Positions 1-64,000 of a DNA stretch of 64,000 nt are shown piece by piece. The number at the start of each line of letters is the position of its first letter. Positions within the stretch are counted from its first letter, which is position 1. Where the stretch lies: positions 88,100-152,099 of the forward strand of contig JACKLX010000010.1 of the NCBI GenBank assembly GCA_024235695.1. The letters are read 5' to 3'. Source of the DNA: Accumulibacter sp. Lineage in GTDB: Bacteria; Pseudomonadota; Gammaproteobacteria; Burkholderiales; Rhodocyclaceae. The position numbers and the translations under genes are program-made. A model generated the notes under the pieces. The model had not been told where the DNA came from and ran no database searches. It saw only the letters and a list, made by a program, of their open reading frames with translations.

Positions 1-1
1 G

Positions 2-82
2 CGGCTGCGCGCCGGCTACTTCCTTGGTGCGGACCCGCAGACGCTGGCTGTTCGTTATGGCTATCTACCCCGGCAGCGCTGA
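2..82 (+). CDS. C-terminal end of an upstream glycosyltransferase (partial)
   Basis: An open frame enters from the window edge and stops at TGA 80-82. It encodes 26 residues ending in a basic segment with the pattern GYFLGADP followed by LAVRYGY. Such an end is typical of family 2 glycosyltransferases of the TIGR04283 type, which commonly sit directly before a TIGR04282 gene, as here. The frame overlaps the next start by 26 nt, suggesting translational coupling. The fragment is too short for a firm family call. Confidence 0.4.
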   Translation, partial: RLRAGYFLGADPQTLAVRYGYLPRQR

Positions 83-707
83 GCAGCCCGCCGTTGCCGT
101 CTTTGCCCGCGCGCCGCAGGCCGGCGCCGCCAAGACTCGCCTGATTCCTGCCCTGGGCGCAGCCGGCGCTGCCCGGCTGCAGCGGCGGCTGGCCTTGCAC
201 GCGTTGGCAACCGCCAGGCGGGCAGCGCTCGGCAGCGTCACCCTGTGGGCTGCGCCGGACAGCTCTCACCGCTTCTTTCGCGCCGCCAGACAGCATTGCG
301 GTGTCGGCCTCCGCGCACAGATCGGCGACGACCTTGGCCAACGCATGGGCGCAGCGTTCGCCATCCACGCCGGCCCGATGTTGCTGATCGGCAGTGACTG
401 TCCGGCGTTGCAGGAAGCCCACCTGTCGGCTGCGGCCGCCGTTCTGATCGAGCGACGCGGCGGTGCCAAGGATGCCGTATTCATTCCTGCCGAGGATGGC
501 GGCTACGTGCTGGTTGGCCTTCGTTGCCCACAGCCGGGGCTTTTTGACGGCATCGACTGGGGAACCGAGCGGGTCATGGCGCAGACCAGGCAGCGCCTGC
601 TGACTCTGGGCTTGCGCTGGCTTGAACTGCCGGCCCTGTGGGACGTCGACCGGCCGGCCGATCTGGCGCGCCTGGCGACACTTGCCGGCTACATCGAGCG
701 CTATTGA
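57..707 (+). CDS. TIGR04282/DUF2064 family GT-A fold glycosyltransferase-like protein
   Basis: A 216-residue protein with the DUF2064 pattern: an N-terminal strand ending FARAP with a following KTRL (about residues 16-29), an SDCP motif (113-116) and PAEDGGYVLVG (144-154), which resembles the nucleotide-sugar pocket of GT-A enzymes, then WDVDRPADL near the C-terminus. I chose ATG 57 because the frame upstream (from TTG 24) lacks family sequence. In other bacteria the family is paired with TIGR04283 glycosyltransferases and is often annotated as arsenosugar biosynthesis; the substrate cannot be read here. It overlaps the preceding partial gene. Confidence 0.8.
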   Translation: MAIYPGSAEQPAVAVFARAPQAGAAKTRLIPALGAAGAARLQRRLALHALATARRAALGSVTLWAAPDSSHRFFRAARQHCGVGLRAQIGDDLGQRMGAAFAIHAGPMLLIGSDCPALQEAHLSAAAAVLIERRGGAKDAVFIPAEDGGYVLVGLRCPQPGLFDGIDWGTERVMAQTRQRLLTLGLRWLELPALWDVDRPADLARLATLAGYIERY

Positions 708-799
708 CGGAACGCTGACGGCGTGGCGGCGTGGCCCCGCGCCGTCCTGCGGCCACCGGACGCCCGTCGCGGGTGACGTTACGGGCGTCCGGCCAGCGG

Positions 800-1723
800 C
801 TATTGCGTTTGCTGAATTCCGGCCAGCACCCAGCCGCCCTTGCCGCTGCGCGGCTTGACCAGATGCCAGATCTCGTCGACCGGTTCGGCTGTCGCGTCCG
901 GGTCTTCGCGGATCAGGCCGGTGAAGCGAACACTGACGACGTAGCGGCTTTCCTCTTCGGTGACGTCGAGCACCTGCGCGTCGATGGTGACCACCTCGGT
1001 TTCCTGAACGGCGTCGCCACGTTCCGCGATATTCATCCTGATTTCGGCGAACATCTCGGGAGATGTGAACTCGCGGATGTCGTCGAGATTGCCGGCGTCG
1101 TTGGCCGCCTGCAGGCGGATGAAACTGACCTTGGCATTGCGCACGAAGCCGTCCACGTCAAAGTCGGCGGGGATGCTGCCAGGGCCGGATCGAGCGTCAA
1201 TGGCCGGCGCAATGGCTGACGAGGCGAGGCCGGAAGGCGGCGCTGACGGCGCATTGGCGCGCTGACTCGTCGGCGCGTTGCCGCTGGCGGCTGTCGCGTA
1301 TTGCAGGCCCGCCGCACCAGCCATCGCCGGGTCGCGGGCGGCGGCACGGCGGCGCATGACGACGCCGATCACGACCATCACCGCGACGACCAGCAGGCCG
1401 ATCATCAGGAGCGACGCAAGTTCCTCGCCAAAGCCGAAGTGGGAAGCCAGCGCGGCCAGGCCAAGGCCGGCAGCCAGGCCGGCGAGCGGGCCCATCCACG
1501 AACGCTTGGCCTGGGCGGGAGCGCCGGCGGCCGACGCTCTTGCGGCGTTTGCCGTCGCTGCCGGTGTCGACGCCGGCGAGGCCGAGCGATCGGCAGATAA
1601 GGATTCGCGCTGCATGCCGGAGGATTTGCCGGCGCCGAAGCGCTTGCCGGCGGCGTCGGCATCGCCGCTTATCAGGGTCACGCCGAGCGCCAGGACGGCG
1701 GTCATCAGCGACAGGGTCTTCAT
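800..1723 (-). CDS. Tim44-like domain membrane protein
   Basis: A 307-residue protein. It has a signal peptide (about residues 1-25), a low-complexity Ala/Ser/Pro segment to about residue 75, two hydrophobic segments (about 78-98 and 105-127) ending in RRRAAAR, an Ala/Pro linker, and a C-terminal domain of about 125 residues with the Tim44-like pattern (DVDGFVRNAKVSFIRLQAAND at its start). ATG 1723 is preceded by AAGGAGAAAACG, a good ribosome binding site, so the frame extending to 1753 is not used. Bacterial Tim44-like proteins are membrane-anchored and of unclear role; this domain binds membranes in mitochondrial Tim44. It is monocistronic, with a likely promoter about 70 nt upstream. Confidence 0.75.
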   Translation of the reverse strand: MKTLSLMTAVLALGVTLISGDADAAGKRFGAGKSSGMQRESLSADRSASPASTPAATANAARASAAGAPAQAKRSWMGPLAGLAAGLGLAALASHFGFGEELASLLMIGLLVVAVMVVIGVVMRRRAAARDPAMAGAAGLQYATAASGNAPTSQRANAPSAPPSGLASSAIAPAIDARSGPGSIPADFDVDGFVRNAKVSFIRLQAANDAGNLDDIREFTSPEMFAEIRMNIAERGDAVQETEVVTIDAQVLDVTEEESRYVVSVRFTGLIREDPDATAEPVDEIWHLVKPRSGKGGWVLAGIQQTQ

Positions 1724-1792
1724 CGTTTTCTCCTTTTCGTTGCGAGATTGCAATGGCCAAGGATAGACGCACGATGAAAGAAAAAAAGCAGA

Positions 1793-1798
1793 ATTATA
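1793..1798 (-). promoter_or_regulatory. -10 element for the Tim44-like gene
   Basis: A perfect TATAAT on the minus strand in an AT-rich island, about 70 nt upstream of the Tim44-like start. No good -35 box is visible at 16-18 nt. Confidence 0.4.
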
Positions 1799-1883
1799 GA
1801 ATACAATACATCCAAAAAATGGAACTATTGACAGGCCCCGTCGGCGGCCTTGAAGGCTGTGGTGGCCGCTTGCTCGCCGGCGA

Positions 1884-2891
1884 TCAGGACTTCCTCCTGG
1901 CCAGCCGCGAGCGGCCGCGCGAAGGTGCCGGCGAGGTCTCGGTCGGCCCCTGGGGACCGCTTGGACTGCTGACGCCCGGCGGGCGTGTCGGGTTGCCGAA
2001 TACCTCGTTGCGCGCCACCTGAATGATCGCGACGATCGCCGGGTGACTCAGTCGACGCTCGGTGGTGATGGCAAACAGCTGTTCGGCGATCGAATCGATG
2101 CGTCCGACCGCACGCACCCGATACTGATCGGTGACGTAGGCGGCGATCGCCGTCGGCGCGACGAACAGGCCGGCACCGGCCTGTCCGAAGGACTTGAGCA
2201 GCGCACTGTCGTCGAACTCGCCGACGATGTGTGGATGCAGCCGCCTGGCTTCGAACCACTGCTCGAGTCGCGAGCGGATCGCGACGTCGTCGCCGGGCAT
2301 CAGGAACGGGGCGCCGTGCAGCAGCGCCGGGAAATCCCCGCTCAGGGTCTCTATTAGCGCCGCTGCTGCGAAGACCGTCAGGTCGCTTTCGCCGAGCAGG
2401 TGGTCGTAGCCGCGTACGTTGAGATTGCTCGGCATCGGTCGGTCAGCGATCACCATATCGATCCGATGCACGGCCAGATCGGCAAGCAGTCCGGTCAGGC
2501 GTCCCTCGCGACAGACCAGCCGTACCGATTCGGGCAGGCGAAGGGCGGGCTCCACCAGTCGGTGGGCGACCGATTTCGGTACGGAATCGGCGATGCCGAC
2601 GGTGAAGCGCAGGGTTTGTCGGGTCGTCTGGTCGCGCGCCACCTCCAGCAGTTCCTCGCCGAGCGCGAAGATCTCCTCGGCGTAACTCAGGATCCGCCGT
2701 CCGGCGTCGGTCAGCTCGAGGCCGCGCCCGGCGCGACGGAACAACTCGACCCCGAGCGCGTCTTCCAGTTCGCGCAACTGGCCGCTGATCGCCTGTGGCG
2801 TCAGATGCAGCTGTTCGCAGGCGCGCGCGATCGAGCCAGACTTGGCGACCATCCAGAAGTAACGCAGATGTTTGTAGTTGAGCGCTGCCAT
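1884..2891 (-). CDS. nhaR: NhaR-type LysR family transcriptional activator
   Basis: A 335-residue LysR regulator. The N-terminal winged HTH reads NYKHLRYFWMVAKSGSIA with LTPQAISGQLRELEDALG (about residues 5-47), the form typical of NhaR. A periplasmic-binding-fold effector domain follows (about 95-295). NhaR of E. coli senses Na+ and activates the antiporter gene nhaA. No nhaA is adjacent here; the nearest sodium antiporter gene is nhaD at 51.4-52.8 kb. The C-terminal 35 residues are Pro/Ser/Arg-rich and extend beyond the usual family end of about 300 residues. The gene is divergent from the hibernation factor gene, with a palindrome between them, the usual arrangement for a self-regulating LysR gene. 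Confidence 0.82.
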   Translation of the reverse strand: MAALNYKHLRYFWMVAKSGSIARACEQLHLTPQAISGQLRELEDALGVELFRRAGRGLELTDAGRRILSYAEEIFALGEELLEVARDQTTRQTLRFTVGIADSVPKSVAHRLVEPALRLPESVRLVCREGRLTGLLADLAVHRIDMVIADRPMPSNLNVRGYDHLLGESDLTVFAAAALIETLSGDFPALLHGAPFLMPGDDVAIRSRLEQWFEARRLHPHIVGEFDDSALLKSFGQAGAGLFVAPTAIAAYVTDQYRVRAVGRIDSIAEQLFAITTERRLSHPAIVAIIQVARNEVFGNPTRPPGVSSPSGPQGPTETSPAPSRGRSRLARRKS

Positions 2892-2929
2892 GATCCTGAA
2901 AAACGCAAGAAAAAATGGATGAAATGAAA

Positions 2930-2935
2930 ATTATA
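2930..2935 (-). promoter_or_regulatory. -10 element of nhaR
   Basis: TATAAT on the minus strand directly beside the palindrome at 2935-2950, about 40 nt upstream of the nhaR start. A regulator bound to the palindrome would lie between -10 and -35. No consensus -35 is seen. Confidence 0.4.
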
Positions 2936-2950
2936 TCCGATTTGTCGGAT
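2935..2950. promoter_or_regulatory. Palindromic operator between nhaR and the hibernation factor gene
   Basis: A perfect inverted repeat, ATCCGA-TTTG-TCGGAT, in the divergent promoter region. It overlaps the predicted -35 of the rightward promoter and abuts the -10 of nhaR. The position and symmetry fit a LysR-type site, with NhaR the obvious candidate. Binding is inferred, not shown. Confidence 0.5.
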
Positions 2951-2970
2951 GTCTAACGCTGTCCTACACT
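2942..2970 (+). promoter_or_regulatory. Promoter of the hibernation factor gene
   Basis: TTGTCG (2942-2947) and TACACT (2965-2970) are separated by exactly 17 nt, giving a predicted start of transcription about 25 nt before ATG 3003. The -35 box lies inside the palindrome at 2935-2950. Confidence 0.5.
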
Positions 2971-3002
2971 GGCCTTTCGCTCAACCAGAAAGGAGAACCC
3001 CG

Positions 3003-3383
3003 ATGCAGATCGTCACCCTGGCCAGAGGCTTCGCGCTCACCACGGACGTGCGCCAGCACATCGAGCGGCGCCTTGGTTTCGCGTTCGATCGAGCGCACCA
3101 CCAGATCGGCAGGATTTCTGTCGTCGTATCCGACGTCAACGGGCCGCGCGGCGGTGAGGACAAACGTTGCCGTATCCAGGTGAGCGTGGCAGGCGCCGCC
3201 GACGTGATGATCGACGATTGCCAGAGCGATCTCTACCGCGCGATCGATCGCGCGGTCGATCGGGCCGGTCGGACGCTTGCTCGCCGCTTGACGCGCCTGC
3301 GTGACGGTCGGCACGGCCGCCCGGCGATTGCCCGGTTGGCTGCCGTCAGCGAAGCCGCCGACCAGACTGTGCCGCAGATCTGA
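3003..3383 (+). CDS. Ribosome hibernation promoting factor / sigma-54 modulation family protein
   Basis: A 126-residue protein of the HPF/RaiA (S30AE) family. It starts MQIVTLARGFALTTDVRQHIERRL, the usual beta-strand and helix beginning, and has the conserved helix SDLYRAIDRAVDRAGRTLARRL (about 76-98). These small proteins bind the 30S subunit near the decoding centre and silence ribosomes under stress. It is a short form without a long C-terminal dimerisation domain. The start is set by AAAGGAGAACCCCG just upstream. It is followed 25 nt later by the Bax-inhibitor gene and may be co-transcribed with it. Confidence 0.8.
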   Translation: MQIVTLARGFALTTDVRQHIERRLGFAFDRAHHQIGRISVVVSDVNGPRGGEDKRCRIQVSVAGAADVMIDDCQSDLYRAIDRAVDRAGRTLARRLTRLRDGRHGRPAIARLAAVSEAADQTVPQI

Positions 3384-3408
3384 TTTTCGACCATTACAGG
3401 AGACCACA

Positions 3409-4092
3409 ATGAATACCTTCAACAGCCTGCCGACCACCCCCGGCGGGCAAACGCGGGCCGCCTCGGCAATCGCCACCAACACGGTGATCCGCAACACCTA
3501 CATGTTGCTGTCGATGACCCTGCTGTTTTCGGCGCTCGCCGCCGGTGCCTCGCTGGCCCTGAAGTTGCCGCATCCTGGCCTGATCGTGACGCTGCTCGGC
3601 TACTTCGGTCTGCTGTTCCTTACCAATCGGCTGAGGAACAGCGGCTGGGGCGTGGCGTCGGTGTTCGCGCTGACGGGCTTCATGGGCTATACCCTGGGGC
3701 CGATCGTTGGCCACTATCTCGGCCTGCCGAACGGCGGCCAGACGGTCATGATGGCGATGGCCGGCACGGCCGTGATCTTCCTGTCGCTGTCGGGCTACGC
3801 GTTGACCACCCGCAAGGACTTCAGCTTCATGGGCGGCTTTCTGCTGGTTGGCATCGTGCTCGCTTTCCTGGCCGGGCTGGCGGCGATCTTTTTCGCCATC
3901 CCGGCCTTGTCGCTGACCGTCTCGGCGGTCTTCGTACTGCTGATGTCGGGTTTGATCCTCTACGAGACCTCGAACATCATCCACGGTGGCGAAACCAACT
4001 ACGTGATGGCGACGGTGACGCTGTTCGTCGCCATCTTCAACCTCTTTACCAGCCTGCTGCAACTGCTCGGCTTCACCAGCAGCAGTGATTGA
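3409..4092 (+). CDS. Bax inhibitor-1/YccA family membrane protein
   Basis: A 227-residue polytopic protein with seven hydrophobic segments after a polar N-terminus of about 30 residues. It matches the BI-1/YccA family: NTYMLLSMTLLFSALAAG opens the first helix, and the end carries LYETSNIIHGGETNYVMATV before the last helix, which holds the conserved acidic residues. E. coli YccA modulates the FtsH protease, and other family members leak calcium in a pH-dependent way. ATG 3409 follows CAGGAGACCACA. Two strong GC hairpins follow the stop. Confidence 0.87.
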   Translation: MNTFNSLPTTPGGQTRAASAIATNTVIRNTYMLLSMTLLFSALAAGASLALKLPHPGLIVTLLGYFGLLFLTNRLRNSGWGVASVFALTGFMGYTLGPIVGHYLGLPNGGQTVMMAMAGTAVIFLSLSGYALTTRKDFSFMGGFLLVGIVLAFLAGLAAIFFAIPALSLTVSAVFVLLMSGLILYETSNIIHGGETNYVMATVTLFVAIFNLFTSLLQLLGFTSSSD

Positions 4093-4098
4093 AGGTGA

Positions 4099-4127
4099 GG
4101 TGGCGGCGTCCTGCCAACGCCGCCACC
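4099..4127 (+). terminator. GC-rich hairpin after the Bax-inhibitor gene
   Basis: A perfect 11-bp stem (GGTGGCGGCGT with ACGCCGCCACC) and a 7-nt loop start 7 nt after the stop codon. There is no T-tract, so it may stabilise the 3' end or act with the next hairpin. Confidence 0.45.
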
Positions 4128-4136
4128 GCTACCAGG

Positions 4137-4163
4137 GCGCGGCCGCTGCGGCGGCCGCGCTTT
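4137..4163 (+). terminator. Second hairpin, probable intrinsic terminator
   Basis: A 10-bp perfect stem (GCGCGGCCGC with its complement) and a TGCG loop are followed by TTT. It separates the Bax-inhibitor gene from the moaA promoter. Confidence 0.5.
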
Positions 4164-4199
4164 CAGCGCGTCAGTGCGTCGGGGCCAGGCAAAGTTCGC

Positions 4200-4205
4200 T
4201 ATAAT
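4200..4205 (+). promoter_or_regulatory. -10 element of moaA
   Basis: A consensus TATAAT sits in an otherwise GC-rich stretch, 60 nt before the chosen moaA start. No clear -35 is seen. No long conserved leader such as a Moco riboswitch fits between it and the gene. Confidence 0.5.
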
Positions 4206-4265
4206 CCGCCGCGAACCGTACTCATCGCCACTTCGCCATCGGCAAGCCCCCGCGGCGTTTCTTCC

Positions 4266-5345
4266 ATGCGCAATGATTCACTGACGCCAGCCAGCGTTCC
4301 AGACTCAGCGATCGCCATCCTGCCTGCGACTTCGTCGGCGATTTCGCCGCACGCCGACGGTACGCTGGTCGACAAGTATGGTCGGCACGTCACCTACATC
4401 CGCCTGTCGATCACCGACCGCTGCGATTTTCGCTGCAACTACTGCATGGCCGAGGAAATGACTTTCCTGCCACGCGCGCAGGTGTTGACGCTCGAGGAGT
4501 GCCTGCGGATCGCCGCCAGCTTCGTCGACCTTGGTGTGACCAAGGTGCGGGTAACCGGCGGCGAACCGCTGGTCCGCCAGAACGTCGTCTGGCTGCTCGA
4601 AAAGATCGCCGCTCTGCCCGGTCTCAAGGAACTGGTGATCACCACCAACGGTTCGCAGCTCGATCGCTTTGCGCCGGCCCTGCGTGCTGCCGGCGTCAAG
4701 CGCATCAATGTCAGTCTCGATACCCTGCGGCCTGACCGTTTCCGGGCGATCACCCGCGTTGGTGACCTGGGCAGGGTGCTGCGCGGCCTCGACGCCGCAC
4801 AGGCGGCGGGTTTCTCGCGCCTCAAGCTGAATACGGTGATGATGCGCGGCAGCAACGACGACGAACTGATCGAGCTGGCGCAGTTTGCCGTCGACCGCGG
4901 CATCGATATCGCCTTCATCGAGGAAATGCCACTGGGTGAAATCGGCCACGGGCGCCAATCGAGCTACTTCAGCAGCGAGGAGGCGATCGCCCGGCTCGAA
5001 CAGCGCTTCGTCCTGCTGCCGTCCACCGAAAGCACCGGCGGGCCGGCGCGCTACTGGCGGATTCCAGGCACCGCGACGCGCGTCGGATTCATCTCGCCGC
5101 ACAGCCATAACTTCTGCGAGTCGTGCAACCGCGTGCGGATCACCGCCCGCGGCGAGCTCTATCCGTGCCTGGGAAACAACGACGCGCTGGCGCTGTTGCC
5201 GCTGCTGCGTGCGCATCCGATCGACGACCGACCGCTGCGCGCGGCAATCGTCCATAGCATGGGGATCAAGGCCAAGGGCCACGAGTTCAGCAGCCAGATG
5301 GAGGTGCCGCAGGTGGTCCGTTTCATGTCGATGACCGGCGGCTGA
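4266..5345 (+). CDS. moaA: GTP 3',8-cyclase, molybdenum cofactor step 1
   Basis: A 359-residue radical SAM enzyme. The SAM-binding cluster motif is C53-x3-C57-x2-C60 (CDFRCNYC), preceded by YIRLSITDRC. The second Fe-S cluster motif near the C-terminus reads FCESCNRVRITARGELYPC. The protein ends MSMTGG; the Gly-Gly tail is known to be needed for MoaA activity in trans. It converts GTP to 3',8-cyclo-GTP with the help of MoaC, which is not in this window. ATG 4266 was chosen because it lies downstream of the -10 element; the same frame runs further upstream through the terminator. moeA follows 126 nt later. Confidence 0.95.
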   Translation: MRNDSLTPASVPDSAIAILPATSSAISPHADGTLVDKYGRHVTYIRLSITDRCDFRCNYCMAEEMTFLPRAQVLTLEECLRIAASFVDLGVTKVRVTGGEPLVRQNVVWLLEKIAALPGLKELVITTNGSQLDRFAPALRAAGVKRINVSLDTLRPDRFRAITRVGDLGRVLRGLDAAQAAGFSRLKLNTVMMRGSNDDELIELAQFAVDRGIDIAFIEEMPLGEIGHGRQSSYFSSEEAIARLEQRFVLLPSTESTGGPARYWRIPGTATRVGFISPHSHNFCESCNRVRITARGELYPCLGNNDALALLPLLRAHPIDDRPLRAAIVHSMGIKAKGHEFSSQMEVPQVVRFMSMTGG

Positions 5346-5471
5346 TCGGTCGGCGCTGAAGTCTTTCGGGTGACCGCGCGCCTCCGGACTGCGCCACCGC
5401 TTTCGCTTGATCGTTTGCCGCGGCGCGAGCTTTCGCCGGGCATCACACCGACCAGGACAAGACGAACCGCC

Positions 5472-6761
5472 ATGAGTCTCGCCGCCCGCTTCAGTTGCTT
5501 GCACGACCACGACCCCGAAGCGCTCTCGGTCGACCAGGCGCGCCGCTTCATCCACAGCCAGCTGCGACCGGTTCGTGCGCACGAGCGCCTGGCACTGCGC
5601 AGCGCCCTTGGTCGGGTGCTGGCCCGCGACGTCGTCGCGCCGTTCAACGTTCCGGCTCACGACAACTCGGCGATGGACGGCTACGCCGTGCGCCACGCCG
5701 AACTGTCGACCCGCGGCGCGACGCGCTTGCGGGTGGTGGGCACGGTGCTCGCCGGCCAGACCTTTGCCGGCAAGCCTGGCGTTGGCCAGTGCGTGCGGAT
5801 CATGACCGGCGCCTTGCCGCCGGCCGGAACCGATACGGTGGTGATCCAGGAAATTGTCCACGTCGATGGCGACAGTGTGCTCATCCCGGCGGGCCAGCGG
5901 CCCGGTCAGAACATCCGGCTGGCCGGTGAGGATCTGGCTGCCGGCCAGCCGGCGCTTGCCGCCGGACGGCTGATCCGACCGGCCGAGCTGGGGTTGCTGG
6001 CGTCGCTCGGCTGTGCCGAGGTGAGCGTCCATCGCCGGCTGCGCGTCGCTTTCTTCTCGACCGGCGACGAACTGTGCTCGGTCGGTACGCCACTGGCCGA
6101 CGGCGAGGTTTACGACAGCAATCGTTACACCCTTTTCGGGATGCTCGCCCGGATCGGCTGCGAAGTGCTCGACCTGGGCGTCGTCCGCGACGACCCGGGA
6201 TCACTCGAGGCAGCGTTCCGTGAGGCCGCGGCGGCGGCCGACGTGGTGATCACCAGCGGTGGCGTTTCGGTCGGTGAAGCCGATTTCGTCAAGGGACTGA
6301 TGGCGCAACTCGGCGAAGTGCTGTTCTGGAAGATCGCCATGAAGCCCGGCCGACCGATGGCCTTCGGTCGCATCGGCGGCGCCGCTGCCGCTGATGCCGA
6401 TGGCCACTCCGCCTGGCTGTTCGGCCTGCCCGGCAATCCGGTGGCGGTGATGGCCACCTTCTACCAGTTCGTGCGTGACGCGCTGTACCTGCTGATGGGC
6501 GCCGAGCCGCTGCCGGTCGTGCCACTGCTGCCGGCGGTTTGCACGGTGGCGATCAGGAAGAGCCCGGGACGCACCGAGTTCCAGCGCGGCGTTCTCGCTC
6601 GGGTGGACGGAGAGTGGTGCGTGCGCCCGGTGGGTGCGCAGGGGTCCGGGATCCTGCGCTCGATGTCGGACGCCAACTGCTTCATCGTTCTCGAACACGA
6701 TCGCGGCCCGGTTGCCGCCGGTGATTCGGTCAACGTACAGGTGTTCGACGGACTGCTCTGA
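5472..6761 (+). CDS. moeA: Molybdopterin molybdotransferase
   Basis: A 429-residue MoeA. The N-terminal domain carries FNVPAHDNSAMDGYAV, the conserved substrate-contact segment. The central MogA-like domain has TGDEL, VYDSN, TSGGVSVGEADF and GLPGNPVA, all diagnostic. A C-terminal barrel domain closes the protein. It ligates molybdate to adenylylated molybdopterin. It follows moaA on the same strand and may be cotranscribed. The start is ATG 5472, just before the first family-like helix; upstream sequence in frame is Arg/Pro-rich and not family-like. Confidence 0.95.
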   Translation: MSLAARFSCLHDHDPEALSVDQARRFIHSQLRPVRAHERLALRSALGRVLARDVVAPFNVPAHDNSAMDGYAVRHAELSTRGATRLRVVGTVLAGQTFAGKPGVGQCVRIMTGALPPAGTDTVVIQEIVHVDGDSVLIPAGQRPGQNIRLAGEDLAAGQPALAAGRLIRPAELGLLASLGCAEVSVHRRLRVAFFSTGDELCSVGTPLADGEVYDSNRYTLFGMLARIGCEVLDLGVVRDDPGSLEAAFREAAAAADVVITSGGVSVGEADFVKGLMAQLGEVLFWKIAMKPGRPMAFGRIGGAAAADADGHSAWLFGLPGNPVAVMATFYQFVRDALYLLMGAEPLPVVPLLPAVCTVAIRKSPGRTEFQRGVLARVDGEWCVRPVGAQGSGILRSMSDANCFIVLEHDRGPVAAGDSVNVQVFDGLL

Positions 6762-6780
6762 GCAGCAGCCGGAGTGACCA

Positions 6781-6796
6781 CGTCGGGTACCCGACG
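6781..6796. terminator. Palindrome between convergent moeA and attH-like genes
   Basis: CGTCGGGTACCCGACG is a perfect 16-bp palindrome in the 65-bp gap between two convergent genes. It could serve as a weak bidirectional hairpin; no T-tract is present. Confidence 0.3.
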
Positions 6797-6826
6797 GGCG
6801 CCTGCCGGGGTCGGTTCGGCGCGTCT

Positions 6827-7927
6827 CTACAGCCGCAAGCGACCGGCGTAGCCGGTCATCTCCAGGTAGCCGCGGCCGCTCAGGCTGCCTTCGACATGTA
6901 CCAGGCCTTCCCAATAGACCACGGCTGTCGGCCGGCTGGCCGACAGCTCCTGGTCGTCGAGTACCGGCCGCGTGCGCAGTGTCAGCTCGCCGATGCGGAT
7001 TTCCATCTGCACCGGATAACTGGCGCCACTGCGCGCTGACGACCAGTTGCGCAGCGGCGTGAAGCTGACGTCGGCGGCATCGAACTGGCGCACGCGACCC
7101 TCGGCATCGCGCCAGGTGGCGTGCGCGAACAGCGTTGCTCGCCGGGCGTCGCGCATTCGGAAAGCCATCAGCGCGCCACCGCCGTCGAGGTTGACGCCGA
7201 GCCAGTCCCAGCCGACGGCAAGGCCATCGAGAATCGCCGTCGACCATTCGTGATCGAACCAGGCGCGACCACTGGCGACTTGCCGTTTGCCGTCGACGAT
7301 CAGCGTGCCATCGACCTGCAGCTGTGGCCAGCTGACGTAGTAGCTCGCCAGTTCCGGGCCGTTCCCCTTCCGTGAGTAGCCGCCGTCGCCCTGCAGCAGC
7401 AAGGGCTGCGATGGCGTCAGCGTGAAGTCGTACGAAAACTGCGGGCTCTGCATCTGCAGTCTGAACAGTTCGCCGGAGCGGCGGTCTTCACGGCTCATCC
7501 GCCAGGCGCCGATATGTACGTCGCAGTCGACGATCGAGAAGCCGGCGCCGAGATTGGCACGCGCGGCTCGTTCGGCGTGCAGCAGACGGGCTCGTTCGGC
7601 GTGCAGCAGACGCTCGCCGGGCACGGTCAGCGCGGCGTGCGCAAAGAGGATTTGCCGGGCGGCAATCGGCGACTGCAGTGCTTCGGCAGTGCCCGGCCGG
7701 CTGCGAAAGAAGGTCAGTTGGAAACCGGTGTCGGCTTGCGGCGAGTCGAGTGCGCCGGTGACATACCACCATTCGCTGCGGAAATCCGGGTGCGCGCCGT
7801 GGTCGCGCGGGAAAGCCAGCCTGACGCCCGCGCCGACCGCTGGATACGCGATCGGCGCACGGGCAGGCGCCGCCAGCGTCAGCGCCGGCAGCAGCAGCGG
7901 CGCCGAGAGGAAGGTTCGCCGTCGCAT
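6827..7927 (-). CDS. AttH/CrtC-like lipocalin-fold protein, exported
   Basis: A 366-residue protein with a Tat-like signal (MRRRTFLSAP, cleavage around residue 24). A long N-terminal region follows that begins RDHGAHPDFRSEWWYVTG, the hallmark of the AttH / carotenoid 1,2-hydratase (COG5621) fold, with AWFDHEWS (about residue 210) as a second conserved block. Such proteins bind or hydrate hydrophobic substrates, but the substrate is unknown. It is the last gene of a three-gene minus-strand unit with an FtsX-type permease and an ATPase, the same composition as Agrobacterium attEFGH. Residues about 107-122 contain an in-frame 8-residue tandem duplication (LLHAERAR repeated). Confidence 0.78.
   Translation of the reverse strand: MRRRTFLSAPLLLPALTLAAPARAPIAYPAVGAGVRLAFPRDHGAHPDFRSEWWYVTGALDSPQADTGFQLTFFRSRPGTAEALQSPIAARQILFAHAALTVPGERLLHAERARLLHAERAARANLGAGFSIVDCDVHIGAWRMSREDRRSGELFRLQMQSPQFSYDFTLTPSQPLLLQGDGGYSRKGNGPELASYYVSWPQLQVDGTLIVDGKRQVASGRAWFDHEWSTAILDGLAVGWDWLGVNLDGGGALMAFRMRDARRATLFAHATWRDAEGRVRQFDAADVSFTPLRNWSSARSGASYPVQMEIRIGELTLRTRPVLDDQELSASRPTAVVYWEGLVHVEGSLSGRGYLEMTGYAGRLRL
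7565..7612. repeat. 24-bp perfect tandem duplication inside the AttH-like gene
   Basis: The unit starting GGCTCGTTCGGCGTGC occurs at 7565-7588 and again at 7589-7612. It is in frame and duplicates eight residues. Confidence 0.85.
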
Positions 7928-7936
7928 CGCTCGCGT

Positions 7937-10470
7937 CTACTGGGCGCTGGCCAGTACCTGCGCCACCGCCAACCGGGTTGCCTGGCGCGCCGCGTAACGG
8001 CTGGCGAGCACCGCCGCTGCCAGGGTGATCGCCGCGCCGGCGACCACCATCGGCCAGGGGATCGCCAGCGGCATCCGCCAGTGGAAGGCCTGTGGATTGA
8101 CGACGTGCGTCAGGACGGAGCCGATCGCCACGCCGCAGCCGAGGCCGATCAGCAGACCGACGCCGGCGATCAGCGCCCCTTCGAGCATTACGGCCGTGCT
8201 CAGCATGCGGCGGTCGAAACCGAGTGCAGCGAGCGTCGCCAGTTCGCGCGCGCGCAGCCAGACGCTGGCTGCCAGCGTCACCGCCAGACCGAACAGCCCG
8301 ATCAGCATCGCTGCCGCTTCGAGTGCGTAGGTCACGGCAAAGCTCTTGTCGAAGATCGACAGGCTCAACTCCCGGATGGCGGCGCTGTCGGCGAGTTCGA
8401 GTCCGTAGCGCTCGATCGGCGGCGCCAGCCAGGCGACGGCGACGCTTTGCTGACCGGGCAGCGGCCACAGGGCGAGGTCGGTCGGCTGGAAATCGCCACC
8501 GAGGCTGAGGTAGTCGTCGCGGCTGATGACCACCGCGCCGAACTGCCTGGCGTAGTCGCGCCAGACCCCGCCAACGAAGACGTCGACCTCGCGCCCGAGC
8601 AGCGGCAGGCGCAGCGTCTCGCCGGCGCCGACGCGGTAGATTTCGTGCATCGGCTCGCTGATCCAGACCAGCGGCATCGCCACCGGCGGCGTCAGCACCG
8701 GGCCGGTGAAGGGAAGGCGTGCGGCCGGGTTGTCGCGCTCGAGTTCGCGCACCAGCAGCGCGACCTTGGGTCGCCGCGGGTCGAGGGTCAGCGATGCGGT
8801 CGCCATCCGTTCGATCCGGGCGAAGGGTGCGTCGGGCGTCGCCAGTGCGTCGAGCAGGGGTTGCGGCAAGGGCGTCGCCTTGCTGCGCAGGTAGAGCGGC
8901 GCTGGCAGGACGTGGTCGAGCCAGTGGTCTACCGCGACGCGAAAGCTCGAGACCATGATCACCATGCTGGCGGTCAGTGCGAAGCTGACGATCAGCCCGC
9001 TCGCCGCGACCTGCGCCATCAGCGGCGCCTGTGCGACATTCTGCAGGGCGATTCTTTGCGGTGCGGGCAGCGGACGCTCGCTGAGCCAGCCGAACATGGT
9101 CTGCGTCAGCAACGGTGCGCTGGCGATGCCCGCAGCCAGGACCAGGGCGATCGTCGCATAGCCGGCGAGCGGCAGCTCGAACAGTGGTGGCAGCTGTGCC
9201 AGGGCAAACGCTGCCAGGGCCAGCAGTGCCGGCAGGGCGAGTCGGCTTGGCGATGCGACGATGGCGGCGGGGCGCTGTGAAAAGCCGCTGGTCAGCGCCT
9301 GCGCCAGCGCTTGCGTGCGATTGAGGTAGGCCGGATAGAAGGCGCCGGTGAGGCTGGCGAGGCAGCCCAGCGCCAGGAATGCCAGCGCCGGTACCAGGGC
9401 TGGTACGATCAGCGGCGCGCTGTCCGAGAAGTAACCGCCGCCGAGGTCGCCACCGAGCAGTTGGGTGAAAGCGACCGCCAGGATGTAGCCGAGCGAAAGT
9501 CCCAGCAGCGAACCGGGAAGGCCGATCGCCAGCCCTTCGAGCAGGACCTGCAGCAGGCGCATGCGCGGCGACAGCCCCAGTACGCCAAGCAGGGCGAATT
9601 GCGTCGAGCGTTGCGCGACCGCGGTCAGCTGGGTGGCGAAAACCAGGAAAGCGCCGGTCAGCAGGGCGACCAGCGCCAGGACGTTGAGGTTCACCCGGTA
9701 GGCGCGCGACAGGTTCGAGAGGCGGGCACTGTCGTCGTCGGCGGCACGGATCAGCAGACCCGCCGGCAGTCGTTGCGCCAGCGTCGTCCGCCAGGTCGAC
9801 AGGTCGGCGTCCGGCGCCAGGCGGACGCGGCCCTCGCTGACCGCTTCGGCGGGGCCGAATCGTTGCTGCACCCAGGCGATGTCGGCAACCAGCAGTTGCT
9901 CGTCGGGATGCGTCGCCGGCAGGTCGCCGGAAATCGTCGTGCGCCAGCGCTGCTCGCCGCGCACCAGCGTCAGCGCGTCGCCGGGACGTAGCCCGAGCCG
10001 CTCGAGCAGCGTCGGCGACGCATAGACGCCACCCGCGAAGATGTTGTCGAGCACGGCCCGATCATCATGCCGCGGCATCAGTTGGGGCATCACCGCCGCG
10101 GCACTGAAAACGTCCAGGCCGATCAAGCTGACCGGTATCGGCGAGTCGTCGATTCGTACCCGGGTTTCGATCACCGGCGCGACGACCAGCACCGCTGGGT
10201 CGCGGGCCAGCTGGTTGATGTCTGCCAGCGGCACGCTGCCGGCGCTGTCGCGGGCGGCGATCACCGCATCGGGATCGCCCTGGACGCTTTTCATCGCTCG
10301 CGCGAAGTCGGCCAGCGCGGCGTCGTTGATCAGATGGATCGCATAGCCAAGCGCGACACCGAGCCCGATCGCCAGCATCGACAGCAGCGTCGCCGCCCGG
10401 CGACTCCGGAACTGGGCACGGATCAGCCACCAGGCGAGTGTGCCGAGTGCGCTCCGATTGCCGGCGGTGA

Positions 10471-10474
<4 letters not shown>
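7937..10474 (-). CDS. ABC transporter permease with two FtsX/MacB-type domains
   Basis: An 845-residue membrane protein: an N-terminal transmembrane helix (about 25-50), a large periplasmic domain, a cluster of three helices (about 265-380), two central helices (about 415-455), a second periplasmic domain (about 510-710), and a final cluster of three helices. This is two FtsX units fused (AttF plus AttG type). Such permeases work mechanically with a LolD/MacB-type ATPase to move lipids or drive periplasmic partners rather than import solutes. The ATPase stop and this start overlap by 4 nt, so they are coupled. Confidence 0.85.
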
Positions 10475-11133
<659 letters not shown>

Positions 11134-11210
11134 CGTTCAGCCGGTACCTCGTCGGCGAACCGGCCTGCGCCACTCGCCGGTCGCACCTGCCGTGCTCCGA
11201 AAGCGCCGTT

Positions 11211-12542
11211 TCATGCTCGTGCCGGCAGGTAGGACCAGTTGATCTTGCGGCGCGGCAGCAGGTAATCGAGTTCTTCGGTCGGGCGGTCCTGCAGCCGCAG
11301 GGGGCGCTCGATCGTCAGTGCGTCGTCGACGGCCAGATCGACGATGATCGATTGGCGGCGCGGCACCTCCGGTGCATGAATCATCACCTTCGGGCTGAGT
11401 GGCTTGCCGCCGGGTGCCGAGCCGACGACGGCGCCGACCCGGCCGTCGCTGAGCTGCACGATCGAACCCGGCGGATAGACCCCCATGGCGCGCACGAAGA
11501 GCTGCAGCAAGGCGCCGTCGAAAGCCTTCTGCTCGCGCGTCCACATCGTCGACAAGGCCTCCGATGGCGACATCGCGCGGCGGTAGTCGACCGGGTTGAC
11601 GAGGTTGTCGAAGCGGTTGGCGATCGCTACCATGCGCGCCGCCAGGGGAATCGCATTGCCGCTCTGCCGATCGGGAAAACCGTTGCCGTCGAAGCGCTCG
11701 TGGTGATGCAGGATGGCGTCGAGCATCGGTGCCGTCAGGCTGCCGGCGCGGCCGGCCTCGTCAAAGCCACGGCGGCAGTGCGTCTGATAGATCGTCTCCT
11801 CGTGGCGGTTGCGATCGCTGTTGCGCAGAATCGCCGGATTTATCAACAGCTTGCCGATGTCGTGCAGCAGGGCGCCGATGCCAAGCGCCCGCAAGGCCGC
11901 TTCCGGCAGCCCGGCCTGCTTGCCGAGCAACAGCGCGAGGGTCATGACCGACAGCGAGTGCGCGGCGTGGCCGTCGTCGTGCGCCTTTTCGGCGATCAGC
12001 ACGATCGCGCTGTCGGGATCGGCGAGCAGCGCCGCGGTCGACTCTTCGCTGACCTGGGCGACCTGCTTGATCGATTCGCGCGGATTCCTGGCGAAGTCCC
12101 TGATCGCCCCGCCGACGGCCCTGGCGGCACCGAGGTAATGTTGCTGCGCCTTGTCGAGGCGGCCCCGCAGTTCGCTCATCACCCGCGAACGTTCCTGCTT
12201 CTCGGCCATGCGCGCGGCGGCGAGAGCCGCCAGCCGCTCCTTTTCTGCCGCCCGTTCCGCCTCGCGGTCGGCGCCGCGGTCGTCGTCCGGGCCAGCCGAG
12301 GCAGCGGCCTGCGATGGCGGCAGGGGTACCGTGCAGCGGGTCGGGTCACAGAACAGTTGCGGCAGTCTCATCGCCGCAATCAGCCTCGCCTGCTCGTCGT
12401 CGGCAATGACAAAGGAGTTGAACATGAACTGGTGCTCGATCCACGGGATCGGCAGCCTGACGTGCACCCCGGGACGCAGCTGCGAGGCGTCGATGCAGAT
12501 CTCTCCTTCGTGAGCGGTGATCGCGTCAGGGGCTGGCGGCAT
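11211..12542 (-). CDS. HD-GYP domain cyclic-di-GMP phosphodiesterase with DUF3391 N-terminus
   Basis: A 443-residue protein. The N-terminal DUF3391 region ([18 protein letters not shown]) precedes a charged Ala/Glu/Arg-rich probable coiled coil (about 85-125). The HD-GYP domain carries [24 protein letters not shown] and [16 protein letters not shown]. The last is the GYP loop with Phe for Tyr, and the metal-binding HD is intact. Activity on c-di-GMP is expected. ATG 12542 has AGGAC upstream and begins just before the conserved region. It appears to be transcribed alone. Confidence 0.88.
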
Positions 12543-12723
12543 GTCCTGTTCTTTCGTGTGAAGCCGACGCACGCAGGCGCGCACGACAGCCGCAACTATA
12601 GGACAGACTGGCGGCCAATCGGTAGCGTTGCCACCGACCGCCGCTGTCGGTCGGCGCCGGCCGACGCCCGCAGCGCATGACGCGACGCCCGTGCCGCGCG
12701 CGACGGCCGGCTTTTCCGTGCGC

Positions 12724-13932
12724 CTACCTGGCAGCCGGGTCGGCGCGCAAACTGGTCAGCAGCTTCTGGCCCGGACGGCCGTCGGCGGTCATCCCCAGAC
12801 GTTGCTGTTCGGCCTTGATGGCCTCGCGCGATCGCGCCCCGATCATGCCGTCGACTTCACCGATCGGATGGCCGCGGGCGGCGAGCAGGGTCTGCAGCTC
12901 GCGGCGTTCGAGCCGCGACAGACCCGGATCATCGGTCGGCCATGGGGTGACGAAGGGCTTGCCACCGCGCAGGCGGTCGGAGAGGTGAGCGATCGCCAGG
13001 GCATAGCTTTCGGCGGCGTTGTAGCCATAGATCACGTCGAAGTTGCGGAAGACCAGGAAAGCCGGACCCCGCGGGCCAGCCGGCAGGAGCAGACCGGCGG
13101 CGGCATCCGAGACGGGGATCGGCTGGCCATCGGCGCGTCGCAGCCCGCGTTTGGCCCACCAGGAGAGCGGACGTTTGTCGCGGCGTCCGGAAACGCTATC
13201 GTCGAAGTCCGCCGGTAGCAGCACCTCGTAGCCCCACGGCTGGCCTTCTCGCCAGCCGCCCTTGTGGAGGAAGTTGGCGGTCGACGCCAGCGCGTCCGGG
13301 ACGCTGGCCATCAGGTCGCGCTTGCCGTCGCCATCGCCATCGACGGCCAGCCGGAGAAAAGTCGATGGCATGAACTGCGTATGGCCAAAGGCACCCGCCC
13401 ACGACCCGACCAGCTGCTCGGGCTCGATGTCGCCGGCGTCGAGAATTTTCAGTGCGCTGAGGAACTCGCCGCTGAAATACGACTGCCGACGACCGAAGCA
13501 CGACAGCGTCCCGAGCGAGGTCAGCAGCGGCCGCTTGCCGAAATTGCGCCCGAAATTGCTCTCGACACCCCACACCGCGACGATCGTTGCCGGGTCGACC
13601 TGATAGCGCTCGCTGGACGCCGCCAGCGTGTCGGCCCACTTCGCCTGCATTGCCAGTCCGTCGGCGACCCGCTCTTCATCGACGAGCCCCGCGAGGTAGT
13701 CCCAGATCGCCGTCCGGAACTCCGGCTGGTAGTCGAGGAACTCGAGCACGCTCAGGTCGGGTGTCAAGCCGCTGGTCAGGCGGTCGAAGGAAGCCGGGGC
13801 AATGCCTTTCGACGATGCCACCGAGCGCAGTGTTTTCATGCACGACGTGAAACGCTCGTTCGGGGCAGCATCCTGGGCGGCAGCGGCGCTGCTGATCAGT
13901 GCCAGGGACAAGGCGAGGCAGGTGTTTTTCAT
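12724..13932 (-). CDS. MltB-family lytic murein transglycosylase with peptidoglycan-binding domain
   Basis: A 402-residue exported protein. It has a signal peptide (MKNTCLALSLALISSAAAA), an SLT_2 catalytic domain (about 27-325) with the catalytic glutamate in WGVESNFGRNFG and the HTQFMPSTF and YEVLLP blocks, and a C-terminal peptidoglycan-binding domain of about 60 residues (LSRLERRELQTLLAARGHPIG). It cleaves glycan strands to 1,6-anhydro-muropeptides. ATG 13932 starts exactly at the signal peptide. The absence of a lipobox points to a soluble periplasmic enzyme. Confidence 0.9.
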   Translation of the reverse strand: MKNTCLALSLALISSAAAAQDAAPNERFTSCMKTLRSVASSKGIAPASFDRLTSGLTPDLSVLEFLDYQPEFRTAIWDYLAGLVDEERVADGLAMQAKWADTLAASSERYQVDPATIVAVWGVESNFGRNFGKRPLLTSLGTLSCFGRRQSYFSGEFLSALKILDAGDIEPEQLVGSWAGAFGHTQFMPSTFLRLAVDGDGDGKRDLMASVPDALASTANFLHKGGWREGQPWGYEVLLPADFDDSVSGRRDKRPLSWWAKRGLRRADGQPIPVSDAAAGLLLPAGPRGPAFLVFRNFDVIYGYNAAESYALAIAHLSDRLRGGKPFVTPWPTDDPGLSRLERRELQTLLAARGHPIGEVDGMIGARSREAIKAEQQRLGMTADGRPGQKLLTSLRADPAAR

Positions 13933-14047
13933 GGCAGGTGGGGTCACGGTGGAAACTTGAAAGGAAGGCCGGCACGCCCGGCCGCCGGTCGTGTTGGTCG
14001 CGCGGCCGGGGGCGGCTCGGCAATGACTGGCTTGGCAGCGCGTGGCG

Positions 14048-14464
14048 TCAGGAATCGTGGGCGGCAGGTGGCCGACCGGCCTGGTCGCGCCCGGGATCGG
14101 CGCGCCGCCCTTGGCGGCCGGAAGACGATCCCGCATCCGCCTCGTCGCGGCCGCCGCTGATCACCTCGCCTTCGATGACGCGGCCGCCGCCCGGCGGCGG
14201 GTAGCCCTGTCGGGCTGCCTGTTGCTGCATCTGCTCGGCCAGATCGCGCAGGTCTCGCGGCAGGTGGCGCGTCTTCCATTTCAGGTAGGCGAAGAACAGC
14301 ACACCGACGACGAGGACGACGCCGAGTGCCACCAGCGAGAACATGAAGGCGACGACCAGAATGACGACGCCGACGGCGATGGTCAGCAGTTTGCCGAAGA
14401 CACCCATCGGCGGAGCCGCCAGTTGCGCTTGTCGCGAGTCGCTTCGTTCGTCGTTGATATTCAT
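14048..14464 (-). CDS. Small membrane protein of unknown function
   Basis: A 138-residue protein with two adjoining hydrophobic segments (about 22-62, LLTIAVGVVILVVAFMF onward), then a basic, Gln-rich amphipathic stretch and a disordered Gly/Arg/Asp-rich tail containing PPPGGGRVIEGEV. The tail pattern (VIEGEVI) recurs in small proteobacterial membrane proteins of unknown function. I do not recognise a named family. The start is ATG 14464. Confidence 0.6.
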   Translation of the reverse strand: MNINDERSDSRQAQLAAPPMGVFGKLLTIAVGVVILVVAFMFSLVALGVVLVVGVLFFAYLKWKTRHLPRDLRDLAEQMQQQAARQGYPPPGGGRVIEGEVISGGRDEADAGSSSGRQGRRADPGRDQAGRPPAAHDS

Positions 14465-14649
14465 CCGAGTCCTTGCTATCGAGTGCGGCAGGGGCTGCCC
14501 GCGCTGCCCCACTGCCACGGGGTGCTTGCCGGGCATTGTAAGTGCTAGCCAGCGGTCGGACCATCCCCGGACCGATGTCCGCGGCCATCGCCCGGCGTGC
14601 AAGGGTGCCGAAGCGCGGCGACGCCAGATGACACGAAACGAGCGGGGCC

Positions 14650-14683
14650 AAAAAAAAGGCCCGCCAGGGGGGCTGGGCGGGCC
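14650..14683 (-). terminator. Intrinsic terminator
   Basis: Read on the minus strand: an 8-bp perfect GC stem (GGCCCGCC / GGCGGGCC), a 10-nt loop and eight T. It lies about 320 nt beyond the FFLEE gene, so it may serve that transcript or an independent short RNA. Confidence 0.7.
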
Positions 14684-14780
14684 GGTGCTGCTGTCGTCGC
14701 AACGTTCCCAACGAGGGGAGGGGGAGGAGGAAAATCACGACGACAGGGAGGATGGTAGCGAGCTGAGCCGGCGCGGTCTG

Positions 14781-14806
14781 TGTCAACAGTGTTCCACTGT
14801 GTGACA
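14781..14806. promoter_or_regulatory. Operator-like imperfect palindrome
   Basis: TGTCA-ACAGTG and CACTGT-G-TGACA flank a TTC centre: an inverted repeat with one bulged base, next to the AT-rich island. No binding protein can be named. Confidence 0.3.
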
Positions 14807-15001
14807 ACGTGTAAGAATCATGATCAACAATTAATGCAATACATTAAATAACTACGATAAATATAGGAAAGATAAACTAAACATGCATGACAATGCGGCG
14901 CTGACTGGTCGCTTTGACGGGGTCGGATACGAATCCCGGCCGGCTTGCCGCGGACGGCATCGCGCAGCCGGACTCGCTGCCGAGCAATCTGCCGATGGCC
15001 T

Positions 15002-15748
15002 TCAGCTGCCGGCGTCGCAGAACACGAAGGGCCGCGCCGCGCCCGAGAACAGGTTTGCCAGCAGCGCCCGCTCCTTGCGGTCGATCGAGGTCAGGAAGTC
15101 GGCTGCCGAGCCCATCGCCCGGAAGGCATTGAAGCCGCGCTCGAGAAATTCGTGCAGATCACCGAGTCCCGCGAGCTGCGCGGGGCGACGCATCAGCTTG
15201 AGCAGACCCGTCAGCAGTGGCTTTCGGGCCAGCTTGTCGAGCGCTTCGCCCGTTTCGCGAATCAGCACGATCTGGCGCTGGCGCTCGGCCTGACAACCGA
15301 CGGCGCGGTAGGCTGCCGCGTAGGCGTCGTCGTCGATGCGCTCGATCAAGCCGGCCCGTGACAACTCGGCGACCATCGCCGCGTCGAGTTCCTCGGTCAG
15401 CGCGTCGAGCTCGACGGCGAGCGCGACGGTGTGCAGCGCCGACGCCGGCAGCATCTTGATCAGCAATGGCAGGATGCGCTCGACTTCCTCGTCACGGCTG
15501 CTGAAGTCCTTTGGACCGTAGAGGTCGGAGATGAAGAACTGCGCCGCCTGGCCGAAACGAGGGCTGGCGAGCAGGTTGGCATGGCTGCGCGCCAGCCGGC
15601 CCGCCTGCCATTCCCGCAGATAGAGCCGCCGGCGCGCTGCCGTCGGGTCGAAATTGGCTTGCGTGCGCAGGCGCTTGGCGGTCTTGAGGTGCCGACGAAG
15701 CGCGTCGGCGCTGCGCTGTTTCTCGATCGGGCTTGTCGAATCGTCCAT
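15002..15748 (-). CDS. FFLEE-motif protein of unknown function
   Basis: A 248-residue, mostly helical, charged cytoplasmic protein. Near residue 70 it has AAQFFISDLYGPKDFSSRD, which matches the FFLEE/FFxxDLYG signature of a proteobacterial family without known function. It ends with RPFVFCDAGS. No signal peptide or membrane segment is seen. It is divergent from the aldehyde dehydrogenase gene. Confidence 0.6.
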   Translation of the reverse strand: MDDSTSPIEKQRSADALRRHLKTAKRLRTQANFDPTAARRRLYLREWQAGRLARSHANLLASPRFGQAAQFFISDLYGPKDFSSRDEEVERILPLLIKMLPASALHTVALAVELDALTEELDAAMVAELSRAGLIERIDDDAYAAAYRAVGCQAERQRQIVLIRETGEALDKLARKPLLTGLLKLMRRPAQLAGLGDLHEFLERGFNAFRAMGSAADFLTSIDRKERALLANLFSGAARPFVFCDAGS

Positions 15749-15881
15749 GGCGATCAGTGCTTGCGGAGTCTGCGAGGATTATGCATGGTCGGTCGGCGGC
15801 TGTTTAGAGGGCTTCGCCTAACGGCGGCCGGGTGCGCGGCATACACTTGCCCGACACTGACGACTCACCAAGGAGCAAGCG

Positions 15882-17300
15882 ATGCCTCATCCCGACTCGC
15901 TGGCGGAACGCTTTGAACGCCAGCAGCGTGCCGCACGCGGCGATCCGAATCCGGGTCGGGAGGTGCGCGAGCGTCGCCTGCTGACGCTTGATCGCCTGCT
16001 CCGCGACAACGAGCCGGCGATCGCCGACGCCGTCAGCCGTGACTTTGGCCATCGTTCGCCGGCCGAGACGCGGCTGCTCGAACTGTTCCCCAGTCACGAG
16101 GCTATCCGCCATGCGCGCCGGCACCTGCGGCGCTGGATGCGTCCGCAGGGCCGTTCCGTGTCGCTGTGGTTTCAGCCGGGTCGTGCACAGGTGCGTTTTC
16201 AGCCGCTCGGTGCGGTGGGCATCATCGTCCCCTGGAATTATCCGATCTTCCTGGCCATCGCGCCGCTCGCCGCCGCCCTTGCCGCCGGCAATCGGGTATT
16301 GGTCAAGATGTCCGAGATGTCGCCGAACAGCGCCGCGCTGCTCGCCGAACTGGTCGCCAGGAGCTTCGCCGACGACGAACTGGCGGTCGTCGAAGGCGAC
16401 GCCAGCGTTGCGCGGGCGTTCTCGCGGCTGCCCTTCGACCATCTGCTGTTTACCGGCTCGACGCCGGTCGGCCGGCAGGTGATGCGCGCCGCTGCCGACA
16501 ATCTGACGCCGGTGACGCTCGAACTCGGTGGCAAGTCGCCGGCGATCATTGGACCGGGCCTGGCGTCCACGCAGCACTTCGCTCGCGCCGTCGAGCGCAT
16601 CATCGTCGGCAAGTGCATGAATGCCGGCCAGACCTGCATCGCACCGGACTACGTGCTGCTGCCAGCCGGACAGGAACAGGCCTTCATCGCCCGCGCGCGC
16701 CGTGTCGTCGCGCGCTGCTACCCCGACATCGCGAACAACGCCGATTACTCGACGATCGTCGACCAGCGTCATTACGCTCGCCTCTGCGGCTACGTCGACG
16801 AGGCGAGGGCGAGCGGTGCCAAGGTCGTCGATCTGGCGTCGGGCGCGGTCGCCGACCCGGCGACGCGACGCCTGCCGCCGCTGGCGCTGCTCGACGTCGG
16901 CGACGACCTGCACGTGATGCAGGACGAGATCTTCGGGCCGCTGCTGCCGATCAGGCCATACCGCGATCTCGACGAGGCGATCGCGCGGGTCAACGCGCGC
17001 CCGCGGCCGCTGGCGCTGTACTACTTCGACCGCGACCGCGCCAACATCGCGCGCGTCCTCGACGAAACCGTCTCCGGCGGCGTGACGATCAACGACACCA
17101 TCCTGCACATCGCGCAGGACGATCTGCCTTTCGGTGGCGTTGGTGCCAGCGGCATGGGCTGCTATCACGGCTTCGAGGGTTTCCAGACCTTCTCGGCAAA
17201 GAAAGCCGTCTTCCGGCAATCGCGGCTGTCCGCGATCGGCCTGTTCAAGCCGCCTTATGGTGCCTTGTTCGACCGGCTGACCCGGATCCTCCTGCGATGA
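15882..17300 (+). CDS. Coniferyl-aldehyde dehydrogenase-type aldehyde dehydrogenase
   Basis: A 472-residue NAD(P)-dependent aldehyde dehydrogenase of the short ALDH3-like class. It has VPWNYP (about 118), FTGSTPVGR, the catalytic base in LELGGKSP, and the catalytic Cys in NAGQTCIAPDY. The sequence pattern is that of CalB-type coniferyl-aldehyde dehydrogenases, but close relatives act on long-chain aliphatic aldehydes. It overlaps the next gene by 4 nt (ATGA), so it heads an operon with a Tat-exported subunit, a GMC oxidoreductase and a lipase. In that setting an aliphatic aldehyde made by the GMC enzyme is a plausible substrate. Confidence 0.85.
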   Translation: MPHPDSLAERFERQQRAARGDPNPGREVRERRLLTLDRLLRDNEPAIADAVSRDFGHRSPAETRLLELFPSHEAIRHARRHLRRWMRPQGRSVSLWFQPGRAQVRFQPLGAVGIIVPWNYPIFLAIAPLAAALAAGNRVLVKMSEMSPNSAALLAELVARSFADDELAVVEGDASVARAFSRLPFDHLLFTGSTPVGRQVMRAAADNLTPVTLELGGKSPAIIGPGLASTQHFARAVERIIVGKCMNAGQTCIAPDYVLLPAGQEQAFIARARRVVARCYPDIANNADYSTIVDQRHYARLCGYVDEARASGAKVVDLASGAVADPATRRLPPLALLDVGDDLHVMQDEIFGPLLPIRPYRDLDEAIARVNARPRPLALYYFDRDRANIARVLDETVSGGVTINDTILHIAQDDLPFGGVGASGMGCYHGFEGFQTFSAKKAVFRQSRLSAIGLFKPPYGALFDRLTRILLR

Positions 17301-17800
17301 TCGTCGGCCGTCGGCAGTTCATCAAGACCGGTCTTGCCGGCAGCGTCTTGCTGTCGTTCGCGGGCTGGCTCAACGCCGCCGGATCGCGCCAGCTGAGCGA
17401 CGCCGAACGCGAGATGCTCGCGGCGGTGGTCAACGCGATGCTCGCCGGCGTCTTGCCAACCGAGAGTCGCGAACGACGCCGGCTGGTGACGCTGACCGTC
17501 AACGGCGTGGCGACCGCGGTCTCGGGTCTTTCCGCGGCGACCCAGAAAGAGATCGGCGAGTTGTTCGGCCTGCTGGTGATCGCGCCGGCGCGCCTGGTCC
17601 TGGCCGGGGTCGGCAAGCCCTGGCGCGAGGCCAGTGTCGGCGAGGTCAGCGAATTCCTGCAGGCGTGGCGATCGAGCCGCCTGAACCTGCTGCAGAGCGC
17701 CTACGGGGCGCTCCACGATCTGACGTTCGGCGCCTGGTACGGGCGACCCGGCAGCTGGCAGGCGATCAGCTATCCTGGCCCGCCCAGGGGGTATTTCTGA
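17297..17800 (+). CDS. Tat-signal small subunit next to GMC oxidoreductase
   Basis: A 167-residue protein beginning MIVGRRQFIKTGLAG, a twin-arginine signal, then a hydrophobic stretch and AAG. The remainder is helical with LSDAEREMLAAVVNAMLAG, like gluconate-2-dehydrogenase subunit 3-type partners of GMC enzymes. The Tat signal suggests export of a folded complex, with the GMC subunit carried along. It overlaps the aldehyde dehydrogenase end by 4 nt, and its TGA overlaps the GMC start by 1 nt. Confidence 0.65.
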   Translation: MIVGRRQFIKTGLAGSVLLSFAGWLNAAGSRQLSDAEREMLAAVVNAMLAGVLPTESRERRRLVTLTVNGVATAVSGLSAATQKEIGELFGLLVIAPARLVLAGVGKPWREASVGEVSEFLQAWRSSRLNLLQSAYGALHDLTFGAWYGRPGSWQAISYPGPPRGYF

Positions 17801-19407
17801 TGGAAGATCCGATCCGGATCGGCCTGGCGGCTGGTTGGAAACACGTTGATGCGTCGAAGCTCGGCAAGGGTGGGACGATCGACACCGACGTGCTGATCGT
17901 CGGTACCGGGGCCGGTGGCGGGGTCACCGCCGACCTGCTCAGCGCCGCCGGTCTGCGGGTCGTGCTGATCGAAGAGGGGCCATTGCGCTCGTCGAGCGAT
18001 TTCAGGATGCTCGAGAGCGACGCCTACCCGGAGTTGTACCAGGAGTCGGCGGCCCGCAAGACCGCCGACAAGGCGATCAACATCCTGCAGGGGCGCTGCG
18101 TTGGCGGCTCGACGACGGTTAACTGGACCAGCAGCTTTCGTACGCCACCGGAAGTCTTCGACTTCTGGCAACGCCAGTTTGGTTTGCAGCAGCTGAGCGC
18201 CAGCTCGATGAGCTCGTGGTTTGCGGTGATGGAGCACAAGCTGTGGGTGCGTCCCTGGGAGACGCCGCCGAACGCGAACAACAAGGTGCTCGCGCTCGGC
18301 GCCGAAAAACTGGGATTCGAGGTCGGCGCCATCAAACGCAACGTCAAGGGTTGCTGGAACCTCGGCTACTGTGGCATGGGCTGCCCGACCAACGCCAAGC
18401 AGTCGATGCTGCTGACCACCATTCCGGCGGCGCTCAACCGCGGTGCGACGCTCTATAGCCGGCTGCGTGCCGAACGCCTGCGCTTCGATGGCAACCGCAT
18501 CTCGGCGCTCGATTGCAGCGCGCTGCAGCCCGACGGCATCTACCCCTCGGGGCGCCGGCTGCTTTTTCGCGCGCGCCACTTCGTCGTCGCCGGCGGCGCC
18601 ATCGGCAGCCCGGCGCTGCTGATCCGCAGCAGCGTTCCCGATCCCTACCGTCTGCTGGGCAAGCGGACCTTCCTGCATCCGGTGGTGATCTCGTCGGCGC
18701 TGATGCCCGATCGGGTAGACGCCTACGCCGGCGCACCGCAGTCGATCTACTCGGATCACTTTCTGCGCGAGGCGCCGCTCGACGGCCCGCTCGGCTTCAA
18801 GCTTGAAACACCGCCCCTGCATCCGGTGCTCTATTCGACGACGCTGCAAGGCTTTGGCGAGGCGCACGCCCACCTGATGCGGGAATTCACCCGGGCCAAT
18901 GTCATCCTGGCGTTGCTGCGCGATGGCTTCAATCCCGAAAGTCGCGGTGGCCAGGTCCGTCTCGGGTTGGCCGGTCAGCCGGTGCTCGATTATCCGCTCG
19001 GCGAAGTGATCTGGGAGGCGGCGCGTCGGGCACTGCTGGCGATGGCCGAAATCCAGTTTGCCGCCGGCGCACGCTGGGTCAACCCGGTGCACGAAGCAGC
19101 GCCCGGCTACTCGACCTGGGCCGAGGCGAAAAGGGGAATTGCCGAGTTGCCACTGAAGCCCCTGATCTGCCGGGTGGTCAGCGCGCACGTAATGGGCGGC
19201 TGCGGCATGGCCGATGCGCCGCATCGCGGCGTCGTCGATCACCGTGGCCGGCATTTTTGGCTTGATAATCTGTCGGTGCATGACGGCTCGGTCTTTCCGA
19301 CCAGCCTGGGCGTCAACCCGCAGCTTTCGATCTACGGCCTGGCAGCCCGCAATGCCAGTCTGCTGGCCGCCGAGCTGTCCGGCCGGCCGGTGCCAGCCAT
19401 CCCCTGA
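17800..19407 (+). CDS. GMC family FAD-dependent oxidoreductase, alcohol oxidase/dehydrogenase type
   Basis: A 535-residue flavoprotein with the FAD-binding GTGAGGG motif near the N-terminus and QGRCVGGSTTVNW, the GMC signature loop. A Cys-rich segment follows (CWNLGYCGMGCPTN). The catalytic C-terminal region has HVMGGCGM and SVHDGSVFPTSLGVNPQ. The Cys-containing insert and length resemble long-chain alcohol oxidases and Tat-partnered dehydrogenases rather than choline dehydrogenase. It has no signal of its own. It is the third gene of the unit, and the substrate is inferred to be a primary alcohol. Confidence 0.83.
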   Translation: MEDPIRIGLAAGWKHVDASKLGKGGTIDTDVLIVGTGAGGGVTADLLSAAGLRVVLIEEGPLRSSSDFRMLESDAYPELYQESAARKTADKAINILQGRCVGGSTTVNWTSSFRTPPEVFDFWQRQFGLQQLSASSMSSWFAVMEHKLWVRPWETPPNANNKVLALGAEKLGFEVGAIKRNVKGCWNLGYCGMGCPTNAKQSMLLTTIPAALNRGATLYSRLRAERLRFDGNRISALDCSALQPDGIYPSGRRLLFRARHFVVAGGAIGSPALLIRSSVPDPYRLLGKRTFLHPVVISSALMPDRVDAYAGAPQSIYSDHFLREAPLDGPLGFKLETPPLHPVLYSTTLQGFGEAHAHLMREFTRANVILALLRDGFNPESRGGQVRLGLAGQPVLDYPLGEVIWEAARRALLAMAEIQFAAGARWVNPVHEAAPGYSTWAEAKRGIAELPLKPLICRVVSAHVMGGCGMADAPHRGVVDHRGRHFWLDNLSVHDGSVFPTSLGVNPQLSIYGLAARNASLLAAELSGRPVPAIP

Positions 19408-19424
19408 AAGAAAGGGCATTGCCA

Positions 19425-20396
19425 ATGCTCGCCAACGCGCTCCGCCTGTCCCTTGTTCTGGAGGTGGCGCTCTACGCCACCCTGGCGATCACCGTTGGCG
19501 AGAAATCGCCGCTGGCTGCGGTGCTGCTGGCAGTGCTGATCATGCTCGCGCTGCGCGCGCTGCTGATTGCGGTGACCTACGCCTACGCCTGGGTCTACCG
19601 TTCGCCGTCGGCGCGCCTGTCGGTGGGGCAGGCGCTGCTGATGGTGCTCGGCGAATATGCGGCTTTCCTTGTCACCTTTCTGGTGATCCTGCCTTTCGAA
19701 CGCCGCTGGATGGGCGACGATCGGCTGTCGCCGCTGGTTGCACCGGAGCGCCGAGCGAAAGCTGAGGGCAGCCGTCCGCCGATCCTGCTGATCCACGGCT
19801 ACGGTTGCTCGCGCGGTGCCTGGTGGTGGCTTCGTCCGCGGCTCGAGGCCGCCGGCTGGACGGTGGCGACGATCAGTCTCGAACCGATCTACGGCAGCAT
19901 CGACAACTACGTCGCCCCGCTGGCTCGGCGAATCGACGAGGTTCTCTCCGAAACCGGCGCCGACAAGCTGATCCTGGTCGGCCACAGCATGGGCGGGCTG
20001 GTGGCCCGCGCCTATCTGCAGCGCCACGGTGAGGCGCGTGTCGCCAGGCTGGTCACGCTTGGCACGCCGCATCAGGGCAGCGAACTGGCGCGCATCGGTT
20101 TCGGCGCCAATGCCCGTCAGATGCGTCCCCACAGCGCCTGGTTGCAGGCGCTCGGCCGGCCGCAGCCGGCGCTCGCTGCGCTGGCCATCTACAGCCCACA
20201 GGACAACTTCGTGATGCCGCCGTCGCTGCTCGAACTGGCCGGTGCAGAAAACCGCACCATCGATGGCCTCGGACATCTGGCGATGCTCTACTCGCCACGC
20301 CTGGCGCTGATCCTGCTGACGGCGCTCGAACAGCGCACCGGCGGTGGCGAGTGCGCGTTCGCTGGCGCCGACAGCGAAGCGGCCGCCGATGCCTAG
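19425..20396 (+). CDS. Membrane-anchored alpha/beta hydrolase, triacylglycerol lipase-like
   Basis: A 323-residue protein. Two or three N-terminal transmembrane helices (about 5-95) are followed by an alpha/beta hydrolase domain: LLIHGYGCSRGAWWWL (oxyanion region), the nucleophile in GHSMGG, VTLGTPHQGSELAR, the acid near YSPQDNFV and His in GLGHLAML. These features fit class 2 lipases. The start is ATG 19425 with AAAGAAAGGG upstream. It lies 17 nt after the GMC gene and is probably the last gene of that operon. Its stop shares a CTAG with the stop of the convergent TVP38-family gene. Confidence 0.8.
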   Translation: MLANALRLSLVLEVALYATLAITVGEKSPLAAVLLAVLIMLALRALLIAVTYAYAWVYRSPSARLSVGQALLMVLGEYAAFLVTFLVILPFERRWMGDDRLSPLVAPERRAKAEGSRPPILLIHGYGCSRGAWWWLRPRLEAAGWTVATISLEPIYGSIDNYVAPLARRIDEVLSETGADKLILVGHSMGGLVARAYLQRHGEARVARLVTLGTPHQGSELARIGFGANARQMRPHSAWLQALGRPQPALAALAIYSPQDNFVMPPSLLELAGAENRTIDGLGHLAMLYSPRLALILLTALEQRTGGGECAFAGADSEAAADA

Positions 20397-21025
20397 CCCA
20401 GGCGCAGTACGCCGGCCAGGAAATCGAAGAACAGGCAGTACACCGCGATCGGCAGCGGCAGGCCAAGCAGCGTCCCCAGCATGTACGCGCGAAAGCCGAC
20501 ACCCGACATCGCCAGCGCATAATTGAGCGCCGGCACCGTCTGAAACAACACCCGCAGGACGAAGATGCTCCGGATCGGCCGCGCATCGAGTTGCGCCAGC
20601 AAGCGGATCGCGATCCGGCTGCGCAGCTGCCGCAGCGCGTCGCCGCCGACCAGGCGGATGGTGACGAAGGTCAGCGCGCACGAGGCGCTGGCGGCGACGT
20701 AGGTCAGCGCGCCACCCGACACCCGGCCGAGCGCCAGGACCGCGGCGGCGAGGAAGATCCAGCCGGGGATCTGGATCAGGTTACCGAGCGAGAAAAGCAG
20801 CACGAAGATCAGCAGGCCGCCGATCTTGTGGTCGGCGAACTGGTCGCGCAGGAAAGCCAGGCTGAAGTGGTCGCGCAGCCCCGACAACTCGAAGGCAGCG
20901 AAGAGCACGCCGAGAAAGAGCGCAACGGCGAACAGGCGCGCATGCCGAAAAGCGCCGCGTTTCAGCATCCGGTGTGCGCCGGAAGCTGTTTCACCTTCCC
21001 GACGGTGCTCTGCTTGTTCAGTCAA
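20393..21025 (-). CDS. TVP38/TMEM64 (VTT domain) family membrane protein
   Basis: A 210-residue protein with five or six hydrophobic segments and the VTT (SNARE-associated) domain: GLLIFVLLFSLGNLIQIPGW and, near the end, RVLFQTVPALNYALAMSGV. The family includes DedA-like lipid scramblases. TTG 21025 was chosen because GGAGAG lies 5-7 nt before it; ATG 20968 is the alternative and lacks a binding site. It converges on the lipase gene and overlaps it by 4 nt. Confidence 0.75.
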   Translation of the reverse strand: MTEQAEHRREGETASGAHRMLKRGAFRHARLFAVALFLGVLFAAFELSGLRDHFSLAFLRDQFADHKIGGLLIFVLLFSLGNLIQIPGWIFLAAAVLALGRVSGGALTYVAASASCALTFVTIRLVGGDALRQLRSRIAIRLLAQLDARPIRSIFVLRVLFQTVPALNYALAMSGVGFRAYMLGTLLGLPLPIAVYCLFFDFLAGVLRLG

Positions 21026-21198
21026 AGACTCTCTCCGCGGGATGCGCGACGAGCACCACGGCCGTTGCCCGATGGCGGTCCGACCGTTACGGCCGCAACG
21101 TTTGCCGCAGCGCTGTAAGGCGGCGCCGGGTGATGACGACCATATTCGTACCACCTCCGGGAACCACCCAGAACCAGGCACTGCACGGGAGTATATCA

Positions 21199-21516
21199 AT
21201 GCACGCCAAGCCATCCTTGCCCGCTCGCAGCGATCTTCCTTTCACCAGGATACGTGCCGCCAAACCGCCGCAGCCACGCCAGCCACGCCAGCCACGCCAG
21301 CCCGGCCGCCGGTCGGACAACGGGCATCGTCATGGTAACGTGGCTTCGCGGCGCATCGCTGAAATGATCGCCACCGCGATATGCGCCGTGATCTTCGCCA
21401 TCGCCGGCGCCTCGTTCAGCCAGGCGGCCGGCTGTGCAGCAGCGAGGAGAGAGGCCACGACAGCCACCCGGAGCGGTTCCCGAGCGAAGTCTGCCGGCGA
21501 GGGAGAGTCAACATGA
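21199..21516 (+). CDS. Possible small protein ahead of the symporter gene
   Basis: A 105-codon frame from ATG 21199 (GGGAG upstream) whose TGA overlaps the symporter ATG. It contains a 9-bp tandem repeat coding for repeated Arg-Gln-Pro, then a hydrophobic segment (MIATAICAVIFAIAGASFSQ) that could be a membrane anchor or, from ATG 21364, a signal peptide. The overlap suggests coupling, but no family is recognised and base composition could explain the open frame. Confidence 0.35.
   Translation: MHAKPSLPARSDLPFTRIRAAKPPQPRQPRQPRQPGRRSDNGHRHGNVASRRIAEMIATAICAVIFAIAGASFSQAAGCAAARREATTATRSGSRAKSAGEGEST
21271..21300. repeat. 9-bp tandem repeat, three copies
   Basis: CAGCCACGC occurs three times in a row, followed by a partial copy. 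Confidence 0.8.
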
Positions 21517-22910
21517 ACGGATGGCAGGGATTGTTCTTCTGGGGTTTCCTGCTGTCCTTCGGCGCCGTGATGTACCTGATCTCACCGCGCACGCATGACG
21601 ACGCGGGTTTCTTCCGCGGCCACGACGAGCAGGGTCGCCCACCTTCGGAGTGGGCGCTGATGATGAGTGTCTTCATCAGCTGGATTTTCGCCAAGTCGGT
21701 GACCAACGCCGCCAACCTCGGCGCCGCCTACGGCATCGTCGGCGGTTTGGCCTATGCCACCTACTGGCTGTCGATCCCGGTCGCCGGTCTGGTGATCTAC
21801 CGCTTGCGTACCCGTCAAGGCGTCAGCGGCCTGGTACCGTTCCTGATCGGCAAGTACGGACGTGGCGCCGCCCTGGCGTTCTCGCTGGCGATCCTCGTTC
21901 GGCTATTCAACGAAGTCTGGAGCAATACCGCCGTCGTCGGCGGCTATTACGGCCAAGCCGGTTCGGCGGCGTTCATCGGTGCGGCGTTGCTCTTTACCGC
22001 CGTGGTGCTGTTCTACAGCCTCAAGGGCGGTTTGCGCAGCTCGATCTTTACCGACGTCGTCCAGGCGGTCGTCTTCCTGCTCTTCCTCGGCGTCGTCGTC
22101 GCCCTGGTCCTGCCGGCGCACACGCCGCAGCAACTGCTCGGCCAGGGGAGTTTCACTCTCGGCGGTGGCGTCGACCTGCTGCTGGTCGCGCTGCTGCAGG
22201 TGCTCTCGTACCCCTTCCACGATCCGGTACTGACCGACCGCGGCTTCATCTCGAGCGCGAAAAGCATGTTGCGCGCTTTCATCGTCGCCGGCGTGCTGGG
22301 CTTTCTGGGCATTCTCGCCTTCAGCCTGGTCGGCGTGCACGCGCGTCTCGAAGGCCTTGCCGCGGGCAGCAACGTTCCTGCCGAGGTCGCGCGCGGGCTC
22401 GGCTTCGCCGGTTTCTTCGCGATGATCGCGGTGATGATCTCGTCGGCCGCATCGACCCTCGACTCGACCTTTTCGTCGCTGGCGAAGTCGGTCGCTCACG
22501 AACTGCCACTGCTCGCCGGGCAGGCGCCCCTGCCGCGCGCGATGCGCGTCGGCGCGCTGACCATGATCGTCTTCGCGCTGCTCGGCAACCTGCCGATGCT
22601 GGTCGGCACCGACATCCTCAAGGCGACGACGATCAGCGGTACGATGGTCATCGGTCTGGCGCCGATCTTCCTCTTCTCGCACTGGGTCGGCTACTCGCCG
22701 CTGTCGTTCCACCTCGCGTTCTGGACCGGCATGCTGCTTGGCATCCTGCAGGCGATCAACCTGATCCCGGCAAGCTGGGCGATCGGCGACGGCAGCTACG
22801 CGATCCTGCTCGGCACCAACCTCTACGGTCTGGCTCTCTGCTCGACGGCGTTCTTCCTGCCGTTGCTATTGGCACGTACTCGGCTTCGCAGCTACGAGAA
22901 CCCGGCGTGA
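21513..22910 (+). CDS. Sodium:solute symporter (SSS) family transporter
   Basis: A 465-residue membrane protein with about 12-13 predicted helices in the SSS pattern: FISWIFAKSVTNAANLGAAYG in the second helix region, RLFNEVWSNTAVVGGYYG, and MIAVMISSAASTLDSTFSSLAKS, the Na+-site helix containing SS and ST. The solute cannot be predicted. ATG 21513 has GGGAGAG 8 nt upstream. The gene stands alone, apart from a possible small coupled frame before it. Confidence 0.85.
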   Translation: MNGWQGLFFWGFLLSFGAVMYLISPRTHDDAGFFRGHDEQGRPPSEWALMMSVFISWIFAKSVTNAANLGAAYGIVGGLAYATYWLSIPVAGLVIYRLRTRQGVSGLVPFLIGKYGRGAALAFSLAILVRLFNEVWSNTAVVGGYYGQAGSAAFIGAALLFTAVVLFYSLKGGLRSSIFTDVVQAVVFLLFLGVVVALVLPAHTPQQLLGQGSFTLGGGVDLLLVALLQVLSYPFHDPVLTDRGFISSAKSMLRAFIVAGVLGFLGILAFSLVGVHARLEGLAAGSNVPAEVARGLGFAGFFAMIAVMISSAASTLDSTFSSLAKSVAHELPLLAGQAPLPRAMRVGALTMIVFALLGNLPMLVGTDILKATTISGTMVIGLAPIFLFSHWVGYSPLSFHLAFWTGMLLGILQAINLIPASWAIGDGSYAILLGTNLYGLALCSTAFFLPLLLARTRLRSYENPA

Positions 22911-23093
22911 GTCGCTGATCGCCCGATCAATCGGGCTCCTGCAGACGGCGGGGTTGCGTTGGAATCGATTTCGCTTGTGGCCGGCTCGGACAGCCAGAAG
23001 CAGGAACCCGATTGAGCGGGCGTTAAGCATCTTGTCAGAGCCGCGGCGCGGGTCGATACTGAGCGCACCTTTCGGCCGCGCGACGATCTCCCG

Positions 23094-23888
23094 ATGCCAC
23101 AGCTCACTGTTCCCGTACAGGCTGCTCGAATCCAAGCGATCCGTGCTTGTGCGCGTCCCCTGTCCTGGTTGAGCACACTCGCGCTAACGATGCCGCTTTG
23201 CCTGTTGCTTGCGCTCCCCACTGGGGCGTCGGCGCAGGAAGTTTTCGTCACCCGCGGTGCGGGCAGCCCGGTTTTTTCGGACAAGCCGCAGCCCGGCGCG
23301 AAGGCGATGGTGCTGCCGCCAATCAACGTCGTCGAGCCGGTACCAGTGACCAAGAACGCGGCGCCAGCGGCGGTGCCAATTCCCGACCAGAGCGGCAAAA
23401 CGGCAGCAGCGATCGCCTACCGCAGCTTTCGCATCGTCTCGCCGGAGAACGATGGCAGCGTCGCCGCCAACACCGCGCTGTTCGACGTGCGCGTCGCGGC
23501 CGATCCCGATCTGCAGTTGGGCGAGGGACACGCGATCATGGTCAGCATCAACGGCCAGCCCGTCGGGCAGCGCTTTACCTCGTCGGAATTCACCATTCCA
23601 CCCGAATTCTGGGGCGACAGCTTGCCCCCTGCCAATCAGCGCCAGCAGCTCGATGCGGCGATCGTCGACCGAAATGGCGAGGTGCTCAAGCAGGCCGCGC
23701 CGGTGACCTTCATCCTGCGCTACGTCGCCGGCATCAATCGCCCGCCCTGGTACAGGCCAAGGCCGATGCCGCCGCCGAGGCCGGTGCAGCTGCCCGGCGA
23801 AAGGCCGAAGCCACCCGCGTCGGCGCCGGCTGCGGATCCGTGGGCGAAGAAATTCGAGCAGCAGGGGTTGCGGTTTTACGAGCGCTAG
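23094..23888 (+). CDS. Secreted protein with DUF4124-like N-terminus
   Basis: A 264-residue protein. A hydrophobic signal segment (LTMPLCLLLALPTGASAQ, ending near residue 48) is followed by EVFVTRGAGSPVFSDKPQPGAKAM, which resembles the DUF4124 start (a short strand, then FSDKP). A beta-rich middle domain carries FRIVSPENDGSVAANT (about 103-215), and the C-terminus is Pro/Arg-rich. ATG 23190 would give a shorter signal peptide; neither start has a clear ribosome binding site. Function unknown; periplasmic or envelope location is likely. Confidence 0.65.
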   Translation: MPQLTVPVQAARIQAIRACARPLSWLSTLALTMPLCLLLALPTGASAQEVFVTRGAGSPVFSDKPQPGAKAMVLPPINVVEPVPVTKNAAPAAVPIPDQSGKTAAAIAYRSFRIVSPENDGSVAANTALFDVRVAADPDLQLGEGHAIMVSINGQPVGQRFTSSEFTIPPEFWGDSLPPANQRQQLDAAIVDRNGEVLKQAAPVTFILRYVAGINRPPWYRPRPMPPPRPVQLPGERPKPPASAPAADPWAKKFEQQGLRFYER

Positions 23889-24014
23889 AAGGCGCATCGA
23901 GCAGTTGCGCATCGCGGCGGCGGTGTGTGATCATTTTCGCGCGCTGCGCTGGTCGCGGCGCGCTGCCCGGCCGAGTGATCGTGACCGGACTTTCTCGACA
24001 ATGGATCGAAACTC

Positions 24015-25205
24015 ATGACGGACGTTGAAAGGCGATGGAACTGGATGGCCTGGGGACTGTGGCTGATCACCATCGCGGTGATCGCCGCGATGGTGATCGG
24101 CAGTCCGCTCGAGCGCAGCATGACTCCCGGATATCACCATGCGGTCGCGAATTGGTGGGCCCGGCAGCCGGTCTACACGGGTCCCACCGGCTTCAATTAC
24201 CTGCCGATATTCCTTTCCTTGTTCGGCTTGTTTGCCGGCTTGCCGATCGTCGCGGGCGAGCTGCTCTGGCGAGCTGTCGCTGTCGTCGGCCTTTACGCGG
24301 GTCTTTGGCGGTATTGTGGCGTATTGGCGGTTGGCGACCGGCAGCGGGCGTTTGCGGTCATCACCGCATTGTCCCTGCCGCTTTGTTTCAGTGCACTGCG
24401 CAACGGCCAATCGAGCGCACAGCTGGCGGCGTGTCTCGTCCTGGCCGCCTGGTGTTTGCATCGGCAGCGTTGCTGGTGGGCGACGCTGTGGCTTTCCCTG
24501 GCGCTGGTTTGCAAGCCTCTGGGTTTGCCGGCAATCGGTCTGGCGGTGATGGCATTCCCCGGCCTTTGGTGGCGTATGGCAATCGGCGTCGCGGTCGTTC
24601 TGGTCGGGCCCTTTCTCTTCGTCCCGCCAGATTATGCGACCGGCCTCTACGTCGATTTCGCCAACAACCTCGCGCAGTGCCTGGATCCCGGCGGTCGCAC
24701 CTTCGCCGACCTCAATGGCGTGCTGAGGCCTTTCGGCTTGACCCTTGACGGGATGCCGTCGCTGCTTGTACGCGTTGCCGCCGGCCTGGCCATGGCCGCG
24801 GCGTGCTGGTTCACGCGCCGGCTTGCCTGCCAGATCGATCGTGCGCTGCTCTGGCTCGGCTTTACCGGCATCTACATCATGCTCTTCACACCGATGAACG
24901 AGGCCAACAGCTACGTGATGCTGGCGCCGGCGCTGGCGCTCTGGGCCTGGCGCTATCTTGAACAGGGCGCAACGCGAACCTTCCGCGTGTTCGTGGCGTT
25001 GTGCGTGACGATGATGTTCCTGCCGGACCTGGTCGGGCTGGCGATCGGCAAGCAGGGCGGGCACGAGTTCGGCAAGTTCTGGAATCCGCTGATGACCCTT
25101 GCCTTTCTGGCAATCCTGGCCTGGCGGATGCGCTGTTCCTACCGCGAATTACAAGGACGAGGGACGCACGGTGAGCAAGCGCCAATCTGGAATCTGGCGC
25201 GTTGA
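24015..25205 (+). CDS. DUF2029 / GT87-type membrane glycosyltransferase
   Basis: A 396-residue polytopic protein with about 9-11 hydrophobic segments and a short loop (GFNYLPIFLSLFGLFAGLPI) typical of the GT87/DUF2029 family, which uses polyprenyl-phosphate mannose donors in known members. KPLGLPAIGLAVMAF and NEANSYVMLAPALALWAWRY are further family-like segments. The substrate is unknown. It precedes the LtaS-like gene by about 300 nt on the same strand, and both may act on envelope glycans. Confidence 0.7.
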   Translation: MTDVERRWNWMAWGLWLITIAVIAAMVIGSPLERSMTPGYHHAVANWWARQPVYTGPTGFNYLPIFLSLFGLFAGLPIVAGELLWRAVAVVGLYAGLWRYCGVLAVGDRQRAFAVITALSLPLCFSALRNGQSSAQLAACLVLAAWCLHRQRCWWATLWLSLALVCKPLGLPAIGLAVMAFPGLWWRMAIGVAVVLVGPFLFVPPDYATGLYVDFANNLAQCLDPGGRTFADLNGVLRPFGLTLDGMPSLLVRVAAGLAMAAACWFTRRLACQIDRALLWLGFTGIYIMLFTPMNEANSYVMLAPALALWAWRYLEQGATRTFRVFVALCVTMMFLPDLVGLAIGKQGGHEFGKFWNPLMTLAFLAILAWRMRCSYRELQGRGTHGEQAPIWNLAR

Positions 25206-25502
25206 TCGGCCTGCAGCGGCACAGTATCGACTCCTGACGGCCGACAGCGGGCTGCTGCGGCTGTCGTCCGGCATCGCGGGGATGGCCCGTCGAGTCGTGA
25301 TGACGTCAGGCAGACGGCGCATTTGTCGTCGCACGACGCAAGCGGACCAGTTCGGGTTATCCTCGCGCACCTGGCCTTCGCGCCAAGCCAAATTCGTCCG
25401 CCTCGCTCGCCACCGATGACCCCTGGCCTGCCGGCAGCGCCAGCGCGTTCCACAACGTATTCCACAATGCACGTACGTAAATCGAGCGAATCCTGATCGA
25501 CC
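25206..25502. other. Intergenic gap before the LtaS-like gene
   Basis: 297 nt without a recognisable gene, hairpin terminator or RNA. A short AT-richer stretch near 25450-25490 (around GCACGTACGTAAATCG) is the only candidate promoter zone. Confidence 0.4.
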
Positions 25503-27620
25503 ATGACAAGTACCGTTAGCCACCAGCGCTCGCCGCTGACCCCCGACGTCGGCAGTCCGACGCTGAAAAGCCACCTGACCTTCACGCTCTACGGTGCGAT
25601 CGTCCTGCTGGCGCTGTACACCGTCTTGCGCGTCGCCTTGCTTTTCTACAACCGCGAGCTGATCGGCAGCACGCCGGCGGCAAGCTTCGTCGAGGCGTTC
25701 TACAACGGCCTGCGTTTCGACCTGCGGGTGGTGGTGTACGGCGTCACGCCGCTGCTGCTGGCGCTGCTCAGCGTTCGCGCCATGGCCGCCCGTCGGCTGT
25801 TGTGCTGGTGGCTGACCGCCTTCGCCAGCCTGACCCTGCTGCTCGCCATCAGCGAGCTTGATTTCTATCGCGAGTTTCATCAGCGGCTCAACGGCCTGGT
25901 GTTCCAGTATCTCGAGGAAGACCCCGCGACGGTCGCGAGTATGTTGTGGAACGGCTTCCCGGTCGGCCGTTACCTGCTGGCGTGGGCGGCCGCGACCTGG
26001 CTGCTGGCCAGACTGTTCAAGCGCCTGGAGCTGCTCAGCCGGCCGCCGTCGACGCCATTTGCGCCATTGATTCCATCGCCGGCCGACCAGCAAGGGCAAG
26101 CGCGCCGCGCCGCGCCGAGATGGTACTGGCGGCTCGGCGCGTTGTTGGCGTGTTCGCTGCTCGCCGTGGTCGCCGCCCGCGGCCATCTGCGGCAGGGGCC
26201 ACCGCTGCGCTGGGGCGACGCCTACACCACCGATTCGATGTTCGCCAACCAGCTTGGCCTGAACGGCACCCTGACGCTGATTTCCGCGGCGCAGGCCAGC
26301 TTCTCCTCACAGCGTGGCAACGCCTGGCAGGCGACGATGTCCGACGAACTGGCACTGCAAACCGTTCGCCAACTGCTGCTGACGCCGCATGACCGGCTGG
26401 TCGATGCCGAAAGCGCGGCGATTCGCCGCGAGTTTACGCCGCCCGCCGACCGTACCCTGCCGATTCGCAACGTCGTGGTGATCCTCATGGAGAGCTTTGC
26501 CGGCCACTTCGTCGGCGCGCTCGGCGGTCGTGGCGAGATCACCCCGCATTTCGATCAGCTGGCGAAGGAGGGCGTCTTGTTCGACCGCTTCTTCTCCAAC
26601 GGCACGCACACGCATCAGGGGATGTTCGCCACCATGGCCTGCTTTCCCAATCTGCCCGGTTTCGAGTACCTGATGCGTACCCCCGAAGGCGCGCACAAGT
26701 TCTCCGGCCTGCCGCAGCTGCTCAGAGCACGCGGTTACGACAACCTCTACGTGTACAACGGCAATTTCCAGTGGGACAACCAGTCGGGCTTCTTCAGCAA
26801 TCAGGGGATGACCGAATTCATCGGCCGCGAGGATTTCGTCGCGCCGGTGTTCATGGACCCGACCTGGGGCGTCTCCGATCAGGACATGTTCGACCGGGCC
26901 GCCAGCGAACTGGCCAGGCTGCCCGCCGACAAGCCCTTCTACGCGCTCCTGCAGACGCTCTCCAACCACACTCCCTACGCGCTGCCGAAAGACCTCCCGG
27001 TGCCGGCGGTGAGCGGTCACGGCAGCATCGACGAGCACCTGACGGCGATGCGCTACGCCGACTGGGCGCTCGGCCAGTTCTTCGAGAAGGCGCGCAAGGC
27101 GCCGTACTTCAAGGATACCCTGTTCGTCCTCGTTGGCGACCACGGCTTTGGCAGCGAGCAGCAGCTCACCGAGATCGACCTCTTCCGCTTCAACGTGCCG
27201 CTGTTGCTGATCGCGCCGGGGATTCAGGAGAAATTCGGCAGCCGCAACCACAACGTCGGCACGCAGGTCGACATCGTGCCGACGATCATCGGCCGCCTGG
27301 GCGGTACGGTGCGCCATCAATGCTGGGGGCGCGACCTGCTCAACCTGCCCGATGGCGACCTCGGCGTCGGCGTGATCAAGCCCTCGGGTGGCGAGTTGAC
27401 GGTCGCGCTGCTGACGGCGCAGCGCATCCTGATCGAGCCCAGGGGCTTCGAGCCGCGCCTTTACAGCTACCAGCTCGGCGCCGATCCGAAAGCCGAACGG
27501 ATTGCGATCGATCTCGCCCCGGAGTTGAAAACGAATCTCGAGGCTTTCCTGCAAATCGCCACCCGGAGCCTGCTGGAAAACACCGCCGGCGTCGAAGACG
27601 CGATGTCGCACAAACGCTGA
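25503..27620 (+). CDS. LtaS-like phosphoglycerol transferase / sulfatase-fold membrane protein
   Basis: A 705-residue protein with an N-terminal membrane domain of five helices (about 20-225) and a periplasmic alkaline-phosphatase/sulfatase-fold domain. Metal and nucleophile motifs are visible: ILMESFAGHF, SNGTHTHQGMFATM (Thr nucleophile region), TWGVSDQDMFDRA and LVGDHGFGSE. In Gram-positives LtaS builds lipoteichoic acid from phosphatidylglycerol. In Gram-negatives the family (OpgB-like) adds phosphoglycerol to periplasmic glucans or other glycans. It sits between a GT87 enzyme and the Ara4N operon, consistent with envelope decoration. Confidence 0.85.
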   Translation: MTSTVSHQRSPLTPDVGSPTLKSHLTFTLYGAIVLLALYTVLRVALLFYNRELIGSTPAASFVEAFYNGLRFDLRVVVYGVTPLLLALLSVRAMAARRLLCWWLTAFASLTLLLAISELDFYREFHQRLNGLVFQYLEEDPATVASMLWNGFPVGRYLLAWAAATWLLARLFKRLELLSRPPSTPFAPLIPSPADQQGQARRAAPRWYWRLGALLACSLLAVVAARGHLRQGPPLRWGDAYTTDSMFANQLGLNGTLTLISAAQASFSSQRGNAWQATMSDELALQTVRQLLLTPHDRLVDAESAAIRREFTPPADRTLPIRNVVVILMESFAGHFVGALGGRGEITPHFDQLAKEGVLFDRFFSNGTHTHQGMFATMACFPNLPGFEYLMRTPEGAHKFSGLPQLLRARGYDNLYVYNGNFQWDNQSGFFSNQGMTEFIGREDFVAPVFMDPTWGVSDQDMFDRAASELARLPADKPFYALLQTLSNHTPYALPKDLPVPAVSGHGSIDEHLTAMRYADWALGQFFEKARKAPYFKDTLFVLVGDHGFGSEQQLTEIDLFRFNVPLLLIAPGIQEKFGSRNHNVGTQVDIVPTIIGRLGGTVRHQCWGRDLLNLPDGDLGVGVIKPSGGELTVALLTAQRILIEPRGFEPRLYSYQLGADPKAERIAIDLAPELKTNLEAFLQIATRSLLENTAGVEDAMSHKR

Positions 27621-27666
27621 ACCTGCCCGCTGCCTGGCATCGCGGCGGCCTGGCGCGGTGTCGCCT

Positions 27667-28251
27667 TCACCGTCCTGGTCCGGTCGCGGTCGACCGGGGT
27701 GGTCGCCGCGCGCGATGCCGCCGCCACAGCCAGAACGCCAGGCCAGACGCCACGATGACCGCCAGTACCAGTTCCTCGACGGACTTCAGGTCGTCGATCA
27801 CGGCGTTGATCGCGGCCCCGAAGGCGTATCCGGCGCCACTGATCAGCGCCGCCCAAAGCGCCGCACCGGCGACGTTGAGCAGCGCGAAGCGCAGCAGCGG
27901 CACCTTGCTGGCGCCGAGCAGCAGCGGGCCGGCGATGCGCAGGCCGTAGAGGAAGCGCACGCCGAGGATGAAGATCACGTCGTGCGCTTGCAGCAGCCGA
28001 TCGATGCGCGGCTGCTGCAGCGCCAGCGCCGGGAAGCGCTGCAGCAGCGCCGCCCCCTGCCAGCGACCGAGCAGAAAGGCGATCTGGTCGCCCAGCGTCG
28101 CGCCAAGCATTGCCACCAGGGCCACCAGCCGCCAGTCGAGCAAGCCGCGGTGGGCGGCAAAGCCGGCGGCGATCAGAATCGTCTCGCCTTCGAGCAGCGT
28201 GCCGACGAAGACGGCCAGATAGCCGTAAGAGGCGACGAAGGCGCTGATCAT
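27667..28251 (-). CDS. DedA family membrane protein at the end of the arn operon
   Basis: A 194-residue DedA/VTT protein with GTLLEGETILIAAGFAA (acidic residues in the first re-entrant region), LGDQIAFLLGRW and VRFLYGLRIAGPLLLG (conserved Arg residues). DedA proteins are undecaprenyl-phosphate or phospholipid flippases. In Burkholderia a DedA member is required for Ara4N lipid A modification and polymyxin resistance (established for that genus). Here it starts 64 nt after arnD on the same strand, so a role in recycling or supplying the lipid carrier for this pathway is a reasonable inference. Confidence 0.83.
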   Translation of the reverse strand: MISAFVASYGYLAVFVGTLLEGETILIAAGFAAHRGLLDWRLVALVAMLGATLGDQIAFLLGRWQGAALLQRFPALALQQPRIDRLLQAHDVIFILGVRFLYGLRIAGPLLLGASKVPLLRFALLNVAGAALWAALISGAGYAFGAAINAVIDDLKSVEELVLAVIVASGLAFWLWRRHRARRPPRSTATGPGR

Positions 28252-28315
28252 CGCTGCTCGCCTTGGCGGTGCCGGCCGACCCGGGTGTCGCTTGCGGCTG
28301 GCAGCTCGGCCGCCT

Positions 28316-29239
28316 TCAGACGACGCGCCTGGCGAGGAACTCGTCGCCCTGCAGCAGCAGTTCGCCCGAGCGGCCCGGCACGGTGCCCCAGACGACCTCG
28401 TGGCGTGGCAGTCGGTCGAGGTCGAGCCGATCGCGGAGGGCGCGCAGGGTGCTCAGCGCATAGCCTTGCTGCCGCCAACCGAGCAGCAGCTTGTCGAGTA
28501 CCGGCAGCAGTTTCATGCCCTCGAGCTCGGCGTGCAGGGTGAACACGTGGCCGCTGGCGGGAGCCTCGCTGGTCAGCGCCAGCAGGTGTTGGTGGACGTT
28601 GCCTTCGTCGATGCCGTCGATGCCGATCAGTTCGTCGAGCGTCGGCAGGGTCGTCGGCAGTTGCGGGCAGTTCACGATTTCGGCGTTCCACACCGGCATG
28701 AAGGGGTGGCTGCCGCGGCAGTCGGAAGCATGGCTGAATCCCAGGCGCTGCGTCAGACGCAAGGCCTGTCCGTTCATCTGCCAGCCGGCAGCGCCATGGA
28801 CGGTCGCCGACTCGCCGAAGATCTCCCGGTAGCGCCCGCCGGCGAGGTCCATTTCGCGTTCGGTCCAGCGAACGTTGGCGCGACGCACGCCGTCCTGCCA
28901 GCGGATATGGTCCCAGCAGTGAATGCCGGTTTCGAAACCGGCATCGCGGACGCCGCGCAGGATGTCGGCGCAGCGGCGGCCGATATCCGGGCCCGGCAGT
29001 AGCGTGCCGTACAGCAGCGTCTTCAGGCCGTAGTGCGAGACCACCGAGGTTCGCGACACTTTTTGCATGAAGCCGCGCCGGAAGGCACGTTTGATCGCGC
29101 GACCGGTGTGGTCGGGCCCGAGCGAGAACAGGAAGCTGGCGTTGGCGTCGTGCTGGCGCAACAGGTCGACCAGACGCGGCACGCCGATCAGCGTGCCGCG
29201 GTAGGTGTCGACGTCGATCTTGAGGACCAGCGCGGGCAT
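28316..29239 (-). CDS. arnD: 4-deoxy-4-formamido-L-arabinose-phosphoundecaprenol deformylase
   Basis: A 307-residue NodB-fold polysaccharide deacetylase of the ArnD type: KIDVDTYRGTLIGVPRLVDLL at the start, FLFSLGPDHTGRAIKR, and metal ligands in ETGIHCWDHIRWQD. It removes the formyl group from undecaprenyl-phosphate-Ara4FN at the cytoplasmic membrane. The start is ATG 29239, directly after the decarboxylase gene (5 nt gap). Confidence 0.92.
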   Translation of the reverse strand: MPALVLKIDVDTYRGTLIGVPRLVDLLRQHDANASFLFSLGPDHTGRAIKRAFRRGFMQKVSRTSVVSHYGLKTLLYGTLLPGPDIGRRCADILRGVRDAGFETGIHCWDHIRWQDGVRRANVRWTEREMDLAGGRYREIFGESATVHGAAGWQMNGQALRLTQRLGFSHASDCRGSHPFMPVWNAEIVNCPQLPTTLPTLDELIGIDGIDEGNVHQHLLALTSEAPASGHVFTLHAELEGMKLLPVLDKLLLGWRQQGYALSTLRALRDRLDLDRLPRHEVVWGTVPGRSGELLLQGDEFLARRVV

Positions 29240-29244
29240 CGCCC

Positions 29245-30288
29245 TCAGTCCATCAACTGGCGGGCGGCGGCGACGTCGCTGCGGTAGGCGTCGAAGATGC
29301 CGCGCAGCGCGTCCGCGAAGCTGACCGTCGGCTGCCAGTCGAGGTCGGCCATGGTGTTGGCGATCTTCGGCACGCGGTGCTGGGTGTCCTGGTAGCCCTT
29401 GCCGTAGTACTCGGCAGAAGTGGTCTCGAGCACCTTCACCCGCGCTGCGGATTCGGCGTATTCCGGGTACTGCCTGGCGAGGTCGAGCATCAGCGTCGCC
29501 AGCTCGCGGATCGAGTAGTTGTTCTGCGGGTTGCCGATGTTGTAGATCTTGCCGTTGGCGACGTCGTCCGGGTTGTCGATGATCTTCATCAGCGCATCGA
29601 TGCCGTCGCTGACATAGGTGAAGGAGCGCTTCTGGGTGCCACCGTCGACCAGCTTGATCGGTTCGCCGCGAACGATGTGGCCGAGGAACTGGGTGATCAC
29701 CCGCGACGAGCCTTCCTTTGGCGTGTGGATCGAATCGAGCCCGGGGCCGATCCAGTTGAACGGCCGGAACAGCGTGTACTGCAAGCCCTCCTGCTGGCCG
29801 TAGGCGTGGATCACGCGATCCATCATCTGCTTGGCGCAGGCGTAGATCCAGCGCGGCTTGTTGATCGGGCCGTAGATCAGCGGCGAGCTTTCCGGGTCGA
29901 ATTCGGGGTCCTGGCTCATCCCGTAGACTTCCGACGTCGATGGGAAGACGACCCGTTTCTTGTACCTGACGGCGTGGCGGATGATCGGCAGGTTGGCCTC
30001 GAAGTCGAGCTCGAAGACGCGCAGCGGTTCGGTGACGTAGGTCGCCGGCGTGGCGATGGCGACCAGCGGCAGGATCACGTCGCACTTGCGGACGTGGTAC
30101 TCGATCCACTCCTTGCTGATCATGATGTCGCCCTCGAAGAAATGGAAGCGCGGATCGTCGAGCAGGTCGGATACCCGTTCGCTGTTGATGTCCATGCCGT
30201 AGACCTGCCAGTCGGTGCTGGCCAGGATCCGTTGCGAGAGGTGGTGACCGATGAAGCCGTTGACGCCGAGAATGAGAACTTTTTTCAT
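29245..30288 (-). CDS. arnA: UDP-glucuronate decarboxylase, ArnA C-terminal-domain type
   Basis: A 347-residue short-chain dehydrogenase-fold enzyme. It starts MKKVLILGVNGFIGHHLSQRIL (NAD-binding GxxGxxG) and has the catalytic motif SEVYG with INKPRWIYACAKQMMDR (YxxxK). The long conserved region IYGPINKPRWIYACAKQ is characteristic of ArnA decarboxylases, which oxidise and decarboxylate UDP-GlcA to UDP-Ara4O. In E. coli this is the C-terminal half of bifunctional ArnA; here it is a separate gene. ATG 30288 is followed by the family start. Confidence 0.9.
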   Translation of the reverse strand: MKKVLILGVNGFIGHHLSQRILASTDWQVYGMDINSERVSDLLDDPRFHFFEGDIMISKEWIEYHVRKCDVILPLVAIATPATYVTEPLRVFELDFEANLPIIRHAVRYKKRVVFPSTSEVYGMSQDPEFDPESSPLIYGPINKPRWIYACAKQMMDRVIHAYGQQEGLQYTLFRPFNWIGPGLDSIHTPKEGSSRVITQFLGHIVRGEPIKLVDGGTQKRSFTYVSDGIDALMKIIDNPDDVANGKIYNIGNPQNNYSIRELATLMLDLARQYPEYAESAARVKVLETTSAEYYGKGYQDTQHRVPKIANTMADLDWQPTVSFADALRGIFDAYRSDVAAARQLMD

Positions 30289-30293
30289 GAGGA

Positions 30294-31232
30294 TCAGACC
30301 AGAAGAGGGATGGGGTTTTGGCCCAGTCGGGCAGGCAAGGCGGCGGGGGCGATGGCCTCGCCGTCCAGTTCGAGCGCAAGGATTCGCAGCACGCCGCCGT
30401 CGGCACAACGGGCCAGCAGCCGGTTTCCTTCGGCATACAACTCGGGTCCGGCGCTGTGCGGCCGGGCGTCACGCGGCCGCGCCAGACTGCGGCTGATGAC
30501 GATGCGCCGGTTGCCGAGTTCGAAGAAGGCACCCGGGTACGGCGGCGCAACGGCGCGGATCAGGTTATGCACCACGGCCGCCGGCTGCCGCCAGTCGATG
30601 CGACCATCCTCGGCCTGGCGGCCGCCGAAATAGCTGCCGGCGCCGAGCTCGGGCAGCAGCAGCGGCGCGGTGCCGGCGAGCAACTCGGGCAGCACCCGGT
30701 CGAGCAGCAGCTCGGCGGCCACGGTGACCTTGGCGAAGACCTCGCCAGCCGTGTCGTCGGGCAGGATCGGCACCGCCTGGCGGCCGACGATCTCGCCGGC
30801 ATCGGGCTTTTCGACCATCCGGTGCAGGGTCGCGCCGGTTTCCCGCTCGCCGTGGATCAGCGCCCAGTTCACCGGCACGCGGCCGCGGTAGCGCGGCAGC
30901 AGCGAGCCGTGCATGTTGTAGCCACCGTGGGTGGCGAGCGCCAGCAGCGCCGGCGAGAGCATCAGCCGGTAATAGAAGGAGAAGAAGAAAGCGGGCTGCA
31001 GTGCCTGAACGCGGGCGATGAACTCGGGGCTGTTGGGGTCCGCTGGCGTGGCGACCGGCAGGTCGTAGTCGCCGGCCAGGTCGGCCACCCGTTCGAACCA
31101 GATGTTCTCGGCCGGATTGTCGCGGTGGGTCACCACCAGCGCCACGTCCACGCCGTGCGCCAGGAGAACGCGCAGGCAGCGCGCGCCGACGTTGTGGTAG
31201 GCAAAGACCACCGCCCGCGGCGGCGGCGTCAC
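30294..31232 (-). CDS. UDP-Ara4N formyltransferase, ArnA N-terminal-domain type
   Basis: A 312-residue formyltransferase starting at GTG 31232, which overlaps the arnC stop (GTGA). Visible motifs are VVFAYHNVGARCLRVLL, the active-site region NMHGSLLPRYRGRVPVNWALIHG (Asn, His) and MVEKPDAGEIVGRQ. The C-terminal OB-like domain (Fmt_C type) follows. It uses 10-formyl-tetrahydrofolate to formylate UDP-Ara4N. With the next gene it replaces the fused E. coli ArnA, and the gap between them is only 5 nt. Confidence 0.88.
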   Translation of the reverse strand: MTPPPRAVVFAYHNVGARCLRVLLAHGVDVALVVTHRDNPAENIWFERVADLAGDYDLPVATPADPNSPEFIARVQALQPAFFFSFYYRLMLSPALLALATHGGYNMHGSLLPRYRGRVPVNWALIHGERETGATLHRMVEKPDAGEIVGRQAVPILPDDTAGEVFAKVTVAAELLLDRVLPELLAGTAPLLLPELGAGSYFGGRQAEDGRIDWRQPAAVVHNLIRAVAPPYPGAFFELGNRRIVISRSLARPRDARPHSAGPELYAEGNRLLARCADGGVLRILALELDGEAIAPAALPARLGQNPIPLLV

Positions 31233-32167
31233 GGCTGACGTTCCAGTACCGCGTCGATCAGGTAGCGCGGCCGGTGACGCACCTGCAGATAGACCCGGCC
31301 GACGTACTCGCCGAGCAGGCCGATACCGAACAGCGCCAGGCCGATCAGGAAGAACATCAGCGCGAAGAGGGTGAACAGCCCCTCGGCTTCGGGGCCGACG
31401 ATCAGGCGGCGAACGATCAGCAGTACGAACAGGGCCGCCGAGCCCAGCGAGACCAGGATGCCGAGCATCGAGAACCATTGCAGCGGCACCAGGGAAAAGC
31501 CGGTCATCAGGTCGAAGTTGAGGCGGATCAGGCTGTAGATCGAGTACTTGGACTCGCCGGCGGCGCGCTCCTCGTGCTCGACGATCACTTCGGTCGGCCT
31601 GGCGGCAAAGGTATAGGCCAGCGCCGGGATGAAGGTGCTGACTTCCTTGCACGAATTGATCGTCTCCACCACCCGCCGCGAATAGGCGCGCAGCATGTTG
31701 CCCTGGTCGGTGATGCGGATGCGGGTAGTCTTCTCGCGCAGGTGGTTCATCAGCCTCGAGGCGGCGCTGCGAAAAGCGTTGTCCTGGCGCTGGCGGCGGA
31801 TGCTGCCGACGTAGTCGTGGCCCTCGTGCATCTTGGCGATCACCTTGCGGATCTCTTCGGGGGGATTCTGCAGATCGGCGTCGAGGGTGACGATGATCTG
31901 GCCACGGGCGTATTCGAAGCCGGCCAGGATCGCCATGTGCTGGCCGGCGTTGGCGGCCAGCAGGATGACCCGGGTGACCTCGGGGCGCTGCTCGAACTGC
32001 TCGCGCAGCAGCGCCGCCGAGCGGTCGCTGCTGCCGTCGTTGATGAAGATCACTTCGTAGCTCGTGCCGAGCGCGTCGAGCGCCGGGTAGAGGCGGGCGA
32101 AGAGCGGTGGCAGGCCGTCCTCTTCGTTGTACACGGGGATCACGACGGAGATCTCGGGAATGATCAT
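31229..32167 (-). CDS. arnC: Undecaprenyl-phosphate Ara4FN transferase
   Basis: A 312-residue family 2 glycosyltransferase: ISVVIPVYNEEDGLPPLFARL, INDGSSDRSA, TLDADLQNPPEEI (the DxD region), then two C-terminal transmembrane helices (about 225-295). It ends RVYLQVRHRPRYLIDAVL, as in ArnC/GtrB-type enzymes. It loads Ara4FN onto undecaprenyl phosphate. It overlaps the formyltransferase start by 4 nt. ATG 32167 is the first start compatible with the domain. Confidence 0.9.
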   Translation of the reverse strand: MIIPEISVVIPVYNEEDGLPPLFARLYPALDALGTSYEVIFINDGSSDRSAALLREQFEQRPEVTRVILLAANAGQHMAILAGFEYARGQIIVTLDADLQNPPEEIRKVIAKMHEGHDYVGSIRRQRQDNAFRSAASRLMNHLREKTTRIRITDQGNMLRAYSRRVVETINSCKEVSTFIPALAYTFAARPTEVIVEHEERAAGESKYSIYSLIRLNFDLMTGFSLVPLQWFSMLGILVSLGSAALFVLLIVRRLIVGPEAEGLFTLFALMFFLIGLALFGIGLLGEYVGRVYLQVRHRPRYLIDAVLERQP

Positions 32168-32178
32168 CGGTTTATCGC

Positions 32179-33291
32179 TCAGGGTTTGAGGACGGCACGC
32201 AGGGCGCGGCAGACGCGGTCGACGTCGGCCTCGCTCATCGCCGGGAAAAGCGGCAGTGTAACGGTTCTGGCGCCGACGCTCTCGGCATGCGGGAACTGGC
32301 CGGCCCTGAAACCCAGCCCGCGGTAGAGCGAGAAGAGGTGCAGCGCCGGGTAATGGACGCCGACGCCGATCCCCTGTTGGCGCATCGCGGCGATGAAAGC
32401 GCCGCGGTCGCAAGCCGCCGGCAGCAGCGGCTGGAACATGTGCCAGTTGCAGTTGGCGAAGTCGGCCGGCGGCAGCTCGAGTGCCAGCGCCGGATCGAGT
32501 CGTTCGAAGTAGAGCCGTGCCAGCGCCCGGCGTCGGGCAGTGAATTCGTCGAGGTGCCTGAGCTGTCCGAGGCCGACCGCGGCGGCGACGTCGGTGAGAT
32601 TGAACTTGCCGCCGAGCAGGTCCACGTCCATGCTGCCGTCGGCAAAGCGCTGGACGCCCTGCAGGCGCCGTCGCTCGCACAGTGCCGGATCGATGTCTGC
32701 CGGCAGCACCAGCGCGCCGCCCTCGCAGGTCGTCAGGTTCTTGTTGGCGTGGAAGCTGAAGGAGACGAAGTCGCCGCTGCTGCCGATCGCCTTGCCGTTC
32801 CACGAGGCGCCGATCGACTGCGCGGCGTCCTCGACGACACGCAGCCGGTGCCGCCCGGCGATCGCATAGAGCCGGTCGCGGTCGACCGGCAGGCCGGCCA
32901 GGTCCACCGGCATCAGCGCGCGGGTTCGCGGCGTGATCGCCGCCTCGATGCGTTCGAGGTCGATGTTGCGCGTCGCCGGGTCGATGTCCACCAGCACCGG
33001 CGTCGCGCCGACTTCGAGAATCACGTTGGCCGTCGCCACCCAGGTCAGCGGCGTCGTGATCACCTCGTCGCCGGCGCCGATTCCGGCCAGGCGCAGCGCC
33101 ACTTCCAGCGTCGCGGTGCCGGAGTTGAAGGCGCGCACCGGGCGACCGCCGCAGAGCTCCGCGAGCGCCGCTTCGAAAGCCTGCACCTTCGGGCCGCTGG
33201 TGATCCAGCCCGAGCGCAGCACCGCGCAGACCGCGGCGATCGTCTCCTCGTCGATCGACGGGCGGGTGATCGGCAGCAGCGGTGCGCTCAC
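32179..33291 (-). CDS. arnB: UDP-Ara4O aminotransferase
   Basis: A 370-residue PLP-dependent DegT/DnrJ/EryC1 aminotransferase: LPITRPSIDEETIAAV at the start, SGTATLEVALRLAGIGAGDEVITTP, VEDAAQSIGASWNG and the PLP lysine in FSFHANKNLTTCEGG. It makes UDP-Ara4N from UDP-Ara4O and glutamate. The start is GTG 33291, overlapping the arnE/F stop by 4 nt. Gene order here (T, E/F, B, C, formyltransferase, decarboxylase, D) differs from the enteric BCADTEF order. Confidence 0.92.
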   Translation of the reverse strand: MSAPLLPITRPSIDEETIAAVCAVLRSGWITSGPKVQAFEAALAELCGGRPVRAFNSGTATLEVALRLAGIGAGDEVITTPLTWVATANVILEVGATPVLVDIDPATRNIDLERIEAAITPRTRALMPVDLAGLPVDRDRLYAIAGRHRLRVVEDAAQSIGASWNGKAIGSSGDFVSFSFHANKNLTTCEGGALVLPADIDPALCERRRLQGVQRFADGSMDVDLLGGKFNLTDVAAAVGLGQLRHLDEFTARRRALARLYFERLDPALALELPPADFANCNWHMFQPLLPAACDRGAFIAAMRQQGIGVGVHYPALHLFSLYRGLGFRAGQFPHAESVGARTVTLPLFPAMSEADVDRVCRALRAVLKP

Positions 33292-33659
33292 GAGTTGGCC
33301 ACCAGCACGACGCCGATGATGATGAAAGCGATGCCGAGCATCTTCTGCAGCACGAGAATCTCGCCGAACCAGTAGTGGGCGATCAGCGCGTTGACGACGT
33401 AGCCAATCGACAGCATCGGGTAGGCGATGCTCACCGGCACGCGCGACAGCGCCATGATCCACACCACCACGCTGATCGCGTAGCACGCCAGGCCGCCGAT
33501 GATCGCCGGCTGGCCGGCGATCTTGATGCCGATCGGAATGACGTTGGCGAGCGCGAAGTCGAAGTGGCCGACGGCGTTGGTGCCGGCCTTGAGCAGCAAC
33601 TGCGCCGCGGCGTTGAGCAGCACCCCGGTGAGGACCAGGGAAAAGGCGATGGGGGTCAT
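33288..33659 (-). CDS. SMR-type Ara4N-phosphoundecaprenol flippase subunit
   Basis: A 123-residue protein with four transmembrane helices of the small multidrug resistance/EamA fold: LLNAAAQLLLKAGTNAVG, CYAISVVVWIMALSRVPVSIAYPMLSIGYV and GIAFIIIGVVLVANS. In enterics the flippase is two such proteins, ArnE and ArnF. Only one is present in this operon, so it may work as a homodimer. It is flanked tightly by arnT and arnB. Confidence 0.82.
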   Translation of the reverse strand: MTPIAFSLVLTGVLLNAAAQLLLKAGTNAVGHFDFALANVIPIGIKIAGQPAIIGGLACYAISVVVWIMALSRVPVSIAYPMLSIGYVVNALIAHYWFGEILVLQKMLGIAFIIIGVVLVANS

Positions 33660-33660
33660 G

Positions 33661-35421
33661 TCAGTTCGGGGCTCCGTTGCAGTCCGGGCGCACGGCCCGG
33701 TCATTCGGTGAAGGCGATGGCGTGCCGGTTGCCGCGGCGCCGGCCGTGCAGTCGCCGCGCGCATCGGTCAGCGGCGACGCCGTCGCCGTCGCCGCGGCCG
33801 GTTTTTCGGCCACGACGTACCGCCGGTCGCGGGCGATCTCGGCCATCGGCAGGCCTTCGGCGAACAGCCGGTCGAAGACGTCGATGGTCATCACCGCGTA
33901 GGCCTCTCGATCATCGTGCCAGCGCTGCTTGAACTCGTCGATCGTCGCGATCCACTTGTGCCGCTCCTGTGCGATGCCGAAGGACAGTTCGTTCTGTGTC
34001 TGGACCATGGTCAGCGTCCGCTGGATGTAGAAGGGCAGTGTCTGTTCGTAGTAGTCGACGCTGTAGAACGGCCGATCCGGCTGCAGGCGGGGCAGCGCCT
34101 GCGCGGCCAGACTCCTGGCCGAACTGAAAGTCGACAGGTGGTCGTGGCCGAGCAGGCCGGCGCTGGTGCTCAGGCACCCGCCGATCGCCAGTACCGTCGC
34201 GGCGGCAGCGTTGCGGTATTTCCAGACCAGCCAGGTCGCCAGCACGATGCTCGCCAGCGACAGCGCCGCCGCACCGAGCAGCCAGTTCAGCACGCCCTGC
34301 AGCATGGCCGGCGAGTACGACTCGCCGGCCAGGTTCAGCACCCGCGGCGCCGTCGCCAGCGCGACCACCGCCGCGACGGCCAGCACCGCCAGGTGGATCA
34401 ACCAGGCGCGCCGCGACAGACTGGCGATGTGACGGCCGCCGAGCAGCGCCAGCGCCGGAAAGACCGGCAGGATGTAAGGCGCCATCTTCGAACTCGAGAC
34501 ACTGAAGAAGGCGAAGGTGGCGACGATCCACAGCAGCAGGAAGCGCTCCGGGTTGAAGCTGCCGGCGACCTGCTGGCCCCAGGACTTGAGCAGTGCGTGC
34601 AGCAGCAGCAGCGTCCAGGGCAGGGCGCCGAGCGCGTAAACAGCGAGGAAATACCAGGCCGGCTCGTCGCGGCGATGGACCTCGGTCAGGAAGCGATCGA
34701 AGTGCTCGTGGATGAAGAAGAACTGCGGAAACTCGGGATTGGCCAGCGAGACGGCGACGAACCACGGCGCGGCGATCGCCAGGAACAACAGCAGCCCGCT
34801 CACCGGCGCCAGTTTCTTCCACGGCGACAGGTCGCGGTTGAGCAGCGTGTAGCCGAGCAGCGCAGCGCCGACCAGCACCAGCGCCACCAGGCCCTTCGAG
34901 AGGACCGCCAGCGCCAGGCCGGCCCAGGCCAGCAACATCCATCGTCGGCTGGCGCCACGCTCACCCTGCTGGGCAAACAGGAAACCGGTCCACGCCACCT
35001 GCAGGAAGAACGACAGCCCCATGTCGAGCGTGATCAGGTGGCCGAGAACGACGAACAGCAGCGAACTGGCGAGGATCGCCGCCGCCAGATGGCCAGCCAT
35101 CGGCCCCCACAGCCGTTGGCCGGTCCACCAGGCGAGGACAATGCTCAGGAAGCCGGTCAGGGCCGGCCACAAGCGGGCGGTCCATTCGTCGATCCCGAAA
35201 AGCGTGTAGCCGGTCGCCGTTGCCCAGTACTGCAGCGCCGGCTTTTCGAAGTACTTGAAGTCGTTGAGCCGCGGTGTCAGCCAGTCGCCGCTGGCGACCA
35301 TCTCGCGCGGGATTTCAGCGTAACGACCCTCGTCGGGCCGTACCAGCGCACGCTGATCGAGCGTGCCGAACCAGACCGCGGCAAGCGCGATCCACAGGAT
35401 CACGATCAGGGGTCTGCTCAT
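33661..35421 (-). CDS. arnT: Lipid A 4-amino-4-deoxy-L-arabinose transferase
   Basis: A 586-residue GT83 membrane glycosyltransferase. An N-terminal helix is followed by the periplasmic loop RALVRPDEGRYAEIPREMVASGDW, which holds the conserved acidic and Arg residues of ArnT, and FEKPALQYWATATGYTLFG. About 11-12 helices follow, and then a periplasmic C-terminal domain (about 430-586). It moves Ara4N from the lipid carrier to lipid A. It is the first gene of the operon and ends 1 nt before the flippase gene. The last 40 residues are low-complexity. Confidence 0.9.
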   Translation of the reverse strand: MSRPLIVILWIALAAVWFGTLDQRALVRPDEGRYAEIPREMVASGDWLTPRLNDFKYFEKPALQYWATATGYTLFGIDEWTARLWPALTGFLSIVLAWWTGQRLWGPMAGHLAAAILASSLLFVVLGHLITLDMGLSFFLQVAWTGFLFAQQGERGASRRWMLLAWAGLALAVLSKGLVALVLVGAALLGYTLLNRDLSPWKKLAPVSGLLLFLAIAAPWFVAVSLANPEFPQFFFIHEHFDRFLTEVHRRDEPAWYFLAVYALGALPWTLLLLHALLKSWGQQVAGSFNPERFLLLWIVATFAFFSVSSSKMAPYILPVFPALALLGGRHIASLSRRAWLIHLAVLAVAAVVALATAPRVLNLAGESYSPAMLQGVLNWLLGAAALSLASIVLATWLVWKYRNAAAATVLAIGGCLSTSAGLLGHDHLSTFSSARSLAAQALPRLQPDRPFYSVDYYEQTLPFYIQRTLTMVQTQNELSFGIAQERHKWIATIDEFKQRWHDDREAYAVMTIDVFDRLFAEGLPMAEIARDRRYVVAEKPAAATATASPLTDARGDCTAGAAATGTPSPSPNDRAVRPDCNGAPN

Positions 35422-35910
35422 TCGCTGTTCAGCGCACGGCGGGCGCGTGGTCTTGGCTGGCCGCGGCCAAGGGGCAATGACCAGGTGGGCGGCAGAGGCG
35501 GCAGCCGCCGAGCGGGCGAAGGTTCATCGGGGAGGTGTGGGATTCTGCGGGAGGAGAGGGGAGAAGCGTCGTATGCTGTGCCATCGGGCGCGATTATACA
35601 CTCGCGCCGCGTGGCCATTCCGCATCGCCAGGCGCGTCGGGGGCCGGCGGCCGGGGCCGTACAGCGCCGGAGCCGGTCGGGTGCCGGACCACCCGGCGGG
35701 CTGGACGGCTGCGCCGCCGTGCAACCGCTGGTCGACGGTCGGCGATGGCCTGAAGGCAGAGGCTGACATCGCCGCGATCACGCGGCGTTGGCCCAATGCT
35801 GACGCCGGAAAAAGACTTGCGCGCGGGCCGATCAGGCGCAGAAAATGGCCACTCGCACGCCGGTTCCTTAGGCGCATGATTTGCCGGCTCTGACCGAGAG
35901 AGGCTGGTCC
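35422..35910. other. 489-bp divergent region between the arn operon and cas3
   Basis: No gene is supported. It contains a TATAAT on the minus strand at 35593-35598 for the arn operon. No clear cas3 promoter or palindromic operator is visible. Confidence 0.4.
35593..35598 (-). promoter_or_regulatory. -10 element for the arn operon
   Basis: A consensus TATAAT read on the minus strand lies about 170 nt upstream of arnT. No consensus -35 and no PmrA-type direct repeat were found. Confidence 0.4.
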
Positions 35911-38130
35911 ATGACTGCCGCAGCACATGTCCGCCAACTCGCCAACGGCGAATTCGCGATCCACTCGCTCGACGACCACCTGTTGTCTGTTGCCCGGCTG
36001 GCCGGACATCTTGCCGAGGCGATCCAGGGCGGGCCGTGGGCTGAGCTAGCCGGGGTCTGGCACGACCTTGGCAAGTACCAGCCGACGTTCCAGAGGTACA
36101 TCGCTTCTGCCAGTGGCCTGGATGCGCACATCGAGGCGCCTGGCAGGGTCAAGCACGCGATCGCTGGCGCGATTCATGCCTGCCGCCAGTCAGGACCGTA
36201 CGGCCAGCTGCTCGCCTACCTGATCGCCGGTCACCACGCCGGTTTGCCTGACTGGCATCCGGGCGAGGCTGCCGGCGCCGCGCTTTCCCAGGAACTGCAG
36301 GATGAGCAGGCGACACTGGCGCAAGCGACAGCCGGTGGCGCGCCACAGGCTATCCTCGCGCCGGGCATTGCGCTCAGCAGACCGCCGATTCGCAACGCCG
36401 ACCAACTCCACTTCTGGCTGCGAATGCTCTTTTCCTGCCTGGTCGATGCCGACTTTCTCGACACCGAAGCGTTCATGGCCGATGCGCGAGGCGAAATGCG
36501 CGGCGGCTACCCCGAGATCACCGTGCTCCGCGAGGCGTTCGAGCGCTACATGGCGCGCCGTTTCACGGTCGCTGACACGCCGGTCAAGCGCCTGCGCGGC
36601 GAGATTCTCGCCAGTTGCGTTGCGCGTGCCGCGCAAGCACCAGGGCTGTTCAGCCTGACCGTACCGACCGGTGGCGGCAAGACGCTGGCTTCGCTCGGCT
36701 TTGCCCTGCATCACGCACAAGGACACGGCTTGCGACGCATCATCTACGTGATTCCGTACACCAGCATCATCGAGCAGACAGCCGACGTCTTCCGGGAACT
36801 CTTCGAGGGTATCGACCCTTCGCCGGTCATCGAACACCACAGCAACATCGAAGCGGAAAACGAAACGGCCAAGAGCCGCACGGCGTGCGAAAACTGGGAC
36901 GCGCCGATCGTCGTGACGACCAACGTCCAGTTTTTCGAATCGCTCTACGCCGCGCGGCCCTCGCGTTGTCGAAAGTTGCACAACATCGCCAACAGCGTTG
37001 TCGTTCTCGACGAGGCGCAGCTGTTGCCGCCCGAGCATCTGGCGCCAATTCTCGACGCCCTGCGGCAACTGATCGAGCACTATCGGGTAACGGTCGTACT
37101 GTCCACCGCGACCCAGCCGGAGCTGCACAAGACGCGGTCCGATGCCTTCGGTCGTGTGCGATTGCCGGGATTGGGCGAAGCGCGCGAGCTCGCACCCGAT
37201 CCGGCACGGCTCTACCGGCAACTCGAGCGGGTCAGCGTCAGCCTGCCCGACTCATCGCGGCAACGCTGCAGTTGGCAAGCGATCGCCGGCGAGCTCGCAG
37301 AGCAACAGCGTGTGCTGTGCATCGTCAACCGTCGAGACGATGCAGCGACGCTCTGGGGCCTCCTGCCAGAGGGCGCGTTGCACCTGTCGGCTCGCATGTG
37401 CGGCGCACATCGTGCCGAGGTGATTGCGGAAGTCCGCCGTCGCCTGATCGCTCTGGAGCCGGTGCGGGTGGTCAGCACCCAACTCGTCGAAGCTGGCGTC
37501 GATCTCGATTTCCCGGTCGTCTATCGCGCGATGGCCGGCCTTGATTCGATCGCCCAGGCGGCGGGTCGCTGCAATCGCGAGGGTTGTCTGCCGCAGAAAG
37601 GACGGGTGGTCGTTTTCAATCCGCCGAAGCCGTCGCCAAGCGGGCTGTTGCTGAAAGCGGAACAAGCCGCGGAAGTCGTGCTGTCGGGCGCATCTGGTGA
37701 GCCCCTCACCCCCCTACAATTCGGGCGTTACTTCGATTGTTTCTACGGCGGGGTGAACAGCTACGACAAGGAACGGGTCATGGAACTGCTGCAGCGCGAT
37801 GCCGCCAGCGGGCAAGTACAATTCCGCTCGGCGGCGCAGGGGTTTCGTTTGATTGCCGACGAGGGGCAGCGGCAGGTGATGGTCAGCTGGGGAGAGGGGC
37901 ATTCCCTGGTCGAGCAGCTCAAGCAGATTGGCCCAAACCGCGATTTGATGCGCAAGCTGCAACGTCATACGGTTTCACTCTACGAGTATCAATGGAAGCG
38001 GTTGCTCGCAAGCGGCGATCTGGAGTGGCATGGAGACTTTCTGATTCAGAAAAGTGACGCGCTGTACGACCCCGTGCTCGGGTTGTTGCCGGATGTGCCG
38101 GATTACGCGCCAGCCAGCCTGGTTGTGTGA
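35911..38130 (+). CDS. cas3: CRISPR-associated helicase/nuclease Cas3, type I-C
   Basis: A 739-residue single-chain Cas3. The N-terminal HD nuclease has VWHDLGKY (HD at 51-52), KHAIAGA (His 82) and AGHHAG (108-109). The superfamily 2 helicase has Walker A PTGGGKT (252-258), DEAQ as motif II (about 367), STATQ as motif III, and VSTQLVEAGVDLDF with QAAGRCNREG as motifs V and VI. DEAQ in place of DEAH is common in this family. It degrades target DNA recruited by Cascade. The start is ATG 35911 after GAGAGG. It heads the cas operon and its stop overlaps the first possible cas5 start. Confidence 0.95.
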   Translation: MTAAAHVRQLANGEFAIHSLDDHLLSVARLAGHLAEAIQGGPWAELAGVWHDLGKYQPTFQRYIASASGLDAHIEAPGRVKHAIAGAIHACRQSGPYGQLLAYLIAGHHAGLPDWHPGEAAGAALSQELQDEQATLAQATAGGAPQAILAPGIALSRPPIRNADQLHFWLRMLFSCLVDADFLDTEAFMADARGEMRGGYPEITVLREAFERYMARRFTVADTPVKRLRGEILASCVARAAQAPGLFSLTVPTGGGKTLASLGFALHHAQGHGLRRIIYVIPYTSIIEQTADVFRELFEGIDPSPVIEHHSNIEAENETAKSRTACENWDAPIVVTTNVQFFESLYAARPSRCRKLHNIANSVVVLDEAQLLPPEHLAPILDALRQLIEHYRVTVVLSTATQPELHKTRSDAFGRVRLPGLGEARELAPDPARLYRQLERVSVSLPDSSRQRCSWQAIAGELAEQQRVLCIVNRRDDAATLWGLLPEGALHLSARMCGAHRAEVIAEVRRRLIALEPVRVVSTQLVEAGVDLDFPVVYRAMAGLDSIAQAAGRCNREGCLPQKGRVVVFNPPKPSPSGLLLKAEQAAEVVLSGASGEPLTPLQFGRYFDCFYGGVNSYDKERVMELLQRDAASGQVQFRSAAQGFRLIADEGQRQVMVSWGEGHSLVEQLKQIGPNRDLMRKLQRHTVSLYEYQWKRLLASGDLEWHGDFLIQKSDALYDPVLGLLPDVPDYAPASLVV

Positions 38131-38141
38131 AAGGAGTGGCT

Positions 38142-38876
38142 TTGAAAGCTTATTGTCTTGAAGTAAGTGGCGACTTCGCGTGCTTCACCCGTCCGGAAAT
38201 GAAGGTCGAGCGGGTGAGCTACGACGTCATGACGCCTTCGGCGGCACGGGCGATTTTCGAATCGATTCTCTGGAAGCCAGCGATTCGCTGGCGGGTGATC
38301 AGAATCGACGTGCTGAAACCGATCCACTGGATTTCCCTTCGTCGCAACGAGGTTGGCGCCGTCGTGCCGATCAACAGCGTCAAGGGCGCGATGAACAGGG
38401 GTAGCGGTGAACTCGGGATGTACGTCGAAGACGTTCGTCAACAGCGCGCGGGACTATTCCTGCGCGACGTGGCTTACCGAATCCATGCCGTCTTTGAACT
38501 TTGCGACGGCTCGCGCCATCGGTCGAACTTTCCTTACCTGGTCAGGCAGCCGATCAACGATCCGGACGAGCAGCGCGCTGCCGACGAGGCCAACAACGTG
38601 CCCAAGTTCATGGCCATGTTCGAGCGTCGGGCACGCAAGGGCCAGTGCTTCAACCAGCCGTATCTGGGTTGCCGCGAGTTCGCCTGCGATTTTCGTCTGG
38701 TCGAAGACGTCCAGGCGGTGTCCGCGCCGATCGCCGAAAGCCGCGACCTCGGCTGGATGCTGCACGATCTCGATTTCGACAACCCGGCCGATCCGCAGCC
38801 GCGCTTCTTTCGCGCCGCGGTGAAGAGTGGTGTCCTCGCAGTCCCCGACTGGAGCGACCCGGAGGTGAGACGATGA
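38142..38876 (+). CDS. cas5: Cas5d/Cas5c, crRNA endonuclease of type I-C
   Basis: A 244-residue RAMP protein starting MKAYCLEVSGDFACFTRPEM and continuing ERVSYDVMTPSAARAIFESILWKPAIRW, the type I-C Cas5 beginning. In type I-C this protein replaces Cas6 and cuts the repeat transcript at the base of its hairpin. TTG 38142 is chosen because AAGGAG ends 5 nt before it and it matches the family start; GTG 38127 would add five residues. Its stop overlaps the cas8 start (ATGA). Confidence 0.92.
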   Translation: MKAYCLEVSGDFACFTRPEMKVERVSYDVMTPSAARAIFESILWKPAIRWRVIRIDVLKPIHWISLRRNEVGAVVPINSVKGAMNRGSGELGMYVEDVRQQRAGLFLRDVAYRIHAVFELCDGSRHRSNFPYLVRQPINDPDEQRAADEANNVPKFMAMFERRARKGQCFNQPYLGCREFACDFRLVEDVQAVSAPIAESRDLGWMLHDLDFDNPADPQPRFFRAAVKSGVLAVPDWSDPEVRR

Positions 38877-40630
38877 TTCTCCAGGCGCTCAACGACTACT
38901 ACGCGCGCAAGGCGGCGGATCCTCGAACGAGCCTGGCTCCCGAGGGGTTTGAAGTCAAGGCGATTCCGTTCGTGCTGGTGATCGACGCGGACGGCCGCCT
39001 GCTGCAGTTGGCGGATCGGCGGGAAGGCGTGGGCAAGAAGAAGGAGGCCAAAGCCGAACTGGTCCCACAGGGCGCAAAGAAGACTTCGGGCGTGGCAGCA
39101 AATCTGCTGTGGGACACTGCCGAGTACGTTCTCGGCGTCGACACCCGCGGCAAACCCGACCGCGTTGCCGAGCAACATCAGGCCTTCGTCAAGCGCTTTG
39201 TGGAAGCCTTTGGCGGAGATCCCGAGGACGCAGGCCTTCGCGCCGTCAAAGCCTTCCTGGAAAGGCATGTGCCGTCGACCCGCGAGGATCTGTCCGCGCA
39301 TCCAGCCGGCGCGGAAATCATGGAAACGAACCCACTGCTCAGTTTTCAGTTGCAGACGGACGCGGTACTTGTTTGTCAGCGGCCAGCCGTGGTCGCCGCG
39401 CTGCAGGCAGGGCAAGCCGGGCAGGGCGCGCCGGCTGACGGCATCTGCCTCGTCTCCGGCGAGGCAGATGTGATTGAACGGCTGCATCCATCAATCAAGG
39501 GTGTCTGGGGTGCGCAGACCTCGGGGGCCAATATCGTTTCATTCAACCTCGATGCCTTCAGCTCGTACGGCAAGACGCAGAGTTTCAACGCACCGGTCGG
39601 CAGCCGGGCGGCTTTCGCCTATACCACGGCGTTGAACCACTTGCTCAGCAAGGGCTCCCGGCAACGAATCCAGGTCGGCGACGCGTCGACGGTGTTCTGG
39701 GCGGAAAAGGAAAGCGGTGCACCGTTCGAGACGGCTTTTCTGGATTTCCTCGACGCGCGCCGGGACGATTGCGATCCGGACCGGGGAACGCAGGCGGTGG
39801 CGAGCCTCTACGCCTGCGTGCGCGACGGGCGCCCGTTCACCACCGACGACCTGCAGCGGTTTCACGTGCTGGGTTTGTCGCCAAACGCCGCGCGTATCGC
39901 CATCCGCTTCTGGCACGTGGCGAGCATCCGCGAGTTGGCGACCGCCTTCCTGCGTCACTTCGGCGACCTTGAAATCGATCGGCCGGGTTACGAAGCGGCG
40001 GCACCACTGTCGCTGTACCGTCTTCTGAGCAGCACCGCGCTGCAGGGCAAGGCCGAGAACATCGCCCCCAACCTCGGCGGCGACGTCATGCGCGCCATCC
40101 TCAAAGCGCTGCCCTATCCGGAAACCTTGATGCAGGGCGCGCTGAGGCGCATTCGCGCCGAGCGGGAAGTGGGTTTCCCGCGTGCCGCCCTACTCAAGGC
40201 TTATCTCATTCGCAATTGCCAAGACAAGGAGATCACCGTGTCGCTCAATCCCGAAAATATCGATCCCGGCTACTGCCTCGGACGCTTGTTCGCCGCCCTG
40301 GAGCGTGTCCAGGAACGCGCTCAGGGCAACCTCAACGCCAGCATTCGCGATCGCTACTACGGCGCTTTCTCGACGACACCGACGACCGTCCTGCCGATGT
40401 TGATGCGCCTGAAAAACCATCATCTTGCCAAACTTCCCAATCGTGGCGAGGCCGTCAATCTGGAGAAGCTCCTTGCCGAGATCGTCGACGGGCTGGCCGA
40501 TGTGCCGGCTCGTCTGAGCCTGACCGAGCAGTGCCGCTTCGCCGTCGGCTACTACCACCAGCGTCAGTCCTTCTTCAATCGGGCCGACGCTCAGACCGCC
40601 GATCAACCCGCCACCTCTCTTGCTGAATAA
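38873..40630 (+). CDS. cas8c: Cas8c, large subunit of type I-C Cascade
   Basis: A 585-residue protein of the Csd1/Cas8c family: MILQALNDYYARKAADP at the start, LLWDTAEYVLGVDTRGKPDR, SFNLDAFSSYGKTQSFNAPVG, HFGDLEIDRP and, near the end, the small-subunit-like helical region FAVGYYHQRQSFFNR. Cas8c recognises the PAM; an internal start that makes Cas11 is known for this family and could exist here (not resolved). It overlaps cas5 by 4 nt. Confidence 0.93.
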   Translation: MILQALNDYYARKAADPRTSLAPEGFEVKAIPFVLVIDADGRLLQLADRREGVGKKKEAKAELVPQGAKKTSGVAANLLWDTAEYVLGVDTRGKPDRVAEQHQAFVKRFVEAFGGDPEDAGLRAVKAFLERHVPSTREDLSAHPAGAEIMETNPLLSFQLQTDAVLVCQRPAVVAALQAGQAGQGAPADGICLVSGEADVIERLHPSIKGVWGAQTSGANIVSFNLDAFSSYGKTQSFNAPVGSRAAFAYTTALNHLLSKGSRQRIQVGDASTVFWAEKESGAPFETAFLDFLDARRDDCDPDRGTQAVASLYACVRDGRPFTTDDLQRFHVLGLSPNAARIAIRFWHVASIRELATAFLRHFGDLEIDRPGYEAAAPLSLYRLLSSTALQGKAENIAPNLGGDVMRAILKALPYPETLMQGALRRIRAEREVGFPRAALLKAYLIRNCQDKEITVSLNPENIDPGYCLGRLFAALERVQERAQGNLNASIRDRYYGAFSTTPTTVLPMLMRLKNHHLAKLPNRGEAVNLEKLLAEIVDGLADVPARLSLTEQCRFAVGYYHQRQSFFNRADAQTADQPATSLAE

Positions 40631-40639
40631 GGAACGACC

Positions 40640-41542
40640 ATGAGCCTCAACCACCGCTACGATTTCGTGCTGCTCTTCGACGTCAGGGATGGTAATCCGA
40701 ACGGCGATCCCGACGCCGGCAACCTGCCGCGACTTGATGCCGAAACCGGCCACGGACTGGTGACTGACGTCTGCATCAAGCGCAAGGTGCGTAACTACGT
40801 CGGCATCGTCCATGGCGAGCAACCGCCCTACGAGATCTACGTCAAGGAAAAAGCGATTCTCAACCGGCAGCATGAGCGCGCCTACGAAGGCATCGGCAAG
40901 AAAGATCTGCTGAAAGGTGACGACAAGAAGCGCAAGGGCGGCGACGCCGTCGATGAAGCACGCCAGTGGATGTGCCGTAATTTCTTCGACGTACGCACCT
41001 TCGGCGCGGTGATGTCTACCGGCGTGAACTGCGGGCAGGTCCGCGGCCCCGTTCAGTTGACCTTTGCGCGCTCGGTTTCGCCGGTGGTGGCGCTTGAGCA
41101 CTCGATCACGCGCATGGCCGTCGCGACCGAAGCCGAAGCCGAGAAGCAGAGCGGCGACAACCGCACGATGGGGCGGAAGTTCACCATCCCCTACGGGCTG
41201 TACCGTGCCCATGGTTTTGTTTCCGCGCATCTTGCACGGCAAACGGGTTTCGGTGAAACGGACCTGGAGCTGTTTTTCAAGGCGCTGGAAAGCATGTTCG
41301 AGGAAGATCGCTCCGCGGCTCGCGGTGAAATGGCGAACCGTGGGCTCTACGTTTTTCGACATGACTCCGAGCTTGGCAACGCACCCGCGCACGCCTTGTT
41401 CGATCGTCTGTCCGTCGAACGTCAGGGCGACGACGTGGTACGCGACTTCGGCGCCTATGCCGTGCGCTTCGATGGTGATGAAGTCGCCGTCGGCCAGTCC
41501 GTCGCCGCTTCGACAGGTGTGACCATGATCAGGCGGTGCTGA
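40640..41542 (+). CDS. cas7: Cas7c/Csd2, Cascade backbone
   Basis: A 300-residue RAMP protein: [22 protein letters not shown] at the start and [28 protein letters not shown] in the middle. These are the standard Csd2 blocks. Several copies coat the crRNA spacer. AAGGAACGACC precedes ATG 40640. The final segment VTMIRRC is followed not by cas4, as usual, but by about 670 bp holding a DUF433 antitoxin module. Confidence 0.94.
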
Positions 41543-41816
41543 ACATCGGACACCGGCGCTTGACTGACGACGTCACAGGACAACAAGCAAGTTGTGGCCG
41601 CGCGACGGCCGGCGAGCGCTGCCGTATGCGTTCGCCCGGATAAGGGCATGGACGCATGGCAAGCTGCATGGCGGCAAGGTCTTGGCGAGGCACACGTCGC
41701 CGTGTCGGGCATGGCGTTTCGTTCGCCGAGGACTGGCGAAGCTGGGCGGCTGATGGCAAGCAGAGCTGACAGCCTCACCCGGGGGATTGTTCCGGTTCCT
41801 GACAAGGAGTCAGACA
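41543..41816. other. Spacer region between cas7 and the DUF433 gene
   Basis: 274 nt with no supported gene. A 78-codon open frame (41594-41830) has no family-like features. It is the left part of an interruption of the cas operon. Confidence 0.45.
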
Positions 41817-42218
41817 ATGGACTGGCATGAGCGCATTGTTTCCGATCCGGAAACGCTGTTCGGCAAACCTCGCATCAAGGGGACGCGCATCGGCGTCGAA
41901 CTGATCCTCGATCTGATGGGGTCGGGCTGGAGCGAGGCGCAGATCCTGGCAAGCTACCCGCACTTGCGGGCGGCAGACCTGCAGGCCGTTCTTGCCTTTG
42001 CTCGAGACTGCCTGAAAGACGAAACCTGCATCATGCAGGCGGCAATTGTTGCCCCCGCCACCGGCTATCCTCTGTTTCCGGATTCAGCCGATAGTCATCG
42101 AGGGCGTCCTGGCCGCGGCCTTGCGCGCACTTGCCGAGTACCCGACGGTTCGTTTGCCGTAATCAGCCCCAATGATGTCCGCTTGCGACCACCCGCCGCT
42201 GTCTACGCAAATGGCTGA
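41817..42218 (+). CDS. DUF433 (VapB-like) antitoxin with run-on C-terminus, inside the cas operon
   Basis: The first 75 or so residues are a complete DUF433 protein: MDWHERIVSDPETLFGKPRI, KGTRIGVELILDLMGSGWS, ILASYPHLRAADLQAVLAFA. DUF433 proteins are the antitoxin partners of DUF5615 PIN-like toxins. After about residue 76 the sequence loses family likeness and runs on for nearly 60 residues through toxin remnant sequence, because the usual antitoxin stop is gone. ATG 41817 has AAGGAG 7 nt upstream, so the gene is translatable. It ends inside the cas4 start region. Confidence 0.72.
   Translation: MDWHERIVSDPETLFGKPRIKGTRIGVELILDLMGSGWSEAQILASYPHLRAADLQAVLAFARDCLKDETCIMQAAIVAPATGYPLFPDSADSHRGRPGRGLARTCRVPDGSFAVISPNDVRLRPPAAVYANG
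42058..42207 (+). pseudogene. C-terminal remnant of a DUF5615-like toxin
   Basis: In the frame of 42058-42162 the sequence reads PPAILCFRIQPIVIE followed by GVLAAALRALAEYPTVR. In the next frame it continues FAVISPNDVRLRPP. Joined by one frameshift, this resembles the C-terminal third of DUF5615 toxins (hydrophobic LR strand, helix, then VVxxxRVRxRP). The N-terminal two thirds with the acidic active site are missing. Family assignment is by eye and tentative. Confidence 0.4.
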
Positions 42219-42843
42219 GACGTCGGAGCCCATCCCGGTCTCGGCCATCCAGCACTGGTGCTACTGCCCGCGCCAGTGCCTGCTGATCCACGCCGAGCAG
42301 GCCTTTGCGGAGAACGTGCATACCATGCGTGGGCAAGCGGTGCATGAGCGCGTTGATCAGGCCGGTGTGGAAACGCGGGCGGGCGTTCGCACCGCCCGCG
42401 CAGTGCCGCTGTGGAGCGACCGGCTGGGACTGGTCGGCAAGGCCGATGTCGTCGAGTTTCTCGCCGACGGGACGCCGTATCCGGTCGAGTACAAGCACGG
42501 TCGCAAGGGCAGGGCGGCCAAGGGCGTGCATGATCATCTGCAACTCGCTGCGCAAGCTCTCTGTCTCGAAGAAATGACCGGCAAGGGCGTCGCCGTCGGG
42601 GCCATCTATCACGCTACCTCGCATCGTCGCCGAGAAGTCACCATCGGCAGTGTACTTCGAACACAGGTGGCAGAGACGGTAGTCGCCATCCGCCAGGCGC
42701 TGGCTGCGGGTACTTTGCCGCCACCGGTCAACGACGAACGCTGCCGCGAGTGCTCGCTGATCGACCTCTGTCAGCCTGCACCGCTGGCCGCGCAGGCACG
42801 TCAGAAAGAACTCGCTTGCCGACTCTTCGTGGCGGACGATTGA
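42211..42843 (+). CDS. cas4: Cas4 nuclease, type I-C adaptation
   Basis: A 210-residue RecB-family Cas4: IPVSAIQHWCYCPRQCLLIH at the start, KADVVEF and YPVEYKHGR as nuclease motifs, and the Fe-S cysteines in CPRQC and CRECSLIDLC. It trims prespacers and selects the PAM end with Cas1-Cas2. ATG 42211 matches the usual family start; ATG 42172 would add 13 residues that overlap the toxin remnant. Neither has a clear ribosome binding site. GTG of cas1 follows directly. Confidence 0.92.
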   Translation: MAETSEPIPVSAIQHWCYCPRQCLLIHAEQAFAENVHTMRGQAVHERVDQAGVETRAGVRTARAVPLWSDRLGLVGKADVVEFLADGTPYPVEYKHGRKGRAAKGVHDHLQLAAQALCLEEMTGKGVAVGAIYHATSHRRREVTIGSVLRTQVAETVVAIRQALAAGTLPPPVNDERCRECSLIDLCQPAPLAAQARQKELACRLFVADD

Positions 42844-42844
42844 C

Positions 42845-43876
42845 GTGCAGACACTGCTCAACACGCTGTATGTCAGCACGCCGATGTCCTACCTGCATCT
42901 CGACAACGACACCGTGCGCGTCGAGGTGGAGCGCGAAACGAGGCTGCGCGTGCCCTTGCACCATCTCGGCGGCATCGTGCTGTTCGGCAACGTGCTGGTT
43001 TCGCCGGCGCTCATTCATCGTTTGGCAGACGACGGCAAGAGTCTGATTCTGCTCAGCGAACACGGGCGTTTCAAGGCGCGGATGGAAGGACCGACATCGG
43101 GGAACATCCTGCTGCGCCAGGCTCAACACGCCCGTGCGGCGGATCCCGCTTTCGCCCTGGCGATCGCCCGAGCCTTTGTCGCCGGAAAAGTGAAGAATAC
43201 CCGGCAGGTGCTCTTGCGTGGCGGGCGCGAGGCCAGGGATACTGAGGACAGCGCACGCCTGACACGGCGCGCCGATGACCTTGCCGCCTCGCTGCGCGCC
43301 CTGCCGGCGGCTGGCGATCTCGACACTGTACGCGGCCTCGAAGGCGAAGCGGCGCGTCAGTATTTTGCGGGTTTGAATCTGGTGCTTCGTCCCGAGTCGC
43401 GGGCGGTCTTCGCCATGGACGGCCGCAGTCGCCGGCCACCGCGGGACCGGATCAACGCATTGCTGTCCTTCCTCTACGCGATGCTGATGAACGATTGCCG
43501 CTCTGCCGTCGAGACGGTCGGCCTCGATCCTCAACTCGGCTTCCTGCATGCCGTCCGGCCCGGCCGCGCCGCCCTCGCGCTCGACCTGATGGAGGAATTC
43601 CGAGCCCTGGCCGATCGTCTGGCGCTGACCCTGATCAACCGCGGCCAGATCCAGAGCGGTGATTTCACCGAACACGATGGCGGTGCCGTGACGCTGGCCG
43701 ACGGAGGGCGCAAGACGGTGATCGTCGCCTGGCAGGAGAAGAAGCGGGAAGAACTTGCCCATCCATTGCTCCAGCAAGCGGTGCCGATCGGTCTGTTGCC
43801 CCTGCTTCAGGCTCGCTTCCTTGCGCGGACCCTGCGCGGTGAGATGGCGAGCTATCTTCCCTTCACGACGAGGTGA
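42845..43876 (+). CDS. cas1: Cas1 integrase, type I-C
   Basis: A 343-residue Cas1: [21 protein letters not shown] at the start and the metal site in [11 protein letters not shown] (Glu 166), [11 protein letters not shown] (His 235) and [10 protein letters not shown] (Asp 247, Glu 250). All expected catalytic residues are present. The start is GTG 42845, one base after the cas4 stop. The stop overlaps the first possible cas2 start. Confidence 0.95.
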
Positions 43877-43881
43877 ACCGC

Positions 43882-44172
43882 ATGCTGGTGATCGTTTGCT
43901 ATGACGTAAGTACCGAGACTCGCGAGGGGCGCCGCCGTTTGAGACGGGTCGCAAGGGTCTGCGAGGGCACCGGCCAGCGCGTACAGAAGTCGGTCTTCGA
44001 GTGCCAGGTCGACCGGATGCAGCTTGAGGAACTTGAGCGTCGACTGCTGGCGGAAATAAGAGTCGACGAGGATTGCCTACGCCTCTACCGCCTTGCCGAA
44101 ACACGCGGTTGTGAAGTTCGCGAGTACGGTCGTTTCCGTGCCCTCGACTACGATGCGCCCTTGCTGGTGTGA
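43882..44172 (+). CDS. cas2: Cas2, adaptation complex subunit
   Basis: A 96-residue Cas2: [41 protein letters not shown] and DCLRLYRL. The type I-C form has the conserved Asp in YDVST. ATG 43882 is preferred over GTG 43873 because it matches the family start and has GAGGTGA upstream. It is the last cas gene; the leader and array follow. Confidence 0.94.
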
Positions 44173-44363
44173 GCGGCGCTGCCGTGATGCGCGAACCGCC
44201 AGCGGCCGGCAATAGGCGGGAAGTTCGCGCGCCTTGCACGTCCTTGTTCTTGCATGGAAAATGGCGGACGTAACATCCTCACTTGCACGCAGCATCCCGT
44301 TCGCGTCGGGGTTCGCGCAATGCGACCCACAACCGCTGCGTGTACATACACTTGACGCGAACG
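44173..44363 (+). promoter_or_regulatory. CRISPR leader
   Basis: 191 nt between cas2 and the first repeat without a gene. A possible array promoter is TTGCAC (44234-44239), then 17 nt and GAAAAT. The orientation fits: repeats end in GATTGAAAC away from the leader, and degenerate repeats lie at the far end. Confidence 0.6.
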
Positions 44364-47275
44364 GACACGCTCCCCGGCGACGGGGAGCGAGGATTGAAAC
44401 GTCACGCCTCGAAAGGCTCGAAAGATATGCGGCTAGACACGCTCCCCGGCGACGGGGAGCGAGGATTGAAACACCTATCACCCTGTACAGTGTGCTAATT
44501 CAGCAGTTGACACGCTCCCCGGCGACGGGGAGCGAGGATTGAAACGGCGGCTTTGGCCGCTTCGACTTCGGCGGCTTTGGACACGCCCCCGGCGACGGGG
44601 AGCGAGGATTGAAACCAATTCTGGGGAAGCGGAAGCGGCCAAAGCCGTTGAGACACGCTCCCCGGCGACGGGGAGCGAGGATTGAAAACGCTGGTGCTAC
44701 GCTGACATCGCTGTGTCAGCTGCGGACACGCTCCCCGGCGACGGGGAGCGAGGATTGAAACAGCGTCGTTCGGTGGGATCATCGAAGCGCCGAAAGACAC
44801 GCTCCCCGGCGACGGGGAGCGAGGATTGAAACGCTATGCGAAAGGTACGCTTTTCGCCCCTCACGAGACACGCTCCCCGGCGACGGGGAGCGAGGATTGA
44901 AACCCGTCAATCGTCGCGATGGAGTTGGCCATCAGGACGACACGCTCCCCGGCGACGGGGAGCGAGGATTGAAACGCGTTAATCCGGGCGTCAAGGGTAT
45001 TTATACCCTGACACGCTCCCCGGCGACGGGGAGCGAGGATTGAAACATCATCGGATATTTGGTGGCGAGAGCCTTGCGCTGCGACACGCTCCCCGGCGAC
45101 GGGGAGCGAGGATTGAAACGGCCTTGGCCGAAGCGTCTTGATTGCACGCTGCCGACACGCTCCCCGGCGACGGGGAGCGAGGATTGAAAACCTTGGTGGC
45201 CATCGGGTACTTGATGGCAAGGCTTGACACGCTCCCCGGCGACGGGGAGCGAGGATTGAAACGACATAACATCATCCTCCATCAAGCTGGTAGCGCCGAC
45301 ACGCTCCCCGGCGACGGGGAGCGAGGATTGAAACTGATGTACATGTAACCTATTGATCTATAACACATGACACGCTCCCCGGCGACGGGGAGCGAGGATT
45401 GAAACAACTCAAGGGTAATACCCTTTGTCAATGAATCCACTGACACGCTCCCCGGCGACGGGGAGCGAGGATTGAAACCGAGCGATCGGATTGGGCAAAC
45501 CATGACCACAGCGACACGCTCCCCGGCGACGGGGAGCGAGGATTGAAACGGATTGCACAGCTCTTTTAGCCGAAAACGCGGTCGACACGCTCCCCGGCGA
45601 CGGGGAGCGAGGATTGAAACCAGCCGCTCGGCACAGTTCCTCTGGCGGGCGACGACACGCTCCCCGGCGACGGGGAGCGAGGATTGAAACTATGGGCAGC
45701 GGCTGGTCTGCGTTGGACAGATAGAGACACGCTCCCCGGCGACGGGGAGCGAGGATTGAAACGATTAGCGCCTTGGCGGCGGCGCGGTTGCTCAGCGGAC
45801 ACGCTCCCCGGCGACGGGGAGCGAGGATTGAAAACCAGCAGGGACTCGCAACGCAGCAGGCCGGCGGGGGGACACGCTCCCCGGCGACGGGGAGCGAGGA
45901 TTGAAACATGGCCTTGCGGTCGGCGACCGAATGCCTGGCAAGACACGCTCCCCGGCGACGGGGAGCGAGGATTGAAACCTGCGGCGATAGTTGGCACAAA
46001 TGGACAGGCATCGACACGCTCCCCGGCGACGGGGGAGCGAGGATTGAAACTTCCAGGCGTCCGGGTTGGTGGCCTGCAGGTAGAGGACACGCTCCCCGGC
46101 GACGGGGAGCGAGGATTGAAACGCCACCGCCGGCAAGACGCCGCTTGCTGGAATTGGCGACACGCTCCCCGGCGACGGGGAGCGAGGATTGAAACAAGCC
46201 GAATGCGCTGTTATATGTGCCAGAGGTCAGGGACACGCTCCCCGGCGACGGGGAGCGAGGATTGAAAACCCCGGGCGGAGTCGCGGAATATTGATGCGCT
46301 GGACACGCTCCCCGGCGACGGGGAGCGAGGATTGAAAACTCATCGCTGGTGACGGGCTTTCGGCTTTGGCGACGACACGCTCCCCGGCGACGGGGAGCGA
46401 GGATTGAAACCTGGTAGAACCACTCTTCCGCGCCTGGCGACGAAGACACGCTCCCCGGCGACGGGGAGCGAGGATTGAAACGTCGCCAGCTGGTCGGTCG
46501 GCGGCAGCGAAATCAAGACACGCCCCGGCGACGGGGAGCGAGGATTGAAACAGCCTGGGGCGCAACGCTGATCGATGACGCTGACGACACGCTCCCCGGC
46601 GACGGGGAGCGAGGATTGAAACGAGTTCGGCGGCGGTGGCGTTGCTCATGCGCGCCAGACACGCTCCCCGGCGACGGGGAGCGAGGGATTGAAACGGCAG
46701 GCCGTGCTCGGAAATCGTCTCCGCATAGGGGACACGCTCCCCGGCGACGGGGAGCGAGGATTGAAACTCGGCGGTCTTGGCCTGGGCTTCGACGCGCTTG
46801 ACGGACACGCTCCCCGGCGACGGGGAGCGAGGATTGAAACCGCTCGCCACCACCTGGTGCGCGATGCTGGCGGCGAGACACGCTCCCCGGCGACGGGGAG
46901 CGAGGATTGAAACCATTGCCGCCCTACGGCGGTAATCGCGGCGACGGGGACACGCTCCCCGGCGACGGGGAGCGAGGATTGAAACCTCGAACGTTACGGC
47001 GTCAGTGTCTGCGCCTCAGTGACACGCTCCCCGGCGACGGGGAGCGAGGATGAAAACGCAGCCCGTAAGGCGTTGATGCTGCATTACGCGAGGACACGCT
47101 CCCCGGCGACGGGGAGCGAGGATTGAAAACTTTTCCGGCGTCTCGCCAGGCTCGTAGCGCCACACCGACACGCTCCCCGGCGACGGGGGAGCGAGGATTG
47201 AAACGGCAATGTGCTTGATTCCGCCGACCGCTGATGGGGACACGCTCCCCGGCGACGGGGAGCGAGGATTGAAAC
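44364..47275 (+). CRISPR. Type I-C CRISPR array, 41 repeats and 40 spacers
   Basis: The repeat is 37 nt: GACACGCTCCCCGGCGACGG then GGAGCGAGGATTGAAAC. It folds into an 8-bp stem (GCTCCCCG with CGGGGAGC) closed by a GCGA tetraloop, leaving AGGATTGAAAC as the expected 5' handle after Cas5 cleavage. Spacers are 33-37 nt and the period is 69-74 nt. Variants are mostly one- or two-base indels in G or C runs (repeats 4, 24, 31, 33, 40) or an extra A near the end (5, 12, 21, 27, 39); repeat 38 has a rearranged end (GATGAAAAC). There is no gap within the array. The last repeat ends exactly where a broken toxin gene begins. Confidence 0.97.
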
Positions 47276-47510
47276 TGCACATGGCCGCCGGTGCCGGCGT
47301 GCTTGAGGTCGTCGAGAACGATGCCGGCGGCACATACCGGGCTGTCTACACGGTGAAGTACGCGGAAGCGGTGTTCGTCCTGCACTGCTTCCAGAAGTAG
47401 AGCAAGAGGGGATCGCCACACCAAAGTCAGATATGGACATCATTCGCGCTCGGCTGAAAGTGGCCGACGCATTGGCACTGGAGCTACGAAATGCAAAAAC
47501 GAATCGTTGA
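47276..47510 (+). pseudogene. HigB/Gp49-like toxin, truncated by the array and frameshifted
   Basis: Directly after the last repeat the frame reads GAGVLEVVENDAGGTYRAVYTV, then VFVLHCFQK and a stop (TAG 47398). Family members continue FQKKSKRGIATPK. Here AAG to TAG and a missing base in the G run break the frame. After a -1 shift it continues GIATPKSDMDIIRARLKVAD to TGA 47508-47510. The N-terminal half is absent. Three independent lesions make it dead. The antitoxin start lies inside its 3' end, as in intact HigBA pairs. Confidence 0.72.
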
Positions 47511-47826
47511 AGGCGTCGAGGTTCAGCGCAGCTCGGGCAACGTCTTTGCCGACCTTAAACTGCCCGATGCCGAAAAACTCAAGATCAAGACCGGCTTGGT
47601 GGTCGAGATTAGGAAGGCGATGCGCGCCCTTGGGCTGACTCAACAAGAGGCGGCGAAACGCATGGGCATCCCGCAACCGAAGGTGTCGGGCATGATGCGT
47701 GGCGACTTCACAAATCTGTCCGAGCGCAAGCTGATGGACTGCTTGAACCGCCTCGGCTACGACATCGAGATCAAAGTGCGGCCGGCCGCCGAGCCGGTCG
47801 GACACCTGACGCTCGCGGTCGCTTGA
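47491..47826 (+). CDS. HigA-like XRE-family antitoxin
   Basis: A 111-residue protein of the COG5606 type. An N-terminal arm (SGNVFADLKLPDAEKLKIKT) is followed by an HTH with MRALGLTQQEAAKRMGIPQPKVSGMMRGDF (about 46-75) and the typical LNRLGYDIEIKVRP ending. It normally neutralises a HigB/Gp49 toxin and represses its own promoter. The toxin here is broken, so it is either a relic or an anti-addiction gene. The frame is intact. Confidence 0.8.
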   Translation: MQKRIVEGVEVQRSSGNVFADLKLPDAEKLKIKTGLVVEIRKAMRALGLTQQEAAKRMGIPQPKVSGMMRGDFTNLSERKLMDCLNRLGYDIEIKVRPAAEPVGHLTLAVA

Positions 47827-47840
47827 CCAGATGCCAACCG

Positions 47841-48197
47841 ATGGCAGTCCGCATTACTGATGAAGAGTGGGACAAACGGTCTCCGGAGAATTTCGAGACG
47901 CATTCGCTGCTGCGTGCCGTCGATGGCGTGCACGAACTGCGCGCCGATCTCAACGATGGCGGACACGCCACCCCGCCGCAGCTTCGCACAGACCTGCTGC
48001 AGCTGCACCAACTGGCAATGGCCGTCATCAGCTTGCTTCCTGGGTCGGCGTTTGTCCGGGCAACAACGAGTCGGCGGGAAAACGAAAGTCGGGGCGCGTG
48101 CGCAAGGGCAATCTCTACCTTCGCCGACTTCTCTGCGAGTTCGCGCACGCCGCCAGCCGCACCAAATCAGCGTTCCAGTCCAAGTTCCAGTCGCTGA
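47841..48197 (+). pseudogene. Small unknown protein truncated by an IS110 fragment
   Basis: Residues 1-63 look like a real soluble protein: MAVRITDEEWDKRSPENFET then LRTDLLQLHQLAMAVI. From about position 48029 the DNA is IS110 transposase sequence read in a wrong frame, giving an Arg/Ser-rich tail. The native C-terminus is lost. I do not recognise a named family. It starts 14 nt after the antitoxin stop. Confidence 0.5.
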
Positions 48198-48391
48198 TCA
48201 TTCGCCGCGGCTACAAACGAGCCATCGTCGCGCTGGCTCACAAAATGTTGCGCACCATCTTCTTCATGCTCAAGCGTGGCGAACACTACCGGGATTCCGC
48301 CATCAACTATGAGCAGCTTTCCGTGCAGCGTAACGCTTCTCGCTGGATCAAGGCGCTGACTCGCTTCGGCTTCATCCCCGCCGCCGCCTGA
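48029..48391 (+). mobile_element. C-terminal fragment of an IS110-family transposase
   Basis: The frame ending TGA 48389-48391 reads LASWVGVCPGNNESAGKRKS, GNLYLRRLLCEFAHAASRTK, KRAIVALAHKMLRTIFFMLK, the Transposase_20 domain of IS110 elements with its conserved Ser in the NNESAG segment. The N-terminal DEDD domain is missing. No terminal repeats are seen, as expected for IS110. Confidence 0.85.
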
Positions 48392-48558
48392 TTCCCGACA
48401 AGCCCTTGTTATGACCCACGGCGGTCAGAGCTTCGCGCGTCTATCAACTGACTTCCTTCACATTAACAGCACGGCGCTTCGACGGCCATCGCTTCAGGGC
48501 CTGCAATGCCGAAGCCGCCAAGGGCATAGAGCGGCGCCATGTGTATCAAGCTCGAAAG

Positions 48559-48583
48559 GGCGACGGGGAGCGAGGATTTAAGC
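48559..48583 (+). repeat. Orphan CRISPR repeat, 3' part
   Basis: 25 nt matching the last 25 bases of the array repeat at 23 positions (GGCGACGGGGAGCGAGGATT, then TAAGC for GAAAC). The 5' 12 bases are replaced. It lies 1.28 kb beyond the array in the same orientation. Confidence 0.88.
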
Positions 48584-48619
48584 GAGAACTTGCAGCAACG
48601 GTCCGCTCACTGTGTCCGG

Positions 48620-48629
48620 CACACGCTCC
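48620..48629 (+). repeat. Second fossil CRISPR repeat, 5' end only
   Basis: CACACGCTCC matches the first ten bases of the repeat at nine positions. It begins 73 nt after the virtual start of the orphan repeat, so the intervening segment 48584-48619 is exactly 36 nt, a normal spacer length. The match is short; the spacing is what supports it. Confidence 0.5.
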
Positions 48630-48687
48630 GTCCGCACTGCCGGGAGGTTTGCCTTGTTGCGATCGGTGACGCGCTTCCAGCGGCCTG

Positions 48688-48882
48688 CTACGCGAAGCTG
48701 TCGATCCGACTGCCGAGATGCGGCGGGTTGCTGCGGACCACGTTTGCGGCGGCCTCGACGAGCTGCAGGGCATTTTGTGACTGAATGTCGAGGGCTTTCT
48801 TGAGCACGGCGGTTTGCACGGCGTCGGCCGTTCTGCTCTGACTGATTTCTGTCGCCATGGCGGCGATCGCCGGTACGTCCAT
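48688..48882 (-). CDS. YjfB-family putative motility protein
   Basis: A 64-residue protein: MDVPAIAAMATEISQSRTAD then AVQTAVLKKALDIQSQNALQ and a short tail. This matches the YjfB_motility family of small flagellar-regulon proteins. CAGGAGATC precedes ATG 48882. A sigma-28-like promoter lies 42 nt upstream. The longer frame to 49353 is not needed. Confidence 0.75.
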   Translation of the reverse strand: MDVPAIAAMATEISQSRTADAVQTAVLKKALDIQSQNALQLVEAAANVVRSNPPHLGSRIDSFA

Positions 48883-49240
48883 GATCTCCTGGCCTCCCGT
48901 GATTTCCTGCGTCCGAAGCCTGGTATACGGCAGTCCTGGCCGGTTCTTGAGCTTCGTTGAGCGCACGGTCGCGATATCGAAGGCCGAGGCGTGGCGGCGC
49001 AGGCCGGGGCCACCGGCATGGCCGCGGTGAGCTTGCCGAGCGTTTCGCCGGCTTGTCGCATCGGCGGGTCTTGTAGTACCGTCGCCGTGACGCGACAGGG
49101 TTCGTGCCGCAAGAATTGTTTTGACTTGACCCGCGGCGGCCGTTTCCGGTCCGACACAGCAACTCCCGGCGCACGGGCGCACCCTGGCGTCTGCCGGTTT
49201 TCTAGATCGGGCCGAAGTGGCCCCCAACGAAGGACTGACG
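48883..49240. other. Divergent region between yjfB and the binding-protein gene
   Basis: 358 nt without a supported gene. It contains the sigma-28-like promoter for yjfB at 48924-48950. Beyond that no hairpin, RNA or repeat is evident. Confidence 0.45.
48924..48950 (-). promoter_or_regulatory. Sigma-28 (FliA)-type promoter for yjfB
   Basis: Read on the minus strand: TCAAGAAC, 11 nt, GCCGTATA. The FliA consensus is TAAAGTTT-N11-GCCGATAA, so spacing is exact and the key TCAAG and GCCG bases are present. Confidence 0.6.
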
Positions 49241-50098
49241 ATGAATTTCCGTACCGTGATCGCTGCCGCTGTTGCGGCATCCTGCTTCCATGCGGCACCT
49301 GCAGCGGCCGACGAATCGACCCTGGCGAAGATCAAGCAGACTTCCACCATCAAGCTCGGCTACCGCGAGAGTTCGCCGCCGTTCTCGTTCGTCGGCGACG
49401 ACAAGAAGGCGCACGGCTACAGCATCGATCTGTGCACGCGCGTCGCCGCCGACATCGCCGAGCAGTTGAAGATCCCGCAATTGAACGTGCAGTGGGTGCC
49501 GGTGAGCGCGCAAAGCCGCTTCGAGGCGCTGAAGAACGGCGAGATCGACATCGAGTGCGGCAACACCACGCAGACCCTGTCGCGCCGTGCCGACTTCGAC
49601 TTCAGTCTGATGACCTTTGTCGACGGCGCCAGCCTGCTGTACCGCGCCGGTGAGAACCCGAAATCGGTCGCCGACATCATGGATCAGCGGATCGTGGTGG
49701 TGGCGGGAACGACCACCGAAAAAGCGATGGATCAACTGCTCGCGTCCGAAAAACCGGGCATCCGGCTGATCAAGGTCAAGGACCACAAGGAAGCGCTGGC
49801 GGCACTGCAGAACAAGACGGCAACCGCCTATGCCGCGGATCGTACGGTATTGATCACGACGGCGATCCTCGGCGGCGATGGCAAGGAATACACCATTGCC
49901 GACAACCAGTTCACCTACGAACCCTATGGCCTGATGATGCGCCGCGACGCCGATCTGCGCCTGGCCGTCGATCGCTCGCTGGCGCAGTTGTATCGCAGTG
50001 GCGAAATCGGGCCGGTTCTCCAGAACTGGTTCGGGGCGCTCGGCAAGCCGGGCGACGCGCTGAAGGTGATGATCCTGCTCAACGGCCTGCCGCAGTAA
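49241..50098 (+). CDS. Polar amino acid ABC transporter substrate-binding protein
   Basis: A 285-residue periplasmic binding protein. It has a signal peptide (MNFRTVIAAAVAASCFHAAPAAA), then STIKLGYRESSPPFSFVGDDKKAHGYSIDLCTRV, IECGNTTQTLSRRADFDFS and AADRTVLITTAI, the family 3 pattern used for glutamate/aspartate-type ligands. No permease or ATPase gene follows, so it is an orphan in this window. ATG 49241 has AGGA upstream. Confidence 0.87.
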   Translation: MNFRTVIAAAVAASCFHAAPAAADESTLAKIKQTSTIKLGYRESSPPFSFVGDDKKAHGYSIDLCTRVAADIAEQLKIPQLNVQWVPVSAQSRFEALKNGEIDIECGNTTQTLSRRADFDFSLMTFVDGASLLYRAGENPKSVADIMDQRIVVVAGTTTEKAMDQLLASEKPGIRLIKVKDHKEALAALQNKTATAYAADRTVLITTAILGGDGKEYTIADNQFTYEPYGLMMRRDADLRLAVDRSLAQLYRSGEIGPVLQNWFGALGKPGDALKVMILLNGLPQ

Positions 50099-50132
50099 GA
50101 GCCGGTCTGGCGCCGCGCTGACGGGATCGGCA

Positions 50133-50603
50133 ATGAGCCTGCAATCGGTACGCGATTTCCTTGCTGCCCACGATCTCGACCTGCCGATCATCGAACTGCC
50201 GGTCAGCACGGCAACGGTTGCTCTGGCCGCTGAAGCGCACGGCGTCGAGCCAGGCCGGATCGCCAAGACGCTGTCGTTTCGCCTGAGCGATGGCCGGGTG
50301 ATCATTCTCGTGGCGCGTGGCGACGCCCGCATCGACAACCGGAAATTCAGGGGCGTTTTCGGCAAGGGCAAGATGTCGCCGCCGGAAGACGTCGAAGCCC
50401 TGACCGGTCATCCGGTCGGTGGAGTCTGTCCGTTCGGCCTGGCGCGGCCTCTGCCGATCTACCTGGATACGTCCCTGCAGGCTTTCGACGAGATCCTGCC
50501 GGCGGCCGGCGCGGTGCACAGCGCCGTACGGATCAGCCCGGCACAGTTGGCTGCGGTGACCAGCGGCCAGTGGGTGGATGTCTGTCAATTGTCGGCGTGC
50601 TGA
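50133..50603 (+). CDS. YbaK/ProX-type aminoacyl-tRNA deacylase
   Basis: A 156-residue YbaK fold: RIAKTLSFRLSDGRVIILVARGDARIDN, where the Lys is the conserved catalytic-pocket residue, then GHPVGGVCPFGLARPLPIYLD. Free-standing members hydrolyse mischarged tRNA. A second, distinct member follows 165 nt downstream. Confidence 0.82.
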   Translation: MSLQSVRDFLAAHDLDLPIIELPVSTATVALAAEAHGVEPGRIAKTLSFRLSDGRVIILVARGDARIDNRKFRGVFGKGKMSPPEDVEALTGHPVGGVCPFGLARPLPIYLDTSLQAFDEILPAAGAVHSAVRISPAQLAAVTSGQWVDVCQLSAC

Positions 50604-50767
50604 TCGGTGCTCGGCGCTCTCGCGTGGGCCGCTGAGCGAACGACCGGCCTCGCCGGCGACCGGCCCCTACCGGCCGGCGTCGCTGCGGGCGAGGGCGGCT
50701 GATGGCCACCGTCCGGGCGACGGTTTGCGGCGCGTAATCGCGCCGCTCTGTGCCTGAAATGGCCGGC

Positions 50768-51250
50768 ATGTCTCGGGAAAAACTGCCGGTCACCCAGGCC
50801 GTCCGCGTCTTGCGCGCGGCGCGGGTGGCGTTCTCCGATCACCCCTACAACTACGAAGAGCACGGCGGCACGGCGGTCAGCTGTCGCGAACTCGGCGTCG
50901 ATGAGCACGCGGTGATCAAGACGCTGGTGATGGAGGACGAAGCCAGGCGTCCGCTGCTCGTCCTCATGCACGGCGACCGCAACGTGTCGACCCGGCGACT
51001 CGCCCGCCAGGTCGGCGTCAAGACGATTTCGCCGTGCAGCCCGGCGGTGGCCAATCGCCATTCGGGTTATCTGGTCGGCGGCACCAGCCCGTTCGGCACG
51101 CGCAAGGCGATGCCGGTCTATGTCGAGCGCAGCATCCTTGAACTGGACAAGATCTACATCAACGGCGGCCGGCGTGGCTATCTGGTCGGCATCGCACCGC
51201 AGGCGCTGCTTGAGGTGCTCGCGGCCGAGTTGGTTGACGTCGCCATTTGA
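50768..51250 (+). CDS. ybaK: Cys-tRNA(Pro) deacylase YbaK
   Basis: A 160-residue protein resembling E. coli YbaK throughout: TQAVRVLRAARVAFSDHPYNYEEHG, HAVIKTLVMED (Lys of the active site), NRHSGYLVGGTSPFGTRKAMPV, IYINGGRRGYLVGI. It deacylates Cys-tRNA(Pro) made in error by prolyl-tRNA synthetase. ATG 50759 or 50768 are both possible; neither has a strong binding site. Confidence 0.85.
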   Translation: MSREKLPVTQAVRVLRAARVAFSDHPYNYEEHGGTAVSCRELGVDEHAVIKTLVMEDEARRPLLVLMHGDRNVSTRRLARQVGVKTISPCSPAVANRHSGYLVGGTSPFGTRKAMPVYVERSILELDKIYINGGRRGYLVGIAPQALLEVLAAELVDVAI

Positions 51251-51367
51251 CGGCGTGATCGCGACATCCTGGCGATGCGCGAACTGCAGGCCATCCTCGA
51301 ACGTGCCTGCCGGCCCGGCGGTCAGCGAAGTGGCGGGGCCGACCGTCGCCGTCTGACGTGCCAGTGC

Positions 51368-52831
51368 TCAGCTGAACGAGCTGCCATTGACCAGGAAGTG
51401 CGTCCAGATGCTGGCGGCGTAACCGAGAAGGATCGCCCAGCTCCACTTGAGGTGGGAAAAGAAGGTGTAGACGCCGCGGGCCTGCCCCATCACCGCGACG
51501 CCAGCGGCGGAACCGACCGACAGCAGCGAGCCGCCGACGCCGGCGGTCAGCGTCACCAGCAGCCACTGTCCGAGGTCCATATCCGGTCGCATGGCGAGCA
51601 CCGCGAACATCACCGGGATGTTGTCGACCACTGCCGAGAGAAAGCCGATCAGGATGTTGGCCGTGGTCGGGCCGAGGCTGCCGTACATCAGGTGCGAGCC
51701 CAGCGACAGGTAACCCATGGTGCCCAGCCCGCCGACGCACAGAATGACGCCGTAGAAGAACATCAGCGTATCCCACTCGGCACGTTCCAGCGACTTGAAG
51801 ATGTTGTACTGGGTGGCGCCGTCGCGCACCTTACGCTGTACCGGCGCGCTCTCCAGTGCCAGTGCCGTGTCGCTCAGCGCTTGCTCGGATGGCGAGGGAA
51901 AGAAATGGTCGCGCCGTTTGAGGTAGTAACCATAGAACTTCAGCAGGCCGAGGCCGGTCATCATGCCCATCACCGGCGGCAGGTGCAGGAAATTGTGCGC
52001 ACAGACCGCCATGACAATGGTGCCAAGGAACAAGCCGACGATCACCCAGGCGCCATGGTGCAGCACCGCCTGTTCATGCACCGGGTCCGGTGTTCCCTTG
52101 CCGACCGCCAGGCTCATGATCGCCGCCGGTACCAGCCAGTTGACCATTGACGGCAACAGCAGCTGGAAGAACTCGCTGAAATGGACGAGCCCCTTTTGCC
52201 AGACCATCAGCGTCGTGATGTCGCCGAACGGCGAAAAGGCGCCGCCGGCGTTGGCGGCAATGACGATATTGATGCACGCGACACCGACGAAAGTCTTGTT
52301 CTGGCCGCCGACCGCGATCACCACCGTCGCCAGCAGCAAGGCCGTGGTCAGGTTGTCGGCGACGGGCGAGATCGCGAAGGCGAGCGCACCGGTGATCCAG
52401 AATATGGTGCGCAGGGAGAAACCCTGCGTCACCAGTTTGACTCGCAGCAGGTCGAATACGCCGCGTTCGTCCATGGCGTTGATGTAGGTCATCGCCGCCA
52501 GCAGGAAGAGGAACAGCTCGGCGAATTCGAGCAGGTTGTGGCGTACCGCGATCTCGGCCGTGTGCGTGTCACCATGCTGGGCGTAGACGATCGCCACCAG
52601 AACCCAGATGACGCCCGCCGCCACCATTACCGGTTTGGACTTGCGCAGGTGCAGCGTTTCTTCGGCGATGACCAGGCCGTAAGCAAGGAAAAAGACGGCC
52701 AGCGCGGCAAAGCCGGCCCAGTGGCCGGTCAGGTCGAGCATCGTCGAAGTGGCGCCTTCCGAAGCGAAGACCGACAGCGGGAAGAGGACGGCCACGACGG
52801 CGAAAAACGCCCGGGGGGGCAGCGGTATCAT
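51368..52831 (-). CDS. nhaD: NhaD-type Na+/H+ antiporter
   Basis: A 487-residue membrane protein with a signal-like first segment and about 12-13 helices: FFLAYGLVIAEETLHLRKSKPVM, SPVADNLTTALLLATV (membrane Asp), GGAFSPFGDITTLMVWQKG and FLSAVVDNIPVMFAVLAM (second inverted-repeat Asp). This is the ion transporter superfamily pattern of NhaD. GGAAGGT lies 8 nt upstream of ATG. A regulator of the NhaR type is encoded near 2 kb. Confidence 0.92.
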   Translation of the reverse strand: MIPLPPRAFFAVVAVLFPLSVFASEGATSTMLDLTGHWAGFAALAVFFLAYGLVIAEETLHLRKSKPVMVAAGVIWVLVAIVYAQHGDTHTAEIAVRHNLLEFAELFLFLLAAMTYINAMDERGVFDLLRVKLVTQGFSLRTIFWITGALAFAISPVADNLTTALLLATVVIAVGGQNKTFVGVACINIVIAANAGGAFSPFGDITTLMVWQKGLVHFSEFFQLLLPSMVNWLVPAAIMSLAVGKGTPDPVHEQAVLHHGAWVIVGLFLGTIVMAVCAHNFLHLPPVMGMMTGLGLLKFYGYYLKRRDHFFPSPSEQALSDTALALESAPVQRKVRDGATQYNIFKSLERAEWDTLMFFYGVILCVGGLGTMGYLSLGSHLMYGSLGPTTANILIGFLSAVVDNIPVMFAVLAMRPDMDLGQWLLVTLTAGVGGSLLSVGSAAGVAVMGQARGVYTFFSHLKWSWAILLGYAASIWTHFLVNGSSFS

Positions 52832-53224
52832 CGATTACCTTCCAGTCAATGTAAGAAACATGTGAGATCGTGTGATGCCGACGATAAACGGATAAATAGT
52901 ACCCCAATAGTCGGCGCTCACCCAGCGAAAAGCCGGCATCAGGGGACGGCGGCTGGGCGGGTTTTTTCACTTTTTGCTGGCCCGCCATCGGCCGCGTGGC
53001 ACGGTCCCGGGCGCGTGCAGGTGACGTACTGGAGGCGGCGGCTGGTGGCACGATCGGGCGCGATGAGGGGCGCCCGCGAACCGGCGACTGCCGATTCGGG
53101 CGCCCTGGCAGGCTTTGGTCAGGAACCAAAGCCGCGTGCAGGCGATCTGCCGTTTGCTCGCTGCACACGCCGCTACTCGCAGCGGGTCGTCTGCCCGCCG
53201 TCGTCAATTCTCGTGGAGAAGCTC
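52832..53224. other. 393-bp region upstream of nhaD with a plus-strand terminator
   Basis: No gene is supported. From left to right: the nhaD leader, an AT-rich segment (52880-52912) flanked by GCCGAC and GTCGGC arms, and a terminator pointing right (52919-52967). After that only GC-rich sequence up to the next gene. Confidence 0.45.
52919..52967 (+). terminator. Intrinsic terminator without an obvious upstream gene
   Basis: CCCAGC (52921-52926) pairs with GCTGGG (52952-52957), with an inner GCCG/CGGC pair, followed by CGGG and six T. The plus strand has no gene upstream for about 1.6 kb (nhaD is antisense), so it may end a short RNA. Confidence 0.5.
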
Positions 53225-54394
53225 TTGCCTTTACGCATCGCGATCAAGACCGTTCATGCCGCGAGCGCCATCCCGCGGACGGCGTGGGAGCGCCTCTGCC
53301 CGGCCGGCGACCCGTTTCTGAACGGCGATTTCCTGACCATCATCGAACGGCACGGTGCGGCCGCGCGCGAATCGGGCTGGATGGCCCACCATCTGGTGGC
53401 CAGCGACGAGCAGGACGTCGTCGTCGGCGTGCTGCCGCTCTACGTCAAGAGCCATTCGCATGGCGACTTCATCTACGACTGGTCGTGGGCAGCGGCCTAT
53501 CGGCAGCTTGGCCGCCACTACTATCCGAAGCTGATGAGCTGCCTGCCGCATACGCCGGTGGCCGGGCCGCGCCTTCTGGTCGCCGAGGGCCCGGCAGCGG
53601 TCAGCATCCGCCAGGCGTTGATCGATAGTGCACAGGCGATGGCCAGCCGCCTCGGTCTCTCCTCCTGGCACGTTGCCCTGCCGGCCGCAGCCGACACCGA
53701 ACTGCTGCGGCGCGAGGGACTGTTGATCAGCCAGGACGTGCAGTTTCACTGGCTCGATTGCGGCTGCGGCGACTTCGACGGTTATCTGGCGACGTTCAGC
53801 GCCGCCAGAAGGCGCAAGGTCAGGGCCGAACGGCGGCGGGTGCAGGAGAGCGGCCTGGACGTCGAAACGCGCCATGGCGACCAGATCGACCCGGGCGAAT
53901 GGCCGCTGCTGCATGCGCTCTATGCCGATACCTTCGAGCGGTTCAACAATCACGCCGTCTTCTCGCCTGCCTGCTTCGCCGATCTGGCGAGCGCGCTGGG
54001 TCGCCGGCTGGTGGCGTTCATCGCCCGCGACCGCGGCTCGCCGGTCGCCGTCGCGCTCTGTTTTCGCAGCGAGGAGGCGCTCTACGGGCGCTACTGGGGT
54101 TGCCGCGGCAACTACCACAGCCTGCATTTCGAGCTTTGCTTCTACCAGGGCATCGCCTATTGCCTGGAGCACGGCCTGCGGCGCTTCGAACCGGGCGCCG
54201 GTGGCGAACACAAGGTGTCGCGCGGTTTTTCGCCGACCATTGTGCACTCGGCGCACTGGATCGCCGACGCGCACATGCGTGGCCTGCTGGCTCGCCATCT
54301 GGCGCAGCAGGGCGAGGCGCTGGCGGAATATCGGCAGCAGGCGGCAGCGCACTTGCCGTTTCGCCGCGATCGAACGCTACCGCCGAACCCGTAG
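53225..54394 (+). CDS. COG3146/GNAT-like acyltransferase (peptidogalycan biosynthesis family)
   Basis: A 389-residue protein with the COG3146 pattern: WERLCPAGDPFLNGDFLTIIE, LPLYVKSHSHGDFIYDWSWA, ARRRKVRAERRRV, RYWGCRGNYHSLHFELCFYQGIAYC and GAGGEHKVSRGFSP. The fold is a duplicated GNAT related to FemAB. The substrate is unknown. TTG 53225 was chosen because GGAGAAG precedes it; GTG 53213 is possible. Confidence 0.75.
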   Translation: MPLRIAIKTVHAASAIPRTAWERLCPAGDPFLNGDFLTIIERHGAAARESGWMAHHLVASDEQDVVVGVLPLYVKSHSHGDFIYDWSWAAAYRQLGRHYYPKLMSCLPHTPVAGPRLLVAEGPAAVSIRQALIDSAQAMASRLGLSSWHVALPAAADTELLRREGLLISQDVQFHWLDCGCGDFDGYLATFSAARRRKVRAERRRVQESGLDVETRHGDQIDPGEWPLLHALYADTFERFNNHAVFSPACFADLASALGRRLVAFIARDRGSPVAVALCFRSEEALYGRYWGCRGNYHSLHFELCFYQGIAYCLEHGLRRFEPGAGGEHKVSRGFSPTIVHSAHWIADAHMRGLLARHLAQQGEALAEYRQQAAAHLPFRRDRTLPPNP

Positions 54395-54409
54395 GGCCGC
54401 CGTCCCTGA

Positions 54410-56023
54410 TCAGCGAGCGGGGAAACTGCAGAGGATTTCCTTGCGCTCGCCGTTCAGGCGGCAGTCACTGAGCGTCACCCCGTCGGGGTCGAGCAGCGTG
54501 CCGGACCAGCGCCGGTCATTGGCATCGCGTTCGAGCAGCAGGAAGCTGTAACGGTTGACGACGATGCCGCTGCTCGCCGTCGCGCCATCGTAGCTCTGCC
54601 GGTCGGGTCGCGCCCTTTCCTTGCTGCCCGGACCACCTGCCCCTTCGTAGAACGGCGACTCCGGATCGTAGGCTTCGAGTTCGGTGCCGCCACCGCCGAC
54701 GACGATCTGGGCCGGTCGCCCTGCCGGATGGTAGGCGGCGTCGGCGGTGGGCGAAAAATTGATCGTCTGGAAGACGTGTTGATGGCCGGAGAAGGCCAGC
54801 TGCACGTTCGCCGGCAGGCGCTTGCGCAGCGCCACCTGCAGCGCGTTCGGTTGTGCCGACGCGACGAGCATGTCGTACCAGATCGGCCGGTGCGCCAGGA
54901 GCCAGGCCGGTCGACCGGCGGGCAGCGTGTCCAGCACCTGCAGGTGGCGCTCGAAGAGGCCCACGTCAGCGGCTCTGGCGGTGGCCGGAAAATAGTCCTC
55001 GGCGCCGGCGTTGTCGGCGATGACCAGCGTCAGATTCTCGTCGACGTCGACGCGATAGGCGTCGGCGGTGAGGTTGTTGGCCAGCACCGAGCGGCTGGCG
55101 CTGCGGTACAACTGGTCGCCACAGGCCTGGTAAGGCAGCGGCGAGAGGAAGCGCATCCAGCCGTCGCCGGCGCGGTCGCAGTTCTCGTGATTGCCGCGCA
55201 GCATGATCCACGGGGCCGCCGCCAGCAGCGGCGCCGCCGGGGTGAAGAAGTCGGCATGCCAGCCGGGCCAGCCGTAGCCGACGGCGACGTCCGGGTCCCA
55301 GGCCGGTGGGCAGCGCGTCGGGTCGTCGCAATACTCGCGGTAGTGGTAGTCGCCGAGGTGGATCACCAGATCGGGTCGCGTCCGCGCTGCCGCCGCCGCG
55401 ATGCGCTGCCAGGGCCAGTCGGTCGGGCTGCTGCAATCCTGCACCGGCGGCCCTGGCTGGCTGGCCGATGCCTTGATCCGACAGCCGGTGTCGCCAACGA
55501 TGACGATGCGCCGGATCGCGGTCTTGGGCAGCGGCATGATCTGGCCAGCGATGCTGGCCCGGCGCGTGCTCGCCGGCACGGACAGCTCGCACGATTGCAC
55601 GGGGAAATCCGGCTGGTAGGCCGGGTTGTCGCTGTGCCGGCCGGCCGGCGGCTTTGCGGCGGTCGCTGCGGCACGTTGCAGCAGGCTGTGCGGGTGGCCG
55701 TCGACCAGCGCCGTCGGACACTCGTCGTCCGCGGCAACGATCGCCCGCAGGCTGACGGCGCCGGCCGGGCCGAGCTGCGTCCAGCGGTCGAGCGGTGCCC
55801 GTTGGCTGCCTGGCGGGCTGACACAGCCGCCGAGCACGATGAGGGCGGCGAGGGCGATGAAGGCGATGCGGGCGACCGGCAGCAGTGGGCTGGCGAGCGA
55901 CGCTATCCCGAGGTGTCTGGCGCGGCGAAGGAGGGTTGGCACGAGCGTGCTGTCGATTGCTGCGGGGTGGTGAACGGCCAGCGCTAGCTGACCGGGAAAG
56001 GGCATGGCCGCCGGCGCCGCCAT
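54410..56023 (-). CDS. Lipoprotein metallophosphoesterase
   Basis: A 537-residue protein. An N-terminal hydrophobic segment ends in a lipobox (IVLGGC, about residue 67) if translation begins at 56023. The metallophosphoesterase domain (about 165-440) has GDTGCR, HLGDYHYREYC, LRGNHENC, AHRPIW and SGHQHVFQ, the full metal-ligand set. The long region before the lipobox suggests the true start may be nearer to it. The start is adjacent to the sir2 stop, so the two are probably co-transcribed. Confidence 0.8.
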   Translation of the reverse strand: MAAPAAMPFPGQLALAVHHPAAIDSTLVPTLLRRARHLGIASLASPLLPVARIAFIALAALIVLGGCVSPPGSQRAPLDRWTQLGPAGAVSLRAIVAADDECPTALVDGHPHSLLQRAAATAAKPPAGRHSDNPAYQPDFPVQSCELSVPASTRRASIAGQIMPLPKTAIRRIVIVGDTGCRIKASASQPGPPVQDCSSPTDWPWQRIAAAAARTRPDLVIHLGDYHYREYCDDPTRCPPAWDPDVAVGYGWPGWHADFFTPAAPLLAAAPWIMLRGNHENCDRAGDGWMRFLSPLPYQACGDQLYRSASRSVLANNLTADAYRVDVDENLTLVIADNAGAEDYFPATARAADVGLFERHLQVLDTLPAGRPAWLLAHRPIWYDMLVASAQPNALQVALRKRLPANVQLAFSGHQHVFQTINFSPTADAAYHPAGRPAQIVVGGGGTELEAYDPESPFYEGAGGPGSKERARPDRQSYDGATASSGIVVNRYSFLLLERDANDRRWSGTLLDPDGVTLSDCRLNGERKEILCSFPAR

Positions 56024-56845
56024 TCAGCGCCTTGACGCGGCGATCGCGCGCAGTGCGGTCAGGGCGCCTTCGGCGATCGCAACGCCCTTGCCATGCGGCA
56101 GTTGCGGCTCGCGCGGATTGATGCGGATCAGCTGTCCCTTGAGGCGCTCGCCCATCAGCCGCGCGGTCGGGACGGCCGTTCCGGCGCCGATCTCGATGAC
56201 CAGCAGCCGCTCGACGCGGCGCAGCCAGGCGTGCAGGCGGCTCTCCTGCGCGTCGCTGCGTTCGCCGCGCCAGCGCCAGTCGCCGAACATCAGGATGTTC
56301 GGGCGGGCGATCTTGCCGCAGCTCTGGCAGAGCGGGAAGTCGGAGGTCAGCAGGCACTGCTCGGGGTCTACCCGGGGAGCGAAATCGTCGGCTGGCCAGA
56401 TACCGCCGTGGGCGGTGTCGCAGCCGTCGCTGCACTGCAGGTGGTGGATCGAACCGTGGCATTCGCTGATTCGATCGTCGGCGAAACCCGCCTTCTGGAA
56501 CTGGCCGTCGACGTTGCTGGTGAATACGAAGGCGCCCTGCGCCAGCCCTTCGCCGATCTGTCGCAGGATCTGGAAGCCCTCGTGCGGCACGGTGCGCCGG
56601 TAGAGATTCAGGCGGTGGCCGTAGAAACCCCAGGCCAGGCGGGGCTGGCGCGCGAAGGCGGCAGGGTTGGCGATCTGCTCGAAGGCGATGCGCGCCCTGC
56701 CGAGCGCCGGGTAAGCACCCCAGAAGCCCTGCGTGCCGCGAAAATCCGGCAGACCGGAGTCGACGCCGATGCCGGCGCCGGCAGTGATCAGCAAGCCGTC
56801 GGCGTCACGGATCAGTTCGGCACAGCGCTGATAGCCGGCCGTCAC
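56024..56845 (-). CDS. Sir2-family NAD-dependent protein deacylase
   Basis: A 273-residue sirtuin: GAGIGVDSGLPDFRG (NAD pocket), FTSNVDGQFQKAGF, ISECHGSIHHLQCSDGC (catalytic His) and a zinc set including CDTAHGG with CQSCGKIARPNILMFGD. A long helical insert near residue 60 is typical of this bacterial branch. It lies directly before the phosphoesterase gene and one base after the radical SAM gene's stop region. Confidence 0.87.
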   Translation of the reverse strand: MTAGYQRCAELIRDADGLLITAGAGIGVDSGLPDFRGTQGFWGAYPALGRARIAFEQIANPAAFARQPRLAWGFYGHRLNLYRRTVPHEGFQILRQIGEGLAQGAFVFTSNVDGQFQKAGFADDRISECHGSIHHLQCSDGCDTAHGGIWPADDFAPRVDPEQCLLTSDFPLCQSCGKIARPNILMFGDWRWRGERSDAQESRLHAWLRRVERLLVIEIGAGTAVPTARLMGERLKGQLIRINPREPQLPHGKGVAIAEGALTALRAIAASRR

Positions 56846-57784
56846 CTACAGTCCCCGCGCCCAGGCTGGTCGCAGCGCGGCGCTGTCGGGGTCTTCGATC
56901 GCCTGCCGCACCTGCAGCAGCAGGCGCTTCTTGTCGGCCCCCAGCGTTCCCTTGAGAACCAGCCAGTTCGACGCGTGGTCGCTGCGAAATACCGTCCGCG
57001 TCAGTTCCAGCCGGTCGAGAAAGCGCTCCATTTCGACGAACAGCTGCTGCTGGCTCAACGGCCGCCAGCCCGGGAAGCCGTCGCGGAAGCGCTGCTCGCC
57101 GGGCGGCAAGCTGACGACCAGCGTCGCCAGATACTCGGGCTGAGTGGCATTGAGCAGCCGCGCCGAGTTGTCGGCGTGCCGCAACGACAGGTCGGCGCCG
57201 GCCAGACCGTTGAGAATCATCACCGAGCGGCTGATGCCGGCGGCGCCAAGCTTGTCGAGCGCCTCGCGGGTCGAGGCGAAAGTCTCGCCCTTGTTGACGC
57301 GTTCGAGGACTTCGTCGTCGCCCGACTCGGCGCCAACGTAGGCGATCGACAGCCCGGCTGCAGCCAGTTCGCGCAGTTCGTCGACCGACTTGCGGCGCAG
57401 GTTGCGCGGCAGGCAGTAGCTCGAGACCCGGCGAACCGCCGGCAGGTACGTGCGGATCGCCACCAGGACGTCGAGCAGACGGCGCGTCGGCAGGACCAGT
57501 GCGTCGCCGTCGGCGAGGAAGACCCGGCGGACGCCGTCGCCGAGCTGTTCGCCGGTGCGCTGGATGCTCGCCAGTACCTCGGCCTCGTCGCGAGCACGAA
57601 AACGCTTCTGCGGTGCGGTGTACATCTCGCAGAAGCGGCAGTGGTTCCACGAACAGCCGTCGGTAATCGGCAGGATCAGCGACTGCGCTTCGCTGGGCGG
57701 GCGGTAGACGGGTTCGACGTAGCGGATCGGCAGGACGGGCAACATGGCGTTCGAGAGTTCGTCGAAGTGGGCGAACACCACCAT
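56846..57784 (-). CDS. Radical SAM protein (Elp3/B12-independent type)
   Basis: A 312-residue protein with the SAM cluster motif CSWNHCRFCEMY after PPSEAQSLILPITDGC, then RVFLADGDALVLPT, YVGAESGDDEVLERVNKGET and LNGLAGADLS. This is a common but uncharacterised radical SAM family. ATG 57745 (MLPVLPIRYVEPVYRPP) is an equally plausible start. It is tightly followed by sir2. Confidence 0.8.
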   Translation of the reverse strand: MVVFAHFDELSNAMLPVLPIRYVEPVYRPPSEAQSLILPITDGCSWNHCRFCEMYTAPQKRFRARDEAEVLASIQRTGEQLGDGVRRVFLADGDALVLPTRRLLDVLVAIRTYLPAVRRVSSYCLPRNLRRKSVDELRELAAAGLSIAYVGAESGDDEVLERVNKGETFASTREALDKLGAAGISRSVMILNGLAGADLSLRHADNSARLLNATQPEYLATLVVSLPPGEQRFRDGFPGWRPLSQQQLFVEMERFLDRLELTRTVFRSDHASNWLVLKGTLGADKKRLLLQVRQAIEDPDSAALRPAWARGL

Positions 57785-57836
57785 GATAGCTCGCTTTGGC
57801 TTCGCTGGCCGTCGGCGGCCACCGCCGACGGCGCGT

Positions 57837-59582
57837 TCAGCGCTGGTCGTCGGTGGCCGCTGGCGGCCGGCCTTCCGGCCCCGAGCGCACCAGCGCGTAG
57901 TCGGAGCTGCGCACCTCGCTGAGCAGCATCTCGGTCTCGGCATTGCCGACGCCGAGCTCCTCGAGCGTTTCGGCGGCCAGGCGCAGGCTGGCCTCGAGGG
58001 TTTCGGGATAGGCCTTGCTGGCGCCAGCGCGAAGCAGTGCGTCGCAACTCGCCAGGTCGCGGGCGCGCGCGAGGATGTTCACCTGCGGCAGATGCGAGCG
58101 GATCAGCGACGCCGCGCGAACGGCCGTGCGCCGGTTGTCGATGGTCAGCACGACCAGGTCGACGTGTCGGAGTGATGCGGCATTGAGCAGTTGCGGGTCG
58201 CTGAGGTCGCCGTAGAACACCGGATGTCCCTGGCTTCGCCATTGCGCGACCAGTTCGGCGTCGACATCGAAGGCGACGTAGGGGATGCCGGTACTGGCCA
58301 GGACCGTGCCGACGGTGTGGCCGACCCGACCATAGCCGCCAATCACCACGCGAACGGCGGCATCGTCGCTGTTCGAGACGTAGCGGAAGCTGTCGTGAAC
58401 ACCGCCTGGCTGCTGCGCGATGCGCAACGCCAGGCGGTTGCCGACCTTGACCAGCAGCGGCGTCAGCAGCATGCTTATCGAGATCACGGCCACGGCCATC
58501 ACGAAGATGTAATCATCGATCAGGCCCAGCGCCTTGGCGGCGCCGAGCAACACGAAGCCGAACTCGCCACCCTGCGAGAGCAGGAAGGCCACCCGCCAGG
58601 CAATGGCGCGGCCGCTGCCGAAGCACAGACACAGCACGTACAGGACGGCCACCTTGATGGCGATGATCGCAGCGACGTGCAGACCGAACTGAAACGGGTG
58701 GTTGGCCAGCGAACGGACGTCGAGCGACATCCCGACGGCGACGAAGAAGAGGCTCATCAGCAGGCCCTTGTGCGGCTCCATGCCGGCCTCGATCTGCAGG
58801 CTGTAGCGCGAGGTCGATAGCATCATCCCCATCAGGAAGGCTCCCAGAGCCATCGACATGCCGGCATGGTGCATCGCCCAGGCGGCGATGAATACCGACC
58901 CCATGGCGGTCAGCAGGAAGGCTTCGCGGTTGTTCTGGCGCGCCAGATGGTCGAGGATCCAGGGCACCAGATAGCGGCCGCTGAGCAGTACCATGGCGAC
59001 CAGGCCGACGGCGACGCCGATCTGCTGCAGTACTGCCCGGTCGGCCGGTGGCGCGCCGATGTCGGCCAGCGCCGGGACCAGGGCAAGCATGGGAACGATC
59101 GCCAGGTCCTGCATCAGCAGGACGGCGAAGGCGGTCTGGCCATGGTGGCTGGCGATCTCGCCCTGGTCCCTGAGCATCTGGACGACGAAGGCGGTTGACG
59201 AGAGCGCGAAGCTGCAGCCAATCAGCAGGGCCGTCTGCCAGCTGTGGCCGAACAGCTGGAAGTAGCCGGCGATGAGTGCCGCCGACACCAGGATCTGCAG
59301 TGAACCGAGCCCGAAAAGTGTCCGCCGAAGCTCCCACAGTCGCCGCGGCTTCATTTCCAGGCCGATCAGAAACAACAGCAGCACGACGCCGATTTCCGTA
59401 AACTGTCGGACGTCTTCGACGTTGCTGGTGACGAACGGTCCGGCCGTATGCGGACCGACGATGACGCCGGTGATCAGCAGGCCGACGATCGAACCGAGGC
59501 CCACGTGCCGGAACACGGCGACCGCGATCGAGGCGACCACCAGCAGCAGCACGGCGGAATCAACGAAGGACTTGGGGTCCAT
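57837..59582 (-). CDS. CPA2-type cation:proton antiporter with TrkA-N domain, Kef type
   Basis: A 581-residue protein with an N-terminal membrane domain of about 12 helices (GLLITGVIVGPHTAGPF, FLIGLEMKPRRLWELRR, FALSSTAFVVQML, LLMQDLAIVPML) and a C-terminal Rossmann TrkA-N domain (VVIGGYGRVGHTVGTVL, VAFDVDAELV, YGDLSDPQLL). This is the KefB/KefC architecture of gated K+/H+ efflux. No KefF/KefG-type quinone reductase is adjacent. Confidence 0.9.
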   Translation of the reverse strand: MDPKSFVDSAVLLLVVASIAVAVFRHVGLGSIVGLLITGVIVGPHTAGPFVTSNVEDVRQFTEIGVVLLLFLIGLEMKPRRLWELRRTLFGLGSLQILVSAALIAGYFQLFGHSWQTALLIGCSFALSSTAFVVQMLRDQGEIASHHGQTAFAVLLMQDLAIVPMLALVPALADIGAPPADRAVLQQIGVAVGLVAMVLLSGRYLVPWILDHLARQNNREAFLLTAMGSVFIAAWAMHHAGMSMALGAFLMGMMLSTSRYSLQIEAGMEPHKGLLMSLFFVAVGMSLDVRSLANHPFQFGLHVAAIIAIKVAVLYVLCLCFGSGRAIAWRVAFLLSQGGEFGFVLLGAAKALGLIDDYIFVMAVAVISISMLLTPLLVKVGNRLALRIAQQPGGVHDSFRYVSNSDDAAVRVVIGGYGRVGHTVGTVLASTGIPYVAFDVDAELVAQWRSQGHPVFYGDLSDPQLLNAASLRHVDLVVLTIDNRRTAVRAASLIRSHLPQVNILARARDLASCDALLRAGASKAYPETLEASLRLAAETLEELGVGNAETEMLLSEVRSSDYALVRSGPEGRPPAATDDQR

Positions 59583-59743
59583 GGTACGGTGTCCTACAGC
59601 CCGCGAAGGCGGGCTGACAGCGACATACTAGCGCGCTTTTGGGCGCCTGGTGCCGGCCCCGGCGGTGCCGGGATCGGCGATCCGGCAGGCGCTGTCCGTC
59701 TGGCGCGGCTTTCGTCGCCAAATCTTATGAAGGAGTTGCTGTC

Positions 59744-60196
59744 ATGCCGCAAACAATGATCCTGGCCGCCCTGGGGCTGCTCCTCGCCACGCCGCAGGCG
59801 ACGCTGGCGCAAGGCCAGTTGCAGTTGCCGAGAGGCGACGCCGATTACCGCCAGTTGCAGCAGGAGGAACTGCGCAGTGGACCGTGCGAGCGTTGCGGTG
59901 TCGTCTACGCGATTCGTACGCTGAGTCGTGCGGGCAGCGGCAGGCGTGATCCGGCAGCGGCGGTCGGGCGCGATGTCGGTGCCGCCGGCAGCCATCTGGT
60001 GACGGCGCCGATCATTGGCACCGGCAGCACGGTCAAGGATGCCCGCAAGGCGAACGCGCCGGTGCGCAGCTACGAAATCACCGTTCGCTACGAGGACGGC
60101 AGCTTCGCCTCGATCGCGCAAAGCGATGAGCCGCTGGTACGCAAGGGAGATCGGGTGCGGGTGGTCGACGGCCGTGTCGAACTGCGCAACGACTAG
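59744..60196 (+). CDS. SlyB-like secreted protein with degenerate glycine zipper
   Basis: A 150-residue protein with a signal peptide (MPQTMILAALGLLLATPQATLA). The CERCGVVYAIRTL motif of SlyB/Pcp-type proteins follows, and the ending SYEITVRYEDGSFASIAQSD, KGDRVRVVDGRVEL is the usual C-terminal strand region. The Gly-zipper that normally lies between them is reduced to RDVGAAGSHLVTAPIIGTGS. AAGGAGTTGCTGTC precedes ATG 59744. Confidence 0.65.
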   Translation: MPQTMILAALGLLLATPQATLAQGQLQLPRGDADYRQLQQEELRSGPCERCGVVYAIRTLSRAGSGRRDPAAAVGRDVGAAGSHLVTAPIIGTGSTVKDARKANAPVRSYEITVRYEDGSFASIAQSDEPLVRKGDRVRVVDGRVELRND

Positions 60197-60208
60197 TCGA
60201 ACCGGCGT

Positions 60209-60673
60209 CTACTCGAAGTACGTGCGCGCCGTCTGGAAGCGTTGCGCGTAGTAGCTGGCGGCCAGTTGATCGATGCGCACCTGGCCGCGCGTCGACGGCG
60301 CGTGTACGAAACGGTCGTCGCCGATGTAGATGCCGACGTGCGACAAGGAAGCGCCACGGGTGTTGAAGAAGACCAGGTCGCCGGGGCGCAGCTTGTCGCG
60401 CTGCACTGGCCGGCCGTGCCGCGCGATGTCGGCGGCGCTGCCGCCGACCTTGACTCCCGCCGCTTGCCCGTAGATGTAGGCGACCATGCCGCTGCAGTCG
60501 AAGCCGGCCTCCGGGTTCTTGCCTCCGAAGCGGTAACCGGTGTCGATCAGGCCGAGCGCGAAGATCACCACGTCGCGGCCTTTTTCGGAGCTGAGCGGTC
60601 GCTCTGGAGAACTGCTGCACGCCGCCACGACGAGCGCTACGGCAGCGACGATCAGGAACTGTAGTCCACGCAT
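60209..60673 (-). CDS. NlpC/P60 family lipoprotein endopeptidase
   Basis: A 154-residue lipoprotein (lipobox VVAACSSS, Cys 19) with a C40 peptidase domain: AGFDCSGMVAYIY (catalytic Cys), LSHVGIYIGDDRFVHAPS (catalytic His region). It resembles the Spr/MepS group that cuts peptidoglycan cross-links. It converges on the SlyB-like gene and is divergent from gabD, with only 44 nt between the starts. Confidence 0.85.
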   Translation of the reverse strand: MRGLQFLIVAAVALVVAACSSSPERPLSSEKGRDVVIFALGLIDTGYRFGGKNPEAGFDCSGMVAYIYGQAAGVKVGGSAADIARHGRPVQRDKLRPGDLVFFNTRGASLSHVGIYIGDDRFVHAPSTRGQVRIDQLAASYYAQRFQTARTYFE

Positions 60674-60717
60674 GGTGCACAGTATAAACTGGCGTTTTGA
60701 AAATCCTGGAGATTGTC

Positions 60718-62169
60718 ATGCACCTCAATGATCCGCGCCTGCTGCGCTCCAACTGTTACATCGACGGGCGCTGGGAAGCCGCCGACGACGGTCGTACGCT
60801 GCTGGTCAGCGATCCGGCGAGTGGCGGGACGCTGGGCGAGGTGCCGCTGATGACCGCCGTCGAAACGACCCGGGCGATTGCCGCGGCCGAAGCAGCGCTG
60901 CCGGCGTGGCGGGCGAAGACTGCCAAGGAGCGCGCCGCGCTGCTGCGTCGCTGGTACGAACTGATCGTCGCCAACGCCGAGGACCTGGCGCAGCTGATGA
61001 CCGCCGAATGCGGCAAACCGATCGCCGAAGCGCGCGGCGAAGTGGCCTACGGCGCGTCGTTCGTCGAGTGGTTCGCCGAGGAAGGCAAGCGCGCCTATGG
61101 CGAGAGCATCCCGAGTCCGGCGGGCGATCGGCGGCTGCTGACGATTCGCCAGCCGGTTGGCGTCTGTGCGGCGATCACGCCGTGGAACTTCCCGCTGGCG
61201 ATGATCACCCGCAAGGTCGCGCCGGCCCTCGCTGCCGGCTGCACGGTGGTGGTCAAGCCGGCCGAGCAGACGCCGCTGACGGCACTGGCGCTGGCCAGGC
61301 TGGCGCACGACGCCGATCTGCCGGTGGGGGTGTTCAACGTCCTGACCGGCGATCCGGTGGCGATCGGCGGCGCCCTGACCGCCAGCCCGCTGGTGCGCAA
61401 GCTGTCGTTTACCGGCTCGACCGAAATCGGTCGCTTGCTGATGGCTCAGTGTGCGCCGACGATCAAGAAGCTTTCGCTGGAACTCGGCGGCAACGCGCCG
61501 TTCATCGTCTTCGACGATGCCGACGTCGACGCGGCGGTCGAAGGTGCGGTGATCGCCAAGTACCGCAATACCGGCCAGACCTGCGTCTGCGCCAATCGGC
61601 TGCTGGTTCAGGAGGGCGTCTACGACAGTTTCGTCGCCCGCCTCGCCAGACGCGTGCAGTCGCTGAAGGTCGGGCCGGGCAGTGATGAAGGCGTCGCACA
61701 GGGGCCGTTGATCGACGCAGCGGCTCTGGCCAAGGTCGAGGAGCACATCACCGACGCGCTCAACAAGGGTGCGCGGGTGATCAGCGGCGGCAGCCGGCAC
61801 GCGCTCGGCGGCACCTTTTTCGAGCCGACGGTTCTTGCCGATGTCACGCCGCAGATGCGCGTCGCGCGCGAAGAGACCTTCGGTCCGGTGGCGCCGGTCT
61901 TCCGTTTTGCCGACGAAGCCGAGGCGCTGCGGATGGCCAACGACACCGAGTTCGGACTCGCGGCCTATTTCTATTCGCGTGACGTCGCGCGCTGTCTGCG
62001 TGTTGGCGAGGCGCTGGAGTACGGCATGGTCGGCGTGAACACCGGCCTGATTTCCAATGAGGTGGCGCCCTTCGGCGGCGTCAAGCAGTCCGGGCTCGGC
62101 CGCGAAGGATCGAAACACGGGCTCGACGAATACCTCGAGATCAAGTATCTGTGTTTCAGTACCGTGTGA
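60718..62169 (+). CDS. gabD: NADP-dependent succinate-semialdehyde dehydrogenase
   Basis: A 483-residue aldehyde dehydrogenase: CYIDGRW at the start, ITPWNFPLAMITRKVAPALA, FTGSTEIGRLLM, LELGGNAPFIVFDDADVD (catalytic Glu), NTGQTCVCANR (catalytic Cys) and GVKQSGLGREGSKHGLDEYLEIKY. The Cys pair CVC and the closing segment are typical of GabD. It oxidises succinic semialdehyde to succinate. ATG 60718 has GGAGA upstream. Confidence 0.92.
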   Translation: MHLNDPRLLRSNCYIDGRWEAADDGRTLLVSDPASGGTLGEVPLMTAVETTRAIAAAEAALPAWRAKTAKERAALLRRWYELIVANAEDLAQLMTAECGKPIAEARGEVAYGASFVEWFAEEGKRAYGESIPSPAGDRRLLTIRQPVGVCAAITPWNFPLAMITRKVAPALAAGCTVVVKPAEQTPLTALALARLAHDADLPVGVFNVLTGDPVAIGGALTASPLVRKLSFTGSTEIGRLLMAQCAPTIKKLSLELGGNAPFIVFDDADVDAAVEGAVIAKYRNTGQTCVCANRLLVQEGVYDSFVARLARRVQSLKVGPGSDEGVAQGPLIDAAALAKVEEHITDALNKGARVISGGSRHALGGTFFEPTVLADVTPQMRVAREETFGPVAPVFRFADEAEALRMANDTEFGLAAYFYSRDVARCLRVGEALEYGMVGVNTGLISNEVAPFGGVKQSGLGREGSKHGLDEYLEIKYLCFSTV

Positions 62170-62186
62170 GGCGATCAGGGCAGTAG

Positions 62187-62855
62187 ATGAGGCTGCTGCT
62201 GGCACTGGCGGTACTCGCGCTGTTGGTTGCGACCGTCGTTGGCTGGCGGTTGCTGCGTGATCGGCAGCGCGAGCGGTTCATCGATGGCTACCCCTACGGG
62301 AAGTTTCTCGACCGGCGCCTGGCAGCGCGTCGGCCAGAATTGAGCGTGCCGCAGCGGGCGCTGGTCTTCGACGGCCTGCGCGAGTACTTTCAGCTCTGTC
62401 GCGTGGCGAAGAAGCGCCTGGTGGCGATGCCGTCGCAGGCGGTCGACGACGCCTGGCACGAGTTCATCCTGTTCACCCGCCAGTACCAGCAGTTCTGCCA
62501 ACGCGGGCTGGGCCGCTTCCTGCACCACACGCCGGCCGAAGCGATGCGCCAGCCGACCGACGCGCAGGAGGCGATCAAGCGTGCCTGGCGGCTGTCGTGC
62601 TCTCGCCAGGCGATCGATCCGAAAGTGCCGTCGTCGCTGCCGCTGCTGTTCGCCCTCGACGCCATGCTCGGCATCAGCGGTGGCTTCGTCTATCAGCTGG
62701 ACTGCCTGGCGGCGGCGAAGGCCGGTGTCAGCGGCGCCTTCTGTGCCGGCCACATCGGTTGCGGTGGTGGCTGTTCCGCTGGCAGCGGCGATGGTGGTGG
62801 CGACAGTGGCGATTCGTCGGGTTGCGGCGGCGGCTGCGGCGGTGGTGGCGACTGA
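62187..62855 (+). CDS. Membrane-anchored glycine-rich domain protein
   Basis: A 222-residue protein with an N-terminal membrane anchor (LLLALAVLALLVATVVGW), a helical domain with SQAVDDAWHEFILFTRQYQQFCQ (the conserved His-containing segment of glycine-rich domain proteins), and a C-terminal tail made of Gly, Cys and Ser (from about 185). Function unknown. It starts 17 nt after gabD. Confidence 0.65.
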   Translation: MRLLLALAVLALLVATVVGWRLLRDRQRERFIDGYPYGKFLDRRLAARRPELSVPQRALVFDGLREYFQLCRVAKKRLVAMPSQAVDDAWHEFILFTRQYQQFCQRGLGRFLHHTPAEAMRQPTDAQEAIKRAWRLSCSRQAIDPKVPSSLPLLFALDAMLGISGGFVYQLDCLAAAKAGVSGAFCAGHIGCGGGCSAGSGDGGGDSGDSSGCGGGCGGGGD

Positions 62856-62879
62856 GCGGCCTCCACCCTGCGAAAACGA

Positions 62880-63758
62880 TCAGACGCCGTGTTGCTTGAA
62901 CCATGCCTGCAGGCGTCGCCAGCCATCGGCCGCTTCGTCCTTGCGGTAGCTTGCTCGGTAGTCGGCGTGAAAGGCATGCGGCACGCCGTCGTAGACGTGG
63001 ATCGTCGACGCCCTGCTGGCGGCACTGGGCGCCAGGGCGAGGGCCTTGCGCATCTGCTCGATGGTCGCCAGCGGGATACCCTGGTCGGCGCCGCCGTATA
63101 GCCCCAGTACCGGTCCGTGCAGCTTGCCGGCGACGTCCAGCGGCTGGCTGGGAGTCAGCTCGCTGGTCGGGCCGACGAGCTTGCCGTACCACGCGACACC
63201 GGCCTTGACCTGCGGATTGTGCGCCGCGTACAGCCAGGTGATTCGCCCACCCCAGCAAAAACCCGTGATCCCCAGTCGTCCGGTGTCGCCACCATTGGCC
63301 TTTGCCCAGGCGACGCATGCGTCGAGGTCGGCCATCACCTGCGCGTCGGGTACCTTGCTCACCACCCGTTGGAGCAATTCCTGCACGTTGCTGTACTGCT
63401 GCGGGTTGCCGTGACGGGCATAGAGCTCGGGCGCAATCGCCTGATAGCCGAGCTTTGCCAGGCGCCGGCAGACGTCCCTGATGTATTCGTGTACCCCGAA
63501 GATCTCCTGCACCACCAGAACCACTGGCCAGTTGCCGCCAGTCGCCGGCTGCGCGCGATAGGCCGGCATCTCGCCATCGGCCTTGACGATCATGATTTCG
63601 CCGGCGGTGAGGCCCTTGCTGTCGGTGGTGATCACGCTCTTTGCCGAGACCGGTTGTACCGCCAGGGCAAAGCCGGCGCCAAGAGCGGTGACGATGAAAC
63701 TGCGGCGGTTGAAGGGGACGGCAGGGACGAGGCTGTCGAAGTCGGCGTCGGCGGTCAA
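62880..63758 (-). CDS. Dienelactone hydrolase family protein, exported
   Basis: A 292-residue protein. It has a Tat-like signal (FNRRSFIVTALGAGFALA) after an 18-residue leader, then a DLH domain: VVLVVQEIFGVHEYIRDVCRRLAKLGY, nucleophile Cys in GFCWGGR, acid near LYGGADQGIP and His in GVPHAFHADYR. It hydrolyses lactones or esters; the substrate is unknown. TTG 63758 is preferred because GAGGAG lies 6 nt before it. ATG 63803 would add 15 residues. Confidence 0.83.
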   Translation of the reverse strand: MTADADFDSLVPAVPFNRRSFIVTALGAGFALAVQPVSAKSVITTDSKGLTAGEIMIVKADGEMPAYRAQPATGGNWPVVLVVQEIFGVHEYIRDVCRRLAKLGYQAIAPELYARHGNPQQYSNVQELLQRVVSKVPDAQVMADLDACVAWAKANGGDTGRLGITGFCWGGRITWLYAAHNPQVKAGVAWYGKLVGPTSELTPSQPLDVAGKLHGPVLGLYGGADQGIPLATIEQMRKALALAPSAASRASTIHVYDGVPHAFHADYRASYRKDEAADGWRRLQAWFKQHGV

Positions 63759-63840
63759 GTCATTCTCCTCTTTGAACTGGTGGTCTTGTGGATTGTGTAT
63801 CATGCAACGAAACCAACCAACTCGGACCATGGAGCAAGCG

Positions 63841-64000
63841 ATGAATTCACTTGGCGGCTACAACATTCAGGATCTGCAACCCGGCATGAGCGCGAGCATT
63901 GCCAAGACGGTCAGCGAAGCCGACATCGTTCTCTTCGCCGGCATCTCGACCGACGTCAACCCGATGCACCTCAATGAGGAATGGGCCAAGACCACGCAGT
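63841..64000 (+). CDS. MaoC-like dehydratase, partial (PhaJ type)
   Basis: The frame from ATG 63841 (GGAGCAAGCG upstream) runs off the window after 53 residues: SLGGYNIQDLQPGMSASIAK then AGISTDVNPMHLNEEWA. The segment GISTDVNPMHLNEE contains the Asp and His of the hydratase active site in R-specific enoyl-CoA hydratases. These feed (R)-3-hydroxyacyl-CoA into polyhydroxyalkanoate synthesis. It is divergent from the dienelactone hydrolase gene. Confidence 0.8.
   Translation, partial: MNSLGGYNIQDLQPGMSASIAKTVSEADIVLFAGISTDVNPMHLNEEWAKTTQ

Follow-up and report, generated by a model that had tools for sequence, protein, structure and literature searches.

In Shigella, IS insertions in CRISPR–Cas loci were reportedly described by Chen et al. 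in 2019, in a paper cited by PMC8616872. As far as that account goes, the locus described here is similar in that mobile elements break it up, and differs in holding a decayed mosaic in the array trailer; the whole-IS version is found in a relative of the same genus (G026; see below). The distal end of an array is marked by its terminal repeat, which in S. agalactiae CRISPR1 is degenerate predominantly on its 3′ side (PMC4466440). Two aspects of that array recur here: degeneracy falls mainly on the 3′ end of the terminal repeat and spares its 5′ part, and the repeat marks both the distal boundary and a last spacer that had previously been missed. Unlike that repeat, the terminal repeat of the present locus is recognisable over 10 nt only, and is separated from the live array by 1.3 kb of foreign DNA. 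Part of this foreign DNA has a described counterpart in the pair of Gp49 and HTH_37 genes described for Tn3 transposons (PMC7157771). The segment 48559–48629, perhaps continuing to 48656, is very probably the original trailer end of a type I-C array, stranded by a mosaic of mobile DNA.

The window, i.e., the whole stretch of 64,000 nucleotides that was analysed, comes from contig C10 of a 3.83 Mb Accumulibacter draft genome (32 contigs, 84% complete), and was compared with 28 genomes of the genus, its own included. All features given below are on the + strand unless stated otherwise. Type I-C cas genes occupy 35881–44172 and have Cas3c, Cas5c, Cas8c, Cas7c, Cas4c, Cas1c, and Cas2c as their best PADLOC profiles: cas3 (35881–38130), cas5c (38127–38876), cas8c (within the ORF 38501–40630), cas7c (40640–41542), cas4 (42172–42843), cas1 (42845–43876), and cas2 (43873–44172). 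The stretch 35878–44220 was compared with G026 (L116/L117); cas5-cas8-cas7 (38337–41544) is 91% identical, the remaining cas genes are 81–87% identical, and the flanking chromosome is 79–85% identical, with the G026 locus lying at a different site. This pattern of identity suggests transfer or recombination of cas genes.

The live array (44364–47275) has 41 repeats and 40 spacers, with the cas and leader side on the left and the trailer on the right; its spacers are 32–36 nt long and its periods 69–74 nt. Twelve of the 41 repeats are off consensus, mostly through 1–2 nt indels in short runs, which are perhaps long-read consensus errors. Two observations concern individual spacers. The neighbouring spacers 3 and 4 (44546–44651) share a 16-nt reverse-complement identity, as if they came from one repeated or inverted source. 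Spacer 39 (47131–47166) matches positions 17670–17691 of L068, from G005, at 21 of 22 nt, making the latter a possible protospacer.

The stranded tail consists of three parts. The 25 nt at 48559–48583 match repeat positions 13–37 at 23 positions, as the sequence-only reading had claimed in calling them the 3′ two thirds of a repeat. They are followed by a 36-nt spacer (48584–48619), the oldest of the array, and by 10 nt (48620–48629) that match repeat positions 1–10 at nine and represent the 5′ end of a degenerate terminal repeat. The period of 73 nt and the spacer length of 36 nt are both within the habit of the live array, so that the descriptions of the 10 nt as a repeat start one period on and of the segment between as a normal spacer hold. 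Allowing up to three mismatches, the 25-mer occurs 39 times in the window, namely at its own position and in 38 live repeats, and shuffling (100 shuffles) gives an expectation of zero. Elsewhere, the closest 25-nt match has seven mismatches, both across the window background (121,146 positions) and across the fetched loci of relatives (778,328 positions, some of them overlapping). For the 10-nt piece, matches of at least 9/10 occur at 3 per 121,146 window positions and 51 per 778,328 positions of relatives; taken over the six starts that give a spacer of 33–38 nt, P is 1.5e-4 at the window rate and about 4e-4 at the relatives' rate. This is the comparison with chance that had been proposed for the second match, which is better than chance would be expected to give. 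Chance resemblance, considered as a candidate for either match, is rejected on the match statistics.

An assembly artefact would be another way to dismiss the tail, and the off-consensus repeats of the live array, with their short indels, do hint at long-read errors. The outer flanks, however, are both colinear with one contig of a relative (G021), a comparison that the inner junctions lie outside, and with a best background of seven mismatches chance is not credible for the 25-nt match; that the tail is either accident or artefact is scarcely believable. It might instead have come here independently and by chance, as a piece of another array or a translocated repeat, and the place of the CRISPR locus does vary in the genus (in G026, the I-C locus lies between the homologues of window 50603 and 50745). 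The tail nevertheless shares strand and repeat allele with the live array, is in correct phase with it, lies on its trailer side, and shows degeneracy of the terminal type. Across the draft genome (32 contigs, 84% complete), no second array with the same repeat core was found: all 40 forward matches of a 20-nt core are inside the live array or the fragment, and the single other match, with three mismatches, is on contig C7. An independent origin is thus very unlikely. Repeat identity, spacer length and period, and the adjoining I-C cas genes all place the tail in the type I-C array.

The way in which arrays end in the genus gives a further reason to place the boundary at the tail. Copies of the repeat were found in 5 of the 28 genomes (the window's own, G008, G009, G021, and G026), and three sibling arrays (G021, G026, and G008) could be read to their end, the solitary repeat of G009 not being counted as an array. 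All three last repeats are degenerate, with 9 mismatches in G026, 3 in G008, and 9 in G021; positions 19–37 hold 9, 2, and 7 of these, respectively, and the first 18 nt hold 0, 1, and 2. In the window, by comparison, the last live repeat (47239–47275) has no mismatch to the consensus and is thus unlike a terminal repeat; therefore, the true end of the live array seems to have been lost. On the simple reading, 47275 would not be the original end of the array and 48620 would be the start of its original terminal repeat. The 3′ degeneracy seen in three of three siblings agrees with the piece at 48620, of which only 10 nt can be judged: beyond these, 48620–48656 is at chance level (22 of 37 positions mismatched over the full length), and a diverged remainder of the repeat may run to 48656. 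The second match had been taken as another damaged repeat; its derivation from a repeat stands, and it is better read as a normal degenerate terminal repeat. Match statistics, phase, and the pattern of degenerate terminal repeats together bear out the earlier proposal that the array once reached this place (about 48630–48656) and that foreign DNA parts its tail from the rest.

The foreign DNA is 1,283 nt long (47276–48558), since the last live repeat stops at 47275 and the fragment starts at 48559. Its largest piece (47286–48030) is, by homology and Pfam, an internal fragment of a Tn3-family toxin–antitoxin module. It is 95.0–95.6% identical to L036 and L050, from two genomes of the genus, and 87.9% and 87.4% identical to two plasmid Tn3 elements, in which the same genes adjoin a recombinase and the Tn3 transposase. 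Pfam identifies the toxin (Gp49) and the antitoxin (HTH_37, 47491–47826), and the right part of the piece contains the start of the gene that follows the antitoxin. The presence of both domains assigns it to the Tn3-family modules, and the toxin-first order of Gp49 and HTH_37 agrees with the published description (PMC7157771). Unlike the modules described there, the piece is without tnpR, tnpA, and element ends, and its toxin gene is truncated at the 5′ end on the array side and broken by a stop and a frameshift.

A complete IS110 transposase has DEDD and serine domains. The second piece (48031–48466) covers the 3′ part of an IS110-family element up to its right end; it has a Pfam Transposase_20 match and copies in relatives of up to 93% identity. 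The domain and a right end common to the copies in the genus tie it to the family; unlike a full IS110, it is without the left part and the transposase N-terminus, and the Transposase_20 part alone is present in place of a complete transposase. The right end reads CTTCACATTAA in the window and TTTCACATTAA in most relatives that reach it. Among 17 loci, which are part of the places listed for IS110 homology in relatives, homology ends exactly at 48466 in 8, 1–7 bases beyond it in 3, and short of it in 6. The third piece (48467–48558, 92 nt) resembles intergenic DNA upstream of restriction- or defence-type genes in two relatives, where no IS110 lies alongside: G004 (80% over 105 nt; upstream of a gene whose Schlafen/AlbA_2 match falls just short of cut-off) and G008 (73% over 98 nt; upstream of an HsdM-type methylase gene). 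This piece had no match among plasmids, and across 199 genomes of the family it was found in 10 others, all as short, weak matches.

At the left junction, 10 nt (47276–47285) are outside every strong higB alignment seen, and are perhaps what is left of a lost spacer, or else higB sequence that has diverged. Homology to higB starts at 47286 in three of four alignments and at 47289 in the fourth. In the left-junction searches, none of the 15 matches listed for the first, and in the second none with E <1e-6 apart from the window itself, begins before query base 11 (47286). The stretch had no match as 20- and 22-mers among viral and genome contigs. A junction 28-mer had no match among genome contigs either, in a set that may leave out the window's own record. 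Toxin-gene homology starts no more than 10 nt past the end of the live array, which could indicate that a spacer recombined with its own protospacer in the Tn3 toxin gene and so joined the array to that gene. The 10 nt aligned to no higB among the matches listed, though, and in four homologues the bases just before the corresponding point differ from TTC, the PAM of type I-C systems. Seven short matches start before base 11; the six inspected reach 26–29 of 36 positions, compared with at most 25 in 30 shuffles, but they were preselected for their similarity, and TTC precedes none of them. Such a recombination is very improbable.

The right junction (48558/48559) falls within a repeat, and no mobile-element end was seen there. 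The G004 alignment of the 92-nt piece extends nine bases into the repeat fragment, and a short identity (GACGGG) may, to judge from this overlap, have served the join. No target duplication around the foreign DNA was seen by eye. Within the foreign DNA, the only recognised element end (48466) does not abut the repeat, unlike what a simple transposon insertion would give. Every piece has homologues in genomes of the genus at sites where the repeat search found no array. Of the earlier claim that 47276–48558 was inserted, the part that stands is that foreign DNA parts the tail; the DNA is made of at least three fused fragments, and no duplication supports a single insertion. A stranded trailer would have arisen as follows. 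The original trailer would have comprised a repeat, now reduced to its 3′ two thirds, then the oldest spacer, and last the degenerate terminal repeat. Near this trailer, mobile DNA would have entered the array, and later deletions and illegitimate joins would have produced the 1,283-nt mosaic of Tn3 toxin–antitoxin fragment, IS110 right end, and 92 nt, at the cost of 12 nt on the left side of one repeat and of some number of repeat–spacer units. We infer this order of events and deletions from the pieces that remain.

The relatives provide both the synteny of the locus and less decayed forms. A YjfB-type gene (48688–48876, − strand; Pfam YjfB_motility) flanks the trailer and serves as the synteny anchor. 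Relatives without an array that carry the sequence of 48540–48640 had been named as evidence that would count against a fossil tail. With 48559–49200 as query, 15 of the 28 genomes gave matches (own included), the earliest of which starts at 48677, apart from the own locus and one other live repeat; the stretch 48559–48676 is absent from the matches of all relatives in the genus, and no such array-less carrier appeared (E ≤0.001). G021 has, on one contig, the window's left flank as far as 35615 and its right flank from 48688 onward; between these, two decayed repeats accompany pieces of the cas3, cas1, and cas2 genes, and the spacer of G021 is not shared with the window. The distance from the last repeat to yjfB is about 3.3 kb in G021 and 58 nt in the window, and by this comparison the right flank is rearranged in one or the other. 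In G026, the site of the window's array holds about 340 nt and no repeat copy.

The I-C array of G026 has a clean insertion at the same array position. Its last spacer holds an IS21-type element with GGCATGAC, the 8-bp target duplication, on each side; IstB is clear, and the 512-aa partner matches Mu-transpos_C_2, with rve below cut-off. By eye, the split spacer consists of 12 nt, the 8-nt duplication, and 16 nt, which gives 36 nt, a normal spacer size. The element has both the intact ends and the target duplication of a simple transposon insertion, and the terminal repeat has come to lie 3,145 nt past the preceding one. This anatomy shows how a terminal repeat gets stranded in the genus, of which the window is a more decayed outcome. 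Two further loci deserve mention. In G008 (L118 on C54, reverse complement 330–898), a 569-nt stretch stands between two repeats instead of a spacer; it contains a 148-aa ORF with weak DUF6290 similarity, Antitox_RHH below cut-off, and no transposase match. In G009 (L119 on C8, 5251–5287), a solitary repeat has five mismatches, and the sequence before it looks by eye like a cas3 remnant, perhaps another stage of decay.

With up to three mismatches allowed, the fossil spacer was found in its own genome alone among 28 genomes of the genus and 395 of the family. The hoped-for strain, in which an unbroken array would end near 48630, did not emerge, and the lack of an uninterrupted ancestor and of a second copy of the spacer in the genomes searched counts against the reading as a stranded trailer. 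So do the bare junction at 48558/48559, the shortness of the second match, the different spacing of the right flank in G021, and the draft state of the assembly. The fossil spacer is not shared with the sibling spacers compared (10 from G026, 6 from G008, and 1 from G021, a set without the G026 spacer split by the IS and without the 569-nt G008 stretch). Exact 20- and 21-mers of the spacer had no match among viral contigs, and blastn with 48574–48650 against phages and plasmids gave 4 and 8 records, respectively, all weak and partial (best E 2 and 0.6). The proposed search of the 36-nt segment against spacers of relatives and phages therefore returned nothing convincing, and no target for it was found.

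CreA and CreR are crRNA-like regulatory RNAs, processed into a small RNA whose seed matches a cas or toxin promoter. The kept order of partial repeat, spacer, and partial repeat would suit a separate functional mini-array of this kind, regulating cas genes or a toxin by a partial spacer match. In the masked window, the best spacer match flanked by TTC is at 25081 (22/36, seed 9/11); among 100 shuffled spacers, 3 do as well overall and 24 have at least 9 matching seed positions, and the match is not called a target here. The region upstream of cas3 and the leader have no good match (best seeds 7/11 and 8/11) and no TTC before the best three matches of each, so that a seed match to a cas or toxin promoter of the CreA/CreR type was found neither there nor in the window. 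The fragment, moreover, sits beyond the array trailer and not beside cas3, its spacer recurs in no relative searched, and its repeat has lost the left stem arm. On folding of 48535–48640, 189 of 200 shuffles were at least as good, compared with a z of −5.3 for an intact repeat. A regulatory mini-array is extremely unlikely. With that stem arm gone, processed crRNA is probably not made from the stranded unit, to go by its sequence and predicted fold.

New spacers enter an array at its leader end, and here 2.9 kb separate that end from the last live repeat. What happens at the trailer therefore only post-dates the units that it touched, and the hope that the boundary and the old spacer would date it falls away, because acquisition at the leader gives no order relative to the 40 live spacers.

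An event of this kind is ordinary and already known, and the window is a new instance of it. A broader proposal, that mobile DNA lands repeatedly at trailer ends in the genus because the oldest spacers are under no selection, and that stranded repeats record decay, is unlikely; in its strongest form, the stranded unit would still be expressed as a crRNA-like RNA. If it is true, stranded terminal repeats such as those of the window and G026 would be a general, countable record of array decay. For annotation, an array finder is expected to stop at 47275 as the trailer, and so to miss the oldest spacer and the true boundary; a perfect last repeat may serve as a sign that the end of an array is missing. 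The window, G026, G021, and G009 form a small series of decay stages within one I-C repeat family and one genus, and the locus records how arrays decay.
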